Assembly (NCBI GenBank): GCA_019309565.1
Contig: JAFDFZ010000002.1
Span: 1-64,000, forward strand
DNA: 64,000 nucleotides
DNA from: Deltaproteobacteria bacterium
Lineage (GTDB): Bacteria; Desulfobacterota; Desulfobacteria; Desulfobacterales; SURF-15
Reading direction: 5' to 3'
The notes below the pieces were generated by a model. The model ran no database searches and was not told the origin of the DNA. It saw nothing but the letters and a program-made list of their open reading frames with translations. Below are positions 1-64,000 of the stretch, piece after piece. The translations under genes were made by a program, and so were the position numbers. Numbering within the stretch: the stretch's first letter is position 1; every line of letters starts with the position of its first letter.

Positions 1-74
1 TCTTCATCAATCCAGACATCAATTTTAACATTCAATAGTTCCAAGTCTCTGAAAGATTTGTCAGCATTTGCCAT
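1..74 (-). CDS. Hypothetical protein, 3' part beyond window edge
   Basis: A minus-strand ATG at 74-72 opens a frame that runs off the left edge, beginning MANADKSFRDLELLNVKID. A weak GAGG lies about 12 bases upstream. It starts 80 bases after the stop of the RiPP precursor on the same strand, so it may be the next gene of that cluster (an exporter, protease or further tailoring gene would be expected there). With only 24 residues visible I do not recognise it and the call is tentative. Confidence 0.3.
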   Translation of the reverse strand, partial: MANADKSFRDLELLNVKIDVWIDE

Positions 75-154
75 GTAACCAGCCCTCACCTAAATCTGAG
101 GTGAAAAACAAATAATACAAGTCTTTTGCTACAAACAAAAAATCCAGCAGTGAA

Positions 155-295
155 TTAACGGCACCCATGACACGAAGAGCACTGCCTGCAAACGATCCTC
201 TTGCCTGAAGAGTTGATAATCTCTATCGGAAATTTCATGGTCTTCTCTTTTTTCAAGATTGGTTTTTCATAGGCTCGTTTTTTATCCTTTTTCAT
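155..295 (-). CDS. Cys-rich RiPP precursor peptide (46 aa)
   Basis: A short ORF with a strong Shine-Dalgarno (AAAGGAGG at 310-303, 7 bases before the ATG at 295). It overlaps the 3' end of the PqqD-like gene by 14 bases, so it is translationally coupled. The 46-residue product has a very basic N-terminal leader with a YEKPIL motif at residues 9-14, a KFPIEII block at 21-27, then GKR and a core ending CRQCSSCHGCR. The four cysteines, C36, C39, C42 and C45, are spaced exactly three residues apart. A KP-type leader, a Cys-rich tail and an adjacent radical SAM/SPASM enzyme plus peptide-binding domain are the hallmarks of a ribosomally made, modified peptide. The chemistry (thioether cross-links, metal or Fe-S binding) is inference; I do not recognise a named family. 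Confidence 0.78.
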   Translation of the reverse strand: MKKDKKRAYEKPILKKEKTMKFPIEIINSSGKRIVCRQCSSCHGCR

Positions 296-587
296 TTTTC
301 CCCCTCCTTTTGATAATCCCTTCGTTTAGAAAGCCAGCTATTATTTCTTGAAAATCATCTTTGCCTTGATTTTCATCCACTTCAAAGCTGTCCAGGAACC
401 CCCCCAAAACATCTTTTACAGCCAAACCCTCAGCGATCTGTTCCAGTATCCAGTAAGAAGTTTCGTTGAGGCTGTAATGTTCCCCCGAGTCGATATTGAA
501 AACCCAGTATTTTCCAAGCTCAGTAATCTTCTGAAGAAAGATATTCTCGCATAGCGTAAAAGTATCGTTCTGATTTATTTCCAGCAT
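282..587 (-). CDS. PqqD-like RiPP recognition protein
   Basis: A 101-residue protein of PqqD size and pattern: an N-terminal beta-strand region (TFTLCENIFLQKI), the typical NIDSGEHYSLNETSYWILEQIAEG segment at about 31-54 (residue-then-helix signature of PqqD), and a C-terminal helical part ending in a basic tail. PqqD proteins bind the leader of a precursor and present it to a radical SAM enzyme. Here the gene lies between that enzyme (13-base overlap) and the precursor (14-base overlap), so all three are one transcription unit. The role as leader-binding chaperone is inferred from family and context. Confidence 0.82.
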   Translation of the reverse strand: MLEINQNDTFTLCENIFLQKITELGKYWVFNIDSGEHYSLNETSYWILEQIAEGLAVKDVLGGFLDSFEVDENQGKDDFQEIIAGFLNEGIIKRRGKNEKG

Positions 588-1603
588 TGGGGATCCTCAG
601 CAAGGTAATCGCCGGTCAGGGCATAAGCTATTGCGCGGCAACCACGGCATACCGGTATAAGATCACAATCAGCGCACTTTCCTTTAATTTTTTTTTGGTT
701 TCTGACGTTCCACAAGATTTCAGACGTGTACCACACCTTGTAAAAGCTGTCCGTCATGGAGTTCCCAATGGGAATAGGCAGACGCCGGCAGGGATAGATG
801 GTCCCGTCATGCATAATGGTCAATGCATTGTTTCCGACTGAGCACAGTGCGCCAACGGTAGGATCGTTCCCATCAAGGAGCGCAAATAGAGGACGGTACA
901 ATAGAAGCCTTATCTTATCCTCTTTCATTGCAATGGAATAGATTTTCTGAAATACCTCCCTTACCTCGCCGGCTGTAAGAAACTCATCTTTAAGCCCCGC
1001 GCCCACCCCCTCGGGGATGAATCGTTCGGCAGAAAAAGTATCAACACTGTTTTTTTTAAGGAGTTCAATGAGGGGTTCAACCTCATTCTTATTCATGTGG
1101 CTGATGGTCATCATCACCGCCACGTGAAAACCATTTTCTTTCAATAGCCTGATAGCGGATAAAGTTTTTTCAAAGCTGCCTTTACCCCTTATCCGGTCGT
1201 TCAGCTTTTGATTTCCAGCTTCCAAGGAGACCTGGACCCTTCTCAACTTTCTGAATTCCTTTAGCTCCGATATAGTGGCCTCATCAAGCAGCGATCCATT
1301 GGTCAAGAGATCGAAATGGATGATGGTCTCAAGGGAGTTGATGTGCTTCAAAAGGGGAAATAGCTTATCCATAACCATAAACGGCTCTCCCCCTGTTATG
1401 GATAGTGTTCCATCCTTATTCCATTTCCTCAACGTGGCATCAATCTTGTCGGCGATCAGGATTAATTCGTTTAAACTCAATTCATTAGCAGAAGTGTAAT
1501 CGGCGTGGTAACAGTGTTTGCACCGAAAATTGCATTTTTCAGTGATATGCCATTGGAAATAAAACTCGTTCTCAGCACCTGGCTTGATGGCATAATTATT
1601 CAT
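575..1603 (-). CDS. Radical SAM/SPASM peptide-maturation enzyme
   Basis: A 342-residue enzyme. The radical SAM [4Fe-4S] motif is CNFRCKHC (C24, C28, C31), followed by the SAM-contacting SITGGEPF. The C-terminal SPASM domain has seven cysteines in the canonical order: C254, C272, then C310-x2-C313-x5-C319-x2-C322 and C340 three residues from the end, enough for two auxiliary Fe-S clusters. SPASM enzymes modify peptides by radical chemistry (C-C, thioether or epimerisation). It is the first gene of a minus-strand unit with the PqqD-like protein and Cys-rich precursor downstream, making that precursor the likely substrate. An AT-rich region with a short palindrome lies upstream. Confidence 0.9.
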   Translation of the reverse strand: MNNYAIKPGAENEFYFQWHITEKCNFRCKHCYHADYTSANELSLNELILIADKIDATLRKWNKDGTLSITGGEPFMVMDKLFPLLKHINSLETIIHFDLLTNGSLLDEATISELKEFRKLRRVQVSLEAGNQKLNDRIRGKGSFEKTLSAIRLLKENGFHVAVMMTISHMNKNEVEPLIELLKKNSVDTFSAERFIPEGVGAGLKDEFLTAGEVREVFQKIYSIAMKEDKIRLLLYRPLFALLDGNDPTVGALCSVGNNALTIMHDGTIYPCRRLPIPIGNSMTDSFYKVWYTSEILWNVRNQKKIKGKCADCDLIPVCRGCRAIAYALTGDYLAEDPQCWK

Positions 1604-2123
1604 TTAATTTTCTACAATTTAATGTTGAATTTCATTTTTAAAAGATTACCACTTATTAAAAAAAAATGAAATAAATATTTTATGGTTAGTTCAACTAATT
1701 GATATTAATAAAATTTATTGTGATATTTTTGCGTATAAATATGAAATTTATCTGAAGCAGGCAAAGGGCATAGCCCTACCTAATTTTGTAAAACTGTTGG
1801 TTAATATCTTAGCCCGCATGTTGTACAAGACCGTGCTGATTTCAGTGCCTTGTAGGCTTTTCCCTCCTGCATTTTATGAGCTCTTGTTGGGCCTCTGCTT
1901 TCTTCATGCAACGAATCCTTGATTCGAAATTTCCTCATGTACCGGAAGTACCAAAAATGTACCTTCGTTCCATTCTGTGACAGTGATAATGAGGGTGACG
2001 GAGTACCCGCATCCAGCTTGCGATTTCAGCGTAACGATATTTCCGTTTTCTCGGTGCAGCTGGCTGCCTTGCTCTTTGCCCTTTTGTGACTGTCAGATTC
2101 CGGCATGACCTTTTCCCCTTTGT
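1604..2123. other. Intergenic region: AT-rich leader plus unassigned DNA
   Basis: About 140 bases next to the radical SAM gene (1610-1750) are extremely AT-rich and should hold its promoter, though no single -35/-10 pair stands out. From about 1760 to 2123 the base composition returns to normal and I see no supportable gene. The part adjoining 2124 is probably the eroded remainder of the IS91-type transposase. Confidence 0.45.
1686..1698. promoter_or_regulatory. Palindrome upstream of RiPP operon
   Basis: Perfect 6+1+6 dyad TTAGTTcAACTAA in the AT-rich leader, about 85 bases upstream of the radical SAM start. Its position suits an operator for the RiPP operon. No cognate regulator is visible in the window, so this remains a candidate. 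Confidence 0.3.
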
Positions 2124-2474
2124 TCATCGGTTTGCAATGAACCCCAAGTCTTTTTGCCAGAGATCAGCTGGAACCGAGTCGAAAAGATCCGGTTTTTTGA
2201 GCACACTCCGGAACTTGGCACGCAAAATAAGTGATAGGGCTTCAACGGGGACAAAAATGTCGGTATTAGAAGGCAGCCATTTACTACGGCCAAAAGATAG
2301 TCGACCACTGGGCACGATCAAAGTAGGCATGGGGTGGTAAACCATACCCCGCTGCCAGGTAAGCAGTCTACCTATCATATTGATGTCACCGGTGGTGCAC
2401 AAGCGGTTTTTAGGCAGCTTTTTCAATGTCGAAGAAGGGCTTGTAAACAGCGGATCATTGATTTTTGGTGTCAT
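2124..2474 (-). pseudogene. IS91-family transposase remnant
   Basis: The 116-residue frame preserves a block typical of IS91/IS801-type transposases: VYHPMPTLIVPSGRLSFGR (family pattern YHPH-hxxhVPxGGLS), then KWLPSNTDIFVPVEALSLIL and RAKFRSVLKK, then DLWQKDLGF. The family then continues with the catalytic tyrosine-bearing half, which is absent because the frame stops. The first His pair is also altered (HPM rather than HPH). Both ends of the gene are missing and no terminal sequences were found, so this is a dead fragment marking past mobile-element activity beside the RiPP cluster. Confidence 0.7.
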
Positions 2475-2545
2475 TTAGCGTTGTGATCGGTTATCTTCGT
2501 TCAATACAAAGGGGACATCGATGCCCTGAGGATAAGGCATTCAGA

Positions 2546-2737
2546 TTATTGATTCTCAACAGGTAACACCTTAACTGCCTTAAATCGCCACCATACTCCA
2601 TCATTGGTTACGATATAATCGGCCCCACAGGCTACCGGAGTACCCCGCTGGATGGCATCCGGTGTTTTGAAGCGGTATTGTGCCCGCACCCGGACAATGG
2701 TATCGGCAATCTTTAGATCGAGGGGGAAAAGGCTCAT
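2546..2737 (-). pseudogene. PIN-domain (VapC-like) toxin, C-terminal remnant
   Basis: A 63-residue frame matching the last half of PIN-domain ribonucleases: LKIADTIVRVRAQYRFKTPDAIQ contributes the conserved acidic residue of the TPDA motif, and ACGADYIVTND the last catalytic Asp region. The N-terminal half with the first catalytic Asp (usually near residue 5) is absent and no antitoxin gene is visible upstream on the minus strand. It is therefore a truncated toxin-antitoxin remnant, unlikely to be active. Confidence 0.65.
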
Positions 2738-2758
2738 ATTCTCTGAATTCGTAAGGTA

Positions 2759-2908
2759 GTGACGATACTTGCTAAAAAATTGTGGAATGTCAATAAGACA
2801 ACCATAGAAGAAGCGCTTAATTATTTGACGGATGGGGGAGTTTTTCCCGCAAAGCTTTTAGATCGCAGAATAGATCATCAGCAGCGCAATCGTGTACTGC
2901 TTGGATGA
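2759..2908 (+). CDS. Small hypothetical ORF (49 codons)
   Basis: A GTG-initiated frame of 49 codons ending in TGA reads as protein-like sequence (KKLWNVNKTTIEEALNYLTD, then GGVFPAKLLDRRIDHQ). The AAGG upstream is too close to be a good ribosome site, so it may instead be the C-terminal tail of a gene whose front was lost. It lies between two remnants in a decayed region. I do not recognise it. Confidence 0.25.
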   Translation: MTILAKKLWNVNKTTIEEALNYLTDGGVFPAKLLDRRIDHQQRNRVLLG

Positions 2909-2959
2909 TAAGACAGAAAGGTGTGCCCAATGGCAGTTTTCGGGGAGTGACAGCTCTTT

Positions 2960-3712
2960 TCATCCCAGAGCGTCAAATGCAGCCTGCATTTCTTCGATTA
3001 TTTGTGATGCTGCTGCGCGCAGATCGGCCGAACGGGTGATGGGTCTTCCCACCACAAGGTAGTCGGCACCTGCCATAACCGCCTCTTTTGGTGTGGCCGA
3101 GCGCTTGTGATCGTCCGTATCCATGCCGGCAGGCCTGATACCGGGGGTTACGATAAGAAAATCGGTTCCCACTTCCTTTCTAACTTCCCCAGCCTCCCCG
3201 GCCGAACAGATGATGCCGTCACATCCTGCCTTAAGGCCTGTTCTTGCGATTCTTAAAACATAGTCTTTGGCGGAGATCGCATATCCCATCATTTTAAGAT
3301 CAGATTCATCAAGGCTTGTTAAAAGGGTGACCCTTAATATTTTCAGCTTAGAGCCGCAGATGGCGTCTCTTGCTTCTACAGCCGCACGAACCGCTCTGGT
3401 TGAGGCATTTAAGGTTACGAATTCCGCTCCCCCGGCTGCAACTCTTTGCATCAGTCTTTTTACGGTTTCCGGGATGTCCCCATATTTAAGGTCAAGAAAA
3501 ACCCTTTTTCCCCGCTTAACAAGTTCTCCTACGATCGCTTCGCCTCCTTTGGCAAGAAAAAGAGGCCAGCCCACCTTGAAAAAGGAAACAAGGCCTTCTA
3601 GCTTCTGGACGATGTCTATGGCATCCTTAACTTCGATGGCTCGATCCGGGTTTTCCAGATCATGGGGGTGGTCCAGGGCTACGATTATCCGATCGGCGGC
3701 ATTTACTTTCAT
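2960..3712 (-). CDS. pyrF: Orotidine 5'-phosphate decarboxylase
   Basis: A 250-residue TIM-barrel enzyme for the last step of UMP synthesis. It has IIVALDHP at the first strand, the catalytic D-x-K-x-x-D set in FLDLKYGDIPETV, and the phosphate-binding end VTPGIRPAG ... DYLVVGRPITRS. Length is slightly above the usual 230-245. In the D-K-D motif a glycine sits where most family members carry His (KxHDI), and Glu replaces the usual Asn of PNT. The catalytic Asp and Lys residues are kept, so activity is expected. It stands alone; pyrE is about 37 kb away. Confidence 0.9.
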   Translation of the reverse strand: MKVNAADRIIVALDHPHDLENPDRAIEVKDAIDIVQKLEGLVSFFKVGWPLFLAKGGEAIVGELVKRGKRVFLDLKYGDIPETVKRLMQRVAAGGAEFVTLNASTRAVRAAVEARDAICGSKLKILRVTLLTSLDESDLKMMGYAISAKDYVLRIARTGLKAGCDGIICSAGEAGEVRKEVGTDFLIVTPGIRPAGMDTDDHKRSATPKEAVMAGADYLVVGRPITRSADLRAAASQIIEEMQAAFDALG

Positions 3713-3910
3713 GAGATGTATCCCGTTATTTTCAAGGTGCAGATGTTATGGATGTTAGCTGGCAGTGTATTCCGGGGATGGTTTTCTGTCAAGCAAAGAA
3801 TGCTACAGCTGTTAATGTGCACCGAAGGTCAGGTTAAACTAGAACACAAGAGCTGATAGATCGCCTCGGTTTGAAGGCATGTGAGGTATTGCTGCTTTCT
3901 TGTTGTACCT

Positions 3911-4016
3911 TTACCCCGTTAGAGAAACCCACCGACTCATGTTGGTGGAATTATAGATGGTGGTTTAATGCAACCTTCTATAGTCGTTAGAGAACATCGT
4001 TCTCTAACGGGGTTTA
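3911..4016. mobile_element. MITE-like inverted-repeat element with TTTA duplication
   Basis: Perfect 13-bp terminal inverted repeats CCCCGTTAGAGAA (3915-3927) and TTCTCTAACGGGG (4000-4012) bound a 98-bp element. It is flanked by the direct repeat TTTA (3911-3914 and 4013-4016), as expected of a target-site duplication. A third copy, CGTTAGAGAA at 3985-3994, can pair with 4000-4009 as a tight hairpin with a 5-base loop, so two mutually exclusive stems exist. Noncoding. Size and CCCCGTT ends resemble the four elements listed elsewhere, but the interior differs. Confidence 0.65.
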
Positions 4017-4084
4017 CTGTTATGGCTTTTCCTGGTATCTTTATAAGATTCTTTTTTAGGATTGTTGGTTGGAGCCTTTAGAAA

Positions 4085-4606
4085 ATGAACCTTCGGCATA
4101 TCCTATCAGTATTGGCCCTGCTTGCGTTTTTTTCCGCATCCTCTGGGGGCTATCTCTATTATTCTTCGCTGAGAGCATCTGCATTCAGTCAGGCCGAAAG
4201 ACAGGCTATAAGCAGGGTTGAGATGATAAAGAATCATCTTTCAGCCTATCTTTCTGAACACGTTAAGCCTGCAAAAACCTTATCCGGCATGACGGCTTTA
4301 AGCCGTGCATTAATGAATCCCAACCACAAAACATTAAATGAAGCCAATGCCGCAAGGCACGCCGCTTGCGGGCATGTGGAAGTCAAGGTTAAGGTGCTAA
4401 ACGGGCACCTGCTTTTAAGGGTGGAAGACGACGGCCAGGGATTTCACACAGAGGCCATAGCGGAATCGAGAGGTTTCGGGCTGGCGGGAATGAAGGAGCG
4501 GGCCAATCTGGCAGGAGGCGTATTAAAGATTCAATCAAAACCGGGAGCAGGTACCCGTATTTTTTGCAAACTGCCCATGGACACCGACTCTGTGGAGGTT
4601 TTGTGA
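4085..4606 (+). pseudogene. Sensor histidine kinase with core deleted
   Basis: A 173-residue product joins the start of a sensor kinase (membrane helix at about 9-28 and a short extracytoplasmic stretch) directly to the end of its ATPase domain. Near residue 108 the sequence jumps from NPNHKTLNEAN to AARHAACGHVEVKVKV, then shows the G1 box VEDDGQGF and G2 box GFGLAGMKERA of NarX/DegS-type kinases. The rest of the sensor, the HisKA_3 helix with the phosphoacceptor His and most of the N box are gone, in frame. It cannot autophosphorylate. Its stop overlaps the GTG start of the response regulator (GTGA). Confidence 0.75.
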
Positions 4607-5242
4607 TCAGAGTTCTTTTGGCAGACGATCACGTTATCGTAAGGGAAGGACTGCGTCGCATTGTTGAAGAAAGCGGCGATATGGAGGTGGCTGCCGAAGC
4701 TTCGCACGGAAAAGAGGCCATCGGGCAAGTGCAGAAGCACTCGCCTGATGTTGCGGTTATCGATCTGTCCATGCCGGGCATGGACGGGCTTGAGGTGATC
4801 CGCCAGCTAAAATCCCTTTATCCGGCGCTTCCGGTTCTTGTGTTTACCATGCATGAAGAAGAACAGTATGTGGTTCGTGCCATTGAAGCCGGTGCAATTG
4901 GATACATCACCAAGCGTTCGGCTTCCGAGCAGCTTGTGGTAGCCATCCGGAAGGTAAAAAGAAGGAAAGAGATTTTTAACACCCTCGGCAGCTGAGGTAC
5001 TGGCGCTTAGGGTGGCAAGAGGAGATAACGGCAGATCACCTCTGGATTGTCTTTCCATGCGCGAGTTGCAGGTTTTGCGACGGCTTGCAATGGGACAAAC
5101 CAACAGGGAGATCGCAGAGTCCTATCATATCAGCGTAAAGACGGTGGACACTTACAGGCTTCGCCTCTTAAAAAAACTGAATCTTCGCAACAATGCAGAA
5201 CTTTCGAGATTCGCCATTCAAAACCGTCTGGTTGAACCCTGA
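4602..5242 (+). pseudogene. NarL/FixJ-type response regulator, frameshifted
   Basis: A GTG start at 4602 overlaps the kinase stop. The receiver domain is intact (LLADDHVIVREGL, phosphoacceptor in VAVIDLSMPGMDGLE, TM/K region to YITKRS). Near 4960-4975 the reading frame changes: the first frame runs into TGA at 4993, while the correct continuation FLTPSAAEVLALRVARGDN lies in another frame. That leads into a full LuxR-type HTH (LSMRELQVLRRLAMGQTNRE, VKTVDTYRLRLLKKL) ending at 5242. One lost base explains it. With the damaged kinase partner, this two-component system looks inactivated; a sequencing error remains possible. Confidence 0.78.
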
Positions 5243-5296
5243 TGGACGGTAAGCATTGTAAGAAAATTTCTGACATAAAAATCAGAAATAGGATGA

Positions 5297-5325
5297 TTGA
5301 CGGCCGTTTCCGTTTCTGTTAGCAT
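5297..5325 (+). promoter_or_regulatory. Candidate sigma70 promoter for TRAP operon
   Basis: TTGACG (5297-5302), a 17-base spacer and TAGCAT (5320-5325), about 150 bases upstream of dctP. The -35 is good and the -10 weak. It is the best candidate in the 235-base gap between the response-regulator remnant and dctP. Confidence 0.35.
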
Positions 5326-5385
5326 TGCCTCAAACCGATGCTCACCTTCCTGTTCTAAACTTACAACTGGCTTTTTATTTCAACT

Positions 5386-5408
5386 GCCCTTAGAAGGGCC
5401 ACTTTTTC
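5386..5408 (+). terminator. Hairpin plus T-run ahead of dctP
   Basis: A short palindrome GCCCTTAGAAGGGC (5386-5399) is followed by a T-rich stretch (CACTTTTTCC). It lies after the candidate promoter and before the dctP ribosome site, so it could be an attenuator or the terminator of the upstream remnant operon. The stem is only 5-6 bp. Confidence 0.35.
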
Positions 5409-5477
5409 CGAGTGAAGTATCGGGAAAAGGATAGATTTTTATGTTTAAACACAACATCAAAACCAGGAGGTAATGAA

Positions 5478-6485
5478 ATGAGACGATTTTTTTTGATTTT
5501 GGGTATTGTATTCTTATGTTTTTCAATCGTTGTTCCCACGGCATTGGCAAAGAAAAAACCGATTCGAATACGCTTCTCTCACGTGGTGGCGGAAAACACC
5601 CCCAAAGGATGGGCTGCAAATGAGTTTGCCCGGCGAGTCAACAATGCCCTGAAGGGCAAAGTCAGGGTTCAGGTCTTTCCCAACTCCCAGCTGTATGACG
5701 ACAATCAGGCCATTGAGGCCCTTTCTGCCGGTTTCATCGAGATGGTCGCCCCGTCTTCAGCCAAGTTTGTGGGCTCTGTCCCACAGTTGCAGATTTTCGA
5801 CCAGCCTTTTCTGTTTTCCAGCCCCGAGGTATGCCATAAGGTGATCGATGGGCCCATCGGGCAGGAAATATTCGGCATGTTAAAAAAACGGGGTCTTAAG
5901 GCTCTTGCGTTCTGGGATAATGGATTTAAACACTTTACCAACAATGTGCGGCCCCTTATCAAACCGGAAGATTTTAAGGGAATCAAATTCCGTATCATGA
6001 GTTCCGATGTTCTGGAGGCCCAAATGAAAATACTGGGCGCTGTGGGGCTGAAGCTTCCCTTTGCCGAAGTATACAATGCTCTGGAGCAGGGGGTGGTGGA
6101 TGGCCAGGAAAACACGGCATCGAATATTTACTCCAAGAAATTTCATGAAGTTCAAAAATATATGACGATCTCCAACCACGGCTATATCGGGTATCTGGTT
6201 ACCACATCCGAAAGATTCTGGAACAAGCTTCCCGATGATATCAGAACCGAACTGGAAGCTATCTTGAAGCAGGTAACCATCGAGGAACGGAAAAAGGCAC
6301 TGGAACTCAACGAAAGCCAGATGGCCAAGATCAAGGAATATGCCAAGACCTCTGGCAGGCTTCAAATCTATACATTGAATCAGGAAGAAAAAGCCGTGAT
6401 GCGAAAAGCCCTTGAGCCGGTTCACAAGGCGACTCCAGACATCATTCCTTTGCGCTGGATCGAAGAGATTTACAAGATGAAATAA
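5478..6485 (+). CDS. dctP: TRAP transporter substrate-binding protein
   Basis: Periplasmic solute receptor of a tripartite ATP-independent transporter. ATG 5478 is chosen because AGGAGG lies 7 bases upstream and it opens a Sec signal peptide (MRRFFLILGIVFLCFSIVVP then ALA). The mature DctP fold is recognisable from IRFSHVVAENTPKGWAANEF, FPNSQLYDDNQAIEAL, and the substrate-carboxylate region with FKGIKFRIMSSDV and VYNALEQGVVDGQENTASN, which includes the conserved Arg. Length of 335 aa is normal. The likely substrate is a C4-dicarboxylate or other organic acid; sequence alone does not fix it. dctQ and dctM follow on the same strand. Confidence 0.92.
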   Translation: MRRFFLILGIVFLCFSIVVPTALAKKKPIRIRFSHVVAENTPKGWAANEFARRVNNALKGKVRVQVFPNSQLYDDNQAIEALSAGFIEMVAPSSAKFVGSVPQLQIFDQPFLFSSPEVCHKVIDGPIGQEIFGMLKKRGLKALAFWDNGFKHFTNNVRPLIKPEDFKGIKFRIMSSDVLEAQMKILGAVGLKLPFAEVYNALEQGVVDGQENTASNIYSKKFHEVQKYMTISNHGYIGYLVTTSERFWNKLPDDIRTELEAILKQVTIEERKKALELNESQMAKIKEYAKTSGRLQIYTLNQEEKAVMRKALEPVHKATPDIIPLRWIEEIYKMK

Positions 6486-6610
6486 TTCGTTTGATTTCAT
6501 TGAGGGGGCGGGGAGTTTTCCATGCCTTTGGCATGATTGCACGATAAAGTTGTTGATAGCTCATGGAGCGATGAAGTCTTAGAAAACTATCCGACCCAAT
6601 ACTTAATTCC

Positions 6611-6638
6611 CTCGGCTGAGTTCTGTATCTCAGCCGAG
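6611..6638 (+). promoter_or_regulatory. Intercistronic stem-loop between dctP and dctQ
   Basis: A perfect 10-bp stem, CTCGGCTGAG (6611-6620) and CTCAGCCGAG (6629-6638), with an 8-base loop and no T-run after it. It sits in the 175-base gap between the receptor gene and the membrane-subunit genes. Such stems often protect the upstream message from 3' decay and give more receptor than permease. That function is inferred. Confidence 0.55.
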
Positions 6639-6660
6639 GCAAACCGCTTTGTGATGGATC

Positions 6661-7206
6661 ATGATGCAAAAAATCATCCATCTCTGGGGTATGGCAGAAG
6701 AAATTATTGTGGTAACGCTGCTCGGTTTGGCTTCTTATTTAACCTTTCAGGAAGTGATCTTGCGGTATGTGTTCGGCACCGGATGGAGTGGGTCCTATGA
6801 GATTACCGTCATGTCGCTGATCTGGTGTACTTTTTTCGGAGTAAGCCTGGGGGTCAGAGAAAATATTCATATCGGGGTTGATCTTCTGGTAAAAAAGTTT
6901 GATCCCTCCATACAGCGTATCCTCATCATCATTGCCATTCTTTGCAGTGTCCTCTTCGGGATTATCGTAGCGATCAAAGGTTTTGAATTCGCCCAATTTA
7001 TCAGTCGAAGCAAATTGCTGTCTCGAGATTTGCGTATTCCCATGGAAATCGGCTACATGGCGGTTCCGGTGGGCGGTGTGCTGCTCAGTGCCAGGTTTAT
7101 TGAACGGCTGGTTTCTGTGCTTAAAGGCCGGACAATCGAGGCAGATCGCATGCACGAACTGTCCGAAGAGGATAAGAAGAAGCTGATTCGAAAAGTCGAC
7201 CGATGA
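6661..7206 (+). CDS. dctQ: TRAP transporter small membrane subunit
   Basis: A 181-residue DctQ protein with four membrane segments (about 12-34, 48-68, 86-108, 130-150) and the family hallmark GVSLGVRENIHIGVDLLVKKF between segments two and three. The charged C-terminal tail (EEDKKKLIRKVDR) is cytoplasmic. It pairs with DctM to form the membrane complex that takes substrate from DctP using an ion gradient. The start MMQK at 6661 lacks a strong ribosome site. It is 40 bases ahead of dctM. Confidence 0.88.
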   Translation: MMQKIIHLWGMAEEIIVVTLLGLASYLTFQEVILRYVFGTGWSGSYEITVMSLIWCTFFGVSLGVRENIHIGVDLLVKKFDPSIQRILIIIAILCSVLFGIIVAIKGFEFAQFISRSKLLSRDLRIPMEIGYMAVPVGGVLLSARFIERLVSVLKGRTIEADRMHELSEEDKKKLIRKVDR

Positions 7207-7246
7207 GCACACTGTAATTTGCACCCGCAACGAGAAGGAGAGCCTG

Positions 7247-8542
7247 ATGGAGAGCCTGGGTATCACCCTGTTCGTTGTTTTTTTCTTTTTCCTGTTACTG
7301 GGCACGCCGCTTGCCATTTGCCTGGGTCTGTCGGTAATCGTAACTTTCTGGTATCATGAAACATTACCGCTTATGGCCGTTGCCCAGAAACTTTACAACG
7401 GCATCGACCATTTCACGCTTATGGCGATCCCTTTTTTCATTCTTGCAAGCAATATCATGTCCACGGGAGGGGTTTCCCGAAGGCTTATCGATGCATGCAA
7501 CGCGTTTGTGGGACATTACAGCGGCGGGCTGGCCGTGGCCTCAATCCTGGCATGTATGTTCTTTGCTGCCATCTCAGGATCCAGCCCCTCGACTGTTGTA
7601 GCCATCGGCTCCATCATGATTCCGGCCATGATAGCCTCCGGGTATGGTGAAAAGTACAGCGTAGGACTGCTTGGTTCGGCGGGGTCTCTGGGGATTTTGA
7701 TTCCACCCAGCATCCCCATGATTGTCTATGGGGTTGCCACGGAAGAGTCCGTTGGGAAACTATTCATGGCAGGTATCGGTCCGGGTTTGTTCATGGGTGG
7801 TCTTTTTCTTCTCACCGCCATCATCGTGGCTCGGATGAGAAATTTCAAGGCAGGCACCCCGGCTCCGTGGCCGGATCGAATCCGGGCTCTTTGGAGGGCA
7901 CTGCCAGGGTTGTTTATGCCCATTTTGGTCCTGGGCGGGATATACGGAGGCGTATTTACGCCCACCGAAGCAGCGGCGGTGGCAGTTTTCTATTCTCTTT
8001 TCGTTGGGCTTTTCGTCTACAGGGATCTTACCATACGAGACCTGCCTGCTGTGTTTGTCCGCTCTGCGGTGACCATGGCCATGGTTCTTTTCATCATCAC
8101 CAACGCCATGCTCTTTGCCTTTATTTTAACAACAGAAGGCATCCCGGCCGCTGTTGCTGCATGGATAGTAGAGCATGCGGTGACCCCATGGGTTTTCCTG
8201 TTGTTTGTAAATATTCTTCTTTATTTCGTCGGGGATTTCATGGAGCCGAGCGCAGCGATTCTGATTTTAGCGCCGCTTTTTCTGCCGATTGTCCTAAAGC
8301 TTGGTATCGACCCCATTCATTTCGGGATCATCATGACCGTTAACATGGAAATCGGAATGATTACCCCACCGGTGGGTCTTAACCTGTTTGTGGCAAGCGG
8401 TATTTCGGGGATGTCCCTGTGGGATGTTTTCAAGGGGGCCGCTCCGTTTATGGTCATCATGCTGGCGGGGCTCGGGATAATAACCTACGTGCCGGTGATA
8501 TCCCTCTGGATTCCAAAGCTCATATATGGGGTGCTTTTCTGA
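7247..8542 (+). CDS. dctM: TRAP transporter large permease subunit
   Basis: A 431-residue polytopic permease with about 11-12 hydrophobic segments, the translocating subunit of the TRAP system. Family signatures include PFFILASNIMSTGGVSRRL, SGSSPSTVVAIGSIMIPAM, GSAGSLGILIPPSIPMIVYG (a substrate/ion-site loop), TPTEAAAVAV and, near the end, MTVNMEIGMITPPVGLNLFV. Length is typical (425-440). A good AGAAGGAG precedes the ATG. It ends the dctPQM operon; no clear terminator follows, and the next gene (PBP1A) is convergent. Confidence 0.93.
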   Translation: MESLGITLFVVFFFFLLLGTPLAICLGLSVIVTFWYHETLPLMAVAQKLYNGIDHFTLMAIPFFILASNIMSTGGVSRRLIDACNAFVGHYSGGLAVASILACMFFAAISGSSPSTVVAIGSIMIPAMIASGYGEKYSVGLLGSAGSLGILIPPSIPMIVYGVATEESVGKLFMAGIGPGLFMGGLFLLTAIIVARMRNFKAGTPAPWPDRIRALWRALPGLFMPILVLGGIYGGVFTPTEAAAVAVFYSLFVGLFVYRDLTIRDLPAVFVRSAVTMAMVLFIITNAMLFAFILTTEGIPAAVAAWIVEHAVTPWVFLLFVNILLYFVGDFMEPSAAILILAPLFLPIVLKLGIDPIHFGIIMTVNMEIGMITPPVGLNLFVASGISGMSLWDVFKGAAPFMVIMLAGLGIITYVPVISLWIPKLIYGVLF

Positions 8543-8671
8543 TTGAAGTACCTTGAGGGATCGCATATGTTTTGCTTGCAAGGCCTTTAAGAATTATCGG
8601 CGGCTCAATCGTGTACTGCGTGAGTGGAGCAGGGAGCGTTAAGAGAATGTTTAAAGAAAAACCCCGTTTCG

Positions 8672-11077
8672 TTACATGATCGACTTGAAAAATTCAGCCT
8701 TCTCACTGATGGCATCTGGTTTTTGGGTGTGCCTGGTGGGAACGGTTCCTTCCTTGAAACACTCAAAGAGGACTTTCTTTGACTCCCGAATCGGAAGCAG
8801 TCCGGTTTCAGCATCGATCTTTGCAAACACCACCTCTTCGGGAACCTGAAATAATTTAACGGGCTTACCCTCTAAAATTCTTTTCATGAATCCCAGCCAG
8901 ATGGGGCTTGCCGCTCTTGAGCCGGTCTCTCCTTTTCCAAGGGAACCGCCCTCGTCAAATCCCACCCACACACCGGTGGTGTACTCTGGAGTGTAGCCCA
9001 CAAACCATGCATCGAATAAATTGTTTGTGGTTCCGGTTTTGCCAGCCACCGGACGCTTCAGTGCGCGCACCCGCCAGCCTGTTCCTTCTTTGACGACACT
9101 TTCCAGCAGGCTGGTCATGATGTATGCGGTGCTGCGATCGATGACCCTTTTTTTCTTCTGCTCCATCTCTTCGAGTACGTTTCCGTCGCGATCAACAATT
9201 TTCCGGATGAATATGGGCTCGATCAATTCTCCGAGATGGTTGAAAACAGAGTAAGCACGAACGATTTCAAGCAAAGAGACACCGGAGGAGCCCAGGGCGA
9301 TGGAAAGATTACGGCTTATGTTCGATGTAATACCCAGCTTCCGTGCGTATTCGATTGCATACTCGACACCGATGTCTTTCAAAATTTTTATGGTGACCAC
9401 GTTTCGGGATTTTGCAAGCGCCTTTCGCAGAAGAGTGGGACCGTGAAATTTTTCTTCGTAATTCTTGGGCTTCCAGGTAAAGTCCCGTTCAAGGTCCTTG
9501 GTAATGATGGGAGAGTCGATGATTACCGTGGCCGGTGTGTAACCCTTGTCTATTGCCGCCGCATATATTATCGGTTTGAAAGCAGATCCCGGCTGCCGGC
9601 GGGATTGTATAGCCCTGTTGAACTGGGTTTCTTTGAAATCTCGCCCTCCAACCATAACTTTGACAAACCCGGTTTCAGATTCCATACAAAGAAGCGCGGC
9701 CTGGGCCTTTGGGGTTTGCTCAAGCGCAAGCTCCCATAGATCCGAATCTTTCTTTTTTCCTTTGAGCCTGACAAGGATTACATCGCCCACTTCAAGCGCT
9801 TCGCTGGGTACACGAAGCCTGCCTTCGTAATAGGCTACCTCAGGATCAGGTTTTCTTGCCCATCGCATATCTTTGAGTTCGATGATACCCTGCATATTTC
9901 CAAGGCGCACCGTTACGGTTTTGCTTGTGTCATCAACCGCTATCACAACCCCCTTAATGATATTTCCGGGCTGCGGGGGATCGTTTTCCAAAGCTTGCTG
10001 AAGTTTTTTTGAATAGGATTCAATGGCTTCCGGTGCCAGGTGATCCAGTGGGCCGCGGTATCCCTGTCGTTTGTCAAGGTTCAGCAGTCCCTTGTTTATC
10101 TCCTCCCTTGCAATTTTTTGCATTTCGATATTAACGGCTGTGTATATTTTGAGTCCTTCTTTGTAAAGCGCATCCTTGCCGTATTTTTCTTCAACATACC
10201 GACGAACGTGTTCCGTGTAAAAGGGGACTTCTTCAATGTACCAGTTTCGTCTGGGTTTTATATCAAGCTTTTTATGTATTGCTTCCGTGGCCTGCTGGCG
10301 CGTGATGAATCTTTCCTGGACCATTCGGTTCAATACGTAAATTTGCCGCTGTTTTGCTCTTTCCGGGTGCTTGAAAGGAGAGTATCTGCTGGGAGCCTGC
10401 GGCAGCCCGGCAAGCATGGCGCATTCCGCCAGATCGAGTTGTTCAGCGGATTTCCCGAAATAATTTTCAGCTGCAGCCTGCACGCCATAGGCGCCGTGGC
10501 CCAAATATATCTGATTCAAGTACAGGAAAAGTATTTCCTCTTTGCTAAAGGTTTTGTCGATTCTGTAAGCTAAAATCGCTTCCTTCATCTTTCGTAAATA
10601 ACTTTTCTTAGGGGAAAGAAAGAAGGATTTTGCCACCTGCTGGGTGATGGTGCTTCCCCCCTGAACAATTTCGCCTGCTTCGATATTTTTGAAAAATGCA
10701 CGTATGATGCTGGCGATATCGATGCCTTTGTGCTTGTAAAACCGGGCGTCTTCGGCTGCGATAAATGCCTTTTTGAGAAGTTCGGGCATCTTTGAAAGCG
10801 GGATTATTATCCGCCTTTCTTTGAAGAATTCTGCAATTTTTCGATTGTCGTCCGAGTATACGGTGGTAATTATGGGTGGTCGATAGTCGGCAAGGGTGGA
10901 AATTTTTGGCAGATCGTCACTGAGATAGAAATAAAGTGCTGCTGCTGTAAACGCACCTGCAAACACGCCCAAAAAGGAGATCCAGAAAAGAAAGCGGAAA
11001 ATTTTTGCATAAATGCGCCGCATTTTTCGCTTTGTAGATCGTTTCGTATATCGTGATGTGTTGTTGTCTGACAGCAT
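8672..11077 (-). CDS. mrcA: Penicillin-binding protein 1A (bifunctional)
   Basis: Class A PBP of 801 aa anchored by one membrane helix (about 26-52). The glycosyltransferase GT51 domain has the catalytic Glu in AAEDARFYKHKGID (about 109), GGSTITQQVAK and KEEILFLYLNQIYLGHGAYG. An OB-like insert (about 370-450) separates it from the transpeptidase, which has all three penicillin-binding motifs: SAFK (nucleophile Ser about 498), SRN (about 557) and KTGT (about 680). It polymerises and cross-links peptidoglycan at the outer face of the inner membrane. The ATG at 11077 is preferred over the TTG one codon earlier. Monocistronic; divergent from hisI. Confidence 0.95.
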   Translation of the reverse strand: MLSDNNTSRYTKRSTKRKMRRIYAKIFRFLFWISFLGVFAGAFTAAALYFYLSDDLPKISTLADYRPPIITTVYSDDNRKIAEFFKERRIIIPLSKMPELLKKAFIAAEDARFYKHKGIDIASIIRAFFKNIEAGEIVQGGSTITQQVAKSFFLSPKKSYLRKMKEAILAYRIDKTFSKEEILFLYLNQIYLGHGAYGVQAAAENYFGKSAEQLDLAECAMLAGLPQAPSRYSPFKHPERAKQRQIYVLNRMVQERFITRQQATEAIHKKLDIKPRRNWYIEEVPFYTEHVRRYVEEKYGKDALYKEGLKIYTAVNIEMQKIAREEINKGLLNLDKRQGYRGPLDHLAPEAIESYSKKLQQALENDPPQPGNIIKGVVIAVDDTSKTVTVRLGNMQGIIELKDMRWARKPDPEVAYYEGRLRVPSEALEVGDVILVRLKGKKKDSDLWELALEQTPKAQAALLCMESETGFVKVMVGGRDFKETQFNRAIQSRRQPGSAFKPIIYAAAIDKGYTPATVIIDSPIITKDLERDFTWKPKNYEEKFHGPTLLRKALAKSRNVVTIKILKDIGVEYAIEYARKLGITSNISRNLSIALGSSGVSLLEIVRAYSVFNHLGELIEPIFIRKIVDRDGNVLEEMEQKKKRVIDRSTAYIMTSLLESVVKEGTGWRVRALKRPVAGKTGTTNNLFDAWFVGYTPEYTTGVWVGFDEGGSLGKGETGSRAASPIWLGFMKRILEGKPVKLFQVPEEVVFAKIDAETGLLPIRESKKVLFECFKEGTVPTRHTQKPDAISEKAEFFKSIM

Positions 11078-11329
11078 CAATCAATCGGACTGTTTATCCG
11101 CAACCGATTAAACGTGTATTTAGACAGAATTGTTATTGATCCAGAACAAATTTATCTAAAAACCCTGATCGCCTTTTTGTATGTAGATTATCAAATGCAA
11201 AAGAGGATATCAAGAATCTTAGAAGGTCATCCCAAATTGCTGACTTTACACACGGGTTGTTGAATTTTTATTCACTATATATTAAGTTTGATATTCAGCC
11301 TTGCGGGCAGGAAGGTTCTATTAAGAAAG

Positions 11330-11716
11330 ATGACACAGATGATTGAACTGGATTTCGACAAGCTAAACGGTCTTGTACCCGCCGTCGTTCAGGATTATAA
11401 AACCGGCGAAGTCTTAATGGTCGGATTCATGAACAGAGAGGCATGGGAGCTTACGCTTTCAACCGGCAGGGCTACCTATTACAGCCGAAGCCGTCAGAAT
11501 CTTTGGATAAAAGGAAAGACATCCGGAAACATTCAAAAGATCAGGGAGATTCGAATCGATTGCGATGATGATGCCGTGCTTTTGAAGGTGGACCAGGTGG
11601 GCGGTGCCGCATGCCATACAGGGCATCGAAGCTGTTTCTTCAAAAAGTTGGAGGAAGGGGTCATCCAAATTTCAGACAGCCCGGTGTTTGATCCAAAGGA
11701 GGTATACAAGAAGTGA
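11330..11716 (+). CDS. hisI: Phosphoribosyl-AMP cyclohydrolase
   Basis: Third step of histidine synthesis: opens the purine ring of PR-AMP. The 128-residue monofunctional enzyme has the family metal-binding set: C-D-D-D region in [16 protein letters not shown] and [10 protein letters not shown] near the C terminus, plus [18 protein letters not shown]. No HisE pyrophosphohydrolase domain is attached. ATG 11330 is chosen (AAGAAAG upstream); an ATG at 11339 is possible. Its stop overlaps the GTG start of hisG by four bases (GTGA), so the pair is translationally coupled. Confidence 0.93.
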
Positions 11717-12588
11717 ATGATCGACTCAAATTAGGTATTCCCAAGGGCAGCCTTCAAAGTGCGACTGTCGCATTGTTCAGGCGCTCGGGATGGAAGATAG
11801 ACATAAACGGCAGAAGCTATTTTCCGGAAATCGACGATGACGCCATCGAATGTGCCATCTGCAGGGCTCAGGAGATGTCCCGGTATGTGGAAAAGGGCAC
11901 GCTTGATGCTGGCCTTACGGGAAAAGACTGGGTTGCAGAAAACGACTCCGATGTACATGTGGTTGCGGATCTGATTTACTCCAAGGTCAGCTCTCGGCCG
12001 GCACGCTGGGTGGTTGCCGTACCCTATGAGTCTGCAGTCAAAAAAATCGAAGACCTTCAGGGAAAGAAGATTGCCACTGAACTGGTGGCGTACACCAAGC
12101 GGTTTTTCTCAGAACGAAATATTGATGTGACCGTGGAATTTTCCTGGGGTGCTACCGAGGCCAAAGTTGTATCAGGCCTTGCCGATGCGGTTGTAGAGGT
12201 TACGGAAACCGAAAGCACCCTGAAGGCACACGGGCTTCGCATTGTGCGTGAGCTCATGAAAACCAACACCCAGCTCATTGCCAATCATGAGGCCTGGAAG
12301 AATCGAGTCAAAAGGGAAAAGATCGAACAGATTGCTCTTTTGTTAAAGGGCGCTCTTTTGGGTGAAAAACTAGTTGGGTTGAAAATGAATGTTCCAGAGG
12401 AAAAAATGAAATCGGTTGTCTCGGTGCTGCCCAGCCTCAATGCTCCTACCATTTCACCCCTTTACGAATCGAACTGGTATGCGGTGGAGGTGGTTGTACG
12501 CTCAGAGACGGTAAGAGACCTCATTCCCCGTCTTTTAAAAGAGGGTGCAGAAGGTATTATTGAATATCCGTTGAATAAAGTCGTATAA
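11713..12588 (+). CDS. hisG: ATP phosphoribosyltransferase, long form
   Basis: First and feedback-controlled step of histidine synthesis. The 291-residue protein is the long form: catalytic periplasmic-binding-like lobes ([10 protein letters not shown] at the start, [10 protein letters not shown], and the PRPP-site loop with [19 protein letters not shown]) followed by a C-terminal ACT-like regulatory domain of about 75 residues ([20 protein letters not shown], then ending [12 protein letters not shown]). The long form works without HisZ and binds histidine in the ACT part. GTG start overlapping hisI is supported by frame and by the conserved N terminus. Confidence 0.94.
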
Positions 12589-12612
12589 TTCGTATTGACC
12601 GGGAGCAGAAAG

Positions 12613-13761
12613 ATGGTATCCAAACGCACACAGGATATTACTTCTTTTATCGTTATGGATGTGCTTGAAAGAGCTCATGAGCTGGAGCGGAAAGGTGCTC
12701 ATATCGTTCATCTAGAGGTTGGAGAACCTGATTTTGACACTCCGGCGTGTATAAAGGAAGCCGCCAGCAGGGCCCTTGAAGACGGCTATACGCATTATAC
12801 GCACAGCCTTGGGATGTTGGAACTCAGAGAGGCCATCTGTGAGTATTATTTTCAAACATACAGGGTATCCATCGATCCGGATCGGGTGATTATCGCCTCG
12901 GGAACTTCCCCTGCGATGTTTGCCATGTTTTCAGCACTTCTTGACCCTGGGGATGAGGTGATCATCTCAGATCCCCATTATGCCTGCTACCCCAACTTTA
13001 TTCGGTTTGTTGAGGGGGTTGCGGTCACGGTGCCGGTATATGAATCGGACGGTTTTCAGTACCGGCTAGAAGCTATCAAGGACAGGATAACCCCGAAAAC
13101 CAAGGCCATCTTTATCAATTCGCCTTCCAATCCGACCGGCAACCTGCTGTCTGCGGAGCGAATAGAAGTGATTGCTGAGCTGGGCCCGTGCGTCGTATCC
13201 GATGAGATCTATCACGGGCTTGTATATGAGGGCAAAGAGCACTGCATCCTGGAGTTTACGGATAAGGCGTTTGTGTTGAACGGATTTTCAAAGCTTTACG
13301 CCATGACCGGCTGGCGTCTTGGATATGTAATTGCGCCAAAAGCGTTTGTGCGGCCCATTCAAAAGATCAAACAAAATTTCTTTATCTCTGCAAATGCCGT
13401 CGTGCAGAAGGCGGGGATTGCGGCATTGAACCATTGCAAAGATGAAGTCGTTCAAATGAAACAAACCTATGATAAACGAAGGCGGTTTATCATCCGGAGG
13501 CTCAAAGAGCTGGGTTTCGGAATCACGGTCGAACCCACCGGTGCCTTCTATGTGTTTGCAAATGCAAAGCATCTCTGTGATGATTCGTATAAACTTGCTT
13601 TTGATATTCTGGAAAAGGCGCAGGTTGGAGTGGCTCCTGGGATCGATTTCGGTAAAAACGGAGAAGGATACTTACGATTCTCCTATGCCAATTCCATAGA
13701 GAACATAGCCGAAGGCATGGATAGAATAGAAAATTATTTGAGAAGTCAGGGAGACCTTTAG
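12613..13761 (+). CDS. Class I/II pyridoxal-phosphate aminotransferase
   Basis: A fold-type I aminotransferase of 382 aa, AspB/AspC-like rather than HisC. Signatures: VGEPDFDTP near the N terminus, NSPSNPTGN, SDEIYHGLVYEG and the PLP lysine in NGFSKLYAMTGWRLGY, with the C-terminal substrate-carboxylate Arg in GYLRFSYA. ATG 12613 has GGGAG 7 bases upstream and is preferred over the TTG at 12595. It follows hisG by 24 bases and may share its transcript, but the amino donor and acceptor cannot be read from sequence; an aromatic or aspartate-type role is plausible. Confidence 0.88.
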   Translation: MVSKRTQDITSFIVMDVLERAHELERKGAHIVHLEVGEPDFDTPACIKEAASRALEDGYTHYTHSLGMLELREAICEYYFQTYRVSIDPDRVIIASGTSPAMFAMFSALLDPGDEVIISDPHYACYPNFIRFVEGVAVTVPVYESDGFQYRLEAIKDRITPKTKAIFINSPSNPTGNLLSAERIEVIAELGPCVVSDEIYHGLVYEGKEHCILEFTDKAFVLNGFSKLYAMTGWRLGYVIAPKAFVRPIQKIKQNFFISANAVVQKAGIAALNHCKDEVVQMKQTYDKRRRFIIRRLKELGFGITVEPTGAFYVFANAKHLCDDSYKLAFDILEKAQVGVAPGIDFGKNGEGYLRFSYANSIENIAEGMDRIENYLRSQGDL

Positions 13762-13880
13762 GTCCATCGCTTAATGGATCATATGCGGCTGTACCGGGCG
13801 CACTAATTTAACGTCTCGGAATTTCTACAAAATGTTGAAATTATATGATTATCAAGGACTGTATCGAAATTCCATACATC

Positions 13881-14000
13881 TGGAATAGTGGAATGTTGGA
13901 ACTATGGAATATTGGGTAATAAAAATTGAAAAGACCATTTTCAAATAGAAAGAATTCCTTCAAACCCATCATTCCATCTTTCCATCACTCCAGCATTCCA
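13881..14000. repeat. Inverted array of 8-bp TGGAATNN units
   Basis: Left arm 13881-13916 is four 8-base units beginning TGGAAY, ending TTGGG. Right arm 13965-14000 is its imperfect inverse (28 of 36 positions pair), built from TCCATCNN units. The 48-base spacer is AT-rich. The surrounding 330-base gap (13762-14092) has no gene. A related single arm with TTCCATTG and TTCCATCA units lies near 33215. Confidence 0.55.
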
Positions 14001-14092
14001 ATTGTGAGCGAAGCGAACTAAGTTCTTAGGGATGGCAAATCGAAAGCTGTCTCTGTTTTAAAAGAAAAACCCCCGATGCTCCAATTATTTCC

Positions 14093-14686
14093 ATGATGAT
14101 TCGATCTGCCGAGTTTGTCAAAAGCGCTGTTAGGCCCTCTCAATATCCACCTGCAACACTACCTGAAATCGCCTTTGCCGGCCGGTCCAACGTCGGGAAA
14201 TCCTCTCTTATAAACACTCTTGTTAATCGAAAGCGCTTGGTCAAAACAAGCGCAACCCCGGGGCGCACACAGCAGCTTAATTTTTTTCGCATCAATGAAG
14301 CTTTCTATTTTGTTGATTTTCCCGGATACGGGTATGCAAAGGTTCCAAGATTTTTGAAAAAACAATGGAAACCGATGGTTGAAACCTATCTTTCGACACG
14401 GAAAACCCTAAAAGGAGTAATTTTGATCATAGATGTGCGGAGAATTCCAGGAATCGATGAACATCTTCTCATGAACTGGTTGCGTCATTATCATGTTCAA
14501 CTGTTACTGGTTCTTACAAAAATCGACAAACTATCCAGAACCGAACAAATGAAGCAAAGACGCAATATTGCCCAAGAGCTGGCAGTAACAGAAAAGGAGC
14601 TGTATCTGTTTTCCGCAAAATCCGGATGGGGCAAAGATGCCGTATGGGACGGCATACTGAAGATGATTGACGAAGAGCACAGCTAA
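14093..14686 (+). CDS. engB: Ribosome-biogenesis GTPase YihA/EngB
   Basis: A 197-residue TrmE-Era-EngA-EngB-type GTPase needed for large-subunit assembly. It shows G1 GRSNVGKSSLIN, G2 region TSATPGRTQQLNFF (switch I Thr), G3 DFPGYGYAKVP (family-specific), G4 TKIDKL and G5 SAKSGWG. Length is standard for the family. Two ATGs in tandem (14093, 14096) precede the conserved RSAEFVKSA. The next gene, era, starts 11 bases later on the same strand, pairing two ribosome-assembly GTPases. Confidence 0.95.
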   Translation: MMIRSAEFVKSAVRPSQYPPATLPEIAFAGRSNVGKSSLINTLVNRKRLVKTSATPGRTQQLNFFRINEAFYFVDFPGYGYAKVPRFLKKQWKPMVETYLSTRKTLKGVILIIDVRRIPGIDEHLLMNWLRHYHVQLLLVLTKIDKLSRTEQMKQRRNIAQELAVTEKELYLFSAKSGWGKDAVWDGILKMIDEEHS

Positions 14687-14697
14687 AATCAGATTCT

Positions 14698-15612
14698 ATG
14701 AATCAACCCATCAACAAGAAACCGCCAGGCTTTAGATCCGGTTTTGTCTCTATCCTGGGCGCTCCCAACGTGGGGAAATCCACGCTGTTGAACCGGATGC
14801 TGGGTGAGAAAATATCCATCACCTCAAAAAAGCCACAAACCACCCGCAATCGGATTCTTGGTGTCGTCCATAGAACGGCCTCTCAGATTATTTTTATAGA
14901 TACACCGGGTGTACACAAGCCAAAAGGGGAACTCAATGTTCGAATCGTCGACATCGCCCTTTCAACCATCGGGGATGCGGACCTGCTGTTGCTGGTGACC
15001 GATGTTTCCCGTCCGGATCTCTCCTCTGAAGAGATGCTGCTGGGTGCATTGCAAAGGCAGAAGCAGCCTGTTGTTTTGGCGTTGAATAAAATCGATCTTG
15101 TACAGAACAGCCGGGTGCTCAAGGCCATCGATGCATGGAAAGATGTTTATCCTTTTCGAAATATCATACCTATTTCAGCAACTCGCGGTACCCAGGTAAC
15201 CGAACTTCTGGAAGTATTGGAAGGAGCGTTGCCTGAAGGACCCCGTTACTTTCCGGAAGATCTTGTTACAGATATGCCGGAGAGGTTTCTGGCCGCAGAG
15301 GTAATCCGGGAAAAGGCATTTCGTTTAACAGGCCAGGAGATACCCTATGCCGTGGCCGTAACGGTTGATGATTTCGTTGAAAATGACGTCAGGAACCTGA
15401 TTAAGATATATGCCACCATTCATGTGGAGAGAGATTCACAAAAGGGGATCATCATCGGCAAAAAGGGTGGCAAGCTTAAACAAATCGGAGAGGCTGCCAG
15501 GAAAGATCTCCAGCGCATGCTGGGCAGTCGTGTTGTGCTTGAGCTGTTTGTGCGAGTGCAGAAAAACTGGAGAAAAGACACAAAGGCTCTCAGAAGATTT
15601 GGATACGGATGA
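14698..15612 (+). CDS. era: GTPase Era
   Basis: A 304-residue GTPase that binds the 3' end of 16S rRNA in small-subunit maturation. G1 GAPNVGKSTLLNRMLGE, G2 ITSKKPQTTRNRI, G3 DTPGVHKP, G4 NKIDLV and G5 ISATRG are followed by a KH domain with GIIIGKKGGKLKQIGEAARK and the terminal LFVRVQKNWRKD typical of Era. The stop TGA overlaps the ATG of the following ATP-grasp gene, so the two are coupled. Confidence 0.96.
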   Translation: MNQPINKKPPGFRSGFVSILGAPNVGKSTLLNRMLGEKISITSKKPQTTRNRILGVVHRTASQIIFIDTPGVHKPKGELNVRIVDIALSTIGDADLLLLVTDVSRPDLSSEEMLLGALQRQKQPVVLALNKIDLVQNSRVLKAIDAWKDVYPFRNIIPISATRGTQVTELLEVLEGALPEGPRYFPEDLVTDMPERFLAAEVIREKAFRLTGQEIPYAVAVTVDDFVENDVRNLIKIYATIHVERDSQKGIIIGKKGGKLKQIGEAARKDLQRMLGSRVVLELFVRVQKNWRKDTKALRRFGYG

Positions 15613-16451
15613 TAGTATCGTTTCATCCCTGCTTCAGGGGAGATAGAAACTTGATATGCGCAGGCAGAGCCCCGGGGCATAAGGAGCTTTTAGCAATCAG
15701 GGGTGCAGACGCCGTTGTTTTGCCCCAGGGCTGCTCCAGGGCGCTATATGAAATGGCAAAACGCAATTGCCCCAATGTCTTTCCCAACTATGATGCCAGG
15801 TTCGAATATCCAGACAAACTGGATCAGATCCGCTTATTTCGGGACAATGGCCTGCCTCATCCGAAAACGTTCATCTATTCGAGTGTACGAGATTTTTCGA
15901 ATCAATACGGTTTTTCGCCCCCAGCGGGTCCCTTTGAGTTTCCTTTCGTATTCAAGCTTGCCTGGGGCGGTGAAGGCGATACGGTTTTCTTGATTTGCTC
16001 CGAAGAGCAACTGCGAGGTGCAGTAAACCAGGCGAGGATGCATGAAAAATCCGGCCAAGCTGGGTTTTTGATTCAGCAATACGTTCCCACGAACCGCTCC
16101 TTACGATTGGTTCTTGTTGGCGAGAAGGTGTTTTCCTACTGGCGACTGCAGGAGGACTGTCACCGGTTTGGCACAAGCGTCTTAAAGGGGGCAAGGATCG
16201 ATCCGGATGTTGATCCGAAGATCGGAGCCGGGGCCGAAGCCTATCTTCTGGACTTTTGCCGGAAAACAGGGATAAACCTGGCTGCATTCGATGTATTATT
16301 TACTGCTGATAGGCAAAAATCACCGTTATTTTTGGAGATAAACTATTATTTCGGCAGGCGAGGACTGGGTGGATCGGAAAAATTTTACCGGATACTTTTA
16401 ACTGAAATTACTGGATGGTTGAATGGGCTCGGATTATCCGTGAAGAATTGA
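15609..16451 (+). CDS. ATP-grasp-fold ligase-like protein
   Basis: A 280-residue protein with ATP-grasp architecture: an N-terminal alpha/beta region (ADAVVLPQGCSRALYEMAKR), a central lobe with FPFVFKLAWGGEGDTVFLI (ATP-contacting Lys and Gly-rich loop), VLVGEKVFSYWR, and a C-terminal metal/ATP loop LFLEINYYFGRRGLGG holding the Glu-x-Asn pair. RimK-like enzymes join an amino acid or peptide to a carboxylate acceptor. The acceptor here is unknown. Overlap with era (ATGA) implies coordinated expression; whether it modifies a ribosome-related substrate is speculation. Confidence 0.7.
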   Translation: MIVSFHPCFRGDRNLICAGRAPGHKELLAIRGADAVVLPQGCSRALYEMAKRNCPNVFPNYDARFEYPDKLDQIRLFRDNGLPHPKTFIYSSVRDFSNQYGFSPPAGPFEFPFVFKLAWGGEGDTVFLICSEEQLRGAVNQARMHEKSGQAGFLIQQYVPTNRSLRLVLVGEKVFSYWRLQEDCHRFGTSVLKGARIDPDVDPKIGAGAEAYLLDFCRKTGINLAAFDVLFTADRQKSPLFLEINYYFGRRGLGGSEKFYRILLTEITGWLNGLGLSVKN

Positions 16452-16482
16452 CATGCCCGGGCCGATGTTCGATAATGATACA

Positions 16483-16578
16483 CCTCGTAGTTGCATAAAT
16501 TATATAGCAAAATGGCGTGAACGCGTGATTTATCAGTATCTGAAGACTGCTCCTTTTGAGTTGCTTTGCAACAACGGG
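16483..16578 (+). mobile_element. About 100-bp MITE-like element, copy R1
   Basis: A 96-bp element with inverted ends CCTCGTAGTTGC (left) and GCAACAACGGG (right), flanked by the direct repeat ATACA on both sides. It contains GTTGCATAAAT near the left end and GTGATTTATCAGTATCTGA inside, which is also found in copies R2, R3 and R4. ATAAAT and ATTTAT segments can pair internally. It lies between the ATP-grasp and HNH genes and carries no ORF. Confidence 0.6.
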
Positions 16579-16598
16579 ATACATCTAAGGGGATGACC

Positions 16599-16907
16599 AT
16601 GGAACCCTATGCAATGGATTTAGACGAAGCTGCCATTCGAAAAGAACGTCAAAAAGCAAAAGAGCTTAGAGAAACTCAATGGTGGAAAAGGCGTCTGGCA
16701 AAAGGCGTTTGCGGCTATTGCGGACGGGTCTGCTCTGCGAAAGAGCTGACCATGGATCATATTGTTCCCATTTCTCGTGGCGGGCGAAGCACCAAGGGAA
16801 ACGTGGTGCCTGCCTGTAAGGCATGCAATACGGCAAAAAAACACCTCCTCCCCATGGAATGGGATCAATATATCAACCAGAGCAGAATCTTATCAAATAA
16901 TCGGTGA
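16599..16907 (+). CDS. HNH endonuclease-family protein
   Basis: A small (102 aa) protein with a Lys/Arg-rich N-terminal helix followed by a complete HNH/McrA-type module: zinc cysteines in CGYCGRVC and CKACNTAKK, the catalytic His in TMDHIVPISRGG, and the Asn in TKGNVVPACKACN. Such small HNH proteins are nucleases, sometimes linked to mobile or defence DNA, though many are orphan. ATG 16599 is preferred because AAGGGG lies 6 bases upstream; an ATG at 16593 is too close. It starts just after element R1. Confidence 0.8.
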   Translation: MEPYAMDLDEAAIRKERQKAKELRETQWWKRRLAKGVCGYCGRVCSAKELTMDHIVPISRGGRSTKGNVVPACKACNTAKKHLLPMEWDQYINQSRILSNNR

Positions 16908-17005
16908 AAAATACCGATTGATGCTGCTTGACAATATTCTAAAAATCCATAATATTCAGAGAAGTATGGTTATTGTAAACGTTCATAAAAAGGAGGAGGT
17001 TTGCC

Positions 17006-17170
17006 ATGCCAGTTTACGATTTTGTCTGCGAAAAATGCAAAAAAACGTTTACCCTTAATCTTAAGGTTTCTGAATATGAGAAGAAAGCCTATCGCTGCCC
17101 AAAATGCAACAGTAAAAAAGTAACGCAGCAAATAACATCCTTTCAGACGATTACCTCAAAAAAGAGTTAG
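17006..17170 (+). CDS. FmdB-family zinc-ribbon protein (54 aa)
   Basis: A short gene with an excellent ribosome site (AGGAGGAGG) before the ATG. The product starts MPVYDFVCEKCKKTF, has a second pair in YRCPKCNSKKV and ends with a polar tail. This is the FmdB/CxxC-CxxC putative regulatory zinc ribbon family (usual length 55-110). Four cysteines in two CxxC knuckles bind one zinc. The function of the family is not established; it is common in sulfate reducers. Confidence 0.85.
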   Translation: MPVYDFVCEKCKKTFTLNLKVSEYEKKAYRCPKCNSKKVTQQITSFQTITSKKS

Positions 17171-17500
17171 ATGCGAAGGTTCGACCATACCGTTAGCAAT
17201 GATAATACAAAAGTATGATCTGGCTATCAGCAAAGTCTAAGTAAAACCGATCCGGCGTTGAAGGCAACCTGCTTTACCAAACGTATAAAATATACACCAG
17301 AGGGGGGACATTTAGGCACTTAAGCAGACGTACCGCTTCCAACAGGCTTACCTTCAGCGCCTGTTCTATTAAACGGCTTGGCTTTTGCAGAGATGCAGGG
17401 GGGAATAATTTTGCTGACAGGGCAGATGGATGCGCACACCGAACGTAACGGGTTGAATACTTTACGGCCGGTAATTCTTTGCTAAGGAGCCGATTTATTG

Positions 17501-17529
17501 TTGACAAACAGGTATTCTTCCCTTAACAG
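17501..17529 (+). promoter_or_regulatory. Candidate sigma70 promoter for bactofilin gene
   Basis: A perfect TTGACA (17501-17506), 17-base spacer and a weak TAACAG (17524-17529), 48 bases upstream of the bactofilin ATG. The remaining gap 17171-17500 shows no supportable gene or known riboswitch pattern. Confidence 0.4.
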
Positions 17530-17576
17530 CAATAATGTACAAAAGGGTTTAATAACTTTTTTCAAAGGGGGCTCCA

Positions 17577-18164
17577 ATGCTCAAAAAGAGAAGAAACGAC
17601 ATTAACGAGAATATGTCAAGTTTTAGCCCGATCGCCGAGGAAAAAAAGATGCCATCGCCTGCTTCTTCTCCGGGTACGTCCCTAAGCCCGGTTTCTGCAG
17701 AAGAGAAGACCGTGATTGGCCAGCACATTTCCGTTGAGGGGGTTGTCCGAGGCAAGGAGAACCTTGTTATTGAGGGTTCTATGAAGGGAAGCATCGAGCT
17801 GGAAAAACATCAGGTCACGGTGGGCTCCAAGGGACAGGTCGAGGCCGAAATCCAAGCCGATAACGTAATCATCAGCGGCCGGCTGGTGGGCAATATACAA
17901 GCCCACGGCAAAGTGGAAATTACCAAAGAGGCTGATTTCAGCGGTGAGATTAAGGCAAAACGTATTTCGGTGGAAGATGGTGCATATCTCAAAGCCGTTA
18001 TTGAGCTCGAGCGGGAATCCGACAAAAAAGAAATCCCTTTATCCAGGCCGGCAGCTCAGAGTCAAGCGGGAATTTCATCCAGTATGACAAAACCTGGAAA
18101 GGCTGGATCCGAGACGCCAAAAGAATCGGCGAATATCCCCCTCGATTCAACCAAGGGAAAGTGA
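17577..18164 (+). CDS. Bactofilin (polymer-forming cytoskeletal protein)
   Basis: A 195-residue protein with a disordered N terminus (about 1-44, Pro/Ser-rich), a central bactofilin beta-helix at about 45-150 recognisable from repeated short hydrophobic strands (TVIGQHISVEGVVRGKENLV, NVIISGRLVGNIQAHGKVEI, AYLKAVIEL) and a disordered Ser/Lys-rich tail. Bactofilins self-assemble without nucleotide into filaments at the inner membrane and position envelope enzymes. AAAGGGGG upstream supports the start. A methyltransferase-like gene follows after 3 bases. Confidence 0.85.
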   Translation: MLKKRRNDINENMSSFSPIAEEKKMPSPASSPGTSLSPVSAEEKTVIGQHISVEGVVRGKENLVIEGSMKGSIELEKHQVTVGSKGQVEAEIQADNVIISGRLVGNIQAHGKVEITKEADFSGEIKAKRISVEDGAYLKAVIELERESDKKEIPLSRPAAQSQAGISSSMTKPGKAGSETPKESANIPLDSTKGK

Positions 18165-18167
18165 TAT

Positions 18168-18773
18168 TTGAGCAAGTCTGCACAAAGACCGTGGCAAGCC
18201 GTTCCTGCGGAATCTGAACCCTTCAACTACATCAGCAGCACGTTGAAGTATTTTATCGAGAGCATTAAGCAGCGCACTGATGAACGGTTGCTTGATGGGG
18301 GGCCGGTTTATCGACAGAATATTAATTTTTTCTCCCAGCGGGTTCACAAGCTTTATGTATGTGATCTGTTTCGTCGTCTGAGCGAAGACAGGGAAGCGAA
18401 ACTGCCTGCCGAAAAGTACTGGCACTATCTCGACTATCCCTTGTATACCTTTGATGGAATTCTTCTGTGGAATCTTATCGACCGGCTGGACGACCCCGAG
18501 GTAAAAAGCCTGGTGAAACGCTGTTACGGCATGATGAAGCCAGGAGGCTTTGTCATGCTGTTTACATTGGGAAACCAGGTTTCCCCCACCGGGCAGGACA
18601 CATTCGCTATCCATGAGGGTTTCCGGCTTGTCAAGCGCGAGCGAAAATATCCTCACCTTCCAGCCCGCCAGCGCCAGAACCGGGATTTCCTTTTTCTGCT
18701 GGATCCGTTTATTCCTGTCAAATCGCTTATCTATCGGAATGGGATCAGAGAGTTTCTTTTCCAGCGCAGTTAA
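18168..18773 (+). CDS. Class I SAM methyltransferase-like protein
   Basis: A 201-residue protein with the latter half of a Rossmann methyltransferase: YTFDGILLWNLIDRLDDPE (motif-IV-like strand) then CYGMMKPGGFVMLFTLGN (motif VI/VII, typical of family members). An N-terminal segment with KLYVCDLFRRL resembles the motif-II acidic strand, but the classical GxGxG loop is not evident, so SAM binding is uncertain. TTG start at 18168 has AAGGGAAAG upstream and no in-frame ATG fits. It lies 3 bases after bactofilin in one operon. Substrate unknown. Confidence 0.6.
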   Translation: MSKSAQRPWQAVPAESEPFNYISSTLKYFIESIKQRTDERLLDGGPVYRQNINFFSQRVHKLYVCDLFRRLSEDREAKLPAEKYWHYLDYPLYTFDGILLWNLIDRLDDPEVKSLVKRCYGMMKPGGFVMLFTLGNQVSPTGQDTFAIHEGFRLVKRERKYPHLPARQRQNRDFLFLLDPFIPVKSLIYRNGIREFLFQRS

Positions 18774-18844
18774 CCCCGCAGTTGCATAAATCGCACAACC
18801 AAAATGACCTTCAGGTATGATTTATCAGTATCTAACTACTGCGG
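18774..18844 (+). mobile_element. MITE-like element, copy R2 (short form)
   Basis: A 71-bp copy that begins immediately after the methyltransferase-like stop codon with CCCCGCAGTTGCATAAATCG and ends TATCTAACTACTGCGG. The inverted ends CCGCAGT and ACTGCGG frame the shared core TGATTTATCAGTATCT. No clear target duplication. It lies between two convergent genes, where the stem could also act as a transcription stop. Confidence 0.5.
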
Positions 18845-18868
18845 TTTTGGAGGCGTCAATTTCCGTCC

Positions 18869-19798
18869 TTACTGTTCCCTATAAAACGGAATCCCTAACG
18901 CTTCAGGCGCACCGATTCGTCTTTTAACCCTCTCCCAGCGGGTAACAACCACCAGCACACCGATGGTGAAAAGATAGGGAAGCATTCTTAGAACATATCC
19001 CGGGATGATGGTAAGCCCTGCGGCCTGGCAGTAAAATTGAAAAGCGTTAATGAAACCAAACAAAAGGGCCCCTGCTGCCGCCCGAAGCGGATCCCACATG
19101 GCAAATATAACCAGGGCGATGGCGATCCACCCTTGCCCCCCTGTCATTTGCTCTTTCCACCCAGGGGTGTATGCAAGAGATAAATAGGCGCCTCCCAGCC
19201 CTGCCAGCGTCCCGCCCGCTAATGTACATACATATCTGACTGTCACCACGTTGATACCAACCGTGTCGGCGGCAGCCGGATTCTCACCTACAGCTCGTAG
19301 ATTAAGACCATATTTTGTTTTGTATAAAAAGAAAAATGCAAGCGGAGTAAGAAAGTATGCCACATAGACAAGCGGGGTATGACTGAAAAAAATGGGGCCC
19401 AAAACTGGAATTCGATTAAGAGGGAACAGCGCCAGTGACTCAAATTGTAAGGTGACTTTTCCGATGAACGATCTTCCCAAAAAATTGCTTAAACCAATGC
19501 CGAACAAAGTCAGTGCGAGACCGGAGACAACCTGGTTAACTCGCAGGGTAATGGAGAAAAATCCATGGATCATGGCGAAAGCACCACCAACCAGCATGGC
19601 GGCCAGCACCGATAACCAAATCGAACCAAAGGTATCAGATGCTGCGACGGCGGCCAGCGCCCCCATCAACATCATCCCCTCAACTCCAAGGTTCAAAATA
19701 CCGGAGCGTTCGGCGAATATTTCTCCGGTGGCAGCGAACAACACCGCCAGGGATGATGAGATGGTGACTTTTGCAATGAATATGATCGCCGATTCCAC
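18869..19798 (-). CDS. BMP-type ABC transporter permease (second subunit)
   Basis: A 309-residue inner-membrane permease of the BPD_transp_2 family with 8-9 hydrophobic segments. Signatures include LFAATGEIFAERSGILNLGVEGMMLMGAL near the N terminus (the family's coupling region) and YLSLAYTPGWKEQMTGGQGWIA. It pairs with the permease just upstream and the double-ATPase to import nucleosides or purine-like compounds captured by the BMP protein. Gap to the first permease is 21 bases. Convergent with the methyltransferase-like gene. Confidence 0.9.
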   Translation of the reverse strand: MESAIIFIAKVTISSSLAVLFAATGEIFAERSGILNLGVEGMMLMGALAAVAASDTFGSIWLSVLAAMLVGGAFAMIHGFFSITLRVNQVVSGLALTLFGIGLSNFLGRSFIGKVTLQFESLALFPLNRIPVLGPIFFSHTPLVYVAYFLTPLAFFFLYKTKYGLNLRAVGENPAAADTVGINVVTVRYVCTLAGGTLAGLGGAYLSLAYTPGWKEQMTGGQGWIAIALVIFAMWDPLRAAAGALLFGFINAFQFYCQAAGLTIIPGYVLRMLPYLFTIGVLVVVTRWERVKRRIGAPEALGIPFYREQ

Positions 19799-19819
19799 AG
19801 AGACTTTATCCTGTATTTT

Positions 19820-20881
19820 TTAACCTTTTTGAATATGAAGCTCGTATTCCTGAAACACCTGTGCGCCCAGCACACAGAATAAAATCGCTCCCTGTAGTAC
19901 CAGTCCGATGGCCGAAGGCACTCTCAATGTAATTTGAACCTGATCGCCTCCTACCATCAGCCCTCCCAGCAATATAGAGATCAACACGATATAGCCGGGG
20001 CGAAGCTTTCCGAGCCAGGCCATCACGATTCCCATATATCCATTTCCAACCGCCAGCCCCTGCTGAAGACGATAATGAATACCCGCCGTCTCACAAATAC
20101 CGGCCAGACCGGCCAAGCCTCCGCTTAGAAACATCACCCAAATGATATTCCGGGCAATGTTGATTTGGGCATATCGTGCAGCACCCGGACTGGCGCCGGC
20201 AACCCGGATCTGGTATCCCCAATGCGCGTAGGACAATAAAAACCAGATGGTTGCCGCTGCCACAAGCCCGATCGGCAAACCCAAATGAATTCTTGTACCA
20301 AAGAACCTGGGAAACCATGCCGCCTCCTCGAACATGGCGGTTCCAGGAAATCCCCTTCCGGCCGGGTCACGCCATGGTCCAAAATATAAGTGTTCCAGCC
20401 ACAATATGGCGACATAGTTGAGCATCAGTGAAGAGATGATTTCGTTTACCTGTAATCGGGCGCGGAGAATTCCAGGAATCAGCCCCCAGAGTGCGCCTCC
20501 CATGAACCCCGCCAGTATCATCAGGGGAATTATCAGAGTTTGCGGCAGATAAGAAGTAAAAAAAAGAGCCAACCCCGCTCCGGCAACACCTCCCATGACG
20601 AGCTGGCCTTCTGCCCCGATATTCCAGATCTGCATGTTGCCCGCCAGTGCGACGGACAAACCGCATAGAATCAGTGGAGAGGCGCGAACAAGAACCTCCG
20701 AGAAGTTATACAAACTTCCGAAAGCCCCTTTTAGGATCTCAAAATATGCAGTGATCGGATTCACTTGCACCCACAGAAAAAGCACTGCCCCCAGGCAGAG
20801 TGCCGCAAAAACAGACAGGGAAGTTGTGATACAAGGATTCCAAGAAGGAGGCTTAAGCCGTTTTCTGAGACAGATTCTCAT
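19820..20881 (-). CDS. BMP-type ABC transporter permease (first subunit)
   Basis: A 353-residue permease with about 9-10 membrane segments. The family block is VRASPLILCGLSVALAGNMQ leading to IWNIGAEGQLVMGGVAGAG, followed by LMLNYVAIL. The ATG at 20881 overlaps the ATPase stop by four bases (ATGA), which decides the start over a longer upstream reading. It forms the membrane heterodimer with the next gene. Confidence 0.9.
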   Translation of the reverse strand: MRICLRKRLKPPSWNPCITTSLSVFAALCLGAVLFLWVQVNPITAYFEILKGAFGSLYNFSEVLVRASPLILCGLSVALAGNMQIWNIGAEGQLVMGGVAGAGLALFFTSYLPQTLIIPLMILAGFMGGALWGLIPGILRARLQVNEIISSLMLNYVAILWLEHLYFGPWRDPAGRGFPGTAMFEEAAWFPRFFGTRIHLGLPIGLVAAATIWFLLSYAHWGYQIRVAGASPGAARYAQINIARNIIWVMFLSGGLAGLAGICETAGIHYRLQQGLAVGNGYMGIVMAWLGKLRPGYIVLISILLGGLMVGGDQVQITLRVPSAIGLVLQGAILFCVLGAQVFQEYELHIQKG

Positions 20882-22401
20882 GCCTGTCCTTTCACGCCGG
20901 CCATCAATGGCCCAATCCGCTCCAGACAACGCTCATCGTCGCATGGAAAAGCATCCATTATTTGCCCCCTGAACATAACCAGAATCGTATCGGAAAGCGA
21001 GAGGACCTCCTTGATATCTCCGGACACCAACAACACGCCCGAACCTTTTCGCTGGCGTAAAAGTGCCTGCCAGATCTCTTCTGTAGCGCCGATATCAAGC
21101 CCCCGGGTCGGCTGTTCGGCTATTAAAAAAAGCGGATTTCTGGAAAACTCGCGGGCAAGAATCAGCTTTTGTAAATTACCGCCCGAAAGCTGCTTTGCTT
21201 TCATGGCAAGCGTCGATGCCGCAATGTGATACGTGGAAACAAGTTCCTCGGCGATCTCCTTTGCCCTTTTCCAGTCTATAAAGGGACCCTTTGTGAACCG
21301 GATTCTATCGGTTAGAACGAAATTTTCAAGCAGGCTCATATCCGGCACGCACCCCCGGGCCGTTCTGTCTTCTGGAATATATGCAACCCTGTCAAGTTGC
21401 CGGGATATATCTTTATCTTCCAGCAACACGCGGCCTTTTTCCATCGGCCGAAGGCCTACGATGGCCTCAACCAGTTCCCGCTGACCATTTCCGGCCACTC
21501 CCAGAATGGAAAAGATTTCTCCATACCTAATGTTAAAAGAGATGTCGTTGACGGCAAATTCCCCCCGATTGCCTCTTACCGATAGGTTTTCCACTCTTAA
21601 CAATACGTTTTCCCTCTTAACAGGCTTTCTTCCAACTTCAAGAATTACCTCGCGGCCGACCATCATCCTGGCCAATTCAGTACCGACCAAGCCGTCTCTT
21701 TTCGAAATATTTTCAGGTTTTACCGTACTCATCACTTTGCCTCTGCGCAGCACGGTTATATAGTCAGATATTTTCAGCACCTCCTCTAGCTTGTGGGTGA
21801 TAAACACGATGGATCTTCCTTCTTCCTTGATTTTTCTCATGATGGCAAACAGACGTTCGATTTCCTGTGGCGCAAGAACGGCGGTCGGCTCATCCATGAT
21901 CAGAATCTTAATTTTCCGGAAAAGCATGCGTAAGATCTCCACCCGCTGCTGCTCTCCTACAGACAATTCATAGATTCGAGCCCGGCTGTTGATGGCAAGC
22001 CCGTATCGGTCGGAAAGATCCGAAACATGCTTTTCCAAAGAAAGGGGGTCTATACGGAAGGTTTCAGCCATGCCCAGGGAGATGTTTTCTGCGACCGTAA
22101 AGTTTCGAACCAGTTGAAAATGCTGATGGATCATGCCGATACCGTGTGCCAGCGCATCTCTTGGGGAGCGAAAATTCACCCGCTTGCCCTCTATGTAGAT
22201 TTCTCCTTCATCAGGCTGATAGAATCCGCCTAGAATGCTCATTAGCGTGGTTTTGCCGGCGCCATTCTCTCCCAGCAGGCTGTGAATCTCGCCTTTCATT
22301 ATGCGGAAATCGATGCCGTTGTTTGCCAGTACATGTGGAAAGCGCTTGACGATCCCTTTCATAACCGCCGCTGGATGGCCTGTGGAGGATTTTTCGGACA
22401 T
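20878..22401 (-). CDS. ABC transporter ATPase, two fused nucleotide-binding domains
   Basis: A 507-residue protein of the simple-sugar/nucleoside importer class. Domain 1 (about 10-245): Walker A GENGAGKTT, signature LSVGEQQRVEI, Walker B ILIMDEPTAVL, H-loop FITHK. Domain 2 (about 255-500): degenerate Walker A GVAGNGQRELVEA lacking the Lys, signature LSGGNLQK, and FLIAEQPTRGLDIG, where the usual catalytic region reads E-Q-P. Such asymmetry is normal in this family (RbsA, NupO). The start at 22401 lies just after the phosphoribosyltransferase stop; an ATG at 22425 would overlap it. Confidence 0.92.
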   Translation of the reverse strand: MSEKSSTGHPAAVMKGIVKRFPHVLANNGIDFRIMKGEIHSLLGENGAGKTTLMSILGGFYQPDEGEIYIEGKRVNFRSPRDALAHGIGMIHQHFQLVRNFTVAENISLGMAETFRIDPLSLEKHVSDLSDRYGLAINSRARIYELSVGEQQRVEILRMLFRKIKILIMDEPTAVLAPQEIERLFAIMRKIKEEGRSIVFITHKLEEVLKISDYITVLRRGKVMSTVKPENISKRDGLVGTELARMMVGREVILEVGRKPVKRENVLLRVENLSVRGNRGEFAVNDISFNIRYGEIFSILGVAGNGQRELVEAIVGLRPMEKGRVLLEDKDISRQLDRVAYIPEDRTARGCVPDMSLLENFVLTDRIRFTKGPFIDWKRAKEIAEELVSTYHIAASTLAMKAKQLSGGNLQKLILAREFSRNPLFLIAEQPTRGLDIGATEEIWQALLRQRKGSGVLLVSGDIKEVLSLSDTILVMFRGQIMDAFPCDDERCLERIGPLMAGVKGQA

Positions 22402-22405
22402 GAGC

Positions 22406-23092
22406 CTATTCTTTAGGTGTTTCATTCAGAAACAGAGGAGAGGGGAGATTTCCGAGCCAGTGAATTTTCTTGGAAAGACCGCCATACAGAGGTTTCATTT
22501 CACCCTCCTTGGCCACACAATATATTCCCAGGATCTTAAGCGCCCTTTTGTCCAAAGATTTCCTTTCGGTCACCTCATCAAGGATTGTGGCCAGCGCAGC
22601 GATCGTACCGCCTGTACTGACCACATCATCGATGATGACGACACCGCTTTTGGCACCGCTTAGCAGGTTCACATCGCGCTCATAGACAACGAGATATTTG
22701 TCTCCGCTGGTGACAGAACCTGCTCCCACCTGAATATACGGTCTTCTGTGGCCGTATTCGATTTCCATGTGCGGTTTACGTCGGTTATAGGCGATGGCCA
22801 TAGCCGGAACCCCAAGCTCCTGGCAGACCGCCTGGCCCAATTGAAGAGCCTTTTCAACCGCTGTGAAAAAAACAACCCCTTCCAGATTCACGACTGTCTC
22901 CCTGATTTTGCGAGCAAGGGCGTGACCGAACAGACGGTTCCATTCGATCATACCCACCAGGTTCAGAGAAGCGATCTTTATGAATCCGCCTTCAGCCGGA
23001 AGCAACACATAGGGAAGTTCCGCTTTAAACCCAAGCTCAGGGATATCGAAAATATACTTTTCTCCGGATTCGAGAGAGCTAAAAATATCCAT
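22406..23092 (-). CDS. Purine-type phosphoribosyltransferase
   Basis: A 228-residue type I phosphoribosyltransferase: the PRPP-binding loop is VVIIDDVVSTGGTIAAL, with a hood-like N-terminal region and a long C-terminal extension. It resembles adenine-PRTase-like enzymes that convert a base plus PRPP to the nucleotide. Its placement between the solute-binding gene and ATPase of a BMP transporter suggests it traps the imported base. The exact base is not deducible. It begins 111 bases after the binding-protein stop. Confidence 0.8.
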   Translation of the reverse strand: MDIFSSLESGEKYIFDIPELGFKAELPYVLLPAEGGFIKIASLNLVGMIEWNRLFGHALARKIRETVVNLEGVVFFTAVEKALQLGQAVCQELGVPAMAIAYNRRKPHMEIEYGHRRPYIQVGAGSVTSGDKYLVVYERDVNLLSGAKSGVVIIDDVVSTGGTIAALATILDEVTERKSLDKRALKILGIYCVAKEGEMKPLYGGLSKKIHWLGNLPSPLFLNETPKE

Positions 23093-23203
23093 GGAATGCC
23101 TTTTCTTAAGACGTCAGGTCGTTCATTGTGCGGGGTTTTGTCCCCACTTGCCGCCACACCAGCTTCGGTGCTTTGGCGGCGGTGAGACGGCGCTTTATAG
23201 AAC

Positions 23204-24295
23204 TTAATCAGGAATTTTTCCCGACACACCCTCTATAAGCCACCTCATGGTAAGCAGTTCTTGATCTGAGGCTTTCTTGCCTGCGGGTATCTTCACTTTC
23301 CCCGATTGATCTTTGATAGGCCCCGCAAAAATGTTATCGATCCCTTTTTCCAGAAGCGCTTTCTCGGCAAGGACTTTTTGCCGAACGTTTTCAGGTACTG
23401 ATGCATGAAACGGAGCCAGTTTTACTCCTTTCTTTTCGAATCCCCACCACACCTCTGCAGGTTTCCAGGTACCTGCAATCACCCGTTTTACGGCATCCAC
23501 ATAGTAAACACCCCAGTTCCACTCCGTAGAAACCAGAGCGCAGGGAGCCTGTGCGCTAACATCGATGCCGTAGCCAATGGCGGGTACTCCTTTTCTGCAT
23601 GCAGCCTGTGCAGATTCCGGCGTATCGGCCATCTGCCTTATAAGATCATGACCACGGCTTGTCAGCGTCTCAGCCAGCAGCGTTTCATTGGTGGCATCCC
23701 GCCAACTCTTCAGCCACACAATTGTATTGACTTTTTTCGGGTCGTGTGGGGTAGAGGATTCTCTCAACCCTTTAAACAGGCCGATGGTAAAGGCATTGAT
23801 TCCGCGAATGGGTTCGGGAATCGGCTGGGTTGCCACCGTTCCCACGTTTTTATAACCCATCAATCCGGCCATATACCCGGCCAGATATTCGGCCTGATAC
23901 ATACGGACAAAATAATTCCCCATGTTCTTGTCATTTTTCTTATACCCGGAGCAATGCTCGAAGATCACATTCGGAAAATCCCGGGCTACGATCACACATG
24001 GATCCATGTGCTCAAATGTGGTTGCAAAAATGATGTCAAAGCCTGCTTTTGCATATCCCCGTAAAACCTGTTCGGCATTGGCCGCCAGCACTTTCTCCGT
24101 ATAGGAGATTTCAATTTGATCGCCCAGTTTTTCCCGCAGATACTCGATGCCCCGGTAATGAGCGGTTGTCCATCCCATGTCATCAATGGTCCAAAGCAGA
24201 GCAAAAGCCACCTTTGTCTTGGCTGTCGCCTGAGAACTCAACAAAACACCGATGCAAAGAAGCACCGCAAAGACGATGAATGTTTTTTTGCCCAT
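23204..24295 (-). CDS. BMP-family solute-binding protein
   Basis: A 363-residue periplasmic binding protein of the BMP/PnrA family (nucleoside binding). A Sec signal (FIVFAVLLCIGVLLSS to ATA) leads into KVAFALLWTIDDMGWTTAHYRG, with VIFEHCSGYK and the characteristic LAGYMAGLMGYKNVGTVATQ. ATG 24295 is chosen because AAGGAGG lies 7 bases upstream; the TTG two codons earlier would clash with it. No certain lipobox is seen. First gene of a five-gene import/salvage operon behind a strong sigma70 promoter. Confidence 0.92.
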   Translation of the reverse strand: MGKKTFIVFAVLLCIGVLLSSQATAKTKVAFALLWTIDDMGWTTAHYRGIEYLREKLGDQIEISYTEKVLAANAEQVLRGYAKAGFDIIFATTFEHMDPCVIVARDFPNVIFEHCSGYKKNDKNMGNYFVRMYQAEYLAGYMAGLMGYKNVGTVATQPIPEPIRGINAFTIGLFKGLRESSTPHDPKKVNTIVWLKSWRDATNETLLAETLTSRGHDLIRQMADTPESAQAACRKGVPAIGYGIDVSAQAPCALVSTEWNWGVYYVDAVKRVIAGTWKPAEVWWGFEKKGVKLAPFHASVPENVRQKVLAEKALLEKGIDNIFAGPIKDQSGKVKIPAGKKASDQELLTMRWLIEGVSGKIPD

Positions 24296-24321
24296 CTTCA
24301 AACCTCCTTCCGGTTGAAGAA

Positions 24322-24339
24322 TTCCGAATTGAATCGGAA
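24322..24339. promoter_or_regulatory. Inverted repeat in BMP-operon leader
   Basis: TTCCGA-ATTGAA-TCGGAA, a 6-bp dyad with a 6-base centre, between the promoter and the BMP ribosome site. It could be an operator for a purine-responsive repressor or a small stem-loop. I saw no purine-riboswitch core around it. Confidence 0.3.
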
Positions 24340-24390
24340 GTCCTGGTCAGGGTTAATGTGTGTAAAAAAAGACTTGCCAGTAGTAATAAA

Positions 24391-24419
24391 ACTATAGGAA
24401 AATGAAATTCAAGTGTCAA
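24391..24419 (-). promoter_or_regulatory. Sigma70 promoter of the BMP transporter operon
   Basis: On the minus strand TTGACA (24419-24414), a 17-base spacer and TATAGT (24396-24391), about 95 bases upstream of the ATG at 24295. This is a near-consensus sigma70 promoter in the right orientation and the clearest one in the window. Confidence 0.7.
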
Positions 24420-24670
24420 CGACCAATGCGCCACAATTCTCGGTGAACAATAAAACTCGTTTAATTTAGCCGGGGGAGCTGATTTTTGAGCGCTTCAAAA
24501 TCCTATCACCCGGCTTCAATAGGAAATTCATAGACAATTGGTGGACTAAGACAGGTTAACAGCAATTCTCGGCAAATGTGAAATGAATGGCAATTTGCTG
24601 GGCCATGGCATTTTAAGGCATAATTAACTGGGGGGCAGAAGTTGCCGGCCGTCTGTCTGGGTGCAAAAAA

Positions 24671-24907
24671 ATGGGTGAAGATCAAAAAAAACGCAAGCCA
24701 CAGTACCGCGATATCACCATAAGAACCTCTGCTGGGTCGACCATCAAGGGAAAGGTGAATATTTCAGAAAAGGAAAGGTTATCCGACCTGTTTACAAGCA
24801 GCGAGCCGCAGTTCTTGATCGTAGTAGATGCTTACGTAAGAGAAGGCCACAGTAAGATCCTGTTTGTAAACAAGCAACATATTGTCTGGGCAGAGCCAGG
24901 TGATTAG
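24671..24907 (+). CDS. Conserved small beta-rich hypothetical protein
   Basis: A 78-residue protein with alternating hydrophobic strands (RDITIRTSAGSTIKGKVNIS, QFLIVVDAYV, KILFVNKQHIVWAEP), which suggests a small beta-barrel of Lsm/SH3 type. It resembles uncharacterised short DUF families found near envelope or signalling genes (possibly DUF6812), but I cannot name it with confidence. No strong ribosome site precedes the ATG. It lies between two minus-strand operons; the 370-base gap to its left holds the BMP promoter. Confidence 0.6.
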   Translation: MGEDQKKRKPQYRDITIRTSAGSTIKGKVNISEKERLSDLFTSSEPQFLIVVDAYVREGHSKILFVNKQHIVWAEPGD

Positions 24908-24990
24908 GGCAAGTACAGCCTTCATGTGTGAAGCTGAAGATCCTGCAGCTCCGTTTACAGGTTTTCTTCATTCAATCTGCTCTTGACGTT

Positions 24991-25929
24991 TCAGCCCGCT
25001 GCTTTTAGAAACTGCTCAAGGGTCTTGATGTTGTTTACAGAGAAGACGACACCGGGATAGTCCCGGGGAAGCGTCTTTTTCAACAATCCGGTTAAGACCT
25101 TGCCAGGTCCCACTTCGGCAAAAACCTCGACATCCGTCTCGATCATTCTAAGCATGCTATCATACCATTTTACCTGACTGCAAAGCTGTTTTGCCATGAT
25201 GGATCGTATTTCGTCAGGATTTGTTTCCACCTCTGCCGTAACATTGAACACGATTGCACTTCGGGGCGGGGTAAATGCTACCGTGTATAGGTGCTCTTTG
25301 AACTCCTCTTGCGCCTCCCTGATCAGTTCACTATGCCAGGCACCACTGACTTTTAAGGGAATGGCTTTTGCACCCTGTCTGACGGCAAGCGATGATACCT
25401 TTTCAACCGGCCCCGGAGAGCCTGTTATGACGATCTGAAGCTCTGTGTTGTGGTTTGCAATGGACACTACGCCTTCATGTTTAACCGTGTCCACCAGTTT
25501 TTGAACTTCCTCTATGGGAAGACCGACAACGGCGTGCATAACCCCGGTGTGTTTTGTGGATTCCCGGTGCATCAACTCTGCGCGCTTGACCACCAGTCTC
25601 ATGGAGTCTTGCCTTGATATCACCGAAGCAGCACAAAGAGCACTGTATTCCCCAAGGCTATGGCCTGCACAGATGGCTGGCTGCACAGACTCTTTTTCTA
25701 TCACAGCAAGAAATCCAAGATTTACCGCCGTAATGGCCGGTTGAAGGTTAACCGTTGAGGTCAAATCTTCTATAGGGCCTTTGAAACATAGTTTTGCAAG
25801 ATTGATTTTGGCGACTTCCGATGCCATATCGAATATTTCTCTTACAATGTCATAGTCCTGATAAATATCATATCCCATCCCCACAAATTGTGAACCCTGA
25901 CCCGGGAAAACAAATGCGATTTTTTTCAC
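24991..25929 (-). CDS. fabD: Malonyl-CoA:ACP transacylase
   Basis: A 312-residue acyltransferase that loads malonyl groups onto ACP for fatty-acid synthesis. The start AFVFPGQGSQFVGMG is canonical, the nucleophile Ser91 lies in GHSLGEYSAL, the substrate Arg in the RAELMHREST region, and the catalytic His in SGAWHSELI. Length is usual. It lies 18 bases after hemA on the minus strand; no other fab genes are nearby, so it is separated from the usual fab cluster. Confidence 0.94.
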   Translation of the reverse strand: MKKIAFVFPGQGSQFVGMGYDIYQDYDIVREIFDMASEVAKINLAKLCFKGPIEDLTSTVNLQPAITAVNLGFLAVIEKESVQPAICAGHSLGEYSALCAASVISRQDSMRLVVKRAELMHRESTKHTGVMHAVVGLPIEEVQKLVDTVKHEGVVSIANHNTELQIVITGSPGPVEKVSSLAVRQGAKAIPLKVSGAWHSELIREAQEEFKEHLYTVAFTPPRSAIVFNVTAEVETNPDEIRSIMAKQLCSQVKWYDSMLRMIETDVEVFAEVGPGKVLTGLLKKTLPRDYPGVVFSVNNIKTLEQFLKAAG

Positions 25930-25947
25930 TTCTCAACTCCTCCTCTT

Positions 25948-27216
25948 TCAGTCATCCAGGTTAAACAGCTTCCGTGTTATGTCCAGGTAGACAGAAGCGA
26001 TCTTTGGATTTCCATTGCTCTTCAGAAACAGTGTTGGATCGTGCAATATTTTTTTGACCATCGCATCTTTCATGCGATAAAGCGCTTCCCGTTCTTCACG
26101 GGAAAGGTGATTTAGCGACTGCAAGGTCTTGTTTAACTCCACTTCTGCAATGGCATTAAATTTATTTCTCAATGCCACGATGGTTGGTACCACATTTAAG
26201 CTGTCCATCCACTTGCGGAACTGAATCACAGCTTCATCAACGATCCGCTTTGCCTTGACGGCCTCACGGTTGCGGTCCTGGATATTCTCATCGATAACGG
26301 TTCGCAGGTCATCAATATCATATACATAGGCATTGCTTAACCGGTTGATTTTGGGGTCGATATCCCGTGGAACGGCGATATCGATGAAAAACAACGGGCG
26401 GTTACGCCTTCGCTTCAGGGCGGATTTTACCACAGGGGGATGCAGTATGAATTCCGTGGCGCCCGTAGAACTGATAATGATATCCACCAGTTCAAGATAA
26501 CTTTCAATTTCATCAAACCGTATGGCCCGGCCTCGAAACCTTGCGGCCAGATCCACTGCCCGCTCAAAGGTGCGGTTTGCAACGAAGATATCCCCGGTCC
26601 TGTTTCGAATAAGATGTTCCACCGCAATTTCGGCCATCTCTCCGGCCCCGATTAGAAGCACATTTTTCTTCTCCAAGGTATCAAATATCTTACGTGCCAA
26701 CTCTATTGCCGCGTAACTGACGGATACGGCGTGATCTCCGATGCCGGTTTCGCTTCTGACCCGTTTAGCAACAAAAAAACTCTTGTGCAACAGCCGATTC
26801 AAGATGACTCCGGTGGTTTTTTTCTCCGCTGCCAGACGATAGGCATCCTTTATTTGCCCCAGAATCTGTGGCTCTCCAACCAGCATAGAATCAAGGCTGG
26901 AGGCGACCCGAAAGATGTGCCTTATGGCTTCATCCCCCTCATAGATGTACAACATAGACCTGAAATCTTCATGGGGGAGCTTCTTGAAATCGGAAAGAAA
27001 CCACTGTGCCCTTTCTGCTGCCAGAGATCGATCACCGCATGTAAGCAAAAGCTCCACCCGGTTACAGGTAGAGATCAACACCACCTCTTCAATGGTCGGT
27101 TGTCTGCAAAGCACTTCCAGTGCCCGGTCTGTTTCATCCTGGGAGAATGCCAAGCATTCCCTTACTTCAACCGGCGCCGTGTTGTGATTCAATCCGATCA
27201 GTACAATCTCAGCCAT
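25948..27216 (-). CDS. hemA: Glutamyl-tRNA reductase
   Basis: First committed enzyme of C5-pathway tetrapyrrole synthesis. The 422-residue protein has GLNHNTAPVEVRE, catalytic Cys51 in STCNRVELL, the glutamate-site HIFRVASSLDSMLVGEPQILGQ, NADPH fold GAGEMAEIAVEHL and the C-terminal dimerisation helix region. It sits with a CcsA-like gene and siroheme synthase upstream, an arrangement expected where heme is made through siroheme in anaerobes. The substrate Glu-tRNA is also used for protein synthesis. Confidence 0.96.
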   Translation of the reverse strand: MAEIVLIGLNHNTAPVEVRECLAFSQDETDRALEVLCRQPTIEEVVLISTCNRVELLLTCGDRSLAAERAQWFLSDFKKLPHEDFRSMLYIYEGDEAIRHIFRVASSLDSMLVGEPQILGQIKDAYRLAAEKKTTGVILNRLLHKSFFVAKRVRSETGIGDHAVSVSYAAIELARKIFDTLEKKNVLLIGAGEMAEIAVEHLIRNRTGDIFVANRTFERAVDLAARFRGRAIRFDEIESYLELVDIIISSTGATEFILHPPVVKSALKRRRNRPLFFIDIAVPRDIDPKINRLSNAYVYDIDDLRTVIDENIQDRNREAVKAKRIVDEAVIQFRKWMDSLNVVPTIVALRNKFNAIAEVELNKTLQSLNHLSREEREALYRMKDAMVKKILHDPTLFLKSNGNPKIASVYLDITRKLFNLDD

Positions 27217-27309
27217 GATAACATGCGGCAGATAATGAAATGGCCAATATCCGCAAACTTCCTGTCACCTTAATCTGCAACAGCTCCCCACCATCACTTA
27301 ATCGCAATA

Positions 27310-28125
27310 TTACACCCGGGTAAAATCTCCATGATGACCCTTTAACAATAAGTTTACCCCCAGAAAAGTAAACACAAGGATTCCAAAACCAAGTATCGAC
27401 ATGATGGCAGTCTTTCGCCCCCTCCATCCCAGCACGAGTCGGCCGTGCAGCAGCGCCGCGTAAAGCAGCCATGAGATGGCGGACCAGACTTCTTTGGGAT
27501 CCCAACTCCAGAAGCTGCCCCATACAGATTTTGCATAAACAAACCCCGTGATCAGCCCTGCGGTTAACAGCGTAAACCCAACCACGAGGCAAGCATAACC
27601 GGTCGTATCCATCAGTTGTAAAGAGGGCAGACGTTTGAAGAAAAATCCGTGCTGTTTGGTTTTAATGGCCCGCTCCTGCAACAGATACAATAACCCCGCA
27701 CCGCAGGCCAGTGCAAATGCGGCTTCTCCTATGAAAATCACGATTACATGAGATATCAACCAAAAACTTCTGAAAACAATCTTTGCCTGGATACCACTCT
27801 CATATGCGGGAAATCCGGAAGCGACTAACATGATGATCGCCACAAGCGGTGCGGTGAATATTCCCAACACCTTTAAATTGAACCGATAGCGGAAATAGAG
27901 AAAAACCCCTGCAACAGCCCATGCACCAATGGAAAGAGTCTGGTGAAGATTTTGTACTGGAAACTGTTTTGTTTGAATGAATTCGAATCCAATGCCAGCC
28001 GAATGCCACAGAAAACCGACCAGCAGAAGATAATATCCAATGGTTTGCAACCTATCTTTTTGTTTGATGAGATAAAGGAGATATATCGCCGTGCTTGTCA
28101 GATAAAAAGGAATAGTAATAGACAT
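27310..28125 (-). CDS. CcsA/HemX-type cytochrome c assembly protein
   Basis: A 271-residue membrane protein with eight hydrophobic segments and the heme-handling tryptophan-rich motif VWGSFWSWDPKEVWS, preceded by GFVYAKS. Conserved histidines lie in WHSAGIGFEF, LHQTLSIGAW and LHGRLVLGW. It belongs to the CcsA/ResC/HemX group: system II heme export and ligation, or HemX regulation of HemA. Position directly upstream of hemA fits HemX, but the WWD-like motif fits CcsA. ATG 28125 is preferred (GGTGA upstream) over a GTG at 28134. Confidence 0.82.
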   Translation of the reverse strand: MSITIPFYLTSTAIYLLYLIKQKDRLQTIGYYLLLVGFLWHSAGIGFEFIQTKQFPVQNLHQTLSIGAWAVAGVFLYFRYRFNLKVLGIFTAPLVAIIMLVASGFPAYESGIQAKIVFRSFWLISHVIVIFIGEAAFALACGAGLLYLLQERAIKTKQHGFFFKRLPSLQLMDTTGYACLVVGFTLLTAGLITGFVYAKSVWGSFWSWDPKEVWSAISWLLYAALLHGRLVLGWRGRKTAIMSILGFGILVFTFLGVNLLLKGHHGDFTRV

Positions 28126-28160
28126 GAGATTCACCGAAAATTTCCGGCCGTCTGGTCCAT

Positions 28161-28832
28161 TTAGGGTTTGTTCCCAGCATCCATCAGGTTTTCATAACTG
28201 TATTCTTCCCCCAAAACCTCGCGCAAAATGGAATTTACGGCTTCTATGTTACGGGCTCTAAGAGTTTCGAGCAGTCCCTTTTCGATCAACAGTTCGAAAA
28301 CAGCCCTGTGAGCCTCGCTGTTATGATCCCCGTCCAATAGTTTGTTGCGGACAGCACCCATCAGGCGAAGAAATACTGCATATTCTTCACCAAACTGCTT
28401 TTCCAGCTCCTTTCGAAGTTTCTTCGCAAAGGCAGGACTTTTTCCCGAAGTTGAAATGGCGATCTGCAGATCCCCTCTATTGACCACTGCTGGCAGGACA
28501 AAATTGCATGACTTAGGCTGATCCGCAATATTGCAGAGCCTGCCCAACCGTTCAGCATCCCTGAAGATTTTATCATTCAGTTCTCTGTTGTTCGTCGCCC
28601 CGATAACAAGATACATGTTTTTTAGATCGTCTGTTCGATACTCTCTGCGATGGTATGTGATTACACCCTTGTCGGCAAGCCGCTGCAACCGCTCTGACAA
28701 CCCAGGAGCCACAACGGTTACTCTGGCCCCAGAATCGATAAGGGTAAGCGCCTTTCGCGTGGCCACAGCACCCCCCCCGACCACCAGGCAGTTTCGGTTC
28801 GTCAAATCAAGACAAACAGCATAGTATCGCAT
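28161..28832 (-). CDS. Precorrin-2 dehydrogenase / siroheme synthase N-terminal type
   Basis: A 223-residue Met8/CysG-A-like enzyme: NAD-binding CLVVGGGAVATRKALTLIDSGARVTVVAP, RREYRTDDLKNMYLVIGATN and NIADQPKSCNFVLPAVVNRGDLQIAISTSGKSP, the siroheme-synthase central signature. It oxidises precorrin-2 to sirohydrochlorin and may add iron. Siroheme is the prosthetic group of dissimilatory sulfite reductase and a heme precursor in anaerobes. No methyltransferase (CysG-C) domain is fused. Ahead of ccsA and hemA in one operon. Confidence 0.92.
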   Translation of the reverse strand: MRYYAVCLDLTNRNCLVVGGGAVATRKALTLIDSGARVTVVAPGLSERLQRLADKGVITYHRREYRTDDLKNMYLVIGATNNRELNDKIFRDAERLGRLCNIADQPKSCNFVLPAVVNRGDLQIAISTSGKSPAFAKKLRKELEKQFGEEYAVFLRLMGAVRNKLLDGDHNSEAHRAVFELLIEKGLLETLRARNIEAVNSILREVLGEEYSYENLMDAGNKP

Positions 28833-28928
28833 ATTTGATACATCATATCATAAAACAGGCAAGTGGTTTACTTGCAAACCGGTATATTCCCAACGAAAAT
28901 CATCGGGGGCTCCTATCGACCGGCTATG

Positions 28929-29702
28929 TCATGGCCTGTTCAACACGAAAACCAGCAAATCTCGTGCAACAACCAGTGGTCCCCGGTAGGTCTTTCGGCA
29001 CTGTTTTTCTATATCTACCTTGTCGCATGCCGGATATAGATGGGTAAGTACAAGTTTCTTCACATTTGCTCGAGTGGCGATCTCTCCTGCCAGTGAAGGG
29101 GTCAGATGCCCGTCTACCTTTTTACCATCAGGCATGGCCGATTCGCAGATAAAAAGATCTGCATCTTTTGCAATGCGAACAAGCCCTTGACATACATCCG
29201 TGTCTCCAGAGTAAACAACCGATGTACCTTCGGGACCTGTAATTCTAAAGGCGAGGCTTTCTTTGCGGTGCCGTACAGGCATGGATTGAACGGTAATATC
29301 GGAAAAACAGCGGATATCACCAGATGTAATATCAAGCTCGATTAAATCAAGCAATCCGACGCCCAGATCAATCCATTCTCCAAATACATGCTTTAGGTTT
29401 TCATAAAAACGCTTGACCCCCTTTCCCGCCACCACATGCAATGGTGTTGTCCGCCGGGCACTTTTCGGATATTTTGATGCAAATAAAAAAGGAACAAACT
29501 CGGCGGTATGATCCGGGTGGAAATGGCTGAAGAACATGTGAGTTACTTCGTCTATGGTGATCTTGGCTTGCAACAAACGGTGCATAGTGCCGACACCACA
29601 GTCCAGTACGAGTTTGCTGTCATTGGTCTCCACCAGAACCGAGCATGAGCTTCTTTGAAGAGAGGGGACACAGGTCCCGGAGCCGAGAATTGTTACTTTC
29701 AT
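28929..29702 (-). CDS. MBL-fold hydrolase, RNase Z-like
   Basis: A 257-residue metallo-beta-lactamase-fold protein: metal motif FFSHFHPDHTAEFVPFLF, later VVYSGDTDVCQGL (bridging Asp) and KLVLTHLYPACD (C-terminal His). GTCVPSLQRSSCS at the start is the strand typical of RNase Z/arylsulfatase-like hydrolases, but the long exosite arm of true tRNase Z is absent. Substrate is therefore open. It starts 9 bases after the DHH-family gene, its likely operon partner. Confidence 0.82.
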   Translation of the reverse strand: MKVTILGSGTCVPSLQRSSCSVLVETNDSKLVLDCGVGTMHRLLQAKITIDEVTHMFFSHFHPDHTAEFVPFLFASKYPKSARRTTPLHVVAGKGVKRFYENLKHVFGEWIDLGVGLLDLIELDITSGDIRCFSDITVQSMPVRHRKESLAFRITGPEGTSVVYSGDTDVCQGLVRIAKDADLFICESAMPDGKKVDGHLTPSLAGEIATRANVKKLVLTHLYPACDKVDIEKQCRKTYRGPLVVARDLLVFVLNRP

Positions 29703-29711
29703 TTCTAATTG

Positions 29712-30701
29712 TTATTTTTTCGCCACCTTTTTCTCAAATTGCCGAATCAACCAGCGCAGAACCCGCTTTTCGTCACCTGTATCGACCAGGTTCGCCAGAT
29801 TGTCAATCTGTATTTCAGCCCGAGCCATACTCTTGTGACCACCGGCTGAGCCGATGTGGCCGAAGCTTGCCTTGGCGGTGTTGCCTGCATTTTTTCGAAT
29901 ACCGTCGTTTCTTAGAATTATCACCAGCTTGTTATCGTAAATGCCGGATATGATGCTCCAGGTCACCGAACTTACTTTCATAAAAAAATCCGCCACCAGC
30001 ACGCAAATATCCGGATTCGTAATTGGCCCTAAATGGACAAACACCCTTCCTCTGCATAGATACATGGACCGGAGAGCCTTTTTAAAATATTTTAAAAAAT
30101 CAAGCCTCAATTCAGCCTGCTCGATCTTCCGGGCAAGATGGATGTTTGCATGTCTAAACAGAAACTGAAATGCCCGAAGATCCTCAATGAGTGTTTGCCG
30201 CTCAAAGTTGCTGGTATCCGTCTTTATGGCATGGTAAAGTCCGGTGGCTAACTTTGCAGAGGGTTTGATTTTGGCCGAGCGTAAATACTCCGTCATGATA
30301 CTGGCGGTAGCACCGTATTGAGGCCGGATGTCTTTAAAAGCAGCTTTCGGAGACGTATCAGGGTGATGGTCGATGATAACGTCGATACAAAACCGCCCGA
30401 AGGCCTCGTGATGATCCGGCTGGGAGTCGACTATTACAACTTTGCTAAACCTTCCATCATCAAGGTCCTCGACGCGTACAAGATTCACTCCCAGAAGGCG
30501 CACCATGGCCAGGTTGTCGGGCCGCTTTATGATGTTTACGTTGGAGATGGTAATCCCTGCAACTTTTCGCCAAAGAAGCCGTTTTACCGCCATGGCACTG
30601 GCGATGGCATCGGGATCTGCATTTACCAGAACCAATACCTGGTTATCCATTGAAAATTGCTCGTAGAAACGCCGGAGTTTTTCAGGAGTCGAAAGTGCCA
30701 T
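29712..30701 (-). CDS. DHH/DHHA1 phosphoesterase
   Basis: A 329-residue protein of the NrnA-like DHH superfamily: motif I NADPDAIASAMAVKRLL, motif II VVIVDSQPDHHE, the DHH motif itself IIDHHPDTS, motif IV ATGLYHAIKTDTSNF, and the DHHA1 C-terminal GSAGGHKSMARAEI. Such enzymes degrade short oligoribonucleotides or cyclic/linear dinucleotides with manganese. Motif I reads NADPDAIAS where NrnA proteins usually have HxNPDGDA, so the substrate class may differ. First gene of the MBL-siroheme-ccsA-hemA-fabD strand run; a repeat lies just upstream. Confidence 0.85.
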   Translation of the reverse strand: MALSTPEKLRRFYEQFSMDNQVLVLVNADPDAIASAMAVKRLLWRKVAGITISNVNIIKRPDNLAMVRLLGVNLVRVEDLDDGRFSKVVIVDSQPDHHEAFGRFCIDVIIDHHPDTSPKAAFKDIRPQYGATASIMTEYLRSAKIKPSAKLATGLYHAIKTDTSNFERQTLIEDLRAFQFLFRHANIHLARKIEQAELRLDFLKYFKKALRSMYLCRGRVFVHLGPITNPDICVLVADFFMKVSSVTWSIISGIYDNKLVIILRNDGIRKNAGNTAKASFGHIGSAGGHKSMARAEIQIDNLANLVDTGDEKRVLRWLIRQFEKKVAKK

Positions 30702-30748
30702 GGAAAACGTTTTTCCGAAGCTTTATTCTGGATCTATTTAATCCAAGG

Positions 30749-30908
30749 CCGAGCGGTTCATCGTTCTTCGTTCAGGGTTAATATCCACGAATTAAAACCC
30801 AGTATCTCTCCGAGGCGTAGGCTCACCCCTCCGAGCCGGAGGCCAGAAACCAGCATCATCTCAATAAAATGGATTGTAACCCTCTAACTCCGAACCCTGA
30901 ACCGATCA
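30749..30908 (-). repeat. Dispersed intergenic repeat, copy A
   Basis: About 155 bp upstream of the DHH gene whose reverse complement matches the spacer between ftsE and ftsX (copy B). Shared blocks are GTTCTTCGTTCAGGGTTA and CATCATCTCAATAAAATGG followed by a TTGYAACCCTCTAAC-like stretch (34 of 36 in the second block). Copy A carries about 45 extra internal bases that form their own GC-rich stems around CTCCGAG and CTCGGAG motifs. Ends are imperfectly inverted (CGGTTC type). Noncoding. Confidence 0.6.
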
Positions 30909-31030
30909 GTTCAGGTAATATAAAACAATACAATAATTTTTTTGAACTTATCAACCCCTGAAATCAAGAACAAGCGATGAATGCAGCATGATTTATACCC
31001 GTATAAAAAAATTGCATCATTGAAAACTAA

Positions 31031-31360
31031 AATTATGGCATCATTAATTCTCTGCGAAATTCGGACCATGAGCCGAATAGGTATATACTGTTAAGGAATC
31101 ATTTTGAATCCGCAGAAGACACCAACTATGCATTCACCAAAACATTTGGAGACCCTTTTACGGCACAGGTTGAGGATAATGATCAGTTCTGGGTGGCGGA
31201 TGCAACTATACGCTACCGACTGCCGAAGCGATACGGAATCCTTAGCATCGAGGCCAAAAATCTTTTTGACGAAAGCTTTAAATTCCAGGACGCCGATCCT
31301 GCCAACCCCCGGATCTATCCGGAACGCTTGATTTTAGGGAAGATAACCCTGGCTTTTTAG
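31031..31360 (+). pseudogene. TonB-dependent receptor, C-terminal remnant
   Basis: The frame after TAA at 31028 carries 109 codons that read as the last beta-strands of an outer-membrane receptor: FWVADATIRYRLPKRYGILS, IEAKNLFDESFKFQD, then NPRIYPERLILGKITLAF and TAG. The final Phe and the AKNLFDE turn are typical of TonB-dependent receptors. There is no start codon or signal peptide and the plug and most of the barrel are missing, so this is a 5'-truncated remnant. Confidence 0.65.
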
Positions 31361-32113
31361 ATGATTAGACATGTTTGAACCTTGCCGAAAGGAGGTGATC
31401 AAATCTGTAATTGTTAGAAGACACAAACTCAGAGGATAATTATTGCGGCGCATTACAATTAAGGTGGATGATGGCAGAAGAAAATAAGAAGTATGAAGTA
31501 TATGGTGATGTTTATCGAGATCGTCGGAGGGAACATCGAGGGAGTATTTAAAGCTGAAAATTTGCCTACCGGTGATCCAAAAGATCCCGTTTTTCTTATA
31601 CGTGGCGAGGTGCTGGCAGCAGCCTGCTGGATCACCTGTCTAACGAAGTTGGAATCCCTAATAAACGAACTTCGCCGGGCTTGGGAGTCTCTTTCCTTCG
31701 CCCCGGCATGGGGCTGTAGGTTCCATCCAGCAACGCCTATTCAATCTTTGTCCGATGCCGCCTATTTCAGTCAGAAACATCACTGGACCGGATTATTAGA
31801 GCCGACTGCATTTTTCTCAAACCTTGAGTAATTTTACTCAAAATCTTATTAAACAGTCAATATTTTTGTATGGCTGGACGGGAGCCGGGGGACGCGGTAC
31901 ACCCGCAAAAGATCTCGGTTGACAACCAAATTCGTCTTCGATAATTGGATATTCACCGGTATTGATAATTGATAGTTCAGCTGCTTGCATCTTTCTTGGT
32001 TTGAATTTTGAGTACGGAATACGAAAGTTTATTACGAACCGACCTGAAGGTACTTTAAGGGTACTAAAGACAGCATCTTTCAACATCAACGAATCATAAA
32101 TACAGGAACCGAA
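31361..32113. other. Long intergenic region without a supportable gene
   Basis: About 750 bases. At 31388-31400 lies AAAGGAGGTGATC, a 13-base complement of the 16S rRNA 3' end, with no convincing gene downstream. A frame at 31493-31831 is open but shows mixed protein-like pieces in different frames (for example RPGMG and TPIQSLSDAAYF), as in a frameshifted outer-membrane protein. The last 100 bases should hold the promoter of the TPR gene. Confidence 0.4.
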
Positions 32114-33115
32114 ATGAAAAGAAAATGCATTGTTTGCGAGCAGAGTAAGGGGAAACGAAGTTGTATGCAATATGATAAAGCCATGGTGTGTCCGAAATGC
32201 TGCGCCCAAATACGGAATCCCTCATGTGATACTTGCTCATATTATAAAATAGCCGAAAAATATGCGGAGGATAAATTGCGGAAATCCGGAGGCAAATCCT
32301 TTATCATCGAAATGAACGAAGAAGTGGACAACGCGGTGGACAAGATTCTGGCTCTAATTGAAAGAAAAAAGTTTAAAAAAGCCGAAAAGCGTCTGGCGGA
32401 ACTTTACTCGAAGTATCCCAATTACCATATGGTCCAGTATGCAATGGGTGCTTTGTTCGCCTTTAAGGGCCAAAATGACCAAGCGATCTCTCATTTGAAA
32501 AAAGCCGTTGATATTTATCCCAATTTTGCAGAAGCTTATTATAACCTCGGTGTAGTATATAAAAAAAACCTGGATGTTCCCAATATGGTCAAATACCTGG
32601 AAAAGGCGGTGGATATGAGTGATGCTGATAGCGATATCCACCGTCAAGCAAAAATTTTGCTTAATAGTGTAGAAGATATTATTAGAGAACAAAGCGGTAC
32701 GAATCTGGAAACTTATATTAGAGCCCAGGAGCAGTTCAAACTCGGTGTTGAATTTATGGAAAGAAACGAATGGAAAAAGGCCATTCATGCCTTTAGTGCA
32801 TCCGCACGAATAGTAAACACAATGCCTCCGGTATATGGGAATATGGCCATCTGCCACGCGCACTTGGGCAATAAGTCAGAGGCACTGGCGGCGTTAGACA
32901 GAGCGCTTGAACTAGAACCGCAATACGAACTGGCGATTGTGAACAGGAAGATCATCCAATCTTTGCCAGAGGGAGAGAAATTGGGCGACAAAATAAAAAT
33001 GGTTGAATATTACAAAGAGTTTCCAATGAAAAACCGTTCTTATATCCAGTATGTTATCGAAGAAGGATTGCGAAAGCTGAATTTTAAAATACCGAACGAT
33101 GTTCAAAGAGTTTGA
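32114..33115 (+). CDS. Zinc-ribbon TPR protein
   Basis: A 333-residue soluble protein with an N-terminal Cys-rich module (C5, C8, C17, then CPKCC and CDTC up to about residue 41), which probably binds one or two zincs, followed by a charged linker and TPR repeats. Clear TPR pairs are KKAEKRLAELYSKYPNYHMV, DQAISHLKKAVDIYPNFAEA, YYNLGVVYKKNLDVPNMVKY, and later NEWKKAIHAFSASAR and SEALAALDRALELEPQYELA. TPRs are protein-binding scaffolds. The partner is unknown. It is monocistronic after a 750-base gap. Confidence 0.8.
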   Translation: MKRKCIVCEQSKGKRSCMQYDKAMVCPKCCAQIRNPSCDTCSYYKIAEKYAEDKLRKSGGKSFIIEMNEEVDNAVDKILALIERKKFKKAEKRLAELYSKYPNYHMVQYAMGALFAFKGQNDQAISHLKKAVDIYPNFAEAYYNLGVVYKKNLDVPNMVKYLEKAVDMSDADSDIHRQAKILLNSVEDIIREQSGTNLETYIRAQEQFKLGVEFMERNEWKKAIHAFSASARIVNTMPPVYGNMAICHAHLGNKSEALAALDRALELEPQYELAIVNRKIIQSLPEGEKLGDKIKMVEYYKEFPMKNRSYIQYVIEEGLRKLNFKIPNDVQRV

Positions 33116-33263
33116 TTACCTAGTATACTGCCCGGATGATCTCATCTATTTCTATAGTAAGCATTTAGTTCTCCCAAAACCCTTTATAGCGCTAAAGCTT
33201 CACTACGTGCCCATCGTTCCATTGTTCCATCATTCCCTATCTTCAATACAAAATCTTTGTAAA

Positions 33264-34241
33264 TCACCCAGAACCGCCGGACTCCTTCACCAGATGAACC
33301 ACCATGGAGGCGGGTACCAGTCGAACCTTTTTTTTCATCCGGGGCAATTCGCTGATAAGAATATCATATGTTACTTTATGAGGGTGACCGATGCCGATGG
33401 CCTGTCCGTGAGCCATGGCAATTCGAATCAGTTTGTTGATCTGCTTTTTTATGATGGTAGGATCCATCGTATGATCCAAAAAAACATCCCGCTGTGCGAA
33501 CCGCACCTTCAAAAGGCGTGCGGACGGCCTGCAAAGGCTGTCTGCGGATGTTTTGCTGTCGATAAAATAAAGATTCCGTTTTTTCAGCACGGAGAAGATT
33601 TGATACATTTGGCTTGACATGGCGGTCATCTTGGATCCCATATGATTGTTGACCCCTTTTATGGTGGGAAGGGCATCCAGATTCTCATTGAGTTGATCGA
33701 TGAGTTCATCAGGAGACATGGAGGTAAGAAGTGCGCCCGGACCAGGATCAACCCGGGGATACTCTCTTGGTTCCATTGGTAAGTGAAGCATTGTTTCAAG
33801 TCCTTTTAAACGGGCTTCCCGCAGGATCATTTTCTGAAAGGGACTGTGAGGAAGAACAGAAAGCGTAAGGCTCGCTCCCATGTTGATAAATTTTTTTGCC
33901 AGTGCCCTATTATACCCGAGATCGTCAATGATGATGGCAACAAGCGGTAGAGTTTTAGGCTCGGCTGTCTTGGGCCCGGGGATCGGTTTTGGTACATGAA
34001 TGTCTTCCCCTGGGTAAACCTCAAATTTCGGTACTCTATGTGGGGATTTATGGGAAGGGCTGTAAGCTTGCCGTTTGATTGAACGGCTCTGCACCCCGTG
34101 GTAATGGACCACCACGGCAGCCACGAAAACTACGGCAGCCAGCATGATAATGCCTGCAAGCGCTTTCGATAGATGCCGTTTTGATTTTTTGGAGGTTTTT
34201 TTTCGGGTTTTTCTTGGCCGCCCCGGTTTTCGTTTTGGCAT
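33264..34241 (-). CDS. Divergent polysaccharide deacetylase (YibQ-like)
   Basis: A 325-residue protein with a very basic N terminus (KRKPGRPRKTRKKTSKKSKR), one membrane anchor (about 28-47), then a NodB-like barrel: PLVAIIIDDLGYN, TLSVLPHSPF, ETMLHLPMEP, NNHMGSKMTA, and AHGQAIGIGHPHKVT. This is the divergent polysaccharide deacetylase family (DUF610/YibQ), found beside EnvC and CtpA in many Gram-negatives. The product acts outside the inner membrane, presumably on peptidoglycan or glycan. It is the last gene of the division operon, 4 bases after ctpA. Confidence 0.88.
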   Translation of the reverse strand: MPKRKPGRPRKTRKKTSKKSKRHLSKALAGIIMLAAVVFVAAVVVHYHGVQSRSIKRQAYSPSHKSPHRVPKFEVYPGEDIHVPKPIPGPKTAEPKTLPLVAIIIDDLGYNRALAKKFINMGASLTLSVLPHSPFQKMILREARLKGLETMLHLPMEPREYPRVDPGPGALLTSMSPDELIDQLNENLDALPTIKGVNNHMGSKMTAMSSQMYQIFSVLKKRNLYFIDSKTSADSLCRPSARLLKVRFAQRDVFLDHTMDPTIIKKQINKLIRIAMAHGQAIGIGHPHKVTYDILISELPRMKKKVRLVPASMVVHLVKESGGSG

Positions 34242-34245
34242 GGAC

Positions 34246-35613
34246 CTATTGCGATTCCTCTACCCTGCTGAACAACTGATAACTGATAAGAATTTCAAGG
34301 GCGCGCATAACCTGATTGTCGGCCTTTAACTTTTCAATGTCAAGAGGTCCGTGCCGTGAGGTGTCTTTACGGCGGTTTTTGATCCTTTGCTTCTTTTCTT
34401 TTTCAGATTCCTCTGGCTTGTCTTTATCCGGCTCTTCCTTAAGATGATTCTTCAGATCCTTTTCTTTTAACAGGCCCTCGTCCTCAGCGGTTATCTGCTC
34501 GTCTAAAAACCGCTCTTTTACGACGATGTCCGGCACTATGCCTTTGGCCTGTATGGATTTTCCGCTCGGGGTGTAATAACGGGCGATCGTGAACTTCAAA
34601 CCATAGCCTTCTCGAAGTGCTTCTACGGTTTGAACCGAACCCTTGCCAAAGGAAGTGGTTCCCAAAATCACGGCTCGTTTATTGTCTTGGAGCGCTCCTG
34701 CAACGATTTCAGAGGCACTGGCGCTGCCACCGTTGATCAGCACCACAATCGGATAATCCCGTTTGACATCATTGGGGCGAGCGGAAAATACTTTTGTATG
34801 CCTTTCCTGTCGTCCCTTGATAGATACGATCTTGCCACTTTCAAGAAACAGATCAGAAATTTCGACCGCTTGATTCAACAGGCCTCCTGGATTATCCCTT
34901 AAATCCAGAATAAGTCCCTTTAAAGGCACCTCTTCAGATTCCAGTTCCTCCAAGGTCTCCACCAGATCTTCATAAGTATTATCTCTGAAATTCGTAATCC
35001 AGACATATCCAAATCCAGGTTCCAAAGCAATCCATTTAACGCTTTCAATGGGGATCATATCACGGACAAGAGTAAATTCGATGGGTTCTTTTACTCCTTC
35101 CCGGGCCACCGTTATCACCACCGTTGTTCCCTTCGGCCCTCTCATCTTCTTAACCGCCTCCCACAGCTCCATATCTTGAGTCGGTTCTCCATTTACCCGA
35201 ACGATTTTATCTCCCGCCTGGACGCCCGCCCTGTAAGCAGGGGTTCCTTCTATGGGAGATATGACCGTAAGAATCCCCTTCTCCATTGTAATGACAATCC
35301 CGATACCGCCGAACTCCCCGTGAGTATCGACCTGCAGCTCTTCGAAAGCCTCCGGCGGCAGCAACGAGGAATGCGGATCGAGGCTTCTTACCATTCCCTG
35401 TATGGCCTTCTGGATGAGCATCTTGGTGTCCACCGGATCCACATAATTTCGTTCCACCAGTTCTAGAACATCTGAAAACAGCTTGAGACCCTTATAAGTT
35501 TCTTCGCTGGTGGCAAGCAGGTTACCGTAAAAGCCCGAACCGAAAGCCCAGAAAATAATTGCGGCCGCTATTACCAGCCATGGTTTAATGTATCGATTTT
35601 TTCGCTTTGTCAT
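34246..35613 (-). CDS. ctpA: S41 C-terminal processing protease (CtpA type)
   Basis: A 455-residue periplasmic serine protease. An N-terminal signal/anchor (about 10-30) precedes a helical region (KAIQGMVRSLDPHSSLLPPE), a PDZ domain (EFGGIGIVITMEKGILTVIS, AGVQAGDKIVRVNGEPT) and the S41 core with GLILDLRDNPGGLL and the catalytic Ser/Lys pair in GSASASEIVAGALQD and GTTSFGKGSVQT. A Lys/Glu-rich tail (KEEPDKDKPEESEKEKKQRI) follows. CtpA-type proteases trim envelope proteins, including peptidoglycan hydrolases. It lies between envC and the YibQ-like gene. Confidence 0.94.
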   Translation of the reverse strand: MTKRKNRYIKPWLVIAAAIIFWAFGSGFYGNLLATSEETYKGLKLFSDVLELVERNYVDPVDTKMLIQKAIQGMVRSLDPHSSLLPPEAFEELQVDTHGEFGGIGIVITMEKGILTVISPIEGTPAYRAGVQAGDKIVRVNGEPTQDMELWEAVKKMRGPKGTTVVITVAREGVKEPIEFTLVRDMIPIESVKWIALEPGFGYVWITNFRDNTYEDLVETLEELESEEVPLKGLILDLRDNPGGLLNQAVEISDLFLESGKIVSIKGRQERHTKVFSARPNDVKRDYPIVVLINGGSASASEIVAGALQDNKRAVILGTTSFGKGSVQTVEALREGYGLKFTIARYYTPSGKSIQAKGIVPDIVVKERFLDEQITAEDEGLLKEKDLKNHLKEEPDKDKPEESEKEKKQRIKNRRKDTSRHGPLDIEKLKADNQVMRALEILISYQLFSRVEESQ

Positions 35614-35664
35614 GAAATTACTCCTTCAATCGATTCCTTCATTCTCTTTAAATTAAATACAATT

Positions 35665-37089
35665 TTACCCTTTCTTGATCCATTGCAGGGGATTTAAAGG
35701 TTTTCCGTGATGGCGCACCTCGAAATACAGCCTGGTCCCGACCATGGAGCCGGTATCACCTACGGTTCCTATCACCTCTTCTTTCTGAACCTTATCTCCT
35801 TTAGACTTAAAGAGTTCCTCTGCATGTGCATAGACCGTATAATAGCTGTTTCCATGATCGATGATGATCATGTTACCATATCCCTTAAACCAGTTGGAGT
35901 AAATTATTATGCCCTCAAATACGGCCCGGATAGGCTCCCCCCTGTCTGCCTTAATATGAATGCCGCTTCGAAACCCTTTTAGGTTAAATCTGGAATGTGT
36001 ATACGCCCCAAATCGGGAAACAATGGTTCCGTTAACCGGCATTTTCAAAGAACCCTTTAAGGAGATGAAATCATTTTGTAAAGGTTTTTTCAACGTTTGC
36101 AACGGCGCACCTGTCTTGCTCAGGTTGACAATGGTCCGGTCCAGGGCTGCGGCCGCCTGCTTCAATGCTTCGACAGCGGCCAGTTCAAGCGATCGTTTAC
36201 TTCGAATCGCAGAAAGAAGCCTTTGGCGCTTGGCCCTTTCCTTTGATATGTACTGAATCTGCTGTTTGTATTTTTTTTCCAAAACAACCTTTTCCGCTCT
36301 CTGGGCATTCAATCGATCCGTAAGCTTCGCAAGCAGCCGCTTTTTAGAAAGCAAGTCGTTGCGAACCCTCTGGTCATAGGCAAGGATTCGTTCAAGAGCC
36401 GCCTTTCGAACAACCAAATCGTAGATGGATTCAGCGGAAGCCAGCATTTGCATCCTGCCGATTCGATCCAGCTTATACAAGGCAACCAGTCGTTGGCGGA
36501 CATAGGTTTCGTTCTGTTTAATATTCTTCAGAAGCGCTTTGACGGTTGCTGCGGTCTCCTTCAACTGCCCGTCAATGGCAGATAGCTCGGATCGGAATTC
36601 CGATATGCGCTTTCTGGCTTTATTGAGTGAAAGGTCGATCTCCTCCAGACCGTTGATGAGAGTCCTTTCCTCTTTGGAAAAGGCCTTTACTTCCTGAATC
36701 CTTCTGGCAATCTCCCGCTCTATTTTGAGCGATTCGTTTTTTGCTGCCTCTATCGACGTTGTTCTGGCTGCTTGCTTCTCGAGACCCGATGGTTGCTTTA
36801 AAATCCGGACATACCGTTTGCGGTTTCTGATGAAACCGGTTTGCCCCTGATGGTATATCTCAAGCCAACCGTCAAGGCGCTTGAGCACGCGCACACGAGT
36901 CCCCTTCTTGAGCACTCTTATCGAGGGGGTTCTTCGGTCAGGCCCGGAGCGCATATTGAGTCGATACGCTTCAATAACGGCAAATTGAGACGCCTCAAGA
37001 ACGGTCGGGTACTGCACCGAAGATATTACAGCCACAAAGATGGCTATGACCTTAAGAACTGTTTTAACGACAGAAAACACCCTAACCAT
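35665..37089 (-). CDS. envC: EnvC-like amidase activator with SH3 domain and degenerate LytM
   Basis: About 474 residues: signal peptide, an SH3b domain (FAVIEAYRLNMRSGPDRRTP, GWLEIYHQGQTGFIRNR), two long coiled-coil blocks (about 110-340), then a LytM/M23 domain. Its zinc ligands are lost: the HxxxD site reads RSGIHIKAD and the HxH site reads GTRLYFEVR, leaving only the His in YAHAEE. This matches EnvC, which activates amidases instead of cutting peptidoglycan. The SH3b domain is extra compared with E. coli EnvC. The frame overlaps ftsX by 46 bases; ATG 37089 is likely, GTG 37080 also possible. Confidence 0.88.
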   Translation of the reverse strand: MVRVFSVVKTVLKVIAIFVAVISSVQYPTVLEASQFAVIEAYRLNMRSGPDRRTPSIRVLKKGTRVRVLKRLDGWLEIYHQGQTGFIRNRKRYVRILKQPSGLEKQAARTTSIEAAKNESLKIEREIARRIQEVKAFSKEERTLINGLEEIDLSLNKARKRISEFRSELSAIDGQLKETAATVKALLKNIKQNETYVRQRLVALYKLDRIGRMQMLASAESIYDLVVRKAALERILAYDQRVRNDLLSKKRLLAKLTDRLNAQRAEKVVLEKKYKQQIQYISKERAKRQRLLSAIRSKRSLELAAVEALKQAAAALDRTIVNLSKTGAPLQTLKKPLQNDFISLKGSLKMPVNGTIVSRFGAYTHSRFNLKGFRSGIHIKADRGEPIRAVFEGIIIYSNWFKGYGNMIIIDHGNSYYTVYAHAEELFKSKGDKVQKEEVIGTVGDTGSMVGTRLYFEVRHHGKPLNPLQWIKKG

Positions 37090-37922
37090 CCTACAAACAT
37101 GCTCCAACATACAACGACAACAAAAAGAAACGGAGAAAGAAATCGAACACGGGACAATCCCGCCGTCATCCCCTGCCCGATATTGGAAGTAATCAGCGAA
37201 AATGCGATAAACAGCATCGCAAGTCCGCCCATGGCTCCTAAAGCGCCCTGAATGAGCCCCTGGATATATAAAGGGGCTTTGATAAACAGATCGGTAGCCC
37301 CCACCAGCCGCATCACCTCGATCTCTTCTCGTCTTGAATACAGAATTAATCTGACAGTATTGGCTACCATAAACAAGGTTGCTATGGAAAAAAGCGCAAT
37401 GAGCGCATACCCCGCAAATCTGAACATGTTCATGACGTTCACAAATTGTTCCAGCCACCGCTGGCCGTATTCAACATCATCCACAGCCGGGTATGATTCG
37501 ATTCTCTTGGCGATACCCTCTATGTCCTCTGCTGTGTATGGAGGGGCAATCCTTACTTCAAAGGCATCAGGCAGTGGATTTTCCCGTAGGTTTTCAAACA
37601 ATGAAGATTGCCGTCGCATCTGATGCTTAAGCCGTGCCAGCGCTTCATCTTTTGGAAGGAAAGTTGTGGTTTGAACCTTGGGCAGGCTTTCGATCCGCTG
37701 TCTTAACTGAAGGATGGTTCCTTCGCCTGCATCCGGTTTCAAATAAACCATGATCCGCATTCCCTTCTCCCAGGATTTGATCATATCGTTAGCATTCACG
37801 AAAAAAAGAACAAACGCACTGGCGATCAAAATAGACAGGGCGATGGTGGTGATGGTAACGAGATTTAAAAATCGATGATTGGCGATATCCTTCAACGCCC
37901 GTCTGAGGTAAAATATTATCAT
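37044..37922 (-). CDS. ftsX: Cell-division ABC transporter permease
   Basis: A 292-residue FtsX: cytoplasmic N terminus, first membrane helix (ITTIALSILIASAFVLFFVN), a periplasmic ECD (about 50-165, with the PLPDAFEVRIAPPY segment), then three further helices, including LFMVANTVRLILYSRREEIEVMRLVGA, the conserved FtsX coupling motif. With FtsE it transmits ATP-driven changes to EnvC, opening amidases at the septum. Direct overlap with envC supports this. Unusually, 271 bases containing a dispersed repeat separate it from ftsE; normally ftsE and ftsX overlap. Confidence 0.93.
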   Translation of the reverse strand: MIIFYLRRALKDIANHRFLNLVTITTIALSILIASAFVLFFVNANDMIKSWEKGMRIMVYLKPDAGEGTILQLRQRIESLPKVQTTTFLPKDEALARLKHQMRRQSSLFENLRENPLPDAFEVRIAPPYTAEDIEGIAKRIESYPAVDDVEYGQRWLEQFVNVMNMFRFAGYALIALFSIATLFMVANTVRLILYSRREEIEVMRLVGATDLFIKAPLYIQGLIQGALGAMGGLAMLFIAFSLITSNIGQGMTAGLSRVRFLSPFLFVVVVCWSMFVGWLGCFLSLKQFLRS

Positions 37923-38193
37923 AGGAGAGCTGGAACTTAAATACCCTGTAATAGGGTGTCGTTTCTTTGGTTATTATTTCGTTTGGTGATTATTACCAAT
38001 AATTAAAATCCAAACCGCTCGGTTCCCGGTTCAGGGCTCGTTAGAGGGTTGCAACCCATTTTATTGAGATGATGCTGGATGCTGGATTTTAATTTGTAAA
38101 TTTTAACCCTGAACGAAGAACGCCGAACCGCTTAACCTAATATATATTTATTATTTTACCAATAAACTGCCGTCATCCAAAGAAGGGCAGAGA
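37923..38193. other. Spacer splitting ftsE from ftsX
   Basis: 271 bases with no ORF. The centre is dispersed repeat copy B. The part next to ftsX shows AT-rich short repeats; no clean promoter is evident for ftsX. Confidence 0.6.
38013..38133 (+). repeat. Dispersed intergenic repeat, copy B
   Basis: About 120 bp in the opposite orientation to copy A. It begins ACCGCTCGGTTC, contains GGTTCAGGG, TTAGAGGGTTGCAACCCATT and TTATTGAGATGATGCTGG, and ends AACCCTGAACGAAGAACG then GAACCGC. The ends are imperfectly inverted (GGTTCAGGG against CCCTGAAC). It sits inside what should be one continuous ftsEX unit. Confidence 0.6.
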
Positions 38194-38895
38194 TTATTCC
38201 ATTAATGGATGGTGCGCATCCTTAACTAACCGGCCATCCTTAAGATAGATTACACGGCCGCCTGTTCTGTTAATCAATTCCATATCGTGAGTTGCAATGA
38301 TAACAGTCGCTCCCTGGGAATGGAACTTTTTTAAAAGATTAAGGATGATGTCCGCGGCCTCGATGTCCAGATTTCCGGTGGGCTCATCAGCAACAATGAT
38401 TGCAGGTTCCCCCACAACAGCCCTTGCCACTGCCACTCGCTGCTGTTCACCTCCTGACAGGCCGGGCGGAAAACTGTTCAATCGATTTTCCATACCCACT
38501 GTCCTGAGCACGCTTTTTACTTTTTTTTGAATGTGCTTCTGTTTGCTTCCGGTGACTTCAAGGGACAAAGCAACGTTCTCATAGACGCTCTTTGTGCGGA
38601 TGAGCTTGTAGTCCTGAAAAACGATGCCGAACTTTCTTCTCAGGTAGGGAATCCGGTTGCGGGGAATCCTTGACAGGTTTATGCCATCGATCAGTATTTG
38701 CCCTTCGGTTGCAGACTCTGCCAGATACATCAGCTTCAGCAGGGTAGTTTTACCGGCACCGCTGGGACCACTTATAAACAGCAACTCGTTTCTGAAAATA
38801 TCGAGGCTCAAATCAACTATCGCATTTCTGGTTCCATAACGCTTGCAGACGTGAAAGAGCCTGATGATTGAATCTTTGTCCGTTTCATCTTTCAT
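38194..38895 (-). CDS. ftsE: Cell-division ABC transporter ATPase
   Basis: A 233-residue single-domain ATPase: Walker A GPSGAGKTTLLK, Q-loop VFQDYKLI, signature LSGGEQQRVAVARA, Walker B AIIVADEPTGNLD, H-loop IIATHD. The match to FtsE (RRKFGIVFQDYKLIRTKSVYEN) is specific. It powers FtsX. Its ATG overlaps the stop of the AMIN-TolC gene by four bases (ATGA), so the two are translationally coupled. Confidence 0.94.
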   Translation of the reverse strand: MKDETDKDSIIRLFHVCKRYGTRNAIVDLSLDIFRNELLFISGPSGAGKTTLLKLMYLAESATEGQILIDGINLSRIPRNRIPYLRRKFGIVFQDYKLIRTKSVYENVALSLEVTGSKQKHIQKKVKSVLRTVGMENRLNSFPPGLSGGEQQRVAVARAVVGEPAIIVADEPTGNLDIEAADIILNLLKKFHSQGATVIIATHDMELINRTGGRVIYLKDGRLVKDAHHPLME

Positions 38896-40790
38896 TCTAA
38901 CAGTTCAAGACCCATTGCCCTATATAGCGCGGCTTTGGATATTTTAAAGTCGTACAGAGCCGTGTAAAAGTTGGTCTGGGTTCTGTTTAGCAGTGTCTGG
39001 GCAATCAAGACATCGGTTGATGTTGTCACCTGTTCCTTGTATCGCTCTTGAAAAATTCGGTAATTTTCTTCGGCCTGCCGAATGGCTTTTTGAAGGGTGA
39101 GAATATTGGCTTCATTTTCCAGATTCTTGAGATACGCTCTTTTTACCTGGAGTCGGACTTGATCCAAAAGGTTCTCCTTGCGGAGTTGCGCCTGAGAGAG
39201 CTGTGATATTTTTTCTTTTTTTTCGTAAACGGTTCGTCCCCATTCCCAAAAATCCCATGAAGCCTCTGCTCCAATGTACCATCCTTCAGGATCAAAAATT
39301 CCCGTCCCCCCACTTACGTCCAGATCGGTACCGGCTCTAAAATAAGTGCCCTGAAGATTGATTGAGGGAAAAAAATCCTTCTTTGACAATTCCACTTCAC
39401 GCTTTGCAATTTCGACCTCCTTTTCGGCCAGTAAAATTTCCAAACGATTTCTCTCAGCGGTTTTCTGGCACCAATCCAATTTGTATTCAAAAGGGTCGTA
39501 GGTAAGGACATCCTCAAGTTCAATGGGAGCGTTGATAGGTCGACGCAAAAGAATGTTAAACTGTGATCTTGCCGTCTCCAGGCTGTTTCTGGCAATAATA
39601 AGATCTTGCTTTGCATTGGCAAGCTCAACTTCGGCCTGAAGGAAATCATTCAAGGGAGACATGCCCACTTCATAAAAATTTCTGGCCACCTCTCTTTGAG
39701 CGGAGATTTGCTCTACGGTCTGCTTGGCGATTGCATACAGTTTTTGTGCCTTCAACAGGTTGAAATAAGCGGTTTTGGCCTCCAGAATGATGTCTTGTTT
39801 CTTGATTCGTTCATTGATTTTGGACGCCTCCAACCCAAGGCGCGCGATCTGATACTGGTTTAAGATGGAAAAACCCGTAAATATAGGCTGGCTGACGGTT
39901 GTTGAAAAATCAAATCTATTTTTTGAACCCTCGGCGAAGCCGCCCAAAGTTGGCCTCTCGTCGTTTCGCCTGAATCGGTAATCGGCACTGAAGGTAGGGT
40001 AGAAGTTGGTTTGCTTGGCCTTTTTGGTTGCATCGGCGGCCCGGACGGCTTCTTTTGAAATTTTAAGTTCAAGGTTCGCCGCAATGGCGGCACGAATGGT
40101 CTCTTTGAGCGTAAACCTTTCGGCAGGCTCTTTGTATTGCAGAAAATCCAGCTTATCGCCCATAATTGCCAGTGGATCCGGCTCGCGTGAGGTGGGCCCT
40201 TCAACCGTCTTTCGTGTTGTCGCTTCACTAATCTTCAAACCCGGTTGTTTAGCCGCTGGTTTTGGAGCCTGTTTTGTCGGAGGTGAGGGTTGTTTGGATG
40301 GTTTGGGTTTCTCTGAAGGTTTCGCTGCAAGTTGTGATATATCCAGTCCGATTCCGATTTTAAGACGGTTTTTAACCACCTCGAAGGAGTGATCCTTTAG
40401 ATAAGGCGTATCTGTATCCAGGACCACTCGTAGTCTTGCGGGGTCGCCGTAGTGTCTGATACGCTTTAGTAGGGGTGAGTTTACCGGTATGGATCGTTCT
40501 CTCTTATATGGGCTTTTGATGCCAAACAGGTCAAATACAATCCGGGCAGGATCCTCTAATGTAAAGGATTTGTATGCTGTTATGTCTCCATCTGCTTGAA
40601 TGACAACAATCACACCGGTTTCAAGTTTCGTAACATCGATGGATTTTAAATGCACCTGGTTGCTCTGGGCGTTTAATACCGCTGGAAAGAGAAGCAGATG
40701 TGCAAGAATAACAAATGTATCAAAATATGAGAACCTTTCTTTGTGAAACGTTCTGGAATACAATTGTTTTCTCCTATGTAGGTTTGTCAT
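38892..40790 (-). CDS. AMIN-domain / TolC-family outer-membrane protein fusion
   Basis: A 632-residue protein: a signal peptide ending near LNAQSNQ (about 43), an AMIN domain (about 48-150; VHLKSIDVTKLETGVIVVIQ, PARIVFDLFGI, PARLRVVLDTD), a Pro/Lys-rich linker (about 155-205), then an OEP/TolC module with duplicated coiled-coil halves (FTLKETIRAAIAANLELKIS, GWYIGAEASWDFWEWGRTVY). AMIN domains dock envelope proteins on septal peptidoglycan, usually in AmiC-type amidases. Finding one on a TolC-type channel coupled to ftsE is unusual. The start codon at 40790 may be slightly too early. Confidence 0.85.
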   Translation of the reverse strand: MTNLHRRKQLYSRTFHKERFSYFDTFVILAHLLLFPAVLNAQSNQVHLKSIDVTKLETGVIVVIQADGDITAYKSFTLEDPARIVFDLFGIKSPYKRERSIPVNSPLLKRIRHYGDPARLRVVLDTDTPYLKDHSFEVVKNRLKIGIGLDISQLAAKPSEKPKPSKQPSPPTKQAPKPAAKQPGLKISEATTRKTVEGPTSREPDPLAIMGDKLDFLQYKEPAERFTLKETIRAAIAANLELKISKEAVRAADATKKAKQTNFYPTFSADYRFRRNDERPTLGGFAEGSKNRFDFSTTVSQPIFTGFSILNQYQIARLGLEASKINERIKKQDIILEAKTAYFNLLKAQKLYAIAKQTVEQISAQREVARNFYEVGMSPLNDFLQAEVELANAKQDLIIARNSLETARSQFNILLRRPINAPIELEDVLTYDPFEYKLDWCQKTAERNRLEILLAEKEVEIAKREVELSKKDFFPSINLQGTYFRAGTDLDVSGGTGIFDPEGWYIGAEASWDFWEWGRTVYEKKEKISQLSQAQLRKENLLDQVRLQVKRAYLKNLENEANILTLQKAIRQAEENYRIFQERYKEQVTTSTDVLIAQTLLNRTQTNFYTALYDFKISKAALYRAMGLELLE

Positions 40791-40972
40791 TGACCCATTT
40801 TATGCAACCTGTTAAACATTACCTCCACAAGGTGGCCGCAGTAAAGAGACATGTCTTTGTTACGCTGTCAGTGTGCGTCCGCATAGGCGCAAGATGGTTG
40901 TTCTTTATCTGATTGAGGCAATAAAATCAACAGGATTATTAAGGCTAATCTGCATAGGACAGGGAGTTTCCG

Positions 40973-41548
40973 ATGGTCATGAAGCAAGAACTGATCGAGG
41001 CATTGTGCAAAAAGTCTTTCCAGTACAGCCGGGAGCCAAAGTTCAGACTGGTTTCCGGGAAAATGAGCCGCTATTACATCAACTGCAGGCCGCTGGCACT
41101 GAGCCCAAGGGGGATGTATTTGATCGGGCATATTTTATATGATGCGGTTAAAGATCTGCATATTGAGGGCATCGGGGGAATGACCTTCGGTGCTGACCCC
41201 ATGGCGGTGGCCACCGCTTTTGTTTCCGAGCTGAAGGGAAACCCCATCAAGGCCTTTTCCATACGCAAGACTCAAAAAGAGCACGGAATCGTAAAGTGGA
41301 TCGAGGGAGATATGCATTCGGGCGAACGCGTTGTGATCATTGAGGATGTGGTAACCACCGGAGGTTCCACCATCAGGGCTATTGAACGGGCTCGCGCTGA
41401 AGGGCTTGAGGTTGTCCGTGCGATCGTGCTTGTGGACCGACAGGAAGGGGGGCTTCAAAATATCGCCAAACATGTGAAAGACGTCTTTTCCATTGTCTCC
41501 AGGGATGAACTGCTGGAAACCTGGAAGCGGATCTTTCAGGCTACATAG
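40973..41548 (+). CDS. pyrE: Orotate phosphoribosyltransferase
   Basis: A 191-residue enzyme that joins orotate to PRPP in UMP synthesis. The PRPP loop is [15 protein letters not shown]; the flexible catalytic loop region has IRKTQKEHG, with Lys and His. Start MVMK at 40973 (an ATG two codons later is also possible) follows GGGAG. The pyrF partner is elsewhere in the window. The 3' end overlaps the convergent queD by 13 bases. Confidence 0.93.
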
Positions 41549-41901
41549 GTTGCACATGCATCTTCTGACTCCCATGCGGCAACCCTGCTGACTCGAACAC
41601 CGGATGACGCGATTATGGGTTGAAGCCTCTTGGCAACATACATGGCTATTTTTTCAGAAGAAGGTTTGTCCTCAAAGCAATCCATTTCGTTTAAAAATTT
41701 ATGATCAAGGGCTGTGATCACCTCAGAGAGGTGTTGTTTTAACTTCCCGAAGTCCATTAATATTCCAGCATCATTTAGTTTTTCGCCGACAACAGTCACC
41801 TCGATCTTCCAGTTGTGGCCATGTAGATTCTCGCATTTTTCTCCCACCATTTTGAGTCGATGGGCAGCGGCAAACCGTGTCACGATTTTAAGTTCAAACA
41901 T
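41536..41901 (-). CDS. queD: 6-pyruvoyl/6-carboxy-tetrahydropterin synthase (QueD)
   Basis: A 121-residue member of the PTPS/QueD family: [26 protein letters not shown] supplies the zinc histidines (H-x-HGH pattern) and the catalytic Cys; [10 protein letters not shown] and [14 protein letters not shown] follow; the end [10 protein letters not shown] carries the substrate Glu. It converts dihydroneopterin triphosphate to carboxytetrahydropterin for queuosine synthesis. No queC or queE is nearby. Confidence 0.9.
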
Positions 41902-42114
41902 CGCCTGGACTCCTTTTACCAGCTTTTTACCGGTGTATAATATTTTCTGTGATGACAGGATATGGATCCCACCCAGCAGTTCTTGATGAGCATGAAAAGT
42001 ATCTCAATTCGCCGCAATAATCGCCTTTTGAACCGTGGAGAGCTCGTGAAAAAGTGTGCTTGTCATCGAGCAGCATATCGGCAACAACAGGGAAGGGGCG
42101 CTAATTTTGATGAG

Positions 42115-43230
42115 TTATCCCGTTGAGCTTTCAACTCCACTCTTCAGTATCTTCTTGAGTTTGCTTGAGATCTTTTTTGATTCCAGCCTTTCAAATTCTC
42201 TTAGAAGAGCTTCTTGTTTTTTGGAAATGTTGGTAGGCGTCTTAACAAGTATCTGGATGATCTGATCGCCTCTTTTTCGGCTGCGCAAGGAGGGAATGCC
42301 CTCACCGCGTAATCGAAAAATGTCTCCCGGTTGAGTTCCTCTCGGAATATCAAGCTTCTTTTTTCCGTTTAAGGTGGGCACCATGATTTGATCACCAAGT
42401 GCCGCTTGAACGAATGATATTTCAACCTGGCAGATGATATCCGAGTTCTCCCGGCTAAAGAACTCATGGGGTTCAACATGGATAAAAACGTAAAGATCCC
42501 CTGGCGGGCCACCGTATAGCCCTGGCTCCCCTTCTCCGGTCAGCCGTAACCTGGAGCCGTTGTCCACACCTGCGGGTATCTTTACAGCCACCTTCTTTCT
42601 GGCTATTACCTGCCCGGAACCACGGCATTTCGAGCACGGATTCGTTATGACCTGGCCGTTTCCACGGCATGAAGGACAGGTAGTTTGTACCGTAAAAAAT
42701 CCCTGAGTGCGGGTTGCCTGACCCGTGCCATGGCAATATAAGCAGGTTTCCGGGTAGGTACCGGGCTCGCAACCATTCCCCTTGCACCGCGAGCAGATTT
42801 CCATTTTCTGGACTTCGATATCGGTTTCGGTTCCAAAGGCCGCTTCCATGAAACTGAGTTTTAAGTCATATCGAAGGTCCGCCCCCCTTTGAGCCCTTGA
42901 TCGCGAACGCCTTCCGGTTCTAAAACCAAAAAAATCTTCAAAAATATCACTGAAACTTGAAAAAATGTCGTCGAAACCGCCAAATCCTGAAAAGCCGGTA
43001 CCTTCAAGCCCCTGATGTCCATATTGATCATAGATTTGCCGTTTTTGGGGATCGTGAAGGACCTCGTAAGCTTCAGCCGCCTCTTTGAATTTCTCTTCCG
43101 CTTCTTTGTCGCCGGGATTTCGATCCGGATGGTACTGTAAGGCAAGTTTCCGGTAGGCAGCCTTCAGTTCGTTGTCGGTGGCATTCCGTCCAACTCCCAA
43201 AACCTCGTAGTAATCTCTTTTGGGGCCCAT
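42115..43230 (-). CDS. dnaJ: Chaperone DnaJ
   Basis: A 371-residue type I Hsp40. J domain at 1-70 with YHPDRNPGD (HPD motif that stimulates DnaK ATPase), a Gly/Phe region ([20 protein letters not shown]), the zinc region with four CxxCxGxG repeats ([32 protein letters not shown]) and the C-terminal substrate-binding barrels ending in the dimerisation segment. It delivers unfolded clients to DnaK. dnaK and grpE are not in the window. Confidence 0.96.
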
Positions 43231-43341
43231 TAGATTTACCAGAATTTCTTCGACAAGAATTTCTCTTGAAAATGATGTGAAAAAACTAATGCCTAAATTA
43301 AAGATGTCAATCCTTCATTGCTTCAAGCAACAGGGTGAATA

Positions 43342-43998
43342 TCACAATAACGAAGACCGCCGTCTTTGGCGCCGCGAACTCATGCCAATCAGAAAACCCA
43401 CCAACAGAATACCTGCTCCGGTCAACACCCACCTGAAAATTTGACGTTTCTGTAATGTTGTAAGGGTCTCTTCATATTTTCGGGTTTTTTCAGTAAGCTC
43501 AGCAAGTTGAGCGCTTGCTTTCTTGTACTTTTCTTTTAAACTCAAAAACTCCGCTGAGTCCTGCCTCAACGTTTCATAGGATTTGGAGAGTTTGGCGATG
43601 AGCTCTTCTTTGCTGGCAAGCTCTGCAAGGAGGTTTTCGTTTTGCTGTTTTTGCCTGTTATAATCCTCTAAGAGGGAGTCGGCTTTGGCTTGCAATGCTT
43701 GATACTTCTGCTGCAATTCTCTTAGTTTCAGTTCACTGGGCTTCTTGTTCGTAAGAAACCGGCTGAGAACATAGCCTTCCTTTCCATTGGGCAGACGAAC
43801 CTTTGTCCACTCATTTCCGGGTTTGAGTATCTCCAATTGCTGTCCTGACTGTACCATGGCAATGACTTTATGATCGATGCCAGGGCCTGTTCTTAACGTA
43901 ATCTCTATGATTTCACTAACATACATTTGTTCTGCAAGTGCCGTCGTTGACACAACCATCAATAAGATACCGGCAAATACAAACCATTTCATGTTCAT
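43342..43998 (-). CDS. SH3-domain membrane protein (TIGR04211/YgiM type)
   Basis: A 218-residue protein: signal peptide to ALA, a bacterial SH3 domain (VSEIIEITLRTGPGIDHKVI to EWTKVRLPNGKEGYVLSRFL), a coiled coil of about 100 residues (LRELQQKYQALQAKADSLLE onward), a C-terminal membrane helix (WVLTGAGILLVGFLIGMSS) and an Arg-rich tail RRQRRRSSLL. This order matches the TIGR04211/YgiM family. ATG 43998 has GGAGAA 8 bases upstream. Probably an envelope sensor or cell-wall binder; function is not established. Confidence 0.85.
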   Translation of the reverse strand: MNMKWFVFAGILLMVVSTTALAEQMYVSEIIEITLRTGPGIDHKVIAMVQSGQQLEILKPGNEWTKVRLPNGKEGYVLSRFLTNKKPSELKLRELQQKYQALQAKADSLLEDYNRQKQQNENLLAELASKEELIAKLSKSYETLRQDSAEFLSLKEKYKKASAQLAELTEKTRKYEETLTTLQKRQIFRWVLTGAGILLVGFLIGMSSRRQRRRSSLL

Positions 43999-44185
43999 CG
44001 GCAATGTTCTCCGTTTGAATGGTTACTCGCTCGAAATGAATCAGAGCTTTGTTTCAACAAACGCTATGTTTTATCTATTTTTTTATTATTAATTGCATCT
44101 AAATAACTTTCAAAATGTGCGTAAACCTGTTAACATATTCTTTCAAAAAAAGAAATTCCTAATTTTATTTTGGAGCTGCTTTTGA

Positions 44186-44617
44186 ATGATTGCATTCGAT
44201 CTACAATGTGAACACGGACATACTTTTGAAGGCTGGTTTGAAGACAGCGTTTCTTATGAGGAACAAAAGAAAAGAAACCTAATTGCGTGTCCGATTTGCA
44301 ACTCGACCGAGGTTTGCAAAATTTTGTCTCCGGTCGCCATCAAGAAAGCGTCGCCCCCGGAGAGTGAGACAGCCATGGAGCAGGCGCGCCTGGCCGCCTT
44401 GGGCAAGCAGATTGTCGAGTATATTCATAAGAATTTCGATGATGTGGGTTGTGATTTTGCCCAAGAAGCCCTGAAGATGCATTATGGTGTCGCGGAGCCT
44501 AGAAATATCAGAGGTGTAAGCACCCCGGAGGAAGAAAAGACTCTCAAGAAAGAGGGAATTCAATATTTCAAACTGCCAATGCCGCCTGCCTCCGATACCG
44601 ATTCTCAGGAAAACTGA
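44186..44617 (+). CDS. DUF1178 family protein
   Basis: A 143-residue protein that starts MIAFDLQCEHGHTFEGWF and has CPICNSTEV, then a linker and KHIHKNFDDVGCDFA-like core (here YIHKNFDDVGCDFAQEALKM) with HYGVAEPRNIRGVSTPEEEK. This is the DUF1178 pattern: a zinc-ribbon-like N terminus and a C-terminal helical part. The family is conserved in proteobacteria without known function. It is divergent from the SH3 gene; element R3 follows 25 bases after its stop. Confidence 0.85.
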   Translation: MIAFDLQCEHGHTFEGWFEDSVSYEEQKKRNLIACPICNSTEVCKILSPVAIKKASPPESETAMEQARLAALGKQIVEYIHKNFDDVGCDFAQEALKMHYGVAEPRNIRGVSTPEEEKTLKKEGIQYFKLPMPPASDTDSQEN

Positions 44618-44641
44618 TCAACGGGGCATACAATCCGTTTA

Positions 44642-44739
44642 CCTCGTTGTTGTAAAATGAGAATCAAAAGGCACAGCCATCAGGTACTGATAAGTCACGC
44701 GTACAGCTCATTTGGTATGCGATTTATGCAACTGCGAGG
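44642..44739 (-). mobile_element. About 100-bp MITE-like element, copy R3
   Basis: A 98-bp element with ends CCTCGTTGTTG and CAACTGCGAGG, flanked by TTTA on the left (44638-44641) and the near-match TTTG on the right. On the minus strand it reads like R1: CGCAGTTGCATAAATCGCAT, then ACGCGTGACTTATCAGTACC. Noncoding, upstream of the acyl-CoA synthetase alpha gene. Confidence 0.6.
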
Positions 44740-44939
44740 TTTGCGCATAAACGAAGTGTTAAGCGTCGCTGTCTCAGTGCCGTAGCATGGGTGTTTGTAA
44801 CGCTTCTGTAGATTATCCGCAAGTCATACTCGATAGATGCCTCAAAAAGGCCACACCAGCATTTAGTCTGACCAATCTGACGGGGGTATGTAATTTCAAG
44901 GAGCAGAATGATATTATTCAAACCACCAAGGAGGGCTCA

Positions 44940-46307
44940 TTGAATTTCCAGCCGATATTCAAACCAAAGACAATGGCTGTTGTCGGGGTTTCTTTGAGCA
45001 ACGATCGTCACCCTGCCAATGTGATCTTCAACAAAGCCCATCTTCGATCTCCCGTCAAGGTATTTGCGGTCAACCCCAAAGGCGGTGTTCTTCAGGGGGA
45101 AACGGTATATCCCAGCATCGCGCAGATTCCACAGCAGATTGATTTGGCCGTGATTGCCGTAAGAGCCGAATATGCCCCGGCGGTTGTTGAAGATTGCATT
45201 AAACATGGAGTTGGCGGGGCGGCCGTCATTTCAGGCGGATTTGCAGAAGTTGGAAGAGGCGACCTTCAGGATCGCATGGTGGAATATGCAAGGAAGGCGG
45301 ACTTCCCGTTTATCGGCCCCAATTGCCTGGGGCTTTATTCGCCGCCCCGGGTGGATACCTTTTTTCTGCCCAGTGAACGTATGGTTCGCCCTGAATCCGG
45401 AAATGTGGCATTGGTAAGCCAAAGCGGCGGAGTACTGGTGGATCAGATGGTGAAGTTCGCAAATGAGGGGATCGGCTTGTCAAAAGCGGTTAGCATTGGA
45501 AACAAAGCACTGGTGAACGAACTCCACCTGCTCGATTATTTTACCAGGGACAAGCAGACAAAAGTGATTGCGTTTTACCTAGAGGGGTTCGGTGAAAACG
45601 AAGGTAGAAAATTTGTACTTGCCGCCAGCAGGTGCTCCAAACCGGTCATTGTGTTAAAGGCCGGAAAGACACCAGATGGAAGCCGCGCGGTCAGCAGCCA
45701 TACAGCTTCTATTGCAGGAGACTATGAGGTGTTCTCATCGGTGATGACTCAATACGGCCTGGTTGAAGCCAAAAACGAGTTTGAATTGCTATCCTTCTGT
45801 GAGTCTTTGAGCTATTATAATCGCAGCATTTCAGGCAGCATCGGTATCATCAGCCCAAGCGGAGGGCATGGTGCCCTGGCAGTGGACGCCTGCACCGCCC
45901 ATGGTTTGATGGTCAGGCAGTTGTCAGACCGGGTTCAGCAGCGAATAAAGAAGAATTTAAGCCGCAGCGTAAGAGATATCGCCTCTACGGAAAATCCCAT
46001 CGATCTGACCGGAAGCGCTGTTGACCATGATTTTGTTGCAGCCGCAGAGGGCTTGAGCAGGGCCAGGGAAATTGATTGTGTCATTGTCTTAATGTTGCCG
46101 TACTCTCCGGGAATTTCTTCGGATTTGGGCGCAAGGATAAGTCAAATATTTCGGGGTACGGGCAAACCCGTTGTCGCCTATGTACCTCACCTCGAGAAGT
46201 ACCGAATGCTTATTGAAGGTTTCGAGTTTAACCGCATTCCCGTATCCTCTTCCATTGAAGGGGCGGTTTTGATGGTGGAGGCCTTGAAAAGGAGCCGTCC
46301 GTGCTGA
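44940..46307 (+). CDS. Acyl-CoA synthetase (ADP-forming) alpha subunit
   Basis: A 455-residue CoA-binding/succinyl-CoA-ligase-like subunit. CoA-binding Rossmann domain: KTMAVVGVSLSNDRHPANVI, FAVNPKGGVLQG, VISGGFAEVG, FIGPNCLGLY. The flavodoxin-like domains follow, with GNVALVSQSGGV, the phosphohistidine region SSHTASIAGDYEVF and IISPSGGHGALAVDACT. With the ATP-grasp beta subunit next door it makes ATP from acyl-CoA and ADP. TTG 44940 is chosen because AAGGAGG lies 5 bases upstream; an earlier ATG gives a non-homologous extension. Overlaps the next gene by 7 bases. Confidence 0.88.
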   Translation: MNFQPIFKPKTMAVVGVSLSNDRHPANVIFNKAHLRSPVKVFAVNPKGGVLQGETVYPSIAQIPQQIDLAVIAVRAEYAPAVVEDCIKHGVGGAAVISGGFAEVGRGDLQDRMVEYARKADFPFIGPNCLGLYSPPRVDTFFLPSERMVRPESGNVALVSQSGGVLVDQMVKFANEGIGLSKAVSIGNKALVNELHLLDYFTRDKQTKVIAFYLEGFGENEGRKFVLAASRCSKPVIVLKAGKTPDGSRAVSSHTASIAGDYEVFSSVMTQYGLVEAKNEFELLSFCESLSYYNRSISGSIGIISPSGGHGALAVDACTAHGLMVRQLSDRVQQRIKKNLSRSVRDIASTENPIDLTGSAVDHDFVAAAEGLSRAREIDCVIVLMLPYSPGISSDLGARISQIFRGTGKPVVAYVPHLEKYRMLIEGFEFNRIPVSSSIEGAVLMVEALKRSRPC

Positions 46308-46975
46308 ACAAAAGAATTGAAGCCATTGTAAAGGCATCGAGGAAAAATGGATGGGTTCTTGAGCCCGATGCCAAAAAAATATTTCAACTTGCAGGAATGT
46401 CGGTCCCCAGGTTCAGGTGGGCCAAACATTTGAAAGAGGCGGTTGAGGCAGCATCGGAAATAGGCTACCCTGTAGTGGGAAAGATAGTGTCCCCCAAGAT
46501 ATTGCACAAGTCCGATGAAGGGGGGGTTGTTACGGGAATCAACACACGCAATGAGCTTGAGAGGACATTTGAGAAATTCAAATCCTTCAGGGGCTTTGAT
46601 GGAATGTTGGTTGAAGAAACCGTTGTCGGCACCGAGCTTATCTTCGGGGCGAAGATGGATTATCAGTTTGGACCGGTAGTGCTGTTGGGTATCGGTGGAA
46701 CCGGTGTTGAAATATACCGTGACATCAGCATTCGAATGACACCCATCACCGGGAACGATGTGCTTTCAATGATAAGAGGGCTCAAAGCCCGTCAACTCAT
46801 TGAAGGGTATAGAAGCAATCCTCCGGTAAATATCGATAAATTATCAGAAACAATGTTGAAATTCTCCGAAGTGGTGATGAAACTTGAAAGCGATTTTCAA
46901 AGCATCGATTTGAATCCTGTGATGTGTACAACAAAAGACTGCATAGTTGTCGATGCCCGCATCATATTAAAATAA
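46301..46975 (+). CDS. Acyl-CoA synthetase (ADP-forming) beta subunit
   Basis: A 224-residue ATP-grasp_5 protein, the separate beta subunit. VVGKIVSPKILHKSDEGGVV is the nucleotide-lobe signature, GTELIFGAKMDYQFGPVVLL and GIGGTGVEIYRDISIRMTPI the core, and SIDLNPVM the metal/ATP Glu/Asn-type loop (Asp-Leu-Asn here). GTG start at 46301 overlaps the alpha-subunit stop. Separate subunits are known in archaea and some anaerobes; fused forms are common in bacteria. Probably works on acetate or other short acyl groups. Confidence 0.88.
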   Translation: MLNKRIEAIVKASRKNGWVLEPDAKKIFQLAGMSVPRFRWAKHLKEAVEAASEIGYPVVGKIVSPKILHKSDEGGVVTGINTRNELERTFEKFKSFRGFDGMLVEETVVGTELIFGAKMDYQFGPVVLLGIGGTGVEIYRDISIRMTPITGNDVLSMIRGLKARQLIEGYRSNPPVNIDKLSETMLKFSEVVMKLESDFQSIDLNPVMCTTKDCIVVDARIILK

Positions 46976-47015
46976 TATACCTGAACCTAAAAGTTTATTT
47001 CACGGAGGTTTTGAG

Positions 47016-47462
47016 ATGACAGAGCTTATATTATGGAAAAACCGGGAACTTGAAAGACTTAGAAGAGATATTGAAAGAGTTTTTAGACGATGCTGCGTGG
47101 GTTTTGGGGTTCCGTTGTCCCTGATGGAATTTCCCGAAGCGTTTTCGGTGAACCTCACGGAAACCGGCCAGGATCTGATATTGACAGCCAGGCTGCCCGG
47201 TATGAAGCCAGAGGACATGGATATCTCGGTAACGGAGAACTCCCTTACCATCAAAGGGCAGACAGAAGAGGAAATCTTGGATGAGGGAGATTTTTACCAG
47301 CGTGTCGAAAGACGGTTCGGATCTTTTTCACGGACCATTTCATTGCCCTGCAGGGTTAAGGTGGATGAAATAGAGGCGACATACAAGGCTGGCATTCTGA
47401 AAATTACCATGCCTAAACAACAGAAGGAAGCCTCTCGCGGCATCCGGATTGATGTCAAATAG
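47016..47462 (+). CDS. Small heat-shock protein Hsp20
   Basis: A 148-residue Hsp20. The alpha-crystallin domain at about 46-135 has NLTETGQDLILTARLPGMKP, EDMDISVTENSLTIKGQ, FSRTISLPCRVKVDEIEATY and KAGILKITMPK (the A-x-x-x-n-G-V/I-L motif); the tail ends RGIRIDVK. Holds unfolding proteins without ATP. GGAGG precedes the ATG. Together with the Lon-related protease just downstream it reads as a protein-quality pair. Confidence 0.93.
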   Translation: MTELILWKNRELERLRRDIERVFRRCCVGFGVPLSLMEFPEAFSVNLTETGQDLILTARLPGMKPEDMDISVTENSLTIKGQTEEEILDEGDFYQRVERRFGSFSRTISLPCRVKVDEIEATYKAGILKITMPKQQKEASRGIRIDVK

Positions 47463-47566
47463 AAGCGATTACTTGAGTTCATGGCAGAATGTCAGATTTG
47501 CATTATTGTTATAGTCGACTGCCGGGTAGACCTAATCATGTTTGACTGAAAGGAAGGAGGTTCAAT

Positions 47567-50017
47567 ATGACCGATAGCACAGCCCATAAAGAAGTCGCTG
47601 TGGAAAACCTCAGATGGCGACTTGATTCAGCCACTTTGCCTTTTGAAACCACCCAGGATATCGAACCGTTAAAGGAGATCATCGGTCAGGATCGAGGTGT
47701 TGAATCCATACGGTTCGGGATAAACATTGATAAGCCTGGATATAATATATTCGTTACCGGTATTGCAGGCTCCGGCAGAATGTCGACGGTCAAAAAACTT
47801 CTTGAAGAGATGTCCAAACGGGATTCGGCTCCAGATGACCTCTGTTACGTTAACTGTTTCAAGAACCCTGAGACCCCCACTCTTCTGCGATTCAAGGCCG
47901 GCCAGGGGGCTGCCTTTAAAAGAGATGTAAAAAATCTGGTGGAAAGGCTGAAGAAAGAGATCCCCGAGTTTTTCGAAAGCCAGGAATACATAAGCATGAA
48001 AAAACAGATTATGGAGACCTATGAGAAGCAGGCGAATAGTTTCTTCAAAGCACTGGACCAGAAGGTCAAAGAGGAAGGGTTTGCACTGGTGGATGTTCAG
48101 GTGGGACAGTTTAAAAGACCCGAATTGATGCCCATAGTCGATGACAAGCCTGTTCCGCTTGACCAGCTTGAGACCATGGTGGAAAAGGGAAGATTTCCGA
48201 AAGATGAATACGAATCACTTAAACAAAAACACGCCAGACTGAAGGAACAGATCGACCAGATCTTTCTTGAACTCAGAGATCTGCAAAGGGAGGTCAAGGA
48301 GAAGATCGAAGCCATGGATCGTGCTGCATTCATGAAAACCGCATCCGAACTTGCAGGCAGGATTGCCGAAAAAAATGATTCCCAGGCCGTCAAAAACTAT
48401 CTGAAGGAGATGATCGAAGATATGGCGGACCACCTTGAAATATTCAGCCCCCAGCAGCCGGTACAGATTCCCGGAGTTCTTCCGCTGATGGCCGAGGTGG
48501 ACCGATTCCAACCTTATGAAGTAAACCTGTTGGTGGATAACAGCCAACAGAAAAGCCCGCCGGTTATCGTAGAGGAATATCCCACCTACAGGAACATCTT
48601 CGGGAGCATCGAACGGGTTGTGGATCGCAGTGGGGTGTGGCGAACGGATTTCAGTAAAATCAAGGCAGGCTCTCTGATTAAAGCCAATGGGGGATTTCTT
48701 GTGTTTAATCTGATGGATGCCATCGTGGAGCCCGGCGTGTGGCCGGCTTTGAAACGGGCGTTTAAAAGCGGCAGATTGGAAATTCAAACCTTTGATCCAT
48801 TTTATTTTTTCACCACAACAGGACTCAAGCCAGACCCCATCGACCTGAACCTGAAAGTGGTACTCATCTCAGACGTGTTTCTATATCAGTTGTTGCTTTA
48901 TTATGATCCGGATATCAAAAAGATATTCAAGGTCCGGGCTGACTTTGACACGGCCATGAACAAAACCGATGCCAGCATTCAGCAATTTGCGGAATTTATA
49001 AGGATGGTCGTAGAGGAAGAGAAGTTGCGGGCCTTTGATCGTTCTGCGGTTGCAGCCATGGTTGAGCATGCGGTTCGCATGACAGGTAGACAGGAGAAGA
49101 TATCCACAAGCTTCCCGGCGATTCGAGATCTGATTAGGGAGGCAGATTTTTGGTCAGGCCGAGAGAACCAGTCCATTGTTACGGAAAAACATGTGGACAA
49201 AGCCATCGAATCCAAGATCTACCGCTCAAACATGGTCGAGGAACACCTCCAGGAGATGATTAATCGGGGCACGCTGATGATCGATGTGGACGGAGCGGTT
49301 GTCGGCCAGGTTAACGGGCTTGCGATTTATGCTTTGGGAGATTACACGTTCGGCAAGCCTTCCCGGATCACCGCCTCGACCTCCATGGGCCGAGCAGGGA
49401 TCATCAACATCGAGCGCGAAGCCGATCTGTCCGGTAATACGCATAACAAAGGAGTTTTGATATTAAGTGGATATCTAAGAAAAAAATATGCCCAGGACAA
49501 ACCACTGACCATGAGTGCCAGCATCGCTTTTGAACAATCTTACACCGGGGTTGATGGCGACAGCGCGTCATCCACCGAGATCTATGCCCTGCTCTCCAGT
49601 CTGTCGGGGGTTCCGATAAAACAGTCGATTGCCGTTACCGGATCGGTCAACCAAAAGGGAGAGATTCAAGCCATCGGAGGTGTAAACCAAAAAATCGAGG
49701 GCTTTTTCGATTGCTGCCGACATAAAGGGTTGACAGGAGAGCAAGGGGTTATGATCCCTGAAAGCAATGTAAAAGACCTCATGCTGCGCAAAGATGTGGT
49801 GGAAGCGGTCAAAGATGGAAAGTTTCATATTTATCCGGTAAAAAGCATCGATCAGGGCATTGAGATTCTCACCGGCAGAAAATCGGGTGAAAAGCAACCG
49901 GATGGTGGTTATCCGGAAGGGACCATAAACTACCTGGTGGATCAAAAGTTAAGAGAACTTGCCGAGGGGCTGAGGCAGTTTGCAGGCGAAGAGGAAAAGG
50001 AAAAAAAAGGATCTTAA
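47567..50017 (+). CDS. Lon-related AAA+ protease (S16)
   Basis: An 816-residue member of the Lon-related family with the AAA_32 N domain rather than the LON substrate domain. The P-loop-like segment is GIAGSGRMSTVKKLLEE, with Arg where Lys is usual, as in this family. A long coiled-coil insert (about 190-300) follows. AAA remnants include IKANGGFLVFNLMDAI. The S16 proteolytic domain has the catalytic Ser in GVDGDSASSTEIYALLSSL and the Lys in GSVNQKGEIQAIGG. A strong AAGGAGG precedes it. Degrades damaged proteins; exact clients unknown. Confidence 0.92.
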   Translation: MTDSTAHKEVAVENLRWRLDSATLPFETTQDIEPLKEIIGQDRGVESIRFGINIDKPGYNIFVTGIAGSGRMSTVKKLLEEMSKRDSAPDDLCYVNCFKNPETPTLLRFKAGQGAAFKRDVKNLVERLKKEIPEFFESQEYISMKKQIMETYEKQANSFFKALDQKVKEEGFALVDVQVGQFKRPELMPIVDDKPVPLDQLETMVEKGRFPKDEYESLKQKHARLKEQIDQIFLELRDLQREVKEKIEAMDRAAFMKTASELAGRIAEKNDSQAVKNYLKEMIEDMADHLEIFSPQQPVQIPGVLPLMAEVDRFQPYEVNLLVDNSQQKSPPVIVEEYPTYRNIFGSIERVVDRSGVWRTDFSKIKAGSLIKANGGFLVFNLMDAIVEPGVWPALKRAFKSGRLEIQTFDPFYFFTTTGLKPDPIDLNLKVVLISDVFLYQLLLYYDPDIKKIFKVRADFDTAMNKTDASIQQFAEFIRMVVEEEKLRAFDRSAVAAMVEHAVRMTGRQEKISTSFPAIRDLIREADFWSGRENQSIVTEKHVDKAIESKIYRSNMVEEHLQEMINRGTLMIDVDGAVVGQVNGLAIYALGDYTFGKPSRITASTSMGRAGIINIEREADLSGNTHNKGVLILSGYLRKKYAQDKPLTMSASIAFEQSYTGVDGDSASSTEIYALLSSLSGVPIKQSIAVTGSVNQKGEIQAIGGVNQKIEGFFDCCRHKGLTGEQGVMIPESNVKDLMLRKDVVEAVKDGKFHIYPVKSIDQGIEILTGRKSGEKQPDGGYPEGTINYLVDQKLRELAEGLRQFAGEEEKEKKGS

Positions 50018-50030
50018 AGAAAGGCATGTC

Positions 50031-51161
50031 ATGACGAAACATCTGGTTCTGGTGGGCGGAGGCCATGCTCACTTGACCGTGTTAAGGCATGTAGATAAAT
50101 TTGTAAACGACGGGCATCAGGTAACCCTCATCGCCCCTTGCCGGTATCACTATTATTCGGGGATGGGCTCCGGATTGCTTTCAGGGATTTACCGGCCCCA
50201 AGACATACGATTTAACATACAAAAGATGATCGAGGATCGGGGTGGTGCATTCGTTGAGAACAGGGCTGTTCGAATCGATACGAACAAACGGTGTGTTGAT
50301 TTTGAAACTGGAGGAAAAATCAAATACGATGTGCTGTCTGTAAACACAGGAAGTTATGTCCCCAAAGCGGGCATTCCTGACTCGGAACCGCACATATATC
50401 CGGTAAAGCCGATCGAAAACCTTTTCAGAGCCCGACAGGAGATCATTGATCGTTTGCGACATGGAGCAATTCGCCTGGTGATTGTCGGAGGGGGGCCGGC
50501 AGGTCTTGAACTAACGGGCAATGTGTGGCGTCTGGTCAAGGACTGGTCGTCTGCGGCCACCGTCACTTTCCTGGCAGGGCGAAAGTTGATGAGCTCATTC
50601 CCTGAAAAAGTTCGTAAACTTGCCGCTAAGGGATTGTCCTATCGCGGCATTCGTATGGTTGAAGGCGCCGATGTGCAACGATTTGAGAACAATAATGCCG
50701 TGCTTGATGATGGTCGAAAGTTTCCCTATGATTTTGCATTGCTGGCATGGGGCATAAAGCCCTCTTCTGTTTGCAGGCAATCCGGGCTGCCAAGCGACGA
50801 GCACGGCGGGATGTTAGTTAATGAATATCTTCAAAGCGTAGAGCATCCAGAGATCTTTGGCGGCGGGGATTGTATATGCTTTCAACCAAAACCGCTTAAC
50901 AAGGTAGGTGTGTATCCGGTTCGGCAAAACCCGATTCTTTTTCATAACCTTATGGAGGCCGTAAATGGTGGGAGGAGAATGAAGCCTTTTAGGCCTCAGA
51001 GAAGTTATCTTTTGATATTCAATCTTGGAGACGGTAGCGGAATATTTTATAAGAAAAATTGGATCTGGAAGGGCAAAGTTGCCTATCTTTTAAAAGATTA
51101 TATCGATAGAAGGTTTATGAAACGGTTTCAGGTCTCCGGGGAGAGGCAAGAAAATTCGTAA
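50031..51161 (+). CDS. FAD/NAD(P)-dependent pyridine nucleotide oxidoreductase
   Basis: A 376-residue flavoprotein of the NDH-2/SQR fold: FAD motif LVLVGGGHAHLTVL at the start, the second dinucleotide motif LVIVGGGPAGLELTGNV, and C-terminal FAD-site EIFGGGDC. VGGGHAHLTVL is typical of the oxidoreductase domain that in some bacteria is fused to SelD, and of related NADH dehydrogenase-like proteins. ATG 50031 follows AAAGG. It starts 13 bases after the Lon-related gene, likely in one operon. No catalytic Cys pair of sulfide:quinone reductase was recognised. Confidence 0.82.
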   Translation: MTKHLVLVGGGHAHLTVLRHVDKFVNDGHQVTLIAPCRYHYYSGMGSGLLSGIYRPQDIRFNIQKMIEDRGGAFVENRAVRIDTNKRCVDFETGGKIKYDVLSVNTGSYVPKAGIPDSEPHIYPVKPIENLFRARQEIIDRLRHGAIRLVIVGGGPAGLELTGNVWRLVKDWSSAATVTFLAGRKLMSSFPEKVRKLAAKGLSYRGIRMVEGADVQRFENNNAVLDDGRKFPYDFALLAWGIKPSSVCRQSGLPSDEHGGMLVNEYLQSVEHPEIFGGGDCICFQPKPLNKVGVYPVRQNPILFHNLMEAVNGGRRMKPFRPQRSYLLIFNLGDGSGIFYKKNWIWKGKVAYLLKDYIDRRFMKRFQVSGERQENS

Positions 51162-51248
51162 AGAACATGTGCAATGATAAGCGTTTCGGTGAACACTGCT
51201 GGCTGATTATAGAATCATTCCGTTTGCTGAGGAGGGGTAAGTTTTTCT

Positions 51249-52517
51249 ATGGGAAAACATATCGGTTTTGTTTCGACACGATTTGCGGGCACCGACGGCG
51301 TTTCTCTTGAGGCAAGCAAATGGCGGGAAGTATTGATACGAAACGGGCATACCTGTTTCTGGTTTGCCGGTGAGCTGGATCGCGCACCGGAAAGAAGTTT
51401 TCTTGTACCCGAAGCACATTTCCGGCACGAGAAAATCGAATGGATTAATTCCAAAATTTTCGGAAAGAAACAAAGAACCGCAGAAGTCACGAAGGAGATA
51501 GAAAATCTAAAAAACCACCTGAAAAAACACCTACGGACGTTTATCAGGAAATTCAAAATAGATATTTTGATAGTGGAAAATTCGCTAAGCATCCCCATGA
51601 ACCTTCCTTTAGGGCTGGCATTGACGGAAACCATCGCAGAGACGTTGATCCCTACCATCGCGCATCACCACGATTTTCACTGGGAGAGGGTTCGCTACAC
51701 CCTGACCGCAGCAGGCGATTACATCCGCATGTCATTTCCCCCCAATCTTCATAACATCGAACATGTGGTCATCAATTCCGTCGCACAGGAGGAGCTTGCT
51801 CTTCGTACCGGCATCTCTTCGTTGATTATTCCAAACGTGTTGGACTTCGAGAATCCACCGAGGGTAAAAATAGGCCGAACAGAAGCATTTCGCTTATCCA
51901 TCGGCTTGAAATCGGAAGATATAATGATTCTGCAGCCAACCCGCATAGTACAACGCAAGGGGATTGAACATGCCGTAGAACTGGTAAAAGAATTAAAAGA
52001 TCCCAGATATAAACTGGTGGTCTCCCACGAGGCGGGAGATGAAGGATTCGAATATGCCGAGTGGCTGAAAGAAGAAGCAAAAGGCCATGGGGTGGATCTT
52101 CGGCTGTTCAACGCCAGGATGGCAGATCCCCTGGGAGATAACAACAACGGTATCCAAAAGGATCACTTCTCGCTTTGGGATGTCTATCCGCACGCCGATT
52201 TCATCACCTATCCCAGCCTGTATGAGGGGTTCGGCAACGCCTTTCTGGAAGCGATCTATTTTAAAAAGCCCATCTTGATCAATCGGTACTCCATTTTCGT
52301 GAGAGACATCGAACCCCGTGGCTTTGACCTGGTAGTCATGGACGGCTTTCTTTCCCGTAGAACTGTCAGCAAGGTAAGGGAAATTTTGGAGAACCCCGAA
52401 AGAATGAAGAAAATGGTTGACTACAATTATGAAATCGCACGCCGGCATTATTCCTTTGCTGTGCTTCAGAGGTGGTTGAAAACCATTTTGGTTAATTTTT
52501 TCGGGATGGAAGACTAG
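51249..52517 (+). CDS. GT4-type glycosyltransferase
   Basis: A 422-residue GT-B enzyme. N-lobe: HIGFVSTRFAGTDGVSLEAS (acceptor/donor loop). C-lobe: MILQPTRIVQRKGIEHAVEL (donor-site Arg/Lys) and YPSLYEGFGNAFLEA, the E-x7-E pattern of GT4 retaining enzymes. The middle DFHWERVRYTLTAAGDYIRM resembles transferases that build mannosyl-glucosylglycerate-type solutes, which is a guess. It lies beside glycogen genes but is convergent with glgB (26-base overlap), so it is not in the glg operon. AGGAGGGG sits 10 bases upstream. Confidence 0.82.
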   Translation: MGKHIGFVSTRFAGTDGVSLEASKWREVLIRNGHTCFWFAGELDRAPERSFLVPEAHFRHEKIEWINSKIFGKKQRTAEVTKEIENLKNHLKKHLRTFIRKFKIDILIVENSLSIPMNLPLGLALTETIAETLIPTIAHHHDFHWERVRYTLTAAGDYIRMSFPPNLHNIEHVVINSVAQEELALRTGISSLIIPNVLDFENPPRVKIGRTEAFRLSIGLKSEDIMILQPTRIVQRKGIEHAVELVKELKDPRYKLVVSHEAGDEGFEYAEWLKEEAKGHGVDLRLFNARMADPLGDNNNGIQKDHFSLWDVYPHADFITYPSLYEGFGNAFLEAIYFKKPILINRYSIFVRDIEPRGFDLVVMDGFLSRRTVSKVREILENPERMKKMVDYNYEIARRHYSFAVLQRWLKTILVNFFGMED

Positions 52518-54522
52518 CGGGTTCAAGCACAACAACCGTTCTGGTGGGAAGATAAAGGCTTAACATGTGCCGGGTGCGGCTGTTTTCCTTTTCTGCAATC
52601 GTGAAATGACACTGCTCCGGGTCAAGCCGTCCATGGCCTCCGTATTCCGGTGCGTCGCTGTTCAGGATCATTCGGTATTTACCCGGTATGGTTTGAAAGC
52701 GGTATCCTACATGCGATCGACTGGGGTGAAAATTGAATGCAAACACAAGCCCTGCCCTTTCAAAAGCGATCACTTTATCGCCCGAATGTTCGCAAAGCAA
52801 CCTGGGTCCGGTACCGGCAAGAAGGCGGTAGGTTTTTGCCAGTGAGATCATATCGTGATCAAATTTAGCCAAAAGATGGTATTTAAAAGAGGGATCGTCA
52901 ACCAGATGCCATTGTCTTCTAGCATATTTATATGACCACTGGTTTGCTTGACTGGGAAAATCTATCCATTCCGGATGGCCGAATTCATTTCCCATGAAGT
53001 TCAGATACCCGTCTCCGGCGGTTGCAAGTGTTATGAGGCGAATCATCTTTATCAGGGCAAGACCTCTGTCAACCGCCGGATGGTTGTCATCTATTTGCAT
53101 ATGCTCGTACATTGCCGATCCAATCAGACGGAATATAAGTGTTTGATCTCCCACCAGCGCCTGGTCATGGGACTCTGCGTAGCTGATGGTTTTTTCATCC
53201 TGCCTCCGATTGGTCAATTCACAGTACAAATCCCCCATGGGCCAATCTTCATCCCGTATCTCCTTAGTTAGGCGAATCCAATAATCCGGCACCCCCATGG
53301 CAAAGCGATAATCGAACCCGATACCGCCCTCTGATAAAGGTACCGCAAGCCCCGGCATGCCGCTGACATCCTCGGCAACCGTGACGGCATGCGGACGTAC
53401 CTGGTGGATCACCTTGTTGGCCAGGGCCAAATAGGTAAGGGCGTCTTCATCCACGCTTTCATCGAAATAGTGCTCGTAAGAAGTAAAGGCCTTTCCCAGG
53501 CCATGATGCAAATAAAGCATGCTGGTGATGCCGTCGAATCGAAATCCATCCACACGGTATTCATCTAGCCAGAATCGGCAGTTTGAAAGAAGAAAATGCA
53601 GCACCTGGTATTTTCCATAATCAAAACACCTCGAATCCCAGGCATCATGTCGTCCTCTTGGGCCATCGTGAAAATATTGGTAAGGCGTTCCATCAAAACG
53701 GCTTAGCCCCTCGACTTCGTTGGACACCGCATGGGAGTGAACGATATCCATGATAACCCGAAGTCCGTAACCATGGGCCGTATCGATCAGACGCTTGAGG
53801 GCACAAGGGGTTCCGAAGCGGGAGGTGGCGGCGAAAAAACTGGAGACATGGTAGCCGAAAGATCCGTAATAGGGATGCTCCTGGACGGCCATAAGCTGCA
53901 GCGTGTTGTAACCGGCTTTTATGATACGGGGCAGGATATTTTCGGTGAATTCGTCGTATGTGCCGATTTTTTCTTCTTCCTGTGCCATTCCTACATGGGC
54001 TTCATAGATCAACGGAGGATCCTGGGAACCAATAAAATCGGGATACTTCCACTGGTATGGTTTTGGCGGGAACCAAACCTGGGCATTGAAAATCAGGGTG
54101 TCTGGATCCTGCAATACACGCCGGGTATAGGCGGGGATACGATCTCCGCTTCCACCGGGCCAGTGAATTCGCAAACGATACAGCTGTCCATGGGACAGTG
54201 TGTCTGCCGGCAGCCTGATTTCCCAGACACCCTCATTATCCAGCCGATTCAACGAAAAAGAGGGGGTTTCCCGCCAACCGGTGAATTCTCCTAACAGATA
54301 GATGGCAGTTGCATTGGGGGCCCATTCCCGTATGATCCAGTGGTTGTCGCGGAAATGAATCCCGAAATACTCATGGCCGGAAGCAAAGTCGGCCAAACTC
54401 ATTTTTCTCTGTGTCAACCGATTTTCCATATTTTGGATCTTTTCGATACGGCGGGCCAAGATTTTTTCATACGGCTTTAAAAGAGGATCTTTTTCGAGCA
54501 GGCGTTTCAGTTTTTCTTTCAT
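52492..54522 (-). CDS. glgB: 1,4-alpha-glucan branching enzyme
   Basis: A 676-residue GH13 enzyme closer to the eukaryotic-type GBE than to the long bacterial GlgB. It has an N-terminal CBM48 (WIIREWAPNATAIYLLGEFT), the catalytic barrel with MDIVHSHAV, nucleophile Asp in DGFRFDGITSML, acid Glu in VAEDVSGMP and the transition-state Asp in YAESHDQALVG, and a C-terminal beta domain. It makes alpha-1,6 branches in glycogen. It lies 2 bases after glgA on the minus strand. Confidence 0.93.
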   Translation of the reverse strand: MKEKLKRLLEKDPLLKPYEKILARRIEKIQNMENRLTQRKMSLADFASGHEYFGIHFRDNHWIIREWAPNATAIYLLGEFTGWRETPSFSLNRLDNEGVWEIRLPADTLSHGQLYRLRIHWPGGSGDRIPAYTRRVLQDPDTLIFNAQVWFPPKPYQWKYPDFIGSQDPPLIYEAHVGMAQEEEKIGTYDEFTENILPRIIKAGYNTLQLMAVQEHPYYGSFGYHVSSFFAATSRFGTPCALKRLIDTAHGYGLRVIMDIVHSHAVSNEVEGLSRFDGTPYQYFHDGPRGRHDAWDSRCFDYGKYQVLHFLLSNCRFWLDEYRVDGFRFDGITSMLYLHHGLGKAFTSYEHYFDESVDEDALTYLALANKVIHQVRPHAVTVAEDVSGMPGLAVPLSEGGIGFDYRFAMGVPDYWIRLTKEIRDEDWPMGDLYCELTNRRQDEKTISYAESHDQALVGDQTLIFRLIGSAMYEHMQIDDNHPAVDRGLALIKMIRLITLATAGDGYLNFMGNEFGHPEWIDFPSQANQWSYKYARRQWHLVDDPSFKYHLLAKFDHDMISLAKTYRLLAGTGPRLLCEHSGDKVIAFERAGLVFAFNFHPSRSHVGYRFQTIPGKYRMILNSDAPEYGGHGRLDPEQCHFTIAEKENSRTRHMLSLYLPTRTVVVLEPASLPSRKN

Positions 54523-54524
54523 GT

Positions 54525-56108
54525 CTATTGGTACATGGGTTCTACTATAAGAGGTCTTTTTAACATCTTTTCATAAAGATAGATGTATTGTTTTGCGGTA
54601 GCCGTGTGGTTAAACCTCTGTATGCTTTCTGTCATGATGCGTTCAACATGCACGCTTCTAACTTCCCGGGGAAGCGAATGGAACTTCATGGCCTGATCCA
54701 TTGCCCAGAGAAGGCCATTTGAGTCGAAAACTTCAAACAGAAACCCATTGCCACGGTTATGTTCGAGGTCCATATGGGTGACGGTATCGTGGATGCCGCC
54801 GGTATCGTGGGCTACCGGAAGGGACCCGTATATTGGGCCGATCATTTGGGGAAGACCGCAGGGTTCGAAACGCGACGGCATGAGTATAAAATCCGAAGCT
54901 GCATAAGCCTGCCGTGCCAGGCGCTCGTCGAAGTTACAGATGGCCACCCGGTTTTCTATATGGTGAAAGGCGACGATATCTCTAAAATGCCTTCGAAACT
55001 CACCGCTTGCAACGAAAACAATCTGAAGATGCCGATTCCAGTAACGGGAAACTACCGTGTACAGAATCTCTGCCAGCAACTGGCAACCCTTCTGAATCCG
55101 GTCCAGACGGGAGGGCCAAAAAAATACGGGCGCCTGTTCATCTTCAATAAGACCCAGGTTTTTTTGAAGCAAGATCTTGTTTGCCTGTTTCCCTCTTACA
55201 TGAGTCTTCGGATCATATGTTTTGATAAGCGCCCTGTCGGTGGCTGGGTTAAAGGAAGGATCAGGGGCGTTTAAGATGCCGAACGCGCAATGAGCGTTCC
55301 ATTTGTTTATCAATTCTCTTCGAATGTGCGGTTCTATGAATTCATGCCTGCCCTCTACAATTTCTTTTAGAAATGCGGGGCTTACGGTGTTGACAAAATG
55401 AGCGGCAAAAATTCCGCTTGCCAGGAAGTCCACGGGATTGCTCTCTCGCGCTTCTTCATAATCCCATGCCATGTGTTCATAGTACAGGTGATGCCAGAAA
55501 TAGGCCGCATCGATACCCCGATCTTCAATCTGGGCAAGCGTAACTTTCATCGTGTGAATGTTGTGAACCGTAAAAAGCGCTGGAATACCCATACGCCTCG
55601 CAACGGCGGGCAGCAGCCCTGTCATCCAGTCGTTGCAATGTATCAAGTCGGGACGAACCCGCGGAATAATGTTATTGATGACCTCACGCTGAAAGGAAAG
55701 AGAGATTTTCACGTTTTCCCACCCAACTCCGCTATAGACCTGAGGAAGATAAAAAAACGCCCTGTCTTCCGCCAGATGTACTCGGTCTTCCGGCATCTTG
55801 CTTTGAATGGTTTCAAGCTCTTTACCTAAAACAGAGGCAATATGCACATTGAACAATCTGCGATAATCGGGCATTGCCACGTGTACATCCGCCCCCTGCT
55901 CAAAAAGGGCATTGATAAGCGCAGCTGACACGTCCGCCAGCCCTCCGGCCTTGGCTGTAAAATAGTTGGCCATATTCCCCATTCCCTCTGGAAGATAGGT
56001 GACCTCGGGAGTGACGATGAGAATTCTTGGATTCTTTGATTGCCGCGTTACTTTCAATATAACTGCCCCCTTTAAGCCGCCGGCATTTTCCCTCAGGGAA
56101 TCGCCCAT
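54525..56108 (-). CDS. glgA: Glycogen (starch) synthase, GT5
   Basis: A 527-residue GT-B enzyme that extends alpha-1,4-glucan from ADP- or UDP-glucose. It shows TAKAGGLADVSAAL (the KxGGL donor motif), CNDWMTGLLPAVARRMGIPA, and the C-terminal ILMPSRFEPCGLPQMIGPIYGSLPVA, the E-x7-E type region. The N-terminal extension (about 25 residues) before RILIVTPEV is not conserved. Its ATG overlaps the glgP 3' end by 16 bases, so phosphorylase, synthase and branching enzyme are translationally linked. Confidence 0.92.
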   Translation of the reverse strand: MGDSLRENAGGLKGAVILKVTRQSKNPRILIVTPEVTYLPEGMGNMANYFTAKAGGLADVSAALINALFEQGADVHVAMPDYRRLFNVHIASVLGKELETIQSKMPEDRVHLAEDRAFFYLPQVYSGVGWENVKISLSFQREVINNIIPRVRPDLIHCNDWMTGLLPAVARRMGIPALFTVHNIHTMKVTLAQIEDRGIDAAYFWHHLYYEHMAWDYEEARESNPVDFLASGIFAAHFVNTVSPAFLKEIVEGRHEFIEPHIRRELINKWNAHCAFGILNAPDPSFNPATDRALIKTYDPKTHVRGKQANKILLQKNLGLIEDEQAPVFFWPSRLDRIQKGCQLLAEILYTVVSRYWNRHLQIVFVASGEFRRHFRDIVAFHHIENRVAICNFDERLARQAYAASDFILMPSRFEPCGLPQMIGPIYGSLPVAHDTGGIHDTVTHMDLEHNRGNGFLFEVFDSNGLLWAMDQAMKFHSLPREVRSVHVERIMTESIQRFNHTATAKQYIYLYEKMLKRPLIVEPMYQ

Positions 56109-58651
56109 GTAACCAAACCAGGCGTAAATTTAACCCAGTCATCTCCCTGGGGCGTAACCCGGCATGTAAAACCGTATCGGCCCGTTCTGTTCAGGGTCAA
56201 ATCGCAGCCGTATACATAGTTCCCATTGCCCCGATCTTCTTTTACGGTCATTTTTTCGGTATTGCTGGTTTGCAGAGTTTCCACGGTCTTCAACGGGCCG
56301 TAGTAGATATCCACCGAAACCTCATGAGGCATTAATTGCCCGAGGTGAACTTCAGCCGTTACATGAACCGTGGCACCGGTATGAAGCGGGTCCTTTGAAT
56401 TCATAACAGGGGATTTTATTTGAATATTATCCCAGTGAGCTTTAAGCCTATCCAGCTGCCTGCTGAGCCGCTTTGCCTCGGCAGCTTCGTTTTCAACAAG
56501 ACCGCGCATACGGCTTGCAGCGGGCAGATAAAACCTTTTGCCGTAATTTTCAACCATCTTGTGGCTGCTGAATCGCAACATCGCCATCTTCATAGCGGCC
56601 TTCATCATCTTAATCCATTGGAGGGGCAAATCACCGTTTTTTCTTTCGTAGAAAAGAGGGATAACGTCGTTTTCCAGGATATTGTATAATGCCTGACTTT
56701 CTACAGCGTCTTGGTATTTGTGGTCTGAATACTCCTCACCATTGCCGATACACCATCCGGTACTTTCCGAATATCCTTCAGCCCACCATCCATCAAGTGT
56801 GCTGATATTGAGCACCCCGTTTAAGGCGGCCTTCATTCCCGATGTTCCGCACGCTTCGTAGGGTCGCCTGGGGGTATTAAGCCATACATCGGCACCCTGA
56901 ATCAGGTGCCGTGCAATGTGAGGGTCGTAATTTTCCAAAAAAATGAATCGATGGCGGACACCTTTTTTCTGTGAAAACAGGATCAACTGCCGGATCAAAT
57001 CCTTCCCTTCCCGGTCTTTGGGATGTGCCTTTCCCGAGAAGATAAACTGTACCGGGTGAGTTTTCGATGTAATGATAGCTTCCAGCCGTTCCGGGTCCAT
57101 TAATAACAAATATGCCCGCTTGTAAGACGCAAATCGACGCGCAAACCCGATCGTCAAAATATCCTGGTCAAGTACCGCTTCCACTTCATCCATCACGGCC
57201 TTGGGTGCGTTTCTTCTCTGGTATTGTTGTTTCATCAACTCCCGGCAGGTTCGAATCAACCGCGATCGATTCATTTCATGAGCACGCCACAGTTCTTCAT
57301 TATATATTTCCTCTATTCTTTTTGAAATATCCTTCTTCCAAGGACTTATTGACCAATCCGGCCCGAGGTATCTTTCAAATAGCAGCGCAAATTCGTATGA
57401 GATCCATGTAGGCACATGGACACCGTTTGTCACATGGGTGATCGGAATTTCATCTTCAGATCGTTTAGGCCAGGCATGAGACCACATCCGACGAGCCACC
57501 CTTCCGTGAAGTTCGCTTACACCATTCAGGTACTGAGCGAATCGAACGCCCAGCACAAACATGGAAAACGGTGCATGGGAATCCGAGCCGCCGACTCGTC
57601 CCTAGGACAGGATTTCGTCCACCGGGATGCCGAAGGTTTTTTCAAATGGAACAAGGCACGGTTTTACAAGCTCTGCAGGGAATTCGTCATGACCGACGGC
57701 CACTGGCGTATGTGTCGTGAATACAGTAGATCGGGGTCCTATCTGAAGGGCTTCTTTCAGTGTAACCGAATGACGGGCCATGATCTGGGCCAAACGCTCA
57801 ATGCAGGCAAAGCTGCAATGGCCTTCGTTGAGATGAATGACACTGGGATAGATATCCATTGCTGCAAGCGCGCGCATGCCCCCCACACCCAGCAGCAACT
57901 CCTGAGAGAGCCGGATTTTTTGATCTTCTTCATATAGCATGGCGGTGACATCTCTGATGTGGGGCGGGTTGTCAGGGAGGTTTGCGTCAAGCAAATACAA
58001 TGGAACACATCCGATTTGAGTCTTCCAGACACATGCACGGATTTCCCCATCCGGGCCCGTCACCGAAACGCACAGGTCTTTGCCTGCAGCTTCAGCCACC
58101 CGCTCGATAGGCAGATGAAAAAAATCACATTCCGGATATGCTTCCTGTTGCATCCCGTCCTGACTTAAAAACTGAAAGAAATACCCCTGACGATAAAGCA
58201 GTCCGATTCCGATGACAGGAAGTACCATATCGGATGCGGCCTTTAGATGATCTCCGGCCAGCACTCCAAGCCCCCCGGCGAAAAGGGGCAGACTTTCATG
58301 AACGCCGAACTCCATGGAAAAATATGCCACCTCTCCCTGAATCTGTGCATATGGAAATTCAAATTCATCAGAAGGCTTGCATCGAATGGATTCGAAACGT
58401 TTCTTTACTCGCTCCAAGTGGGCTTGAAAGCTTTTGTCTTCAGCCAGCTCTTCATATCGCCTCTGGGGCACCATGGACAAAAAGGCAATGGGATTTCTTT
58501 CAGCCCGAGCCCAAAGCCTCGGGTCCATCCGGCGAAACAGCTCTATGGCATCATGCTGCCAGCTCCACCAAAGATTTCGGGAAAGTGTTTCCAAAAAAGA
58601 CAATGCTTCCGGAATTGCCGGAAGAACCTGGAATGTTTTCAGATGATTCAT
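56093..58651 (-). pseudogene. glgP: Alpha-glucan phosphorylase with one in-frame TAG
   Basis: GT35 phosphorylase of the short (about 850 aa) type, broken by a single TAG at 57604-57602 without a frame change. The N part (349 codons) has LETLSRNLWWSWQHDA, GLGVLAGDHLKAASDM and THTPVAVGHDEFP. The C part (502 codons) has ITHVTNGVHVPTW, the PLP lysine in GTSGMKAALNGVLN and DGWWAEGYSESTGW. Sequence around the stop reads DEILS, stop, GRVGG; many relatives have Leu-Gly-Arg there, so TTG to TAG is one change. MNHLKTF at 58651 is the preferred start. Nonsense mutation, read-through or sequencing error are all possible. Confidence 0.85.
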
Positions 58652-58752
58652 GCTGTTTTCACTTCCCATGTACAGATTTGATCTTTCGATCGAAAATAAA
58701 CTAACAGCCCGGATTAAATCAAGGGCAAACCGCATGGGGGTACAACAATTTA

Positions 58753-59154
58753 CTCAAGTTTCGCACCACTAATCCTTTGAAATGCCTTATATGATGGGGT
58801 CGAATAAAATTTTTGAAGGCAAAATACATTTTATCACCCTTCGATAACGGCACAATGGGAGTCAACAAAGCACCTAAACCAGAAGTAACAGGATCTTCCG
58901 CTGTTTAGTGGCCTTTTCCTTGTGCATGGACCCGATGTTTCGTAATGGCTGCCTCCTAAGAGCTTCGATGTAATTATTTTGCCTTCAAAAATTTTACCCC
59001 GTTGTTTTATAAAACCGCTCAAAGCGGTGCAGCCGTTAGATACTTATAGATAGGGCAAAATGGCAATTCTACTATGTGATTAATACAACTACGGGGTTTA
59101 TTCGACTTAACATCCATTAGCAATTTTACGGTAAAATAGGGTGCGAAACTTGAG
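58753..59154. mobile_element. Larger inverted-repeat element with nested R4
   Basis: Ends are CTCAAGTTTCGCACC (58753-58767) and its perfect inverse (59140-59154), flanked by a 6-bp direct repeat AATTTA (58747-58752 and 59155-59160). A second 28-bp perfect inverted block starts at 58799 (GTCGAATAAAATTTTTGAAG and on). Its right partner is split by element R4; removing R4 and one TTTA rejoins it exactly. Without R4 the element is about 298 bp and noncoding. The right-hand duplication includes the stop codon of the debranching-enzyme gene. Confidence 0.65.
58997..59096 (-). mobile_element. About 100-bp MITE-like element, copy R4, nested
   Basis: A 100-bp element, CCCCGTTGTTTTAT at the left and ACAACTACGGGG at the right, flanked by TTTA on both sides (58993-58996, 59097-59100). 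On the minus strand it has GTAGTTGTATTAATC and AAGTATCTAACGG like R1-R3, more diverged. It lies within the right arm of the larger element, which dates its insertion as later. Confidence 0.65.
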
Positions 59155-59157
59155 AAT

Positions 59158-62100
59158 TTATTCGGAAAGCAGTTTCCAGACCCTCAACGCTTCACTGATC
59201 GACCATGCCTGGGCATCACATCCCCGCTGGGGATGGGGAGAATCTCCATCCACAATTTCCGGGAGGTTTCCGATGCAGCCGGTTTCAAGCAGCCTGGCAC
59301 AGCTTGCAAGCCATGCAAAAGCAGTAGGCTTTGCACTTGGTCCGTAAGTTACCACCCATGCCTCGCAGAAGCTTGGAAGTACCCACGTCCAGGCGGTTCC
59401 ATTGTGATAGGCCGGTTTTCTTTGAGTGTCTTCATCGCCCACATATTTCCCTTGGTAAGGGTGGTGGGGATCATTAAGCAGTCGTGCCTTGTGTATGACA
59501 GGCAGCGGACGGCGGACCGGACGATCTGCAAGGCTGCGGATGGCACCGGGTACCAAAAGTTCTTCACATGCGGTAACGACGTTCTGACGGACAACCTGGT
59601 CCTTTATTGCACCAAGAGTTATGGCAAACAACTGGTTCGGTCTCAATGCATCGTCTTTTTCGGCAGACTTGGCCGATTGTCCGGGGGGGGCATGAAGACA
59701 ATCTGAAAGATAAGCATCTTCCTTAAGGTAGAAGTACTCCAGGATGGAGACTCGGATCTGTTCGGCCATTTTTCTCCAATTTTCACTTGTATCGATCCGC
59801 GCCAGGAAAGACACCGCTGCGTACCACAGCGCCTGAATCTCAATGGGATATCCTTGCCGCGGGGTTCCCGCTGGATGATTTGTATCCATCCAGGTGAAAT
59901 GAGCCGGGCTGAAGAGCAATGTCGTTTCAGGGTCCATTCGAATTCCGTTGGGAGTACCTGAAATCAAGGATCGACCGATAGAGACAAGGATCTCTCGAAT
60001 GGTTCTTCTACCGCATGTCTCTTTAAGACAATCTTCGGCTCCCTCCTGGTCCACAATATCCTTTATGGCAACGAAAAACCAAAGCGGTGCATCAGATGTG
60101 TCCCGGTTGCCGGCATCTTCGCCACGGATCATATTGGGCAAGGTTCCGCGGTGTTCAAATTGGCCGAACTGTTTTAGGATTTTCCGTGCATCCTCTGTGC
60201 GGCCGTCTGCAATCATCCCCCTTACTGCAATCATTGCATCTCTGCCCCAGTCCAGAAACCATGGATACCCGGCAATCACGGTTTTAAGGTTTCCCCTGTT
60301 CACAACAAAATGGCTCATTGCCAGGCTTAACATGTTTTCCGGCTTGTTGTTCCCCGTTTCTTTTGCATGAACGATTTGTTTCTTTAAACATAAAGAAACT
60401 TTTGTATCCACAGGCTCAGGCGATACCCGTGCTGTCAGCTCAGAAATCTGGCCGCCTTTTAGAGGGATTGAAAAATATCCCGGACTGAACAAATCAGAGG
60501 CAGGGTCGAACCCCCGTTCTGCATCCAGGGGGTGGTGTACCATGTAATGCCATTCAGGCTCGAAAACAAATTGCCCCTGAGATACATTTAGCTGCAGACA
60601 GTGCTTCGCTTCGGGTGCAAACACGAATCCATCGTGAAGGGGTTTTACGGATTTTGGATACTGATGTTCCGGGCCGGTATAAGCTTTTGTGTTGCCATGG
60701 AAATTGCGGCTTTCAATATCGGGACGAAGAATCAAATTGACGGTTTTATCGTCCGCCAGTCTGTCATCCATCCCTTTTGCAGGATGCCGGTAAAAGGCCA
60801 TGCCGATCGCATTTACTCCTTTAACCATCTCAAGGCCGACGGTAATAATAACATGTTCTCCCTGGCCTGTGGGGACATGAAATTGCCAAAACCCCCTGGA
60901 GTCATTTTCTGTATAAAACAGCTCGAGGCAATTCTTGTTTATTGCCTGTGAGTATCCCTGAAAGACGACCCATGCGCGACATCTGGTAAACATGATCCAT
61001 CGATCTGTCGGGACATCCGGGAGCGGGTTTGCCGCTAGCAGCGCATCGTAACGGCTGTTGAGCTCTGCCCACAAAACAGGCGTCCGAAGCATGGCACCGC
61101 AACCATTTGTGGCCAAAAAAAGCAGGGGTTGCTCAAGTATTTCCCGGCGCCTGTAGGTTTTTTTTACTCTAACGGATTCGGCATAGGGAAGGTAAAGAAC
61201 AGGACATTCTGCATGCGTGTTTCCCTGGGCCTCATATACTGAAAGCTTCAGTGCCAGGGAGCGAAAAGCCCTGGGCTGTGGCTGCGGCGGGATGAGAACG
61301 AAGTGCCTTTCATCCTGTAAGGGTAAGCTTTCCTCATGGGCTACGGTTCGATTGTCTTCAACAATGTCTGCTCGAAACGGAGCTTCAGCTAAAATGAGAA
61401 GAAAATGATCCGGCGGTATCATAACGGTCCGCCGCCTGTCCTGCGGCCATCTCCAGCAAATCACCCGGGACTCCCTGCTTACAGGATTAAGAGCCCGGCA
61501 GTACTCTAAAGGGTCCTGACGCAGCTGGCAGGCGGCGTGATTCGGATCAAACTTGGATAAATCCCTCATCCCCATGTAATATTGAAATACTTCCAATGCC
61601 TTCATGCGATAGCGCTGTTTTAAGATTCGTTCCGGAATCTTGAACTTATGTTGTCTGCTGCCGCCAAGAATATCAATATCTTCCATATTCGGTGAAAGGC
61701 ACATCACCTGGGCCGGACCTAAATTGATACGGCACATGGTGTCGAAGGCCTGAACGGTAACCGGTTTATCGGTAAGAAGATCAATGAAATCCGCACTGTC
61801 TATCCCCGATTGCCTCCTGTCCCAGAGCGCTTCGGCTGGTTGGGTATCATCAAGGTTTGCAATGACAAGAAGCCGCTTGCCAGAGGGGAGATGATGTCTT
61901 AGCAACACCACTGTGTTCAAACCGCCCTTTTGGATGAGCTTCATTTCAGTGTTGTCAAAGAAAGCCGGATGAACTTTTAGCAACCGAGTCAATCGGCCGA
62001 TTTCTTTCACCTGGTTTGGAGTCGCCCCCCAGTTCAGAGAAGGCGAGTTATGCACATCGATTTTCTCGGTTGCAAACCATTCAACCCCGTTGGCGAAACC

Positions 62101-63441
62101 AAACGCCCCATTATGGGAGCAAAGTGCACAGAGTGCTGTGCGCATTTTCGCATATGCCCGAGATCTTGAAGCAAGCCGGGGGTTGTCGTGAGTTTCAGCA
62201 AAATGTACCATGATCCCCTCGGTGCCGGAGATGTCAAAAACACCGGGCAGATAAGATTCGATCTGACGGCGATCGTAGTTTTGAAACAGCTCGGAGTATG
62301 CCCAATTAAAATTGGATATGTTAAGAATATCCCGGGTAACCGAAATCTTTCCTCCCAGCCCTTCAAGAAAAAAAAGCGTCTCCGGGTACTGCTCTCTCAC
62401 GGTGGCAACAATATATCTCCAGGTTGACACAGGGACCATATACCCTGCATCGCACCTGAACCCGTCTACACCACGTCGGCACCATGTGAGAAAGATCTCG
62501 GCCATAAATTGCCACAAAGACTTATGCGAATAGTCCAGTCTTGTTAGATCTTCCCACCGAACCCCCCAGGCTTCCGGGACTTCGATTTTTCCCTCCGGAT
62601 CTCGAAGCAGCCACTGAGGGTGGGTGTCGTGAAGCCTGGCGGCCCAGCCGGTGTGGTTGATGGCAATATCCAGAATGACCTTTGCCTGCCTGGAATGAAC
62701 GGCATCCACAAGCTCAATGAATTGTTCAAGAGGGGTTGCCCTTGGATCAAACTCGGCCAAAGCAGGATCGACGGTCTTGAAACTCAGAGAGGCAAACGGG
62801 CTTCCAAATCGCCCCATTCGACCGTAAGTGGTTGGGGTGGGATGAATCGGCAACAACTGTATAACCCTGCAACCAAGTTCTCCGATAATGAAGTCCAGTT
62901 CCTTGATCAGGTCTCGAAATTTTCCAGATGCAGGGATCACAGCATACCCGCGTTGATCCAGGTGTTTGATTAGTTCAGCTTCCTGGGCCGTTAATCTTTC
63001 ATTCCCGCTTTTGTTGGGGCCAAACTGTCGGACAAAGGCGTTGTATATGATGTTGGCACAGCAAGTATCGGCAGGTTCTACATTGATGGCGCAATTGGGA
63101 CCTTGCGGCCATATAGGGTTTGCTGCCTCTTTTTCCAGAAAAAAACATTTCGCCTCGAAATGACCGATTTGATAAAGCGGAAGCGTTACCTGAAACTGTC
63201 GATCGTCGATTCGGTTCATGGGGATATCGAACCAGTCCCGGCCCAGGGGGGTTTCGTCGCTTTCGACTTCTCGTATGATTTCGCGTCTCGTAATTTCAAC
63301 ATGACCGAGATTGGTGCGAAGCCATGCCCTTCCTTTTCTTGGAACCGAAACGCTCAGGGAAAACCTCAGGGTATCTCCGCAAAATTTCAAAAGATGGGCT
63401 CCAGGTGCAGGTTGTTGTACAATAAATGCCGGGTCGTTCAT
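59158..63441 (-). CDS. Bifunctional glycogen debranching enzyme (GH13 + GH133)
   Basis: A 1427-residue protein built like the eukaryotic debrancher. An N-terminal beta domain precedes a GH13 transferase barrel (about 165-600): IQLLPIHPTPTTYGRMG, KVILDIAINHTGW, nucleophile GVDGFRCDAGYM, VHFAETHDNPRLASR. A long linker region follows. The C-terminal amylo-1,6-glucosidase (about 1040-1427) has GYPWFLDWGRDAMIAVRGMI, NMIRGEDAGNRDTSDAPLWF and VDGDSPHPQRGCDAQAWSIS. It would move maltosyl groups and release the 1,6-linked glucose. Stop at 59158 abuts the inserted element; glgP lies downstream on the same strand. Confidence 0.9.
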   Translation of the reverse strand: MNDPAFIVQQPAPGAHLLKFCGDTLRFSLSVSVPRKGRAWLRTNLGHVEITRREIIREVESDETPLGRDWFDIPMNRIDDRQFQVTLPLYQIGHFEAKCFFLEKEAANPIWPQGPNCAINVEPADTCCANIIYNAFVRQFGPNKSGNERLTAQEAELIKHLDQRGYAVIPASGKFRDLIKELDFIIGELGCRVIQLLPIHPTPTTYGRMGRFGSPFASLSFKTVDPALAEFDPRATPLEQFIELVDAVHSRQAKVILDIAINHTGWAARLHDTHPQWLLRDPEGKIEVPEAWGVRWEDLTRLDYSHKSLWQFMAEIFLTWCRRGVDGFRCDAGYMVPVSTWRYIVATVREQYPETLFFLEGLGGKISVTRDILNISNFNWAYSELFQNYDRRQIESYLPGVFDISGTEGIMVHFAETHDNPRLASRSRAYAKMRTALCALCSHNGAFGFANGVEWFATEKIDVHNSPSLNWGATPNQVKEIGRLTRLLKVHPAFFDNTEMKLIQKGGLNTVVLLRHHLPSGKRLLVIANLDDTQPAEALWDRRQSGIDSADFIDLLTDKPVTVQAFDTMCRINLGPAQVMCLSPNMEDIDILGGSRQHKFKIPERILKQRYRMKALEVFQYYMGMRDLSKFDPNHAACQLRQDPLEYCRALNPVSRESRVICWRWPQDRRRTVMIPPDHFLLILAEAPFRADIVEDNRTVAHEESLPLQDERHFVLIPPQPQPRAFRSLALKLSVYEAQGNTHAECPVLYLPYAESVRVKKTYRRREILEQPLLFLATNGCGAMLRTPVLWAELNSRYDALLAANPLPDVPTDRWIMFTRCRAWVVFQGYSQAINKNCLELFYTENDSRGFWQFHVPTGQGEHVIITVGLEMVKGVNAIGMAFYRHPAKGMDDRLADDKTVNLILRPDIESRNFHGNTKAYTGPEHQYPKSVKPLHDGFVFAPEAKHCLQLNVSQGQFVFEPEWHYMVHHPLDAERGFDPASDLFSPGYFSIPLKGGQISELTARVSPEPVDTKVSLCLKKQIVHAKETGNNKPENMLSLAMSHFVVNRGNLKTVIAGYPWFLDWGRDAMIAVRGMIADGRTEDARKILKQFGQFEHRGTLPNMIRGEDAGNRDTSDAPLWFFVAIKDIVDQEGAEDCLKETCGRRTIREILVSIGRSLISGTPNGIRMDPETTLLFSPAHFTWMDTNHPAGTPRQGYPIEIQALWYAAVSFLARIDTSENWRKMAEQIRVSILEYFYLKEDAYLSDCLHAPPGQSAKSAEKDDALRPNQLFAITLGAIKDQVVRQNVVTACEELLVPGAIRSLADRPVRRPLPVIHKARLLNDPHHPYQGKYVGDEDTQRKPAYHNGTAWTWVLPSFCEAWVVTYGPSAKPTAFAWLASCARLLETGCIGNLPEIVDGDSPHPQRGCDAQAWSISEALRVWKLLSE

Positions 63442-63726
63442 TTTTGGGTCAATGCCTTGCTAACCGATCAAAACACACAAACCGTATAATACCGATAGTC
63501 TCCGGAGAAGTATAGGCTGGTGAGTTTAAAAAAACTTCAGTTCGTCTAGGGTTGCTTTAACTATGCTATGCTTATTGAGGCATTTCAAGCATAAGTTGAA
63601 ATTAAATGCAGGAAACTTATGGTTCAAAGATTCAGGGGGGCACGAGTTGTGCGGACGCTGATCTGTTTCACATGAATCCTCCTCCCCTGATCCCTGAAGC
63701 TTGCTAGCTTTACGCTTATACGTAGC

Positions 63727-64000
63727 TTAATTTTCCTTTGTGAGTTCAGAGAATCTCTTCATTGATCCGGGCACAAATTCCTCGATGAGTTTGCCTTTTT
63801 CGATGTAGGACTTAATGGTCGAATATGCGCTTTCATAAACCGCCATTGCATGCTGAAGTTTTGTAAAAACAGGATCCTCTGCTCCAAGAGATTCCCTTGT
63901 CTTGGCGAGTATTTTTTCTCCAGCCTTATAGTGTTTTGTCAATTCGACCAGGAGCTCTTTGCGTTTTTCATGTTTTTCACGTTCTTTTTCGATCACAGGC
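63727..64000 (-). CDS. Coiled-coil hypothetical protein, 5' end beyond window
   Basis: The frame is open to the right edge; a GTG at 63996 could start an 89-residue product but upstream codons continue. Visible residues are highly charged and helical (EKEREKHEKRKELLVELTKH, YSTIKSYIEKGKLIEEF), consistent with a short coiled coil. Not recognised. The 285-base gap to the debranching gene holds no supportable gene. Confidence 0.45.
   Translation of the reverse strand, partial: PVIEKEREKHEKRKELLVELTKHYKAGEKILAKTRESLGAEDPVFTKLQHAMAVYESAYSTIKSYIEKGKLIEEFVPGSMKRFSELTKEN

Follow-up and report, generated by a model that had tools for sequence, protein, structure and literature searches.

Three overlapping genes are located on the minus strand near the start of the 64,000-nucleotide stretch of DNA analyzed here (the window), with overlaps of 13 and 14 bases between the radical SAM, PqqD and precursor genes. 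The features of this region are as follows.

575..1603, minus strand: radical SAM/SPASM peptide maturase (rSAM), 342 aa, with PF04055, PF13186 and ten Cys
282..587, minus strand: PqqD-like RiPP recognition element (RRE) protein, 101 aa, PF05402 at 32.8 bits, above cut-off
155..295, minus strand: precursor peptide gene, 46 aa, MKKDKKRAYEKPILKKEKTMKFPIEIINSSGKRIVCRQCSSCHGCR, supported by 13 other type I orthologues and by dN/dS
158..190, minus strand: precursor core CRQCSSCHGCR, residues 36-46, with four Cys invariant in alignment A4
254..271, minus strand: leader motif YEKPIL, residues 9-14, putative RRE-binding site, with Y9 and P12 invariant in A4
296..316, minus strand: Shine-Dalgarno region of the precursor gene (AAAAGGAGGGGGAAAA), from the sequence
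1..74, minus strand: first 24 codons (MANADKSFRDLELLNVKIDVWIDE) of a TPR/metallo-beta-lactamase gene, the rest of which is on contig C77 (L138:41-2995)

The coordinates, strand and order of the three genes were as given in a preliminary description of this DNA. The radical SAM/SPASM enzyme with all ten expected cysteines proposed there was confirmed by Pfam, with both PF04055 (Radical_SAM) and PF13186 (SPASM) passing their cut-offs, and by the presence of exactly ten cysteines (24, 28, 31, 254, 272, 310, 313, 319, 322 and 340), all at CX3CX2C/SPASM positions. The assignment of the second protein as PqqD-like was also borne out, by its match to PF05402 (PqqD). The 46-residue precursor carried a cysteine every three residues as described (36, 39, 42 and 45), behind a good Shine-Dalgarno sequence (AAAAGGAGGGGG), and was the only one of 1,011 window ORFs of at least 20 aa in which the pattern C..C..C..C was found.

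A scan of 84,980 genomes with an alignment of the rSAM yielded 80 loci. A precursor ORF was conserved beside orthologous enzymes, almost always so for the closer rSAM relatives. Fourteen sequences, the window's included, were assigned to type I, with a C-x-Q-C-S-[SG]-C-H-[GS]-C-[RKS] tail at the extreme C-terminus and no other Cys. The random variation in Cys spacing which would have refuted the preliminary description was not observed, as all 14 type I loci, which come from archaea and from several bacterial phyla, kept the same C-x2-C-x2-C-x2-C spacing, and the distance from the leader Y-x-x-P to the first Cys was 26-28 residues in each (14/14). A type II tail, W-C-F-G-C-[TS]-N-C-x-C, was found beside related enzymes in Lachnospiraceae and other gut Bacillota, Desulfamplus, Hydrogenedentes and Bacteroidota. 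On alignment of 23 precursors (A4), Tyr (Y9), Pro (P12) and the four Cys were invariant, while Met20 and Phe22 were nearly so. Comparison of the window precursor with that of its closest relative, locus L053, gave 15.8 synonymous differences over 26 sites and 6.2 non-synonymous differences over 112 (dS ~1.2, dN ~0.06, dN/dS ~0.05). Judged by this substitution pattern, the precursor is a real gene under purifying selection; that it is not a chance ORF is supported both by dS/dN and by orthologues occupying the equivalent position in 13 other type I loci. An independent test, in which the prediction could have failed, was provided by a profile of the peptide alone, which was run against 395 genomes of the phylum and recovered one further convincing locus (G427) with a complete cluster. 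A weak profile match at G736/L142 was located inside a 901-aa frame and was judged a false positive. Selenocysteine read-through of the precursor was rejected because the stop codon varies among orthologues (TAA, TGA or TAG). No family in NCBIfam or Pfam matched the precursors, which supports the earlier view of a RiPP cluster whose short precursor falls in no named class. With a conserved precursor ORF, and with CX3CX2C and SPASM cysteines accompanied by a PqqD partner, the criteria for an rSAM/RRE-dependent RiPP were met. As a separate observation, the related rSAM/PqqD pairs at L081-L083 were accompanied by a third precursor type, YEKPxLxxLDAEEFYLTLMxNYGxxDSCYS; these type III tails (...DSCYS) were kept apart, having one Cys only and neither an AsnB nor a toroid family at their loci.

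The tails could also be taken as ligands for an Fe-S cluster or zinc, with the rSAM acting elsewhere, either on the leader side or on another protein. C-x2-C-x2-C-x2-C is a plausible ligand set, and all four Cys together with one His are kept in type I. In type II, however, the same machinery is accompanied by a C-x2-C-x2-C-x1-C tail without His, and because its spacing differs and the His is missing, a single metal geometry is not conserved. The presence of a leader and an RRE also argues for the peptide as a substrate, and we regard metal binding of this kind as very unlikely.

The cluster had been described as compact. This did not hold, because contig C111 ends at the first base of the window, and the apparent compactness is an artefact of truncation. 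When the same genome was searched for the neighbours of related clusters, contig C77 was identified, and its first 114 bases proved identical to the reverse-complemented start of the window. This match looks like an ordinary assembler overlap, and the operon was taken to span C111 and C77. The TPR/metallo-beta-lactamase (MBL) gene on C77 had a 40% match to the L053 protein, and the gene order over the two contigs was that of L053, except for a DNA methyltransferase in the latter. The restored operon begins with rSAM, PqqD, precursor, TPR/MBL, toroid and asparagine synthase genes and continues with genes for a glycosyltransferase (GT), a P-loop kinase-like protein and an HD-like protein, so that MBL and HD-like genes are both present in the window's organism. 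Next come nucleotidyltransferase genes matching PDC-S09, a PADLOC candidate family; one of these has a small gene after it. An in-frame TGA was also noted in the TPR/MBL gene of this operon (L138:26-2995), with an ATG directly after it in the same frame, which may represent a split gene, decay or unusual readthrough; because of it, the window's copy of the cluster may be decaying or split.

Families of neighbouring genes were defined by clustering of 31 loci with Pfam and NCBIfam annotation. An alpha/alpha-toroid protein of ~270 aa was present in most complete loci, and its model (pLDDT 93) had drimenyl diphosphate synthase, squalene-hopene cyclase and complement/macroglobulin TED domains as nearest folds. 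Its identification as LanC was rejected, the fold being like that of type II terpene cyclases and complement TED, without a conserved Cys/His set. The amide-forming enzyme of type I was either a full glutamine-dependent asparagine synthase or the synthetase domain alone, and that of type II was usually an AsnRS/AS-A-like (asparagine-synthetase-A-like) protein, absent in L068. Several hydrolase variants were found: a protein of ~950-1,200 aa with an HxHxDH metallo-beta-lactamase domain, a helical/TPR N-terminus and usually a C-terminal CxxC pair; a ~600-aa HD-like protein; a dGTPase with PHP (L061); and, in type II, an amidohydrolase-GNAT fusion with a B12-type radical SAM protein. The recurring combinations were toroid with AsnB-like enzyme in type I and AsnRS-like protein with amidohydrolase-GNAT in type II. 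Two loci in one Thermoplasmatota MAG had rSAMs which were 95% identical, with the MBL protein in one and the HD-like protein in the other, and a P-loop domain was fused to the MBL protein in G427. The HD assignment (family F10) rests only on invariant His and Asp residues (H281/H284/H326-D327/H446-D447), as the AlphaFold model had a pLDDT of 41 and no PDB match was obtained for this protein; PDB likewise returned nothing for the MBL protein in a sequence search.

These neighbours bear on whether the product is an ordinary secreted RiPP, a sactipeptide- or ranthipeptide-like bacteriocin or signal merely travelling with defence genes on mobile islands. Tailoring-like genes (AsnB, GT and B12-rSAM) recur, Cys-rich tails are typical substrates, and the nearest solved rSAM structure, the sactisynthase SkfB (6efn), was the only solved relative at E<=1e-10. 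However, no transporter, leader-peptidase or immunity gene was recognized among the conserved neighbour families (Pfam and NCBIfam), hydrolases of ~600-1,200 aa would be odd as tailoring genes, and the tail is near-invariant across phyla, unlike those of diversifying bacteriocins. A secreted product is considered unlikely. Conversion of the peptide to a small redox or metal cofactor for the hydrolases or the toroid, comparable to PqqA and mycofactocin, would also be consistent with a near-invariant tail and with export genes not being recognized. The architecture of the PQQ and mycofactocin systems is likewise rSAM, PqqD and a short precursor, but neither a degradation protease nor a dehydrogenase partner matching these systems was found, and the associated hydrolases are not redox enzymes, making this explanation more doubtful still.

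On the rSAM tree the window enzyme grouped with that of a KSB1 MAG, followed by Nitrospirota and a Levybacteria bin and then by another Desulfobacterales MAG, in disagreement with taxonomy. Type I and type II each required one change on this tree when unlabelled rows were ignored. Among 390 genomes of the order, a close enzyme (E below 1e-80) was limited to 5, one of them the genome of the window itself. Because presence is sporadic and the rSAM tree conflicts with taxonomy, these data indicate horizontal transfer between lineages. Most loci are from MAGs, and some MAG names may be binning errors. The rSAM was not found in plasmid records, nor was the type II rSAM found in phage records.

Hand-picked flanking genes matched BREX PglZ, DUF499/HmaC, DUF1156 methylase, DrmD and the type I specificity subunit (HsdS), as well as type IIG and III methylases (RM), SEFIR and SIR2. 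To avoid hand-picking, every protein of 200 aa or more flanking 20 type I and type II loci (n=93) was scanned with PADLOC at E<=1e-40, with 93 flanking proteins from nine outgroup rSAM loci as control. At this threshold 66 PADLOC families were matched in the test set versus 1 in the control. As these families overlap and a single gene can match several, the per-locus count is the fairer comparison; of 10 type I loci scanned systematically, 6 had a defence context, against 1 of 9 controls (one-sided p=0.04), with family assignment partly from the hand-picked scan and with a small control set. Type II gut loci were carried by mobile elements, and known defence genes were absent from most of these loci. 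When PADLOC-DB 2.0 models were applied to the cluster proteins themselves, the hydrolase, HD-like and toroid proteins were unmatched, and the rSAM matched only viperin models, through the shared fold. Location among defence genes supports a defence role but is no proof of it, because defence islands also gather unrelated mobile cargo; the GT, AsnB and toroid could equally fit a natural-product pathway. Separately, Cas10-like and RAMP-type genes (type III CRISPR-like) were noted upstream of a related rSAM in Acidulidesulfobacteraceae (L077:435-6687).

The window enzyme was below cut-off for all of the named NCBIfam models listed here. Its top-scoring named family, over full length (7e-60), was that of the ACGX system (TIGR04340), at 203 bits against a cut-off of 400, and the precursor lacks ACGX repeats. 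GeoRSP (TIGR04303/TIGR04302) likewise pairs an rSAM/SPASM enzyme with a PqqD-family chaperone, but the window enzyme reached 161 of 400 bits and the chaperone 13 of 100. Sactipeptides (SkfB) and ranthipeptides (PapB) share a SPASM enzyme and a Cys-rich C-terminal core, whereas the window enzyme scored 81 of 340 bits with the PapB model and 89 of 625 with StsB, the partner genes differ, and the linkage type is undetermined; Cys is joined by a thioether to an alpha carbon in sactipeptides and to a beta or gamma carbon in ranthipeptides. Lasso peptides are alike in having a separate RRE, a YxxP leader and an AsnB-fold enzyme, and the best NCBIfam match of the RRE protein was a lasso PqqD chaperone. 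The cluster AsnB, however, was below cut-off for the lasso cyclase NF033535 (135 of 525 bits) and by score is a true asparagine synthase (TIGR01536, 335 over 267); the cluster also has a Cys core and no recognized leader protease. Prokaryotic viperins (pVip) are antiviral radical SAM proteins with similarity in the rSAM core, but the window enzyme scored 70 of 180 bits with NF038283, and a SPASM domain, RRE and peptide are found only on the window side. SCIFF (six cysteines in forty-five residues) requires six Cys, while the precursor has four and no NCBIfam match. Two papers place other RiPPs near defence genes or note their co-expression with them (PMC11118758, PMC12715929); neither was returned when this motif, or a pairing of PqqD and asparagine synthase, was searched for. 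No account of the system came from literature searches combining rSAM/PqqD with asparagine synthase or anti-phage activity, or from those on the motif itself, and no family model, paper or PDB match that was found describes it. An earlier description cannot be excluded, because subscription journals and preprints were largely uncovered. The precursors, of 40-54 aa, are easily missed by gene callers, which may explain the absence of a name.

We lean towards the view that the cluster makes an unnamed, horizontally spread rSAM RiPP which is produced within the cell as part of a probable system against phages or mobile elements. The gene set, the conserved peptide, the modular exchange, the inter-phylum transfer and the location beside defence genes are read directly from sequence. 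The scheme built on them is inferred throughout, in its chemistry, peptide modification and step order as in its target and protective activity. The PqqD/RRE protein would bind the Y-x-x-P leader, and the fixed spacing would place the tail, ~27 residues away, into the SPASM enzyme, which is predicted to cross-link Cys to neighbouring residues, most likely as thioethers. The type I asparagine synthase or the type II AsnRS/AS-A-like paralogue, with the toroid, would then complete the peptide or handle it. The mature form may remain intracellular and act against phages or other mobile elements together with one of several interchangeable metal-dependent hydrolases (TPR-metallo-beta-lactamase, HD-type, dGTPase/PHP or amidohydrolase-GNAT). 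A more specific proposal is put forward only tentatively, namely that the peptide, matured by the rSAM and an asparagine-synthetase-type enzyme, is a sensor, switch or warhead for exchangeable nuclease or phosphohydrolase effectors in the immunity of bacteria and archaea; the evidence does not settle whether it serves as sensor, lock, warhead or cofactor. If true, the intracellular anti-phage reading would join rSAM RiPP chemistry with anti-phage defence, two fields which have barely met, and if defence were proven this would be a new class of system. The analysis yields a portable set of about ten genes, in which the peptide belongs to either of two invariant classes and the hydrolase is one of several that can be swapped.

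Other RiPP-like loci were also noted. A second RiPP-like cluster is present in the same genome (L002:763-3966, contig C253, ~50.3-53.5 kb). An rSAM/SPASM enzyme and an HPr-kinase-like protein are encoded there together with two small proteins, one of which looks PqqD-like by eye, and a long KCQxG-repeat peptide whose leader is YEPPRL. At L040:361-2267, L042:3290-5238 and L050:3863-5673, rSAM/SPASM genes adjoin proteins with glycine/cysteine-rich tails (GGGCGSGCGGGCGG...), possibly another maturase/substrate pair.

Follow-up and report, generated by a model that had tools for sequence, protein, structure and literature searches.

The 100-bp element R4, which splits an arm of a larger inverted-repeat element (M1) next to a glycogen debranching gene, sits at the identical base, in the same arm and in the same orientation (site A) in 11 of the 45 M1 copies compared in this genome, namely the debranching-locus copy and 10 others. 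All 12 R4 copies recovered from M1 form one clade, R4A, among 53 R elements (support 100/99). R4A probably entered M1 a single time and has since moved from one M1 copy to another, either by recombination over short tracts or by site-specific insertion.

Structure of the nested element at the debranching gene

The window is the whole stretch of 64,000 nucleotides that was analysed, taken from a 5.47-Mb draft genome of the Desulfobacterales (288 contigs, 7.9% contamination). Within it, the nested element occupies 58747-59160, flanked by the 3′ end (stop codon) of the glycogen debranching gene and by the beginning of the alpha-glucan phosphorylase ORF; starch synthase and branching enzyme are encoded beyond the latter. 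The features are as follows.

57602-58735, minus strand: alpha-glucan phosphorylase, N-terminal part; next gene, same direction (Pfam DUF3417, Phosphorylase)
58747-58752, no strand: M1 target duplication, copy 1, AATTTA; abuts the M1 left end
58753-58767, plus strand: M1 left terminal inverted repeat, CTCAAGTTTCGCACC; 15/15 complementary to the right end
58799-58826, plus strand: M1 left inner arm, 28 bp (by pairing with the right arm)
58839-58853, plus strand: M1 internal motif, CTTCGATAACGGCAC (comparison by eye)
58862-58865, plus strand: M1 site B, TCAA, empty at this locus (by comparison with other M1 copies)
58975-58996, plus strand: M1 right inner arm, portion before R4, with TTTA at its end (58993-58996) (by pairing)
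58997-59096, plus strand: R4, 100-bp MITE of the R family, ends CCCCGTTGT and ACAACTACGGGG
59097-59106, plus strand: second TTTA (R4 target duplication, 59097-59100) and the remaining right inner arm
59140-59154, minus strand: M1 right terminal inverted repeat; 15/15 with the left end
59155-59160, no strand: M1 target duplication, copy 2, AATTTA; includes the debranching gene stop codon (59158-59160)
59158-63441, minus strand: glycogen debranching enzyme ORF, 1427 aa (Pfam GDE_C, GDE_N); its 3′ end adjoins the element

The initial annotation had proposed a larger element with 15-bp inverted ends and an AATTTA duplication, interrupted in a 28-bp inner arm by R4 plus one TTTA, and this architecture was confirmed. 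The two ends (58753-58767 and 59140-59154) are 100% complementary, and AATTTA is found at 58747-58752 and 59155-59160, abutting both of them. With R4 in place, 58805-58826 of the inner arm pairs 22/22 with 58975-58996. When R4 (58997-59096) and one TTTA (59097-59100) are removed, 58799-58826 pairs 28/28 and the larger element measures 298 bp, as that annotation had given. This perfect pairing is special to few M1 copies, because the left-arm mirror of the TTTA target reads TGAA in 42/45 of them (TAAA in 2/45, TGGA in 1/45). It had also been claimed that the insertion of M1 duplicated the stop codon region. Indeed, the AATTTA hexamer contains the TAA of the debranching gene, as TTA at 59158-59160 is the minus-strand stop of the 1427-aa ORF. 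No ORF of at least 80 aa overlaps the M1 element at this locus.

The neighbouring alpha-glucan phosphorylase gene is divided by an in-frame TAG (57602-57604, minus strand) into ORFs 57602-58735 and 56093-57562, which lie in the same frame. Possible sources of this codon are a nonsense mutation, recoding or a sequence error.

The M1 and R families

M1 is a family of non-autonomous MITEs with 15-bp ends and a 28-bp inner inverted arm, 298 bp long without R4. The end CTCAAGTTTCGCACC has 125 genome matches with at most one mismatch (66 + 59), whereas the reversed control pattern has none. Of 46 copies extracted, 45 entered the comparison, the majority at full length; these are minimum numbers, as 40 of 239 candidates were scored. 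In 20/46 M1-type elements both ends adjoin an exact direct repeat (5 bp or longer), compared to a mean of 0.67 and a maximum of 5 with shuffled flanks. This set of 46 includes the debranching-locus copy and consists of 38 long and 8 short elements (37 of the 46 extracted copies with two readable ends, 1 inverted copy and the 8 short ones). The target duplications are mostly 6-8 bp and AT-rich. In the short derivatives (~90-100 bp) the inner part is mostly or wholly missing, and in three copies, L082 (C9), L256 (C150) and L267 (C25), the inner segment is inverted relative to the outer ends. This suggests flips via recombination between the 28-bp arms. At site B (TCAA), an R element is present in two copies, C109 and C59, whereas C124a has a damaged one. 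One R4-bearing M1, L003 (C38) at 1504-1955, merges at its right end into a second short M1-type end and represents a compound element. The composite M1+R4 RNA folds strongly (z -7.3), although an inverted repeat of such size is expected to fold well anyway. At 9 loci no Rfam match was found inside the elements (E up to 0.1); outside the elements, and at L091 only, there was a tRNA together with a sub-threshold match on the opposite strand.

R is a second MITE family, unlike M1, and R4 is one of its members: ~100 bp, non-coding, with CCCCG...CGGGG ends. An exact 4-bp duplication flanks 31 of the 53 short copies (60-102 bp), compared to a shuffled mean of 8.6 and maximum of 16; 11 of these 31 are site A copies, that is, one event repeated and not independent. 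Among R copies outside recognised repeats, 11/19 have the exact duplication (shuffled mean 2.5, maximum 7), as do all 14 longer forms of 191-194 bp. The 31 duplications are mostly TNNA (TTTA 12, TAAA 10, TTGA 2, TCAA 2, TGAG 2, TTCA 1, TGAA 1, TCTA 1). The copy number of R is again a minimum, with 40 of 115 candidates scored. The R tree was built from 53 of 73 raw pairs, leaving out the 14 long forms, two pairs of 171 and 202 bp, a spurious pair in the IS1380 locus of C191 and three longer pairs that overlap listed elements. The damaged site B copy of C124a was also left out. At L007 (C95), 1749-1845, both terminal bases of an R4 copy are changed complementarily (TCCCG...CGGGA).

R elements also sit inside two other repeats. 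The dispersed repeat M2 carries them at one of two fixed positions (L045, L056, L029, L101, L103, L297, L268, L286, L296 and L202) or, in L281, at both. In the hairpin-like repeat M3, a separate R clade (support 97/92) occupies a TAAA between the arms (L094, L099, L102, L104, L105, L289 and L293), and a similar R-free site lies near position 100 of L284. Nesting was also seen in reverse: at L091 (C288), ~336-682, an internally deleted M1 (392-634, 243 bp), with TTAGTA/TTGGTA adjoining its two ends, lies inside an R element.

A search for transposase genes with M1 or R ends at both sides gave none at 30 IS1380-model, 30 IS1634-model and 10 DDE_Tnp_1 (PF01609) loci; for IS1380 and IS1634 these were part of longer match lists in which many matches are fragments, and three contigs of the genome itself were added to the IS1634 scan. 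The genome's own IS1380 (C191) was rejected as a parent of M1 or R, as its ends differ by eye. A 1.36-kb stretch between two M1 ends in G016 (C106) was rejected as an autonomous copy: the gene inside it resembles, by eye, a formamidopyrimidine glycosylase, and its left portion forms an M1-like element of its own. Two IS1634-type loci of Desulfobacterales have ends of a style similar to those of M1 (AACCCAAGTTCGACA), which is a resemblance only.

Among relatives, R4 was found in 1/389 genomes of the order, its own, and the left part of M1 in 6/389, with partial weak matches in the five others (best two candidates per genome in both searches). With the whole element as query, 4/96 genomes gave a match, short in the three besides its own. 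The 18-base R4 end pattern occurs in 1/96 genomes of the order, again its own, and the exact M1 end in 24/96, its own included. An inner inverted arm was present at 3/6 tested M1-end loci of other genomes (L182, L187 and L189), with differing sequences. The motif CTTCGATAACGGCAC, which lies just inside the inner arm, was seen again, at 0 to 3 changes, in elements with the same ends from two other genera (L186, L187, L188 and L189).

Recurrence of R4 at site A and the histories of R4A and M1

Uninterrupted copies of the 298-bp element, for which the initial annotation had suggested looking, make up 34 of the 45 M1 copies compared, and in all 34 site A is free of any scar. Together with the duplicated TTTA, these empty sites bear out the claim that R4 is a mobile element that inserted into M1 with TTTA as its target. 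In the 11 unrearranged hosts R4A is confined to site A (11/11). A twelfth copy lies in a rearranged M1 (C219) and lacks the TTTA duplication, which is present in 11/12 R4A copies; the copy in C204 is internally deleted (60 bp). The right arm reads TTTA at site A in 44/45 M1 copies. No R4A was found outside M1, neither among the 53 R elements in the tree nor among the 40 candidates scored out of 115, and R4A was the sole R lineage observed at site A. Copy C124 carries R sequence at both site A and site B. In the R tree, which has few columns, the two complete site B elements (C109 and C59) do not group as sisters; starred branches force two changes.

It had further been proposed that the nesting orders the two events at the debranching gene. 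This is not supported, since 10 other M1 copies share the insertion base, arm and orientation of R4. Because the M1+R4 composite recurs and may have arrived as one, the debranching locus gives no event order: R4 may have reached the gene inside M1, or it may have entered a resident M1 later. Nesting observed at a single locus is no guide to when the events there took place. The initial annotation had also named, as evidence against its reading, other large copies with R4 as a permanent component at this place; the place is indeed the same, but R4 is not fixed (11/45). A purely local history, in which an M1 copy first inserted at the debranching gene and was later entered there by an independently moving R4, agrees with the nesting and the TTTA duplication seen there. 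We regard it as very unlikely in view of the same-base insertion in ten other M1 copies, in whose clade the debranching-locus R4 falls. As a unique event it is contradicted, while an arrival in situ by homing is possible.

The single R4 clade fits one entry into M1, somewhere. To compare the histories of guest and host, a backbone tree was made from 45 of the 46 extracted M1 copies; the truncated C190 was left out, and C288, C124b, C59 and C154 are incomplete. Copies with inverted segments and short derivatives were left out of this tree and of the block trees. Mapped onto this tree, R4 presence requires 9 changes, of which starred branches force at least 7. Shuffled R4 labels give a mean of 10.0 changes and values as low as the observed one in 137/500 cases. 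A single clade of R4-bearing M1 backbones was rejected (AU p 9.6e-38). When the backbone was divided into three blocks (first 120 columns, middle, last 50 columns), 9 changes were required in each and one R4 clade was rejected in every block (p 5.9e-6, 1.4e-6 and 0.0013); these were quick trees of 42 rows, from which C288, C124b and C59 were also left out. The distribution is somewhat uneven: of the two groups separated by the deepest split, one has R4A in 7/19 rows and the other in 4/26. The R-free label shows weak clustering (22/500 shuffles as low).

The divergence of R4A is flat compared to that of its hosts. The mean pairwise difference is 0.070 for R4A and 0.169 for the M1 backbone, and in far pairs (39/55) it is 0.073 versus 0.201, with backbone distances of R4A-bearing pairs spanning 4% to 26%. 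The two distances are correlated at 0.28-0.29 (Mantel p 0.11-0.12). Simulated co-descent of 10 copies (C204 left out) gave correlations of 0.76-0.77 at matching divergence, and the observed 0.29 was reached or undercut in 0.3% of simulations (300 per rate), or in 2% at the lowest rate tried. Its scatter over the backbone tree and its flat divergence support a spread of R4A among M1 copies after these had separated. R4A thus probably reached different M1 lineages after their divergence, and the M1 family looks older than the entry of R4. Strong conservation of R4A while active is a loophole in this reading.

Two other explanations of the scattered pattern were considered. R4A could be ancestral to the M1 copies and have been precisely lost from many of them, which would also yield scattered presence and a single R4A clade; the internally deleted R4A of C204 demonstrates that deletion occurs. 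However, none of the 34 R4A-free copies contains a scar, R4A divergence does not follow the backbone, and R4A would have to have been strongly conserved during its active period. Ancestral presence is improbable. Alternatively, the pattern could consist of chimeras from a metagenome assembly that we guess to be short-read, as the genome is a 288-contig draft with 7.9% contamination and many repeats of 300-400 bp. This is highly improbable: the copies have distinct flanks, several with duplications of their own (AATTTA, TAAATTA, TTATTTA), they are several percent apart from each other, and some lie within short contigs (4.7-12 kb).

Possible routes of R4A spread and known systems

We tentatively favour, at a shade below an even chance, a spread of R4A by short-tract recombination between M1 copies combined with transposition of composites. 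One R lineage, R4A, would have entered the TTTA in the right arm of one M1 copy, most simply once, and would then have spread among M1 copies that had diverged beforehand. The most likely vehicle, we infer, is short-tract recombination, in which the conserved arm would be used to the left and TTTATTCGACTTAA to the right. Composite M1+R4A copies would transpose as well, and the debranching-gene copy would be one product of this spread. M1 and R are presumably moved in trans by transposases. If exchange proceeds via the arms, only R4A is to be expected at site A, and in only one orientation. The arms seem to recombine, because the inner segment is inverted in three copies (C9, C150 and C25).

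The flanks of site A were compared between R4A copies and R4A-free controls. Within 20 bp, the mismatch frequencies were 0.123 and 0.153, respectively, on the right, and 0.068 and 0.064 on the left, where all M1 copies are alike and the test has little power. At 21-40 bp they were 0.153 and 0.164 on the right, and a mismatch excess was observed on the left (21/220 = 0.095 compared to 33/580 = 0.057), with 8 of the 21 mismatches coming from the decayed copy C124a. Since there is no excess within 20 bp, a conversion tract would mostly have to end within ~10-15 bp. This is short for RecA recombination and favours targeted insertion. The landing of composites is equally compatible with the data, as the differences of R4A from its consensus (mean 0.039) and the end branches of the backbone (mean 0.055) are not significantly different (Wilcoxon p 0.32).

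R4A may instead be a site-specific (homing) MITE for which empty M1 right arms are the repeated target of a trans-acting transposase, always with the same base and orientation. We consider this quite possible, though somewhat less likely than recombination. The scattered presence of R4A on the backbone tree, the small conversion signal in the site A flanks, the TTTA duplication in 11/12 R4A copies and the uninterrupted site in 34/34 R4A-free M1 copies all agree with it. The TTTA in 44/45 right arms, as against the mirror TGAA in 42/45 left arms, could explain the choice of arm, and the non-sister site B copies of C109 and C59 hint at repeated insertions at one base. On the other hand, other R elements use many sites, with both TTTA and TAAA relative to their own orientation, and homing leaves unexplained that no R lineage besides R4A turned up at site A; R4A, for its part, was not observed elsewhere. 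R4A might even be a homing mini-transposon that lives, always in one orientation, at a single base of another mini-transposon's arm and nowhere else, and spreads into empty hosts; this appears possible but doubtful, and if true, R4A would be a parasite of a parasite. The ~12 filled and 34 empty M1 copies in one genome represent a natural experiment on the exchange of parts between small repeats, in which targeted insertion can be contrasted with the favoured recombination via short conserved arms.

Nested MITEs are familiar in plants, and we found no prior report of M1 or R elements in the open-access library searched. According to PMC2229807, the bacterial MITEs RUP, ERIC/RU-1, Correia/NEMIS and YPAL/RU-2 are short, multi-copy and hairpin-forming, mostly with inverted ends and target duplications. 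M1 and R share their general traits (short, multi-copy, inverted ends, duplications), but are set apart by nesting at fixed sites, a distinction by description and not by sequence. The same source gives Correia/NEMIS size classes of 107 bp and 155 bp that differ by an internal block (PMC2229807). M1 likewise appears to have two size classes set by an internal block; in M1, however, the extra block is a MITE with its own ends and duplication, scattered over the host tree.

REP palindromes are the target of certain insertion sequences (ISPsy8, ISPpu9, ISPpu10 and ISRm22), copies of which occupy a single position of the repeat, as described in PMC1525189; short direct repeats are reported there for ISPsy8, ISPpu9 and ISPpu10. 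As with these elements, R4A copies sit at one position of a repeated palindrome, and ISPsy8, ISPpu9 and ISPpu10 would provide a precedent for homing (PMC1525189). In contrast to R4A, which is non-coding and 100 bp long, the REP-targeting insertion sequences encode transposases, and unlike them the wider R family is not confined to a single target. R4A behaves like a non-coding element confined to one position of another non-coding element, and its nearest precedent is whole bacterial insertion sequences confined to one REP position (PMC1525189).
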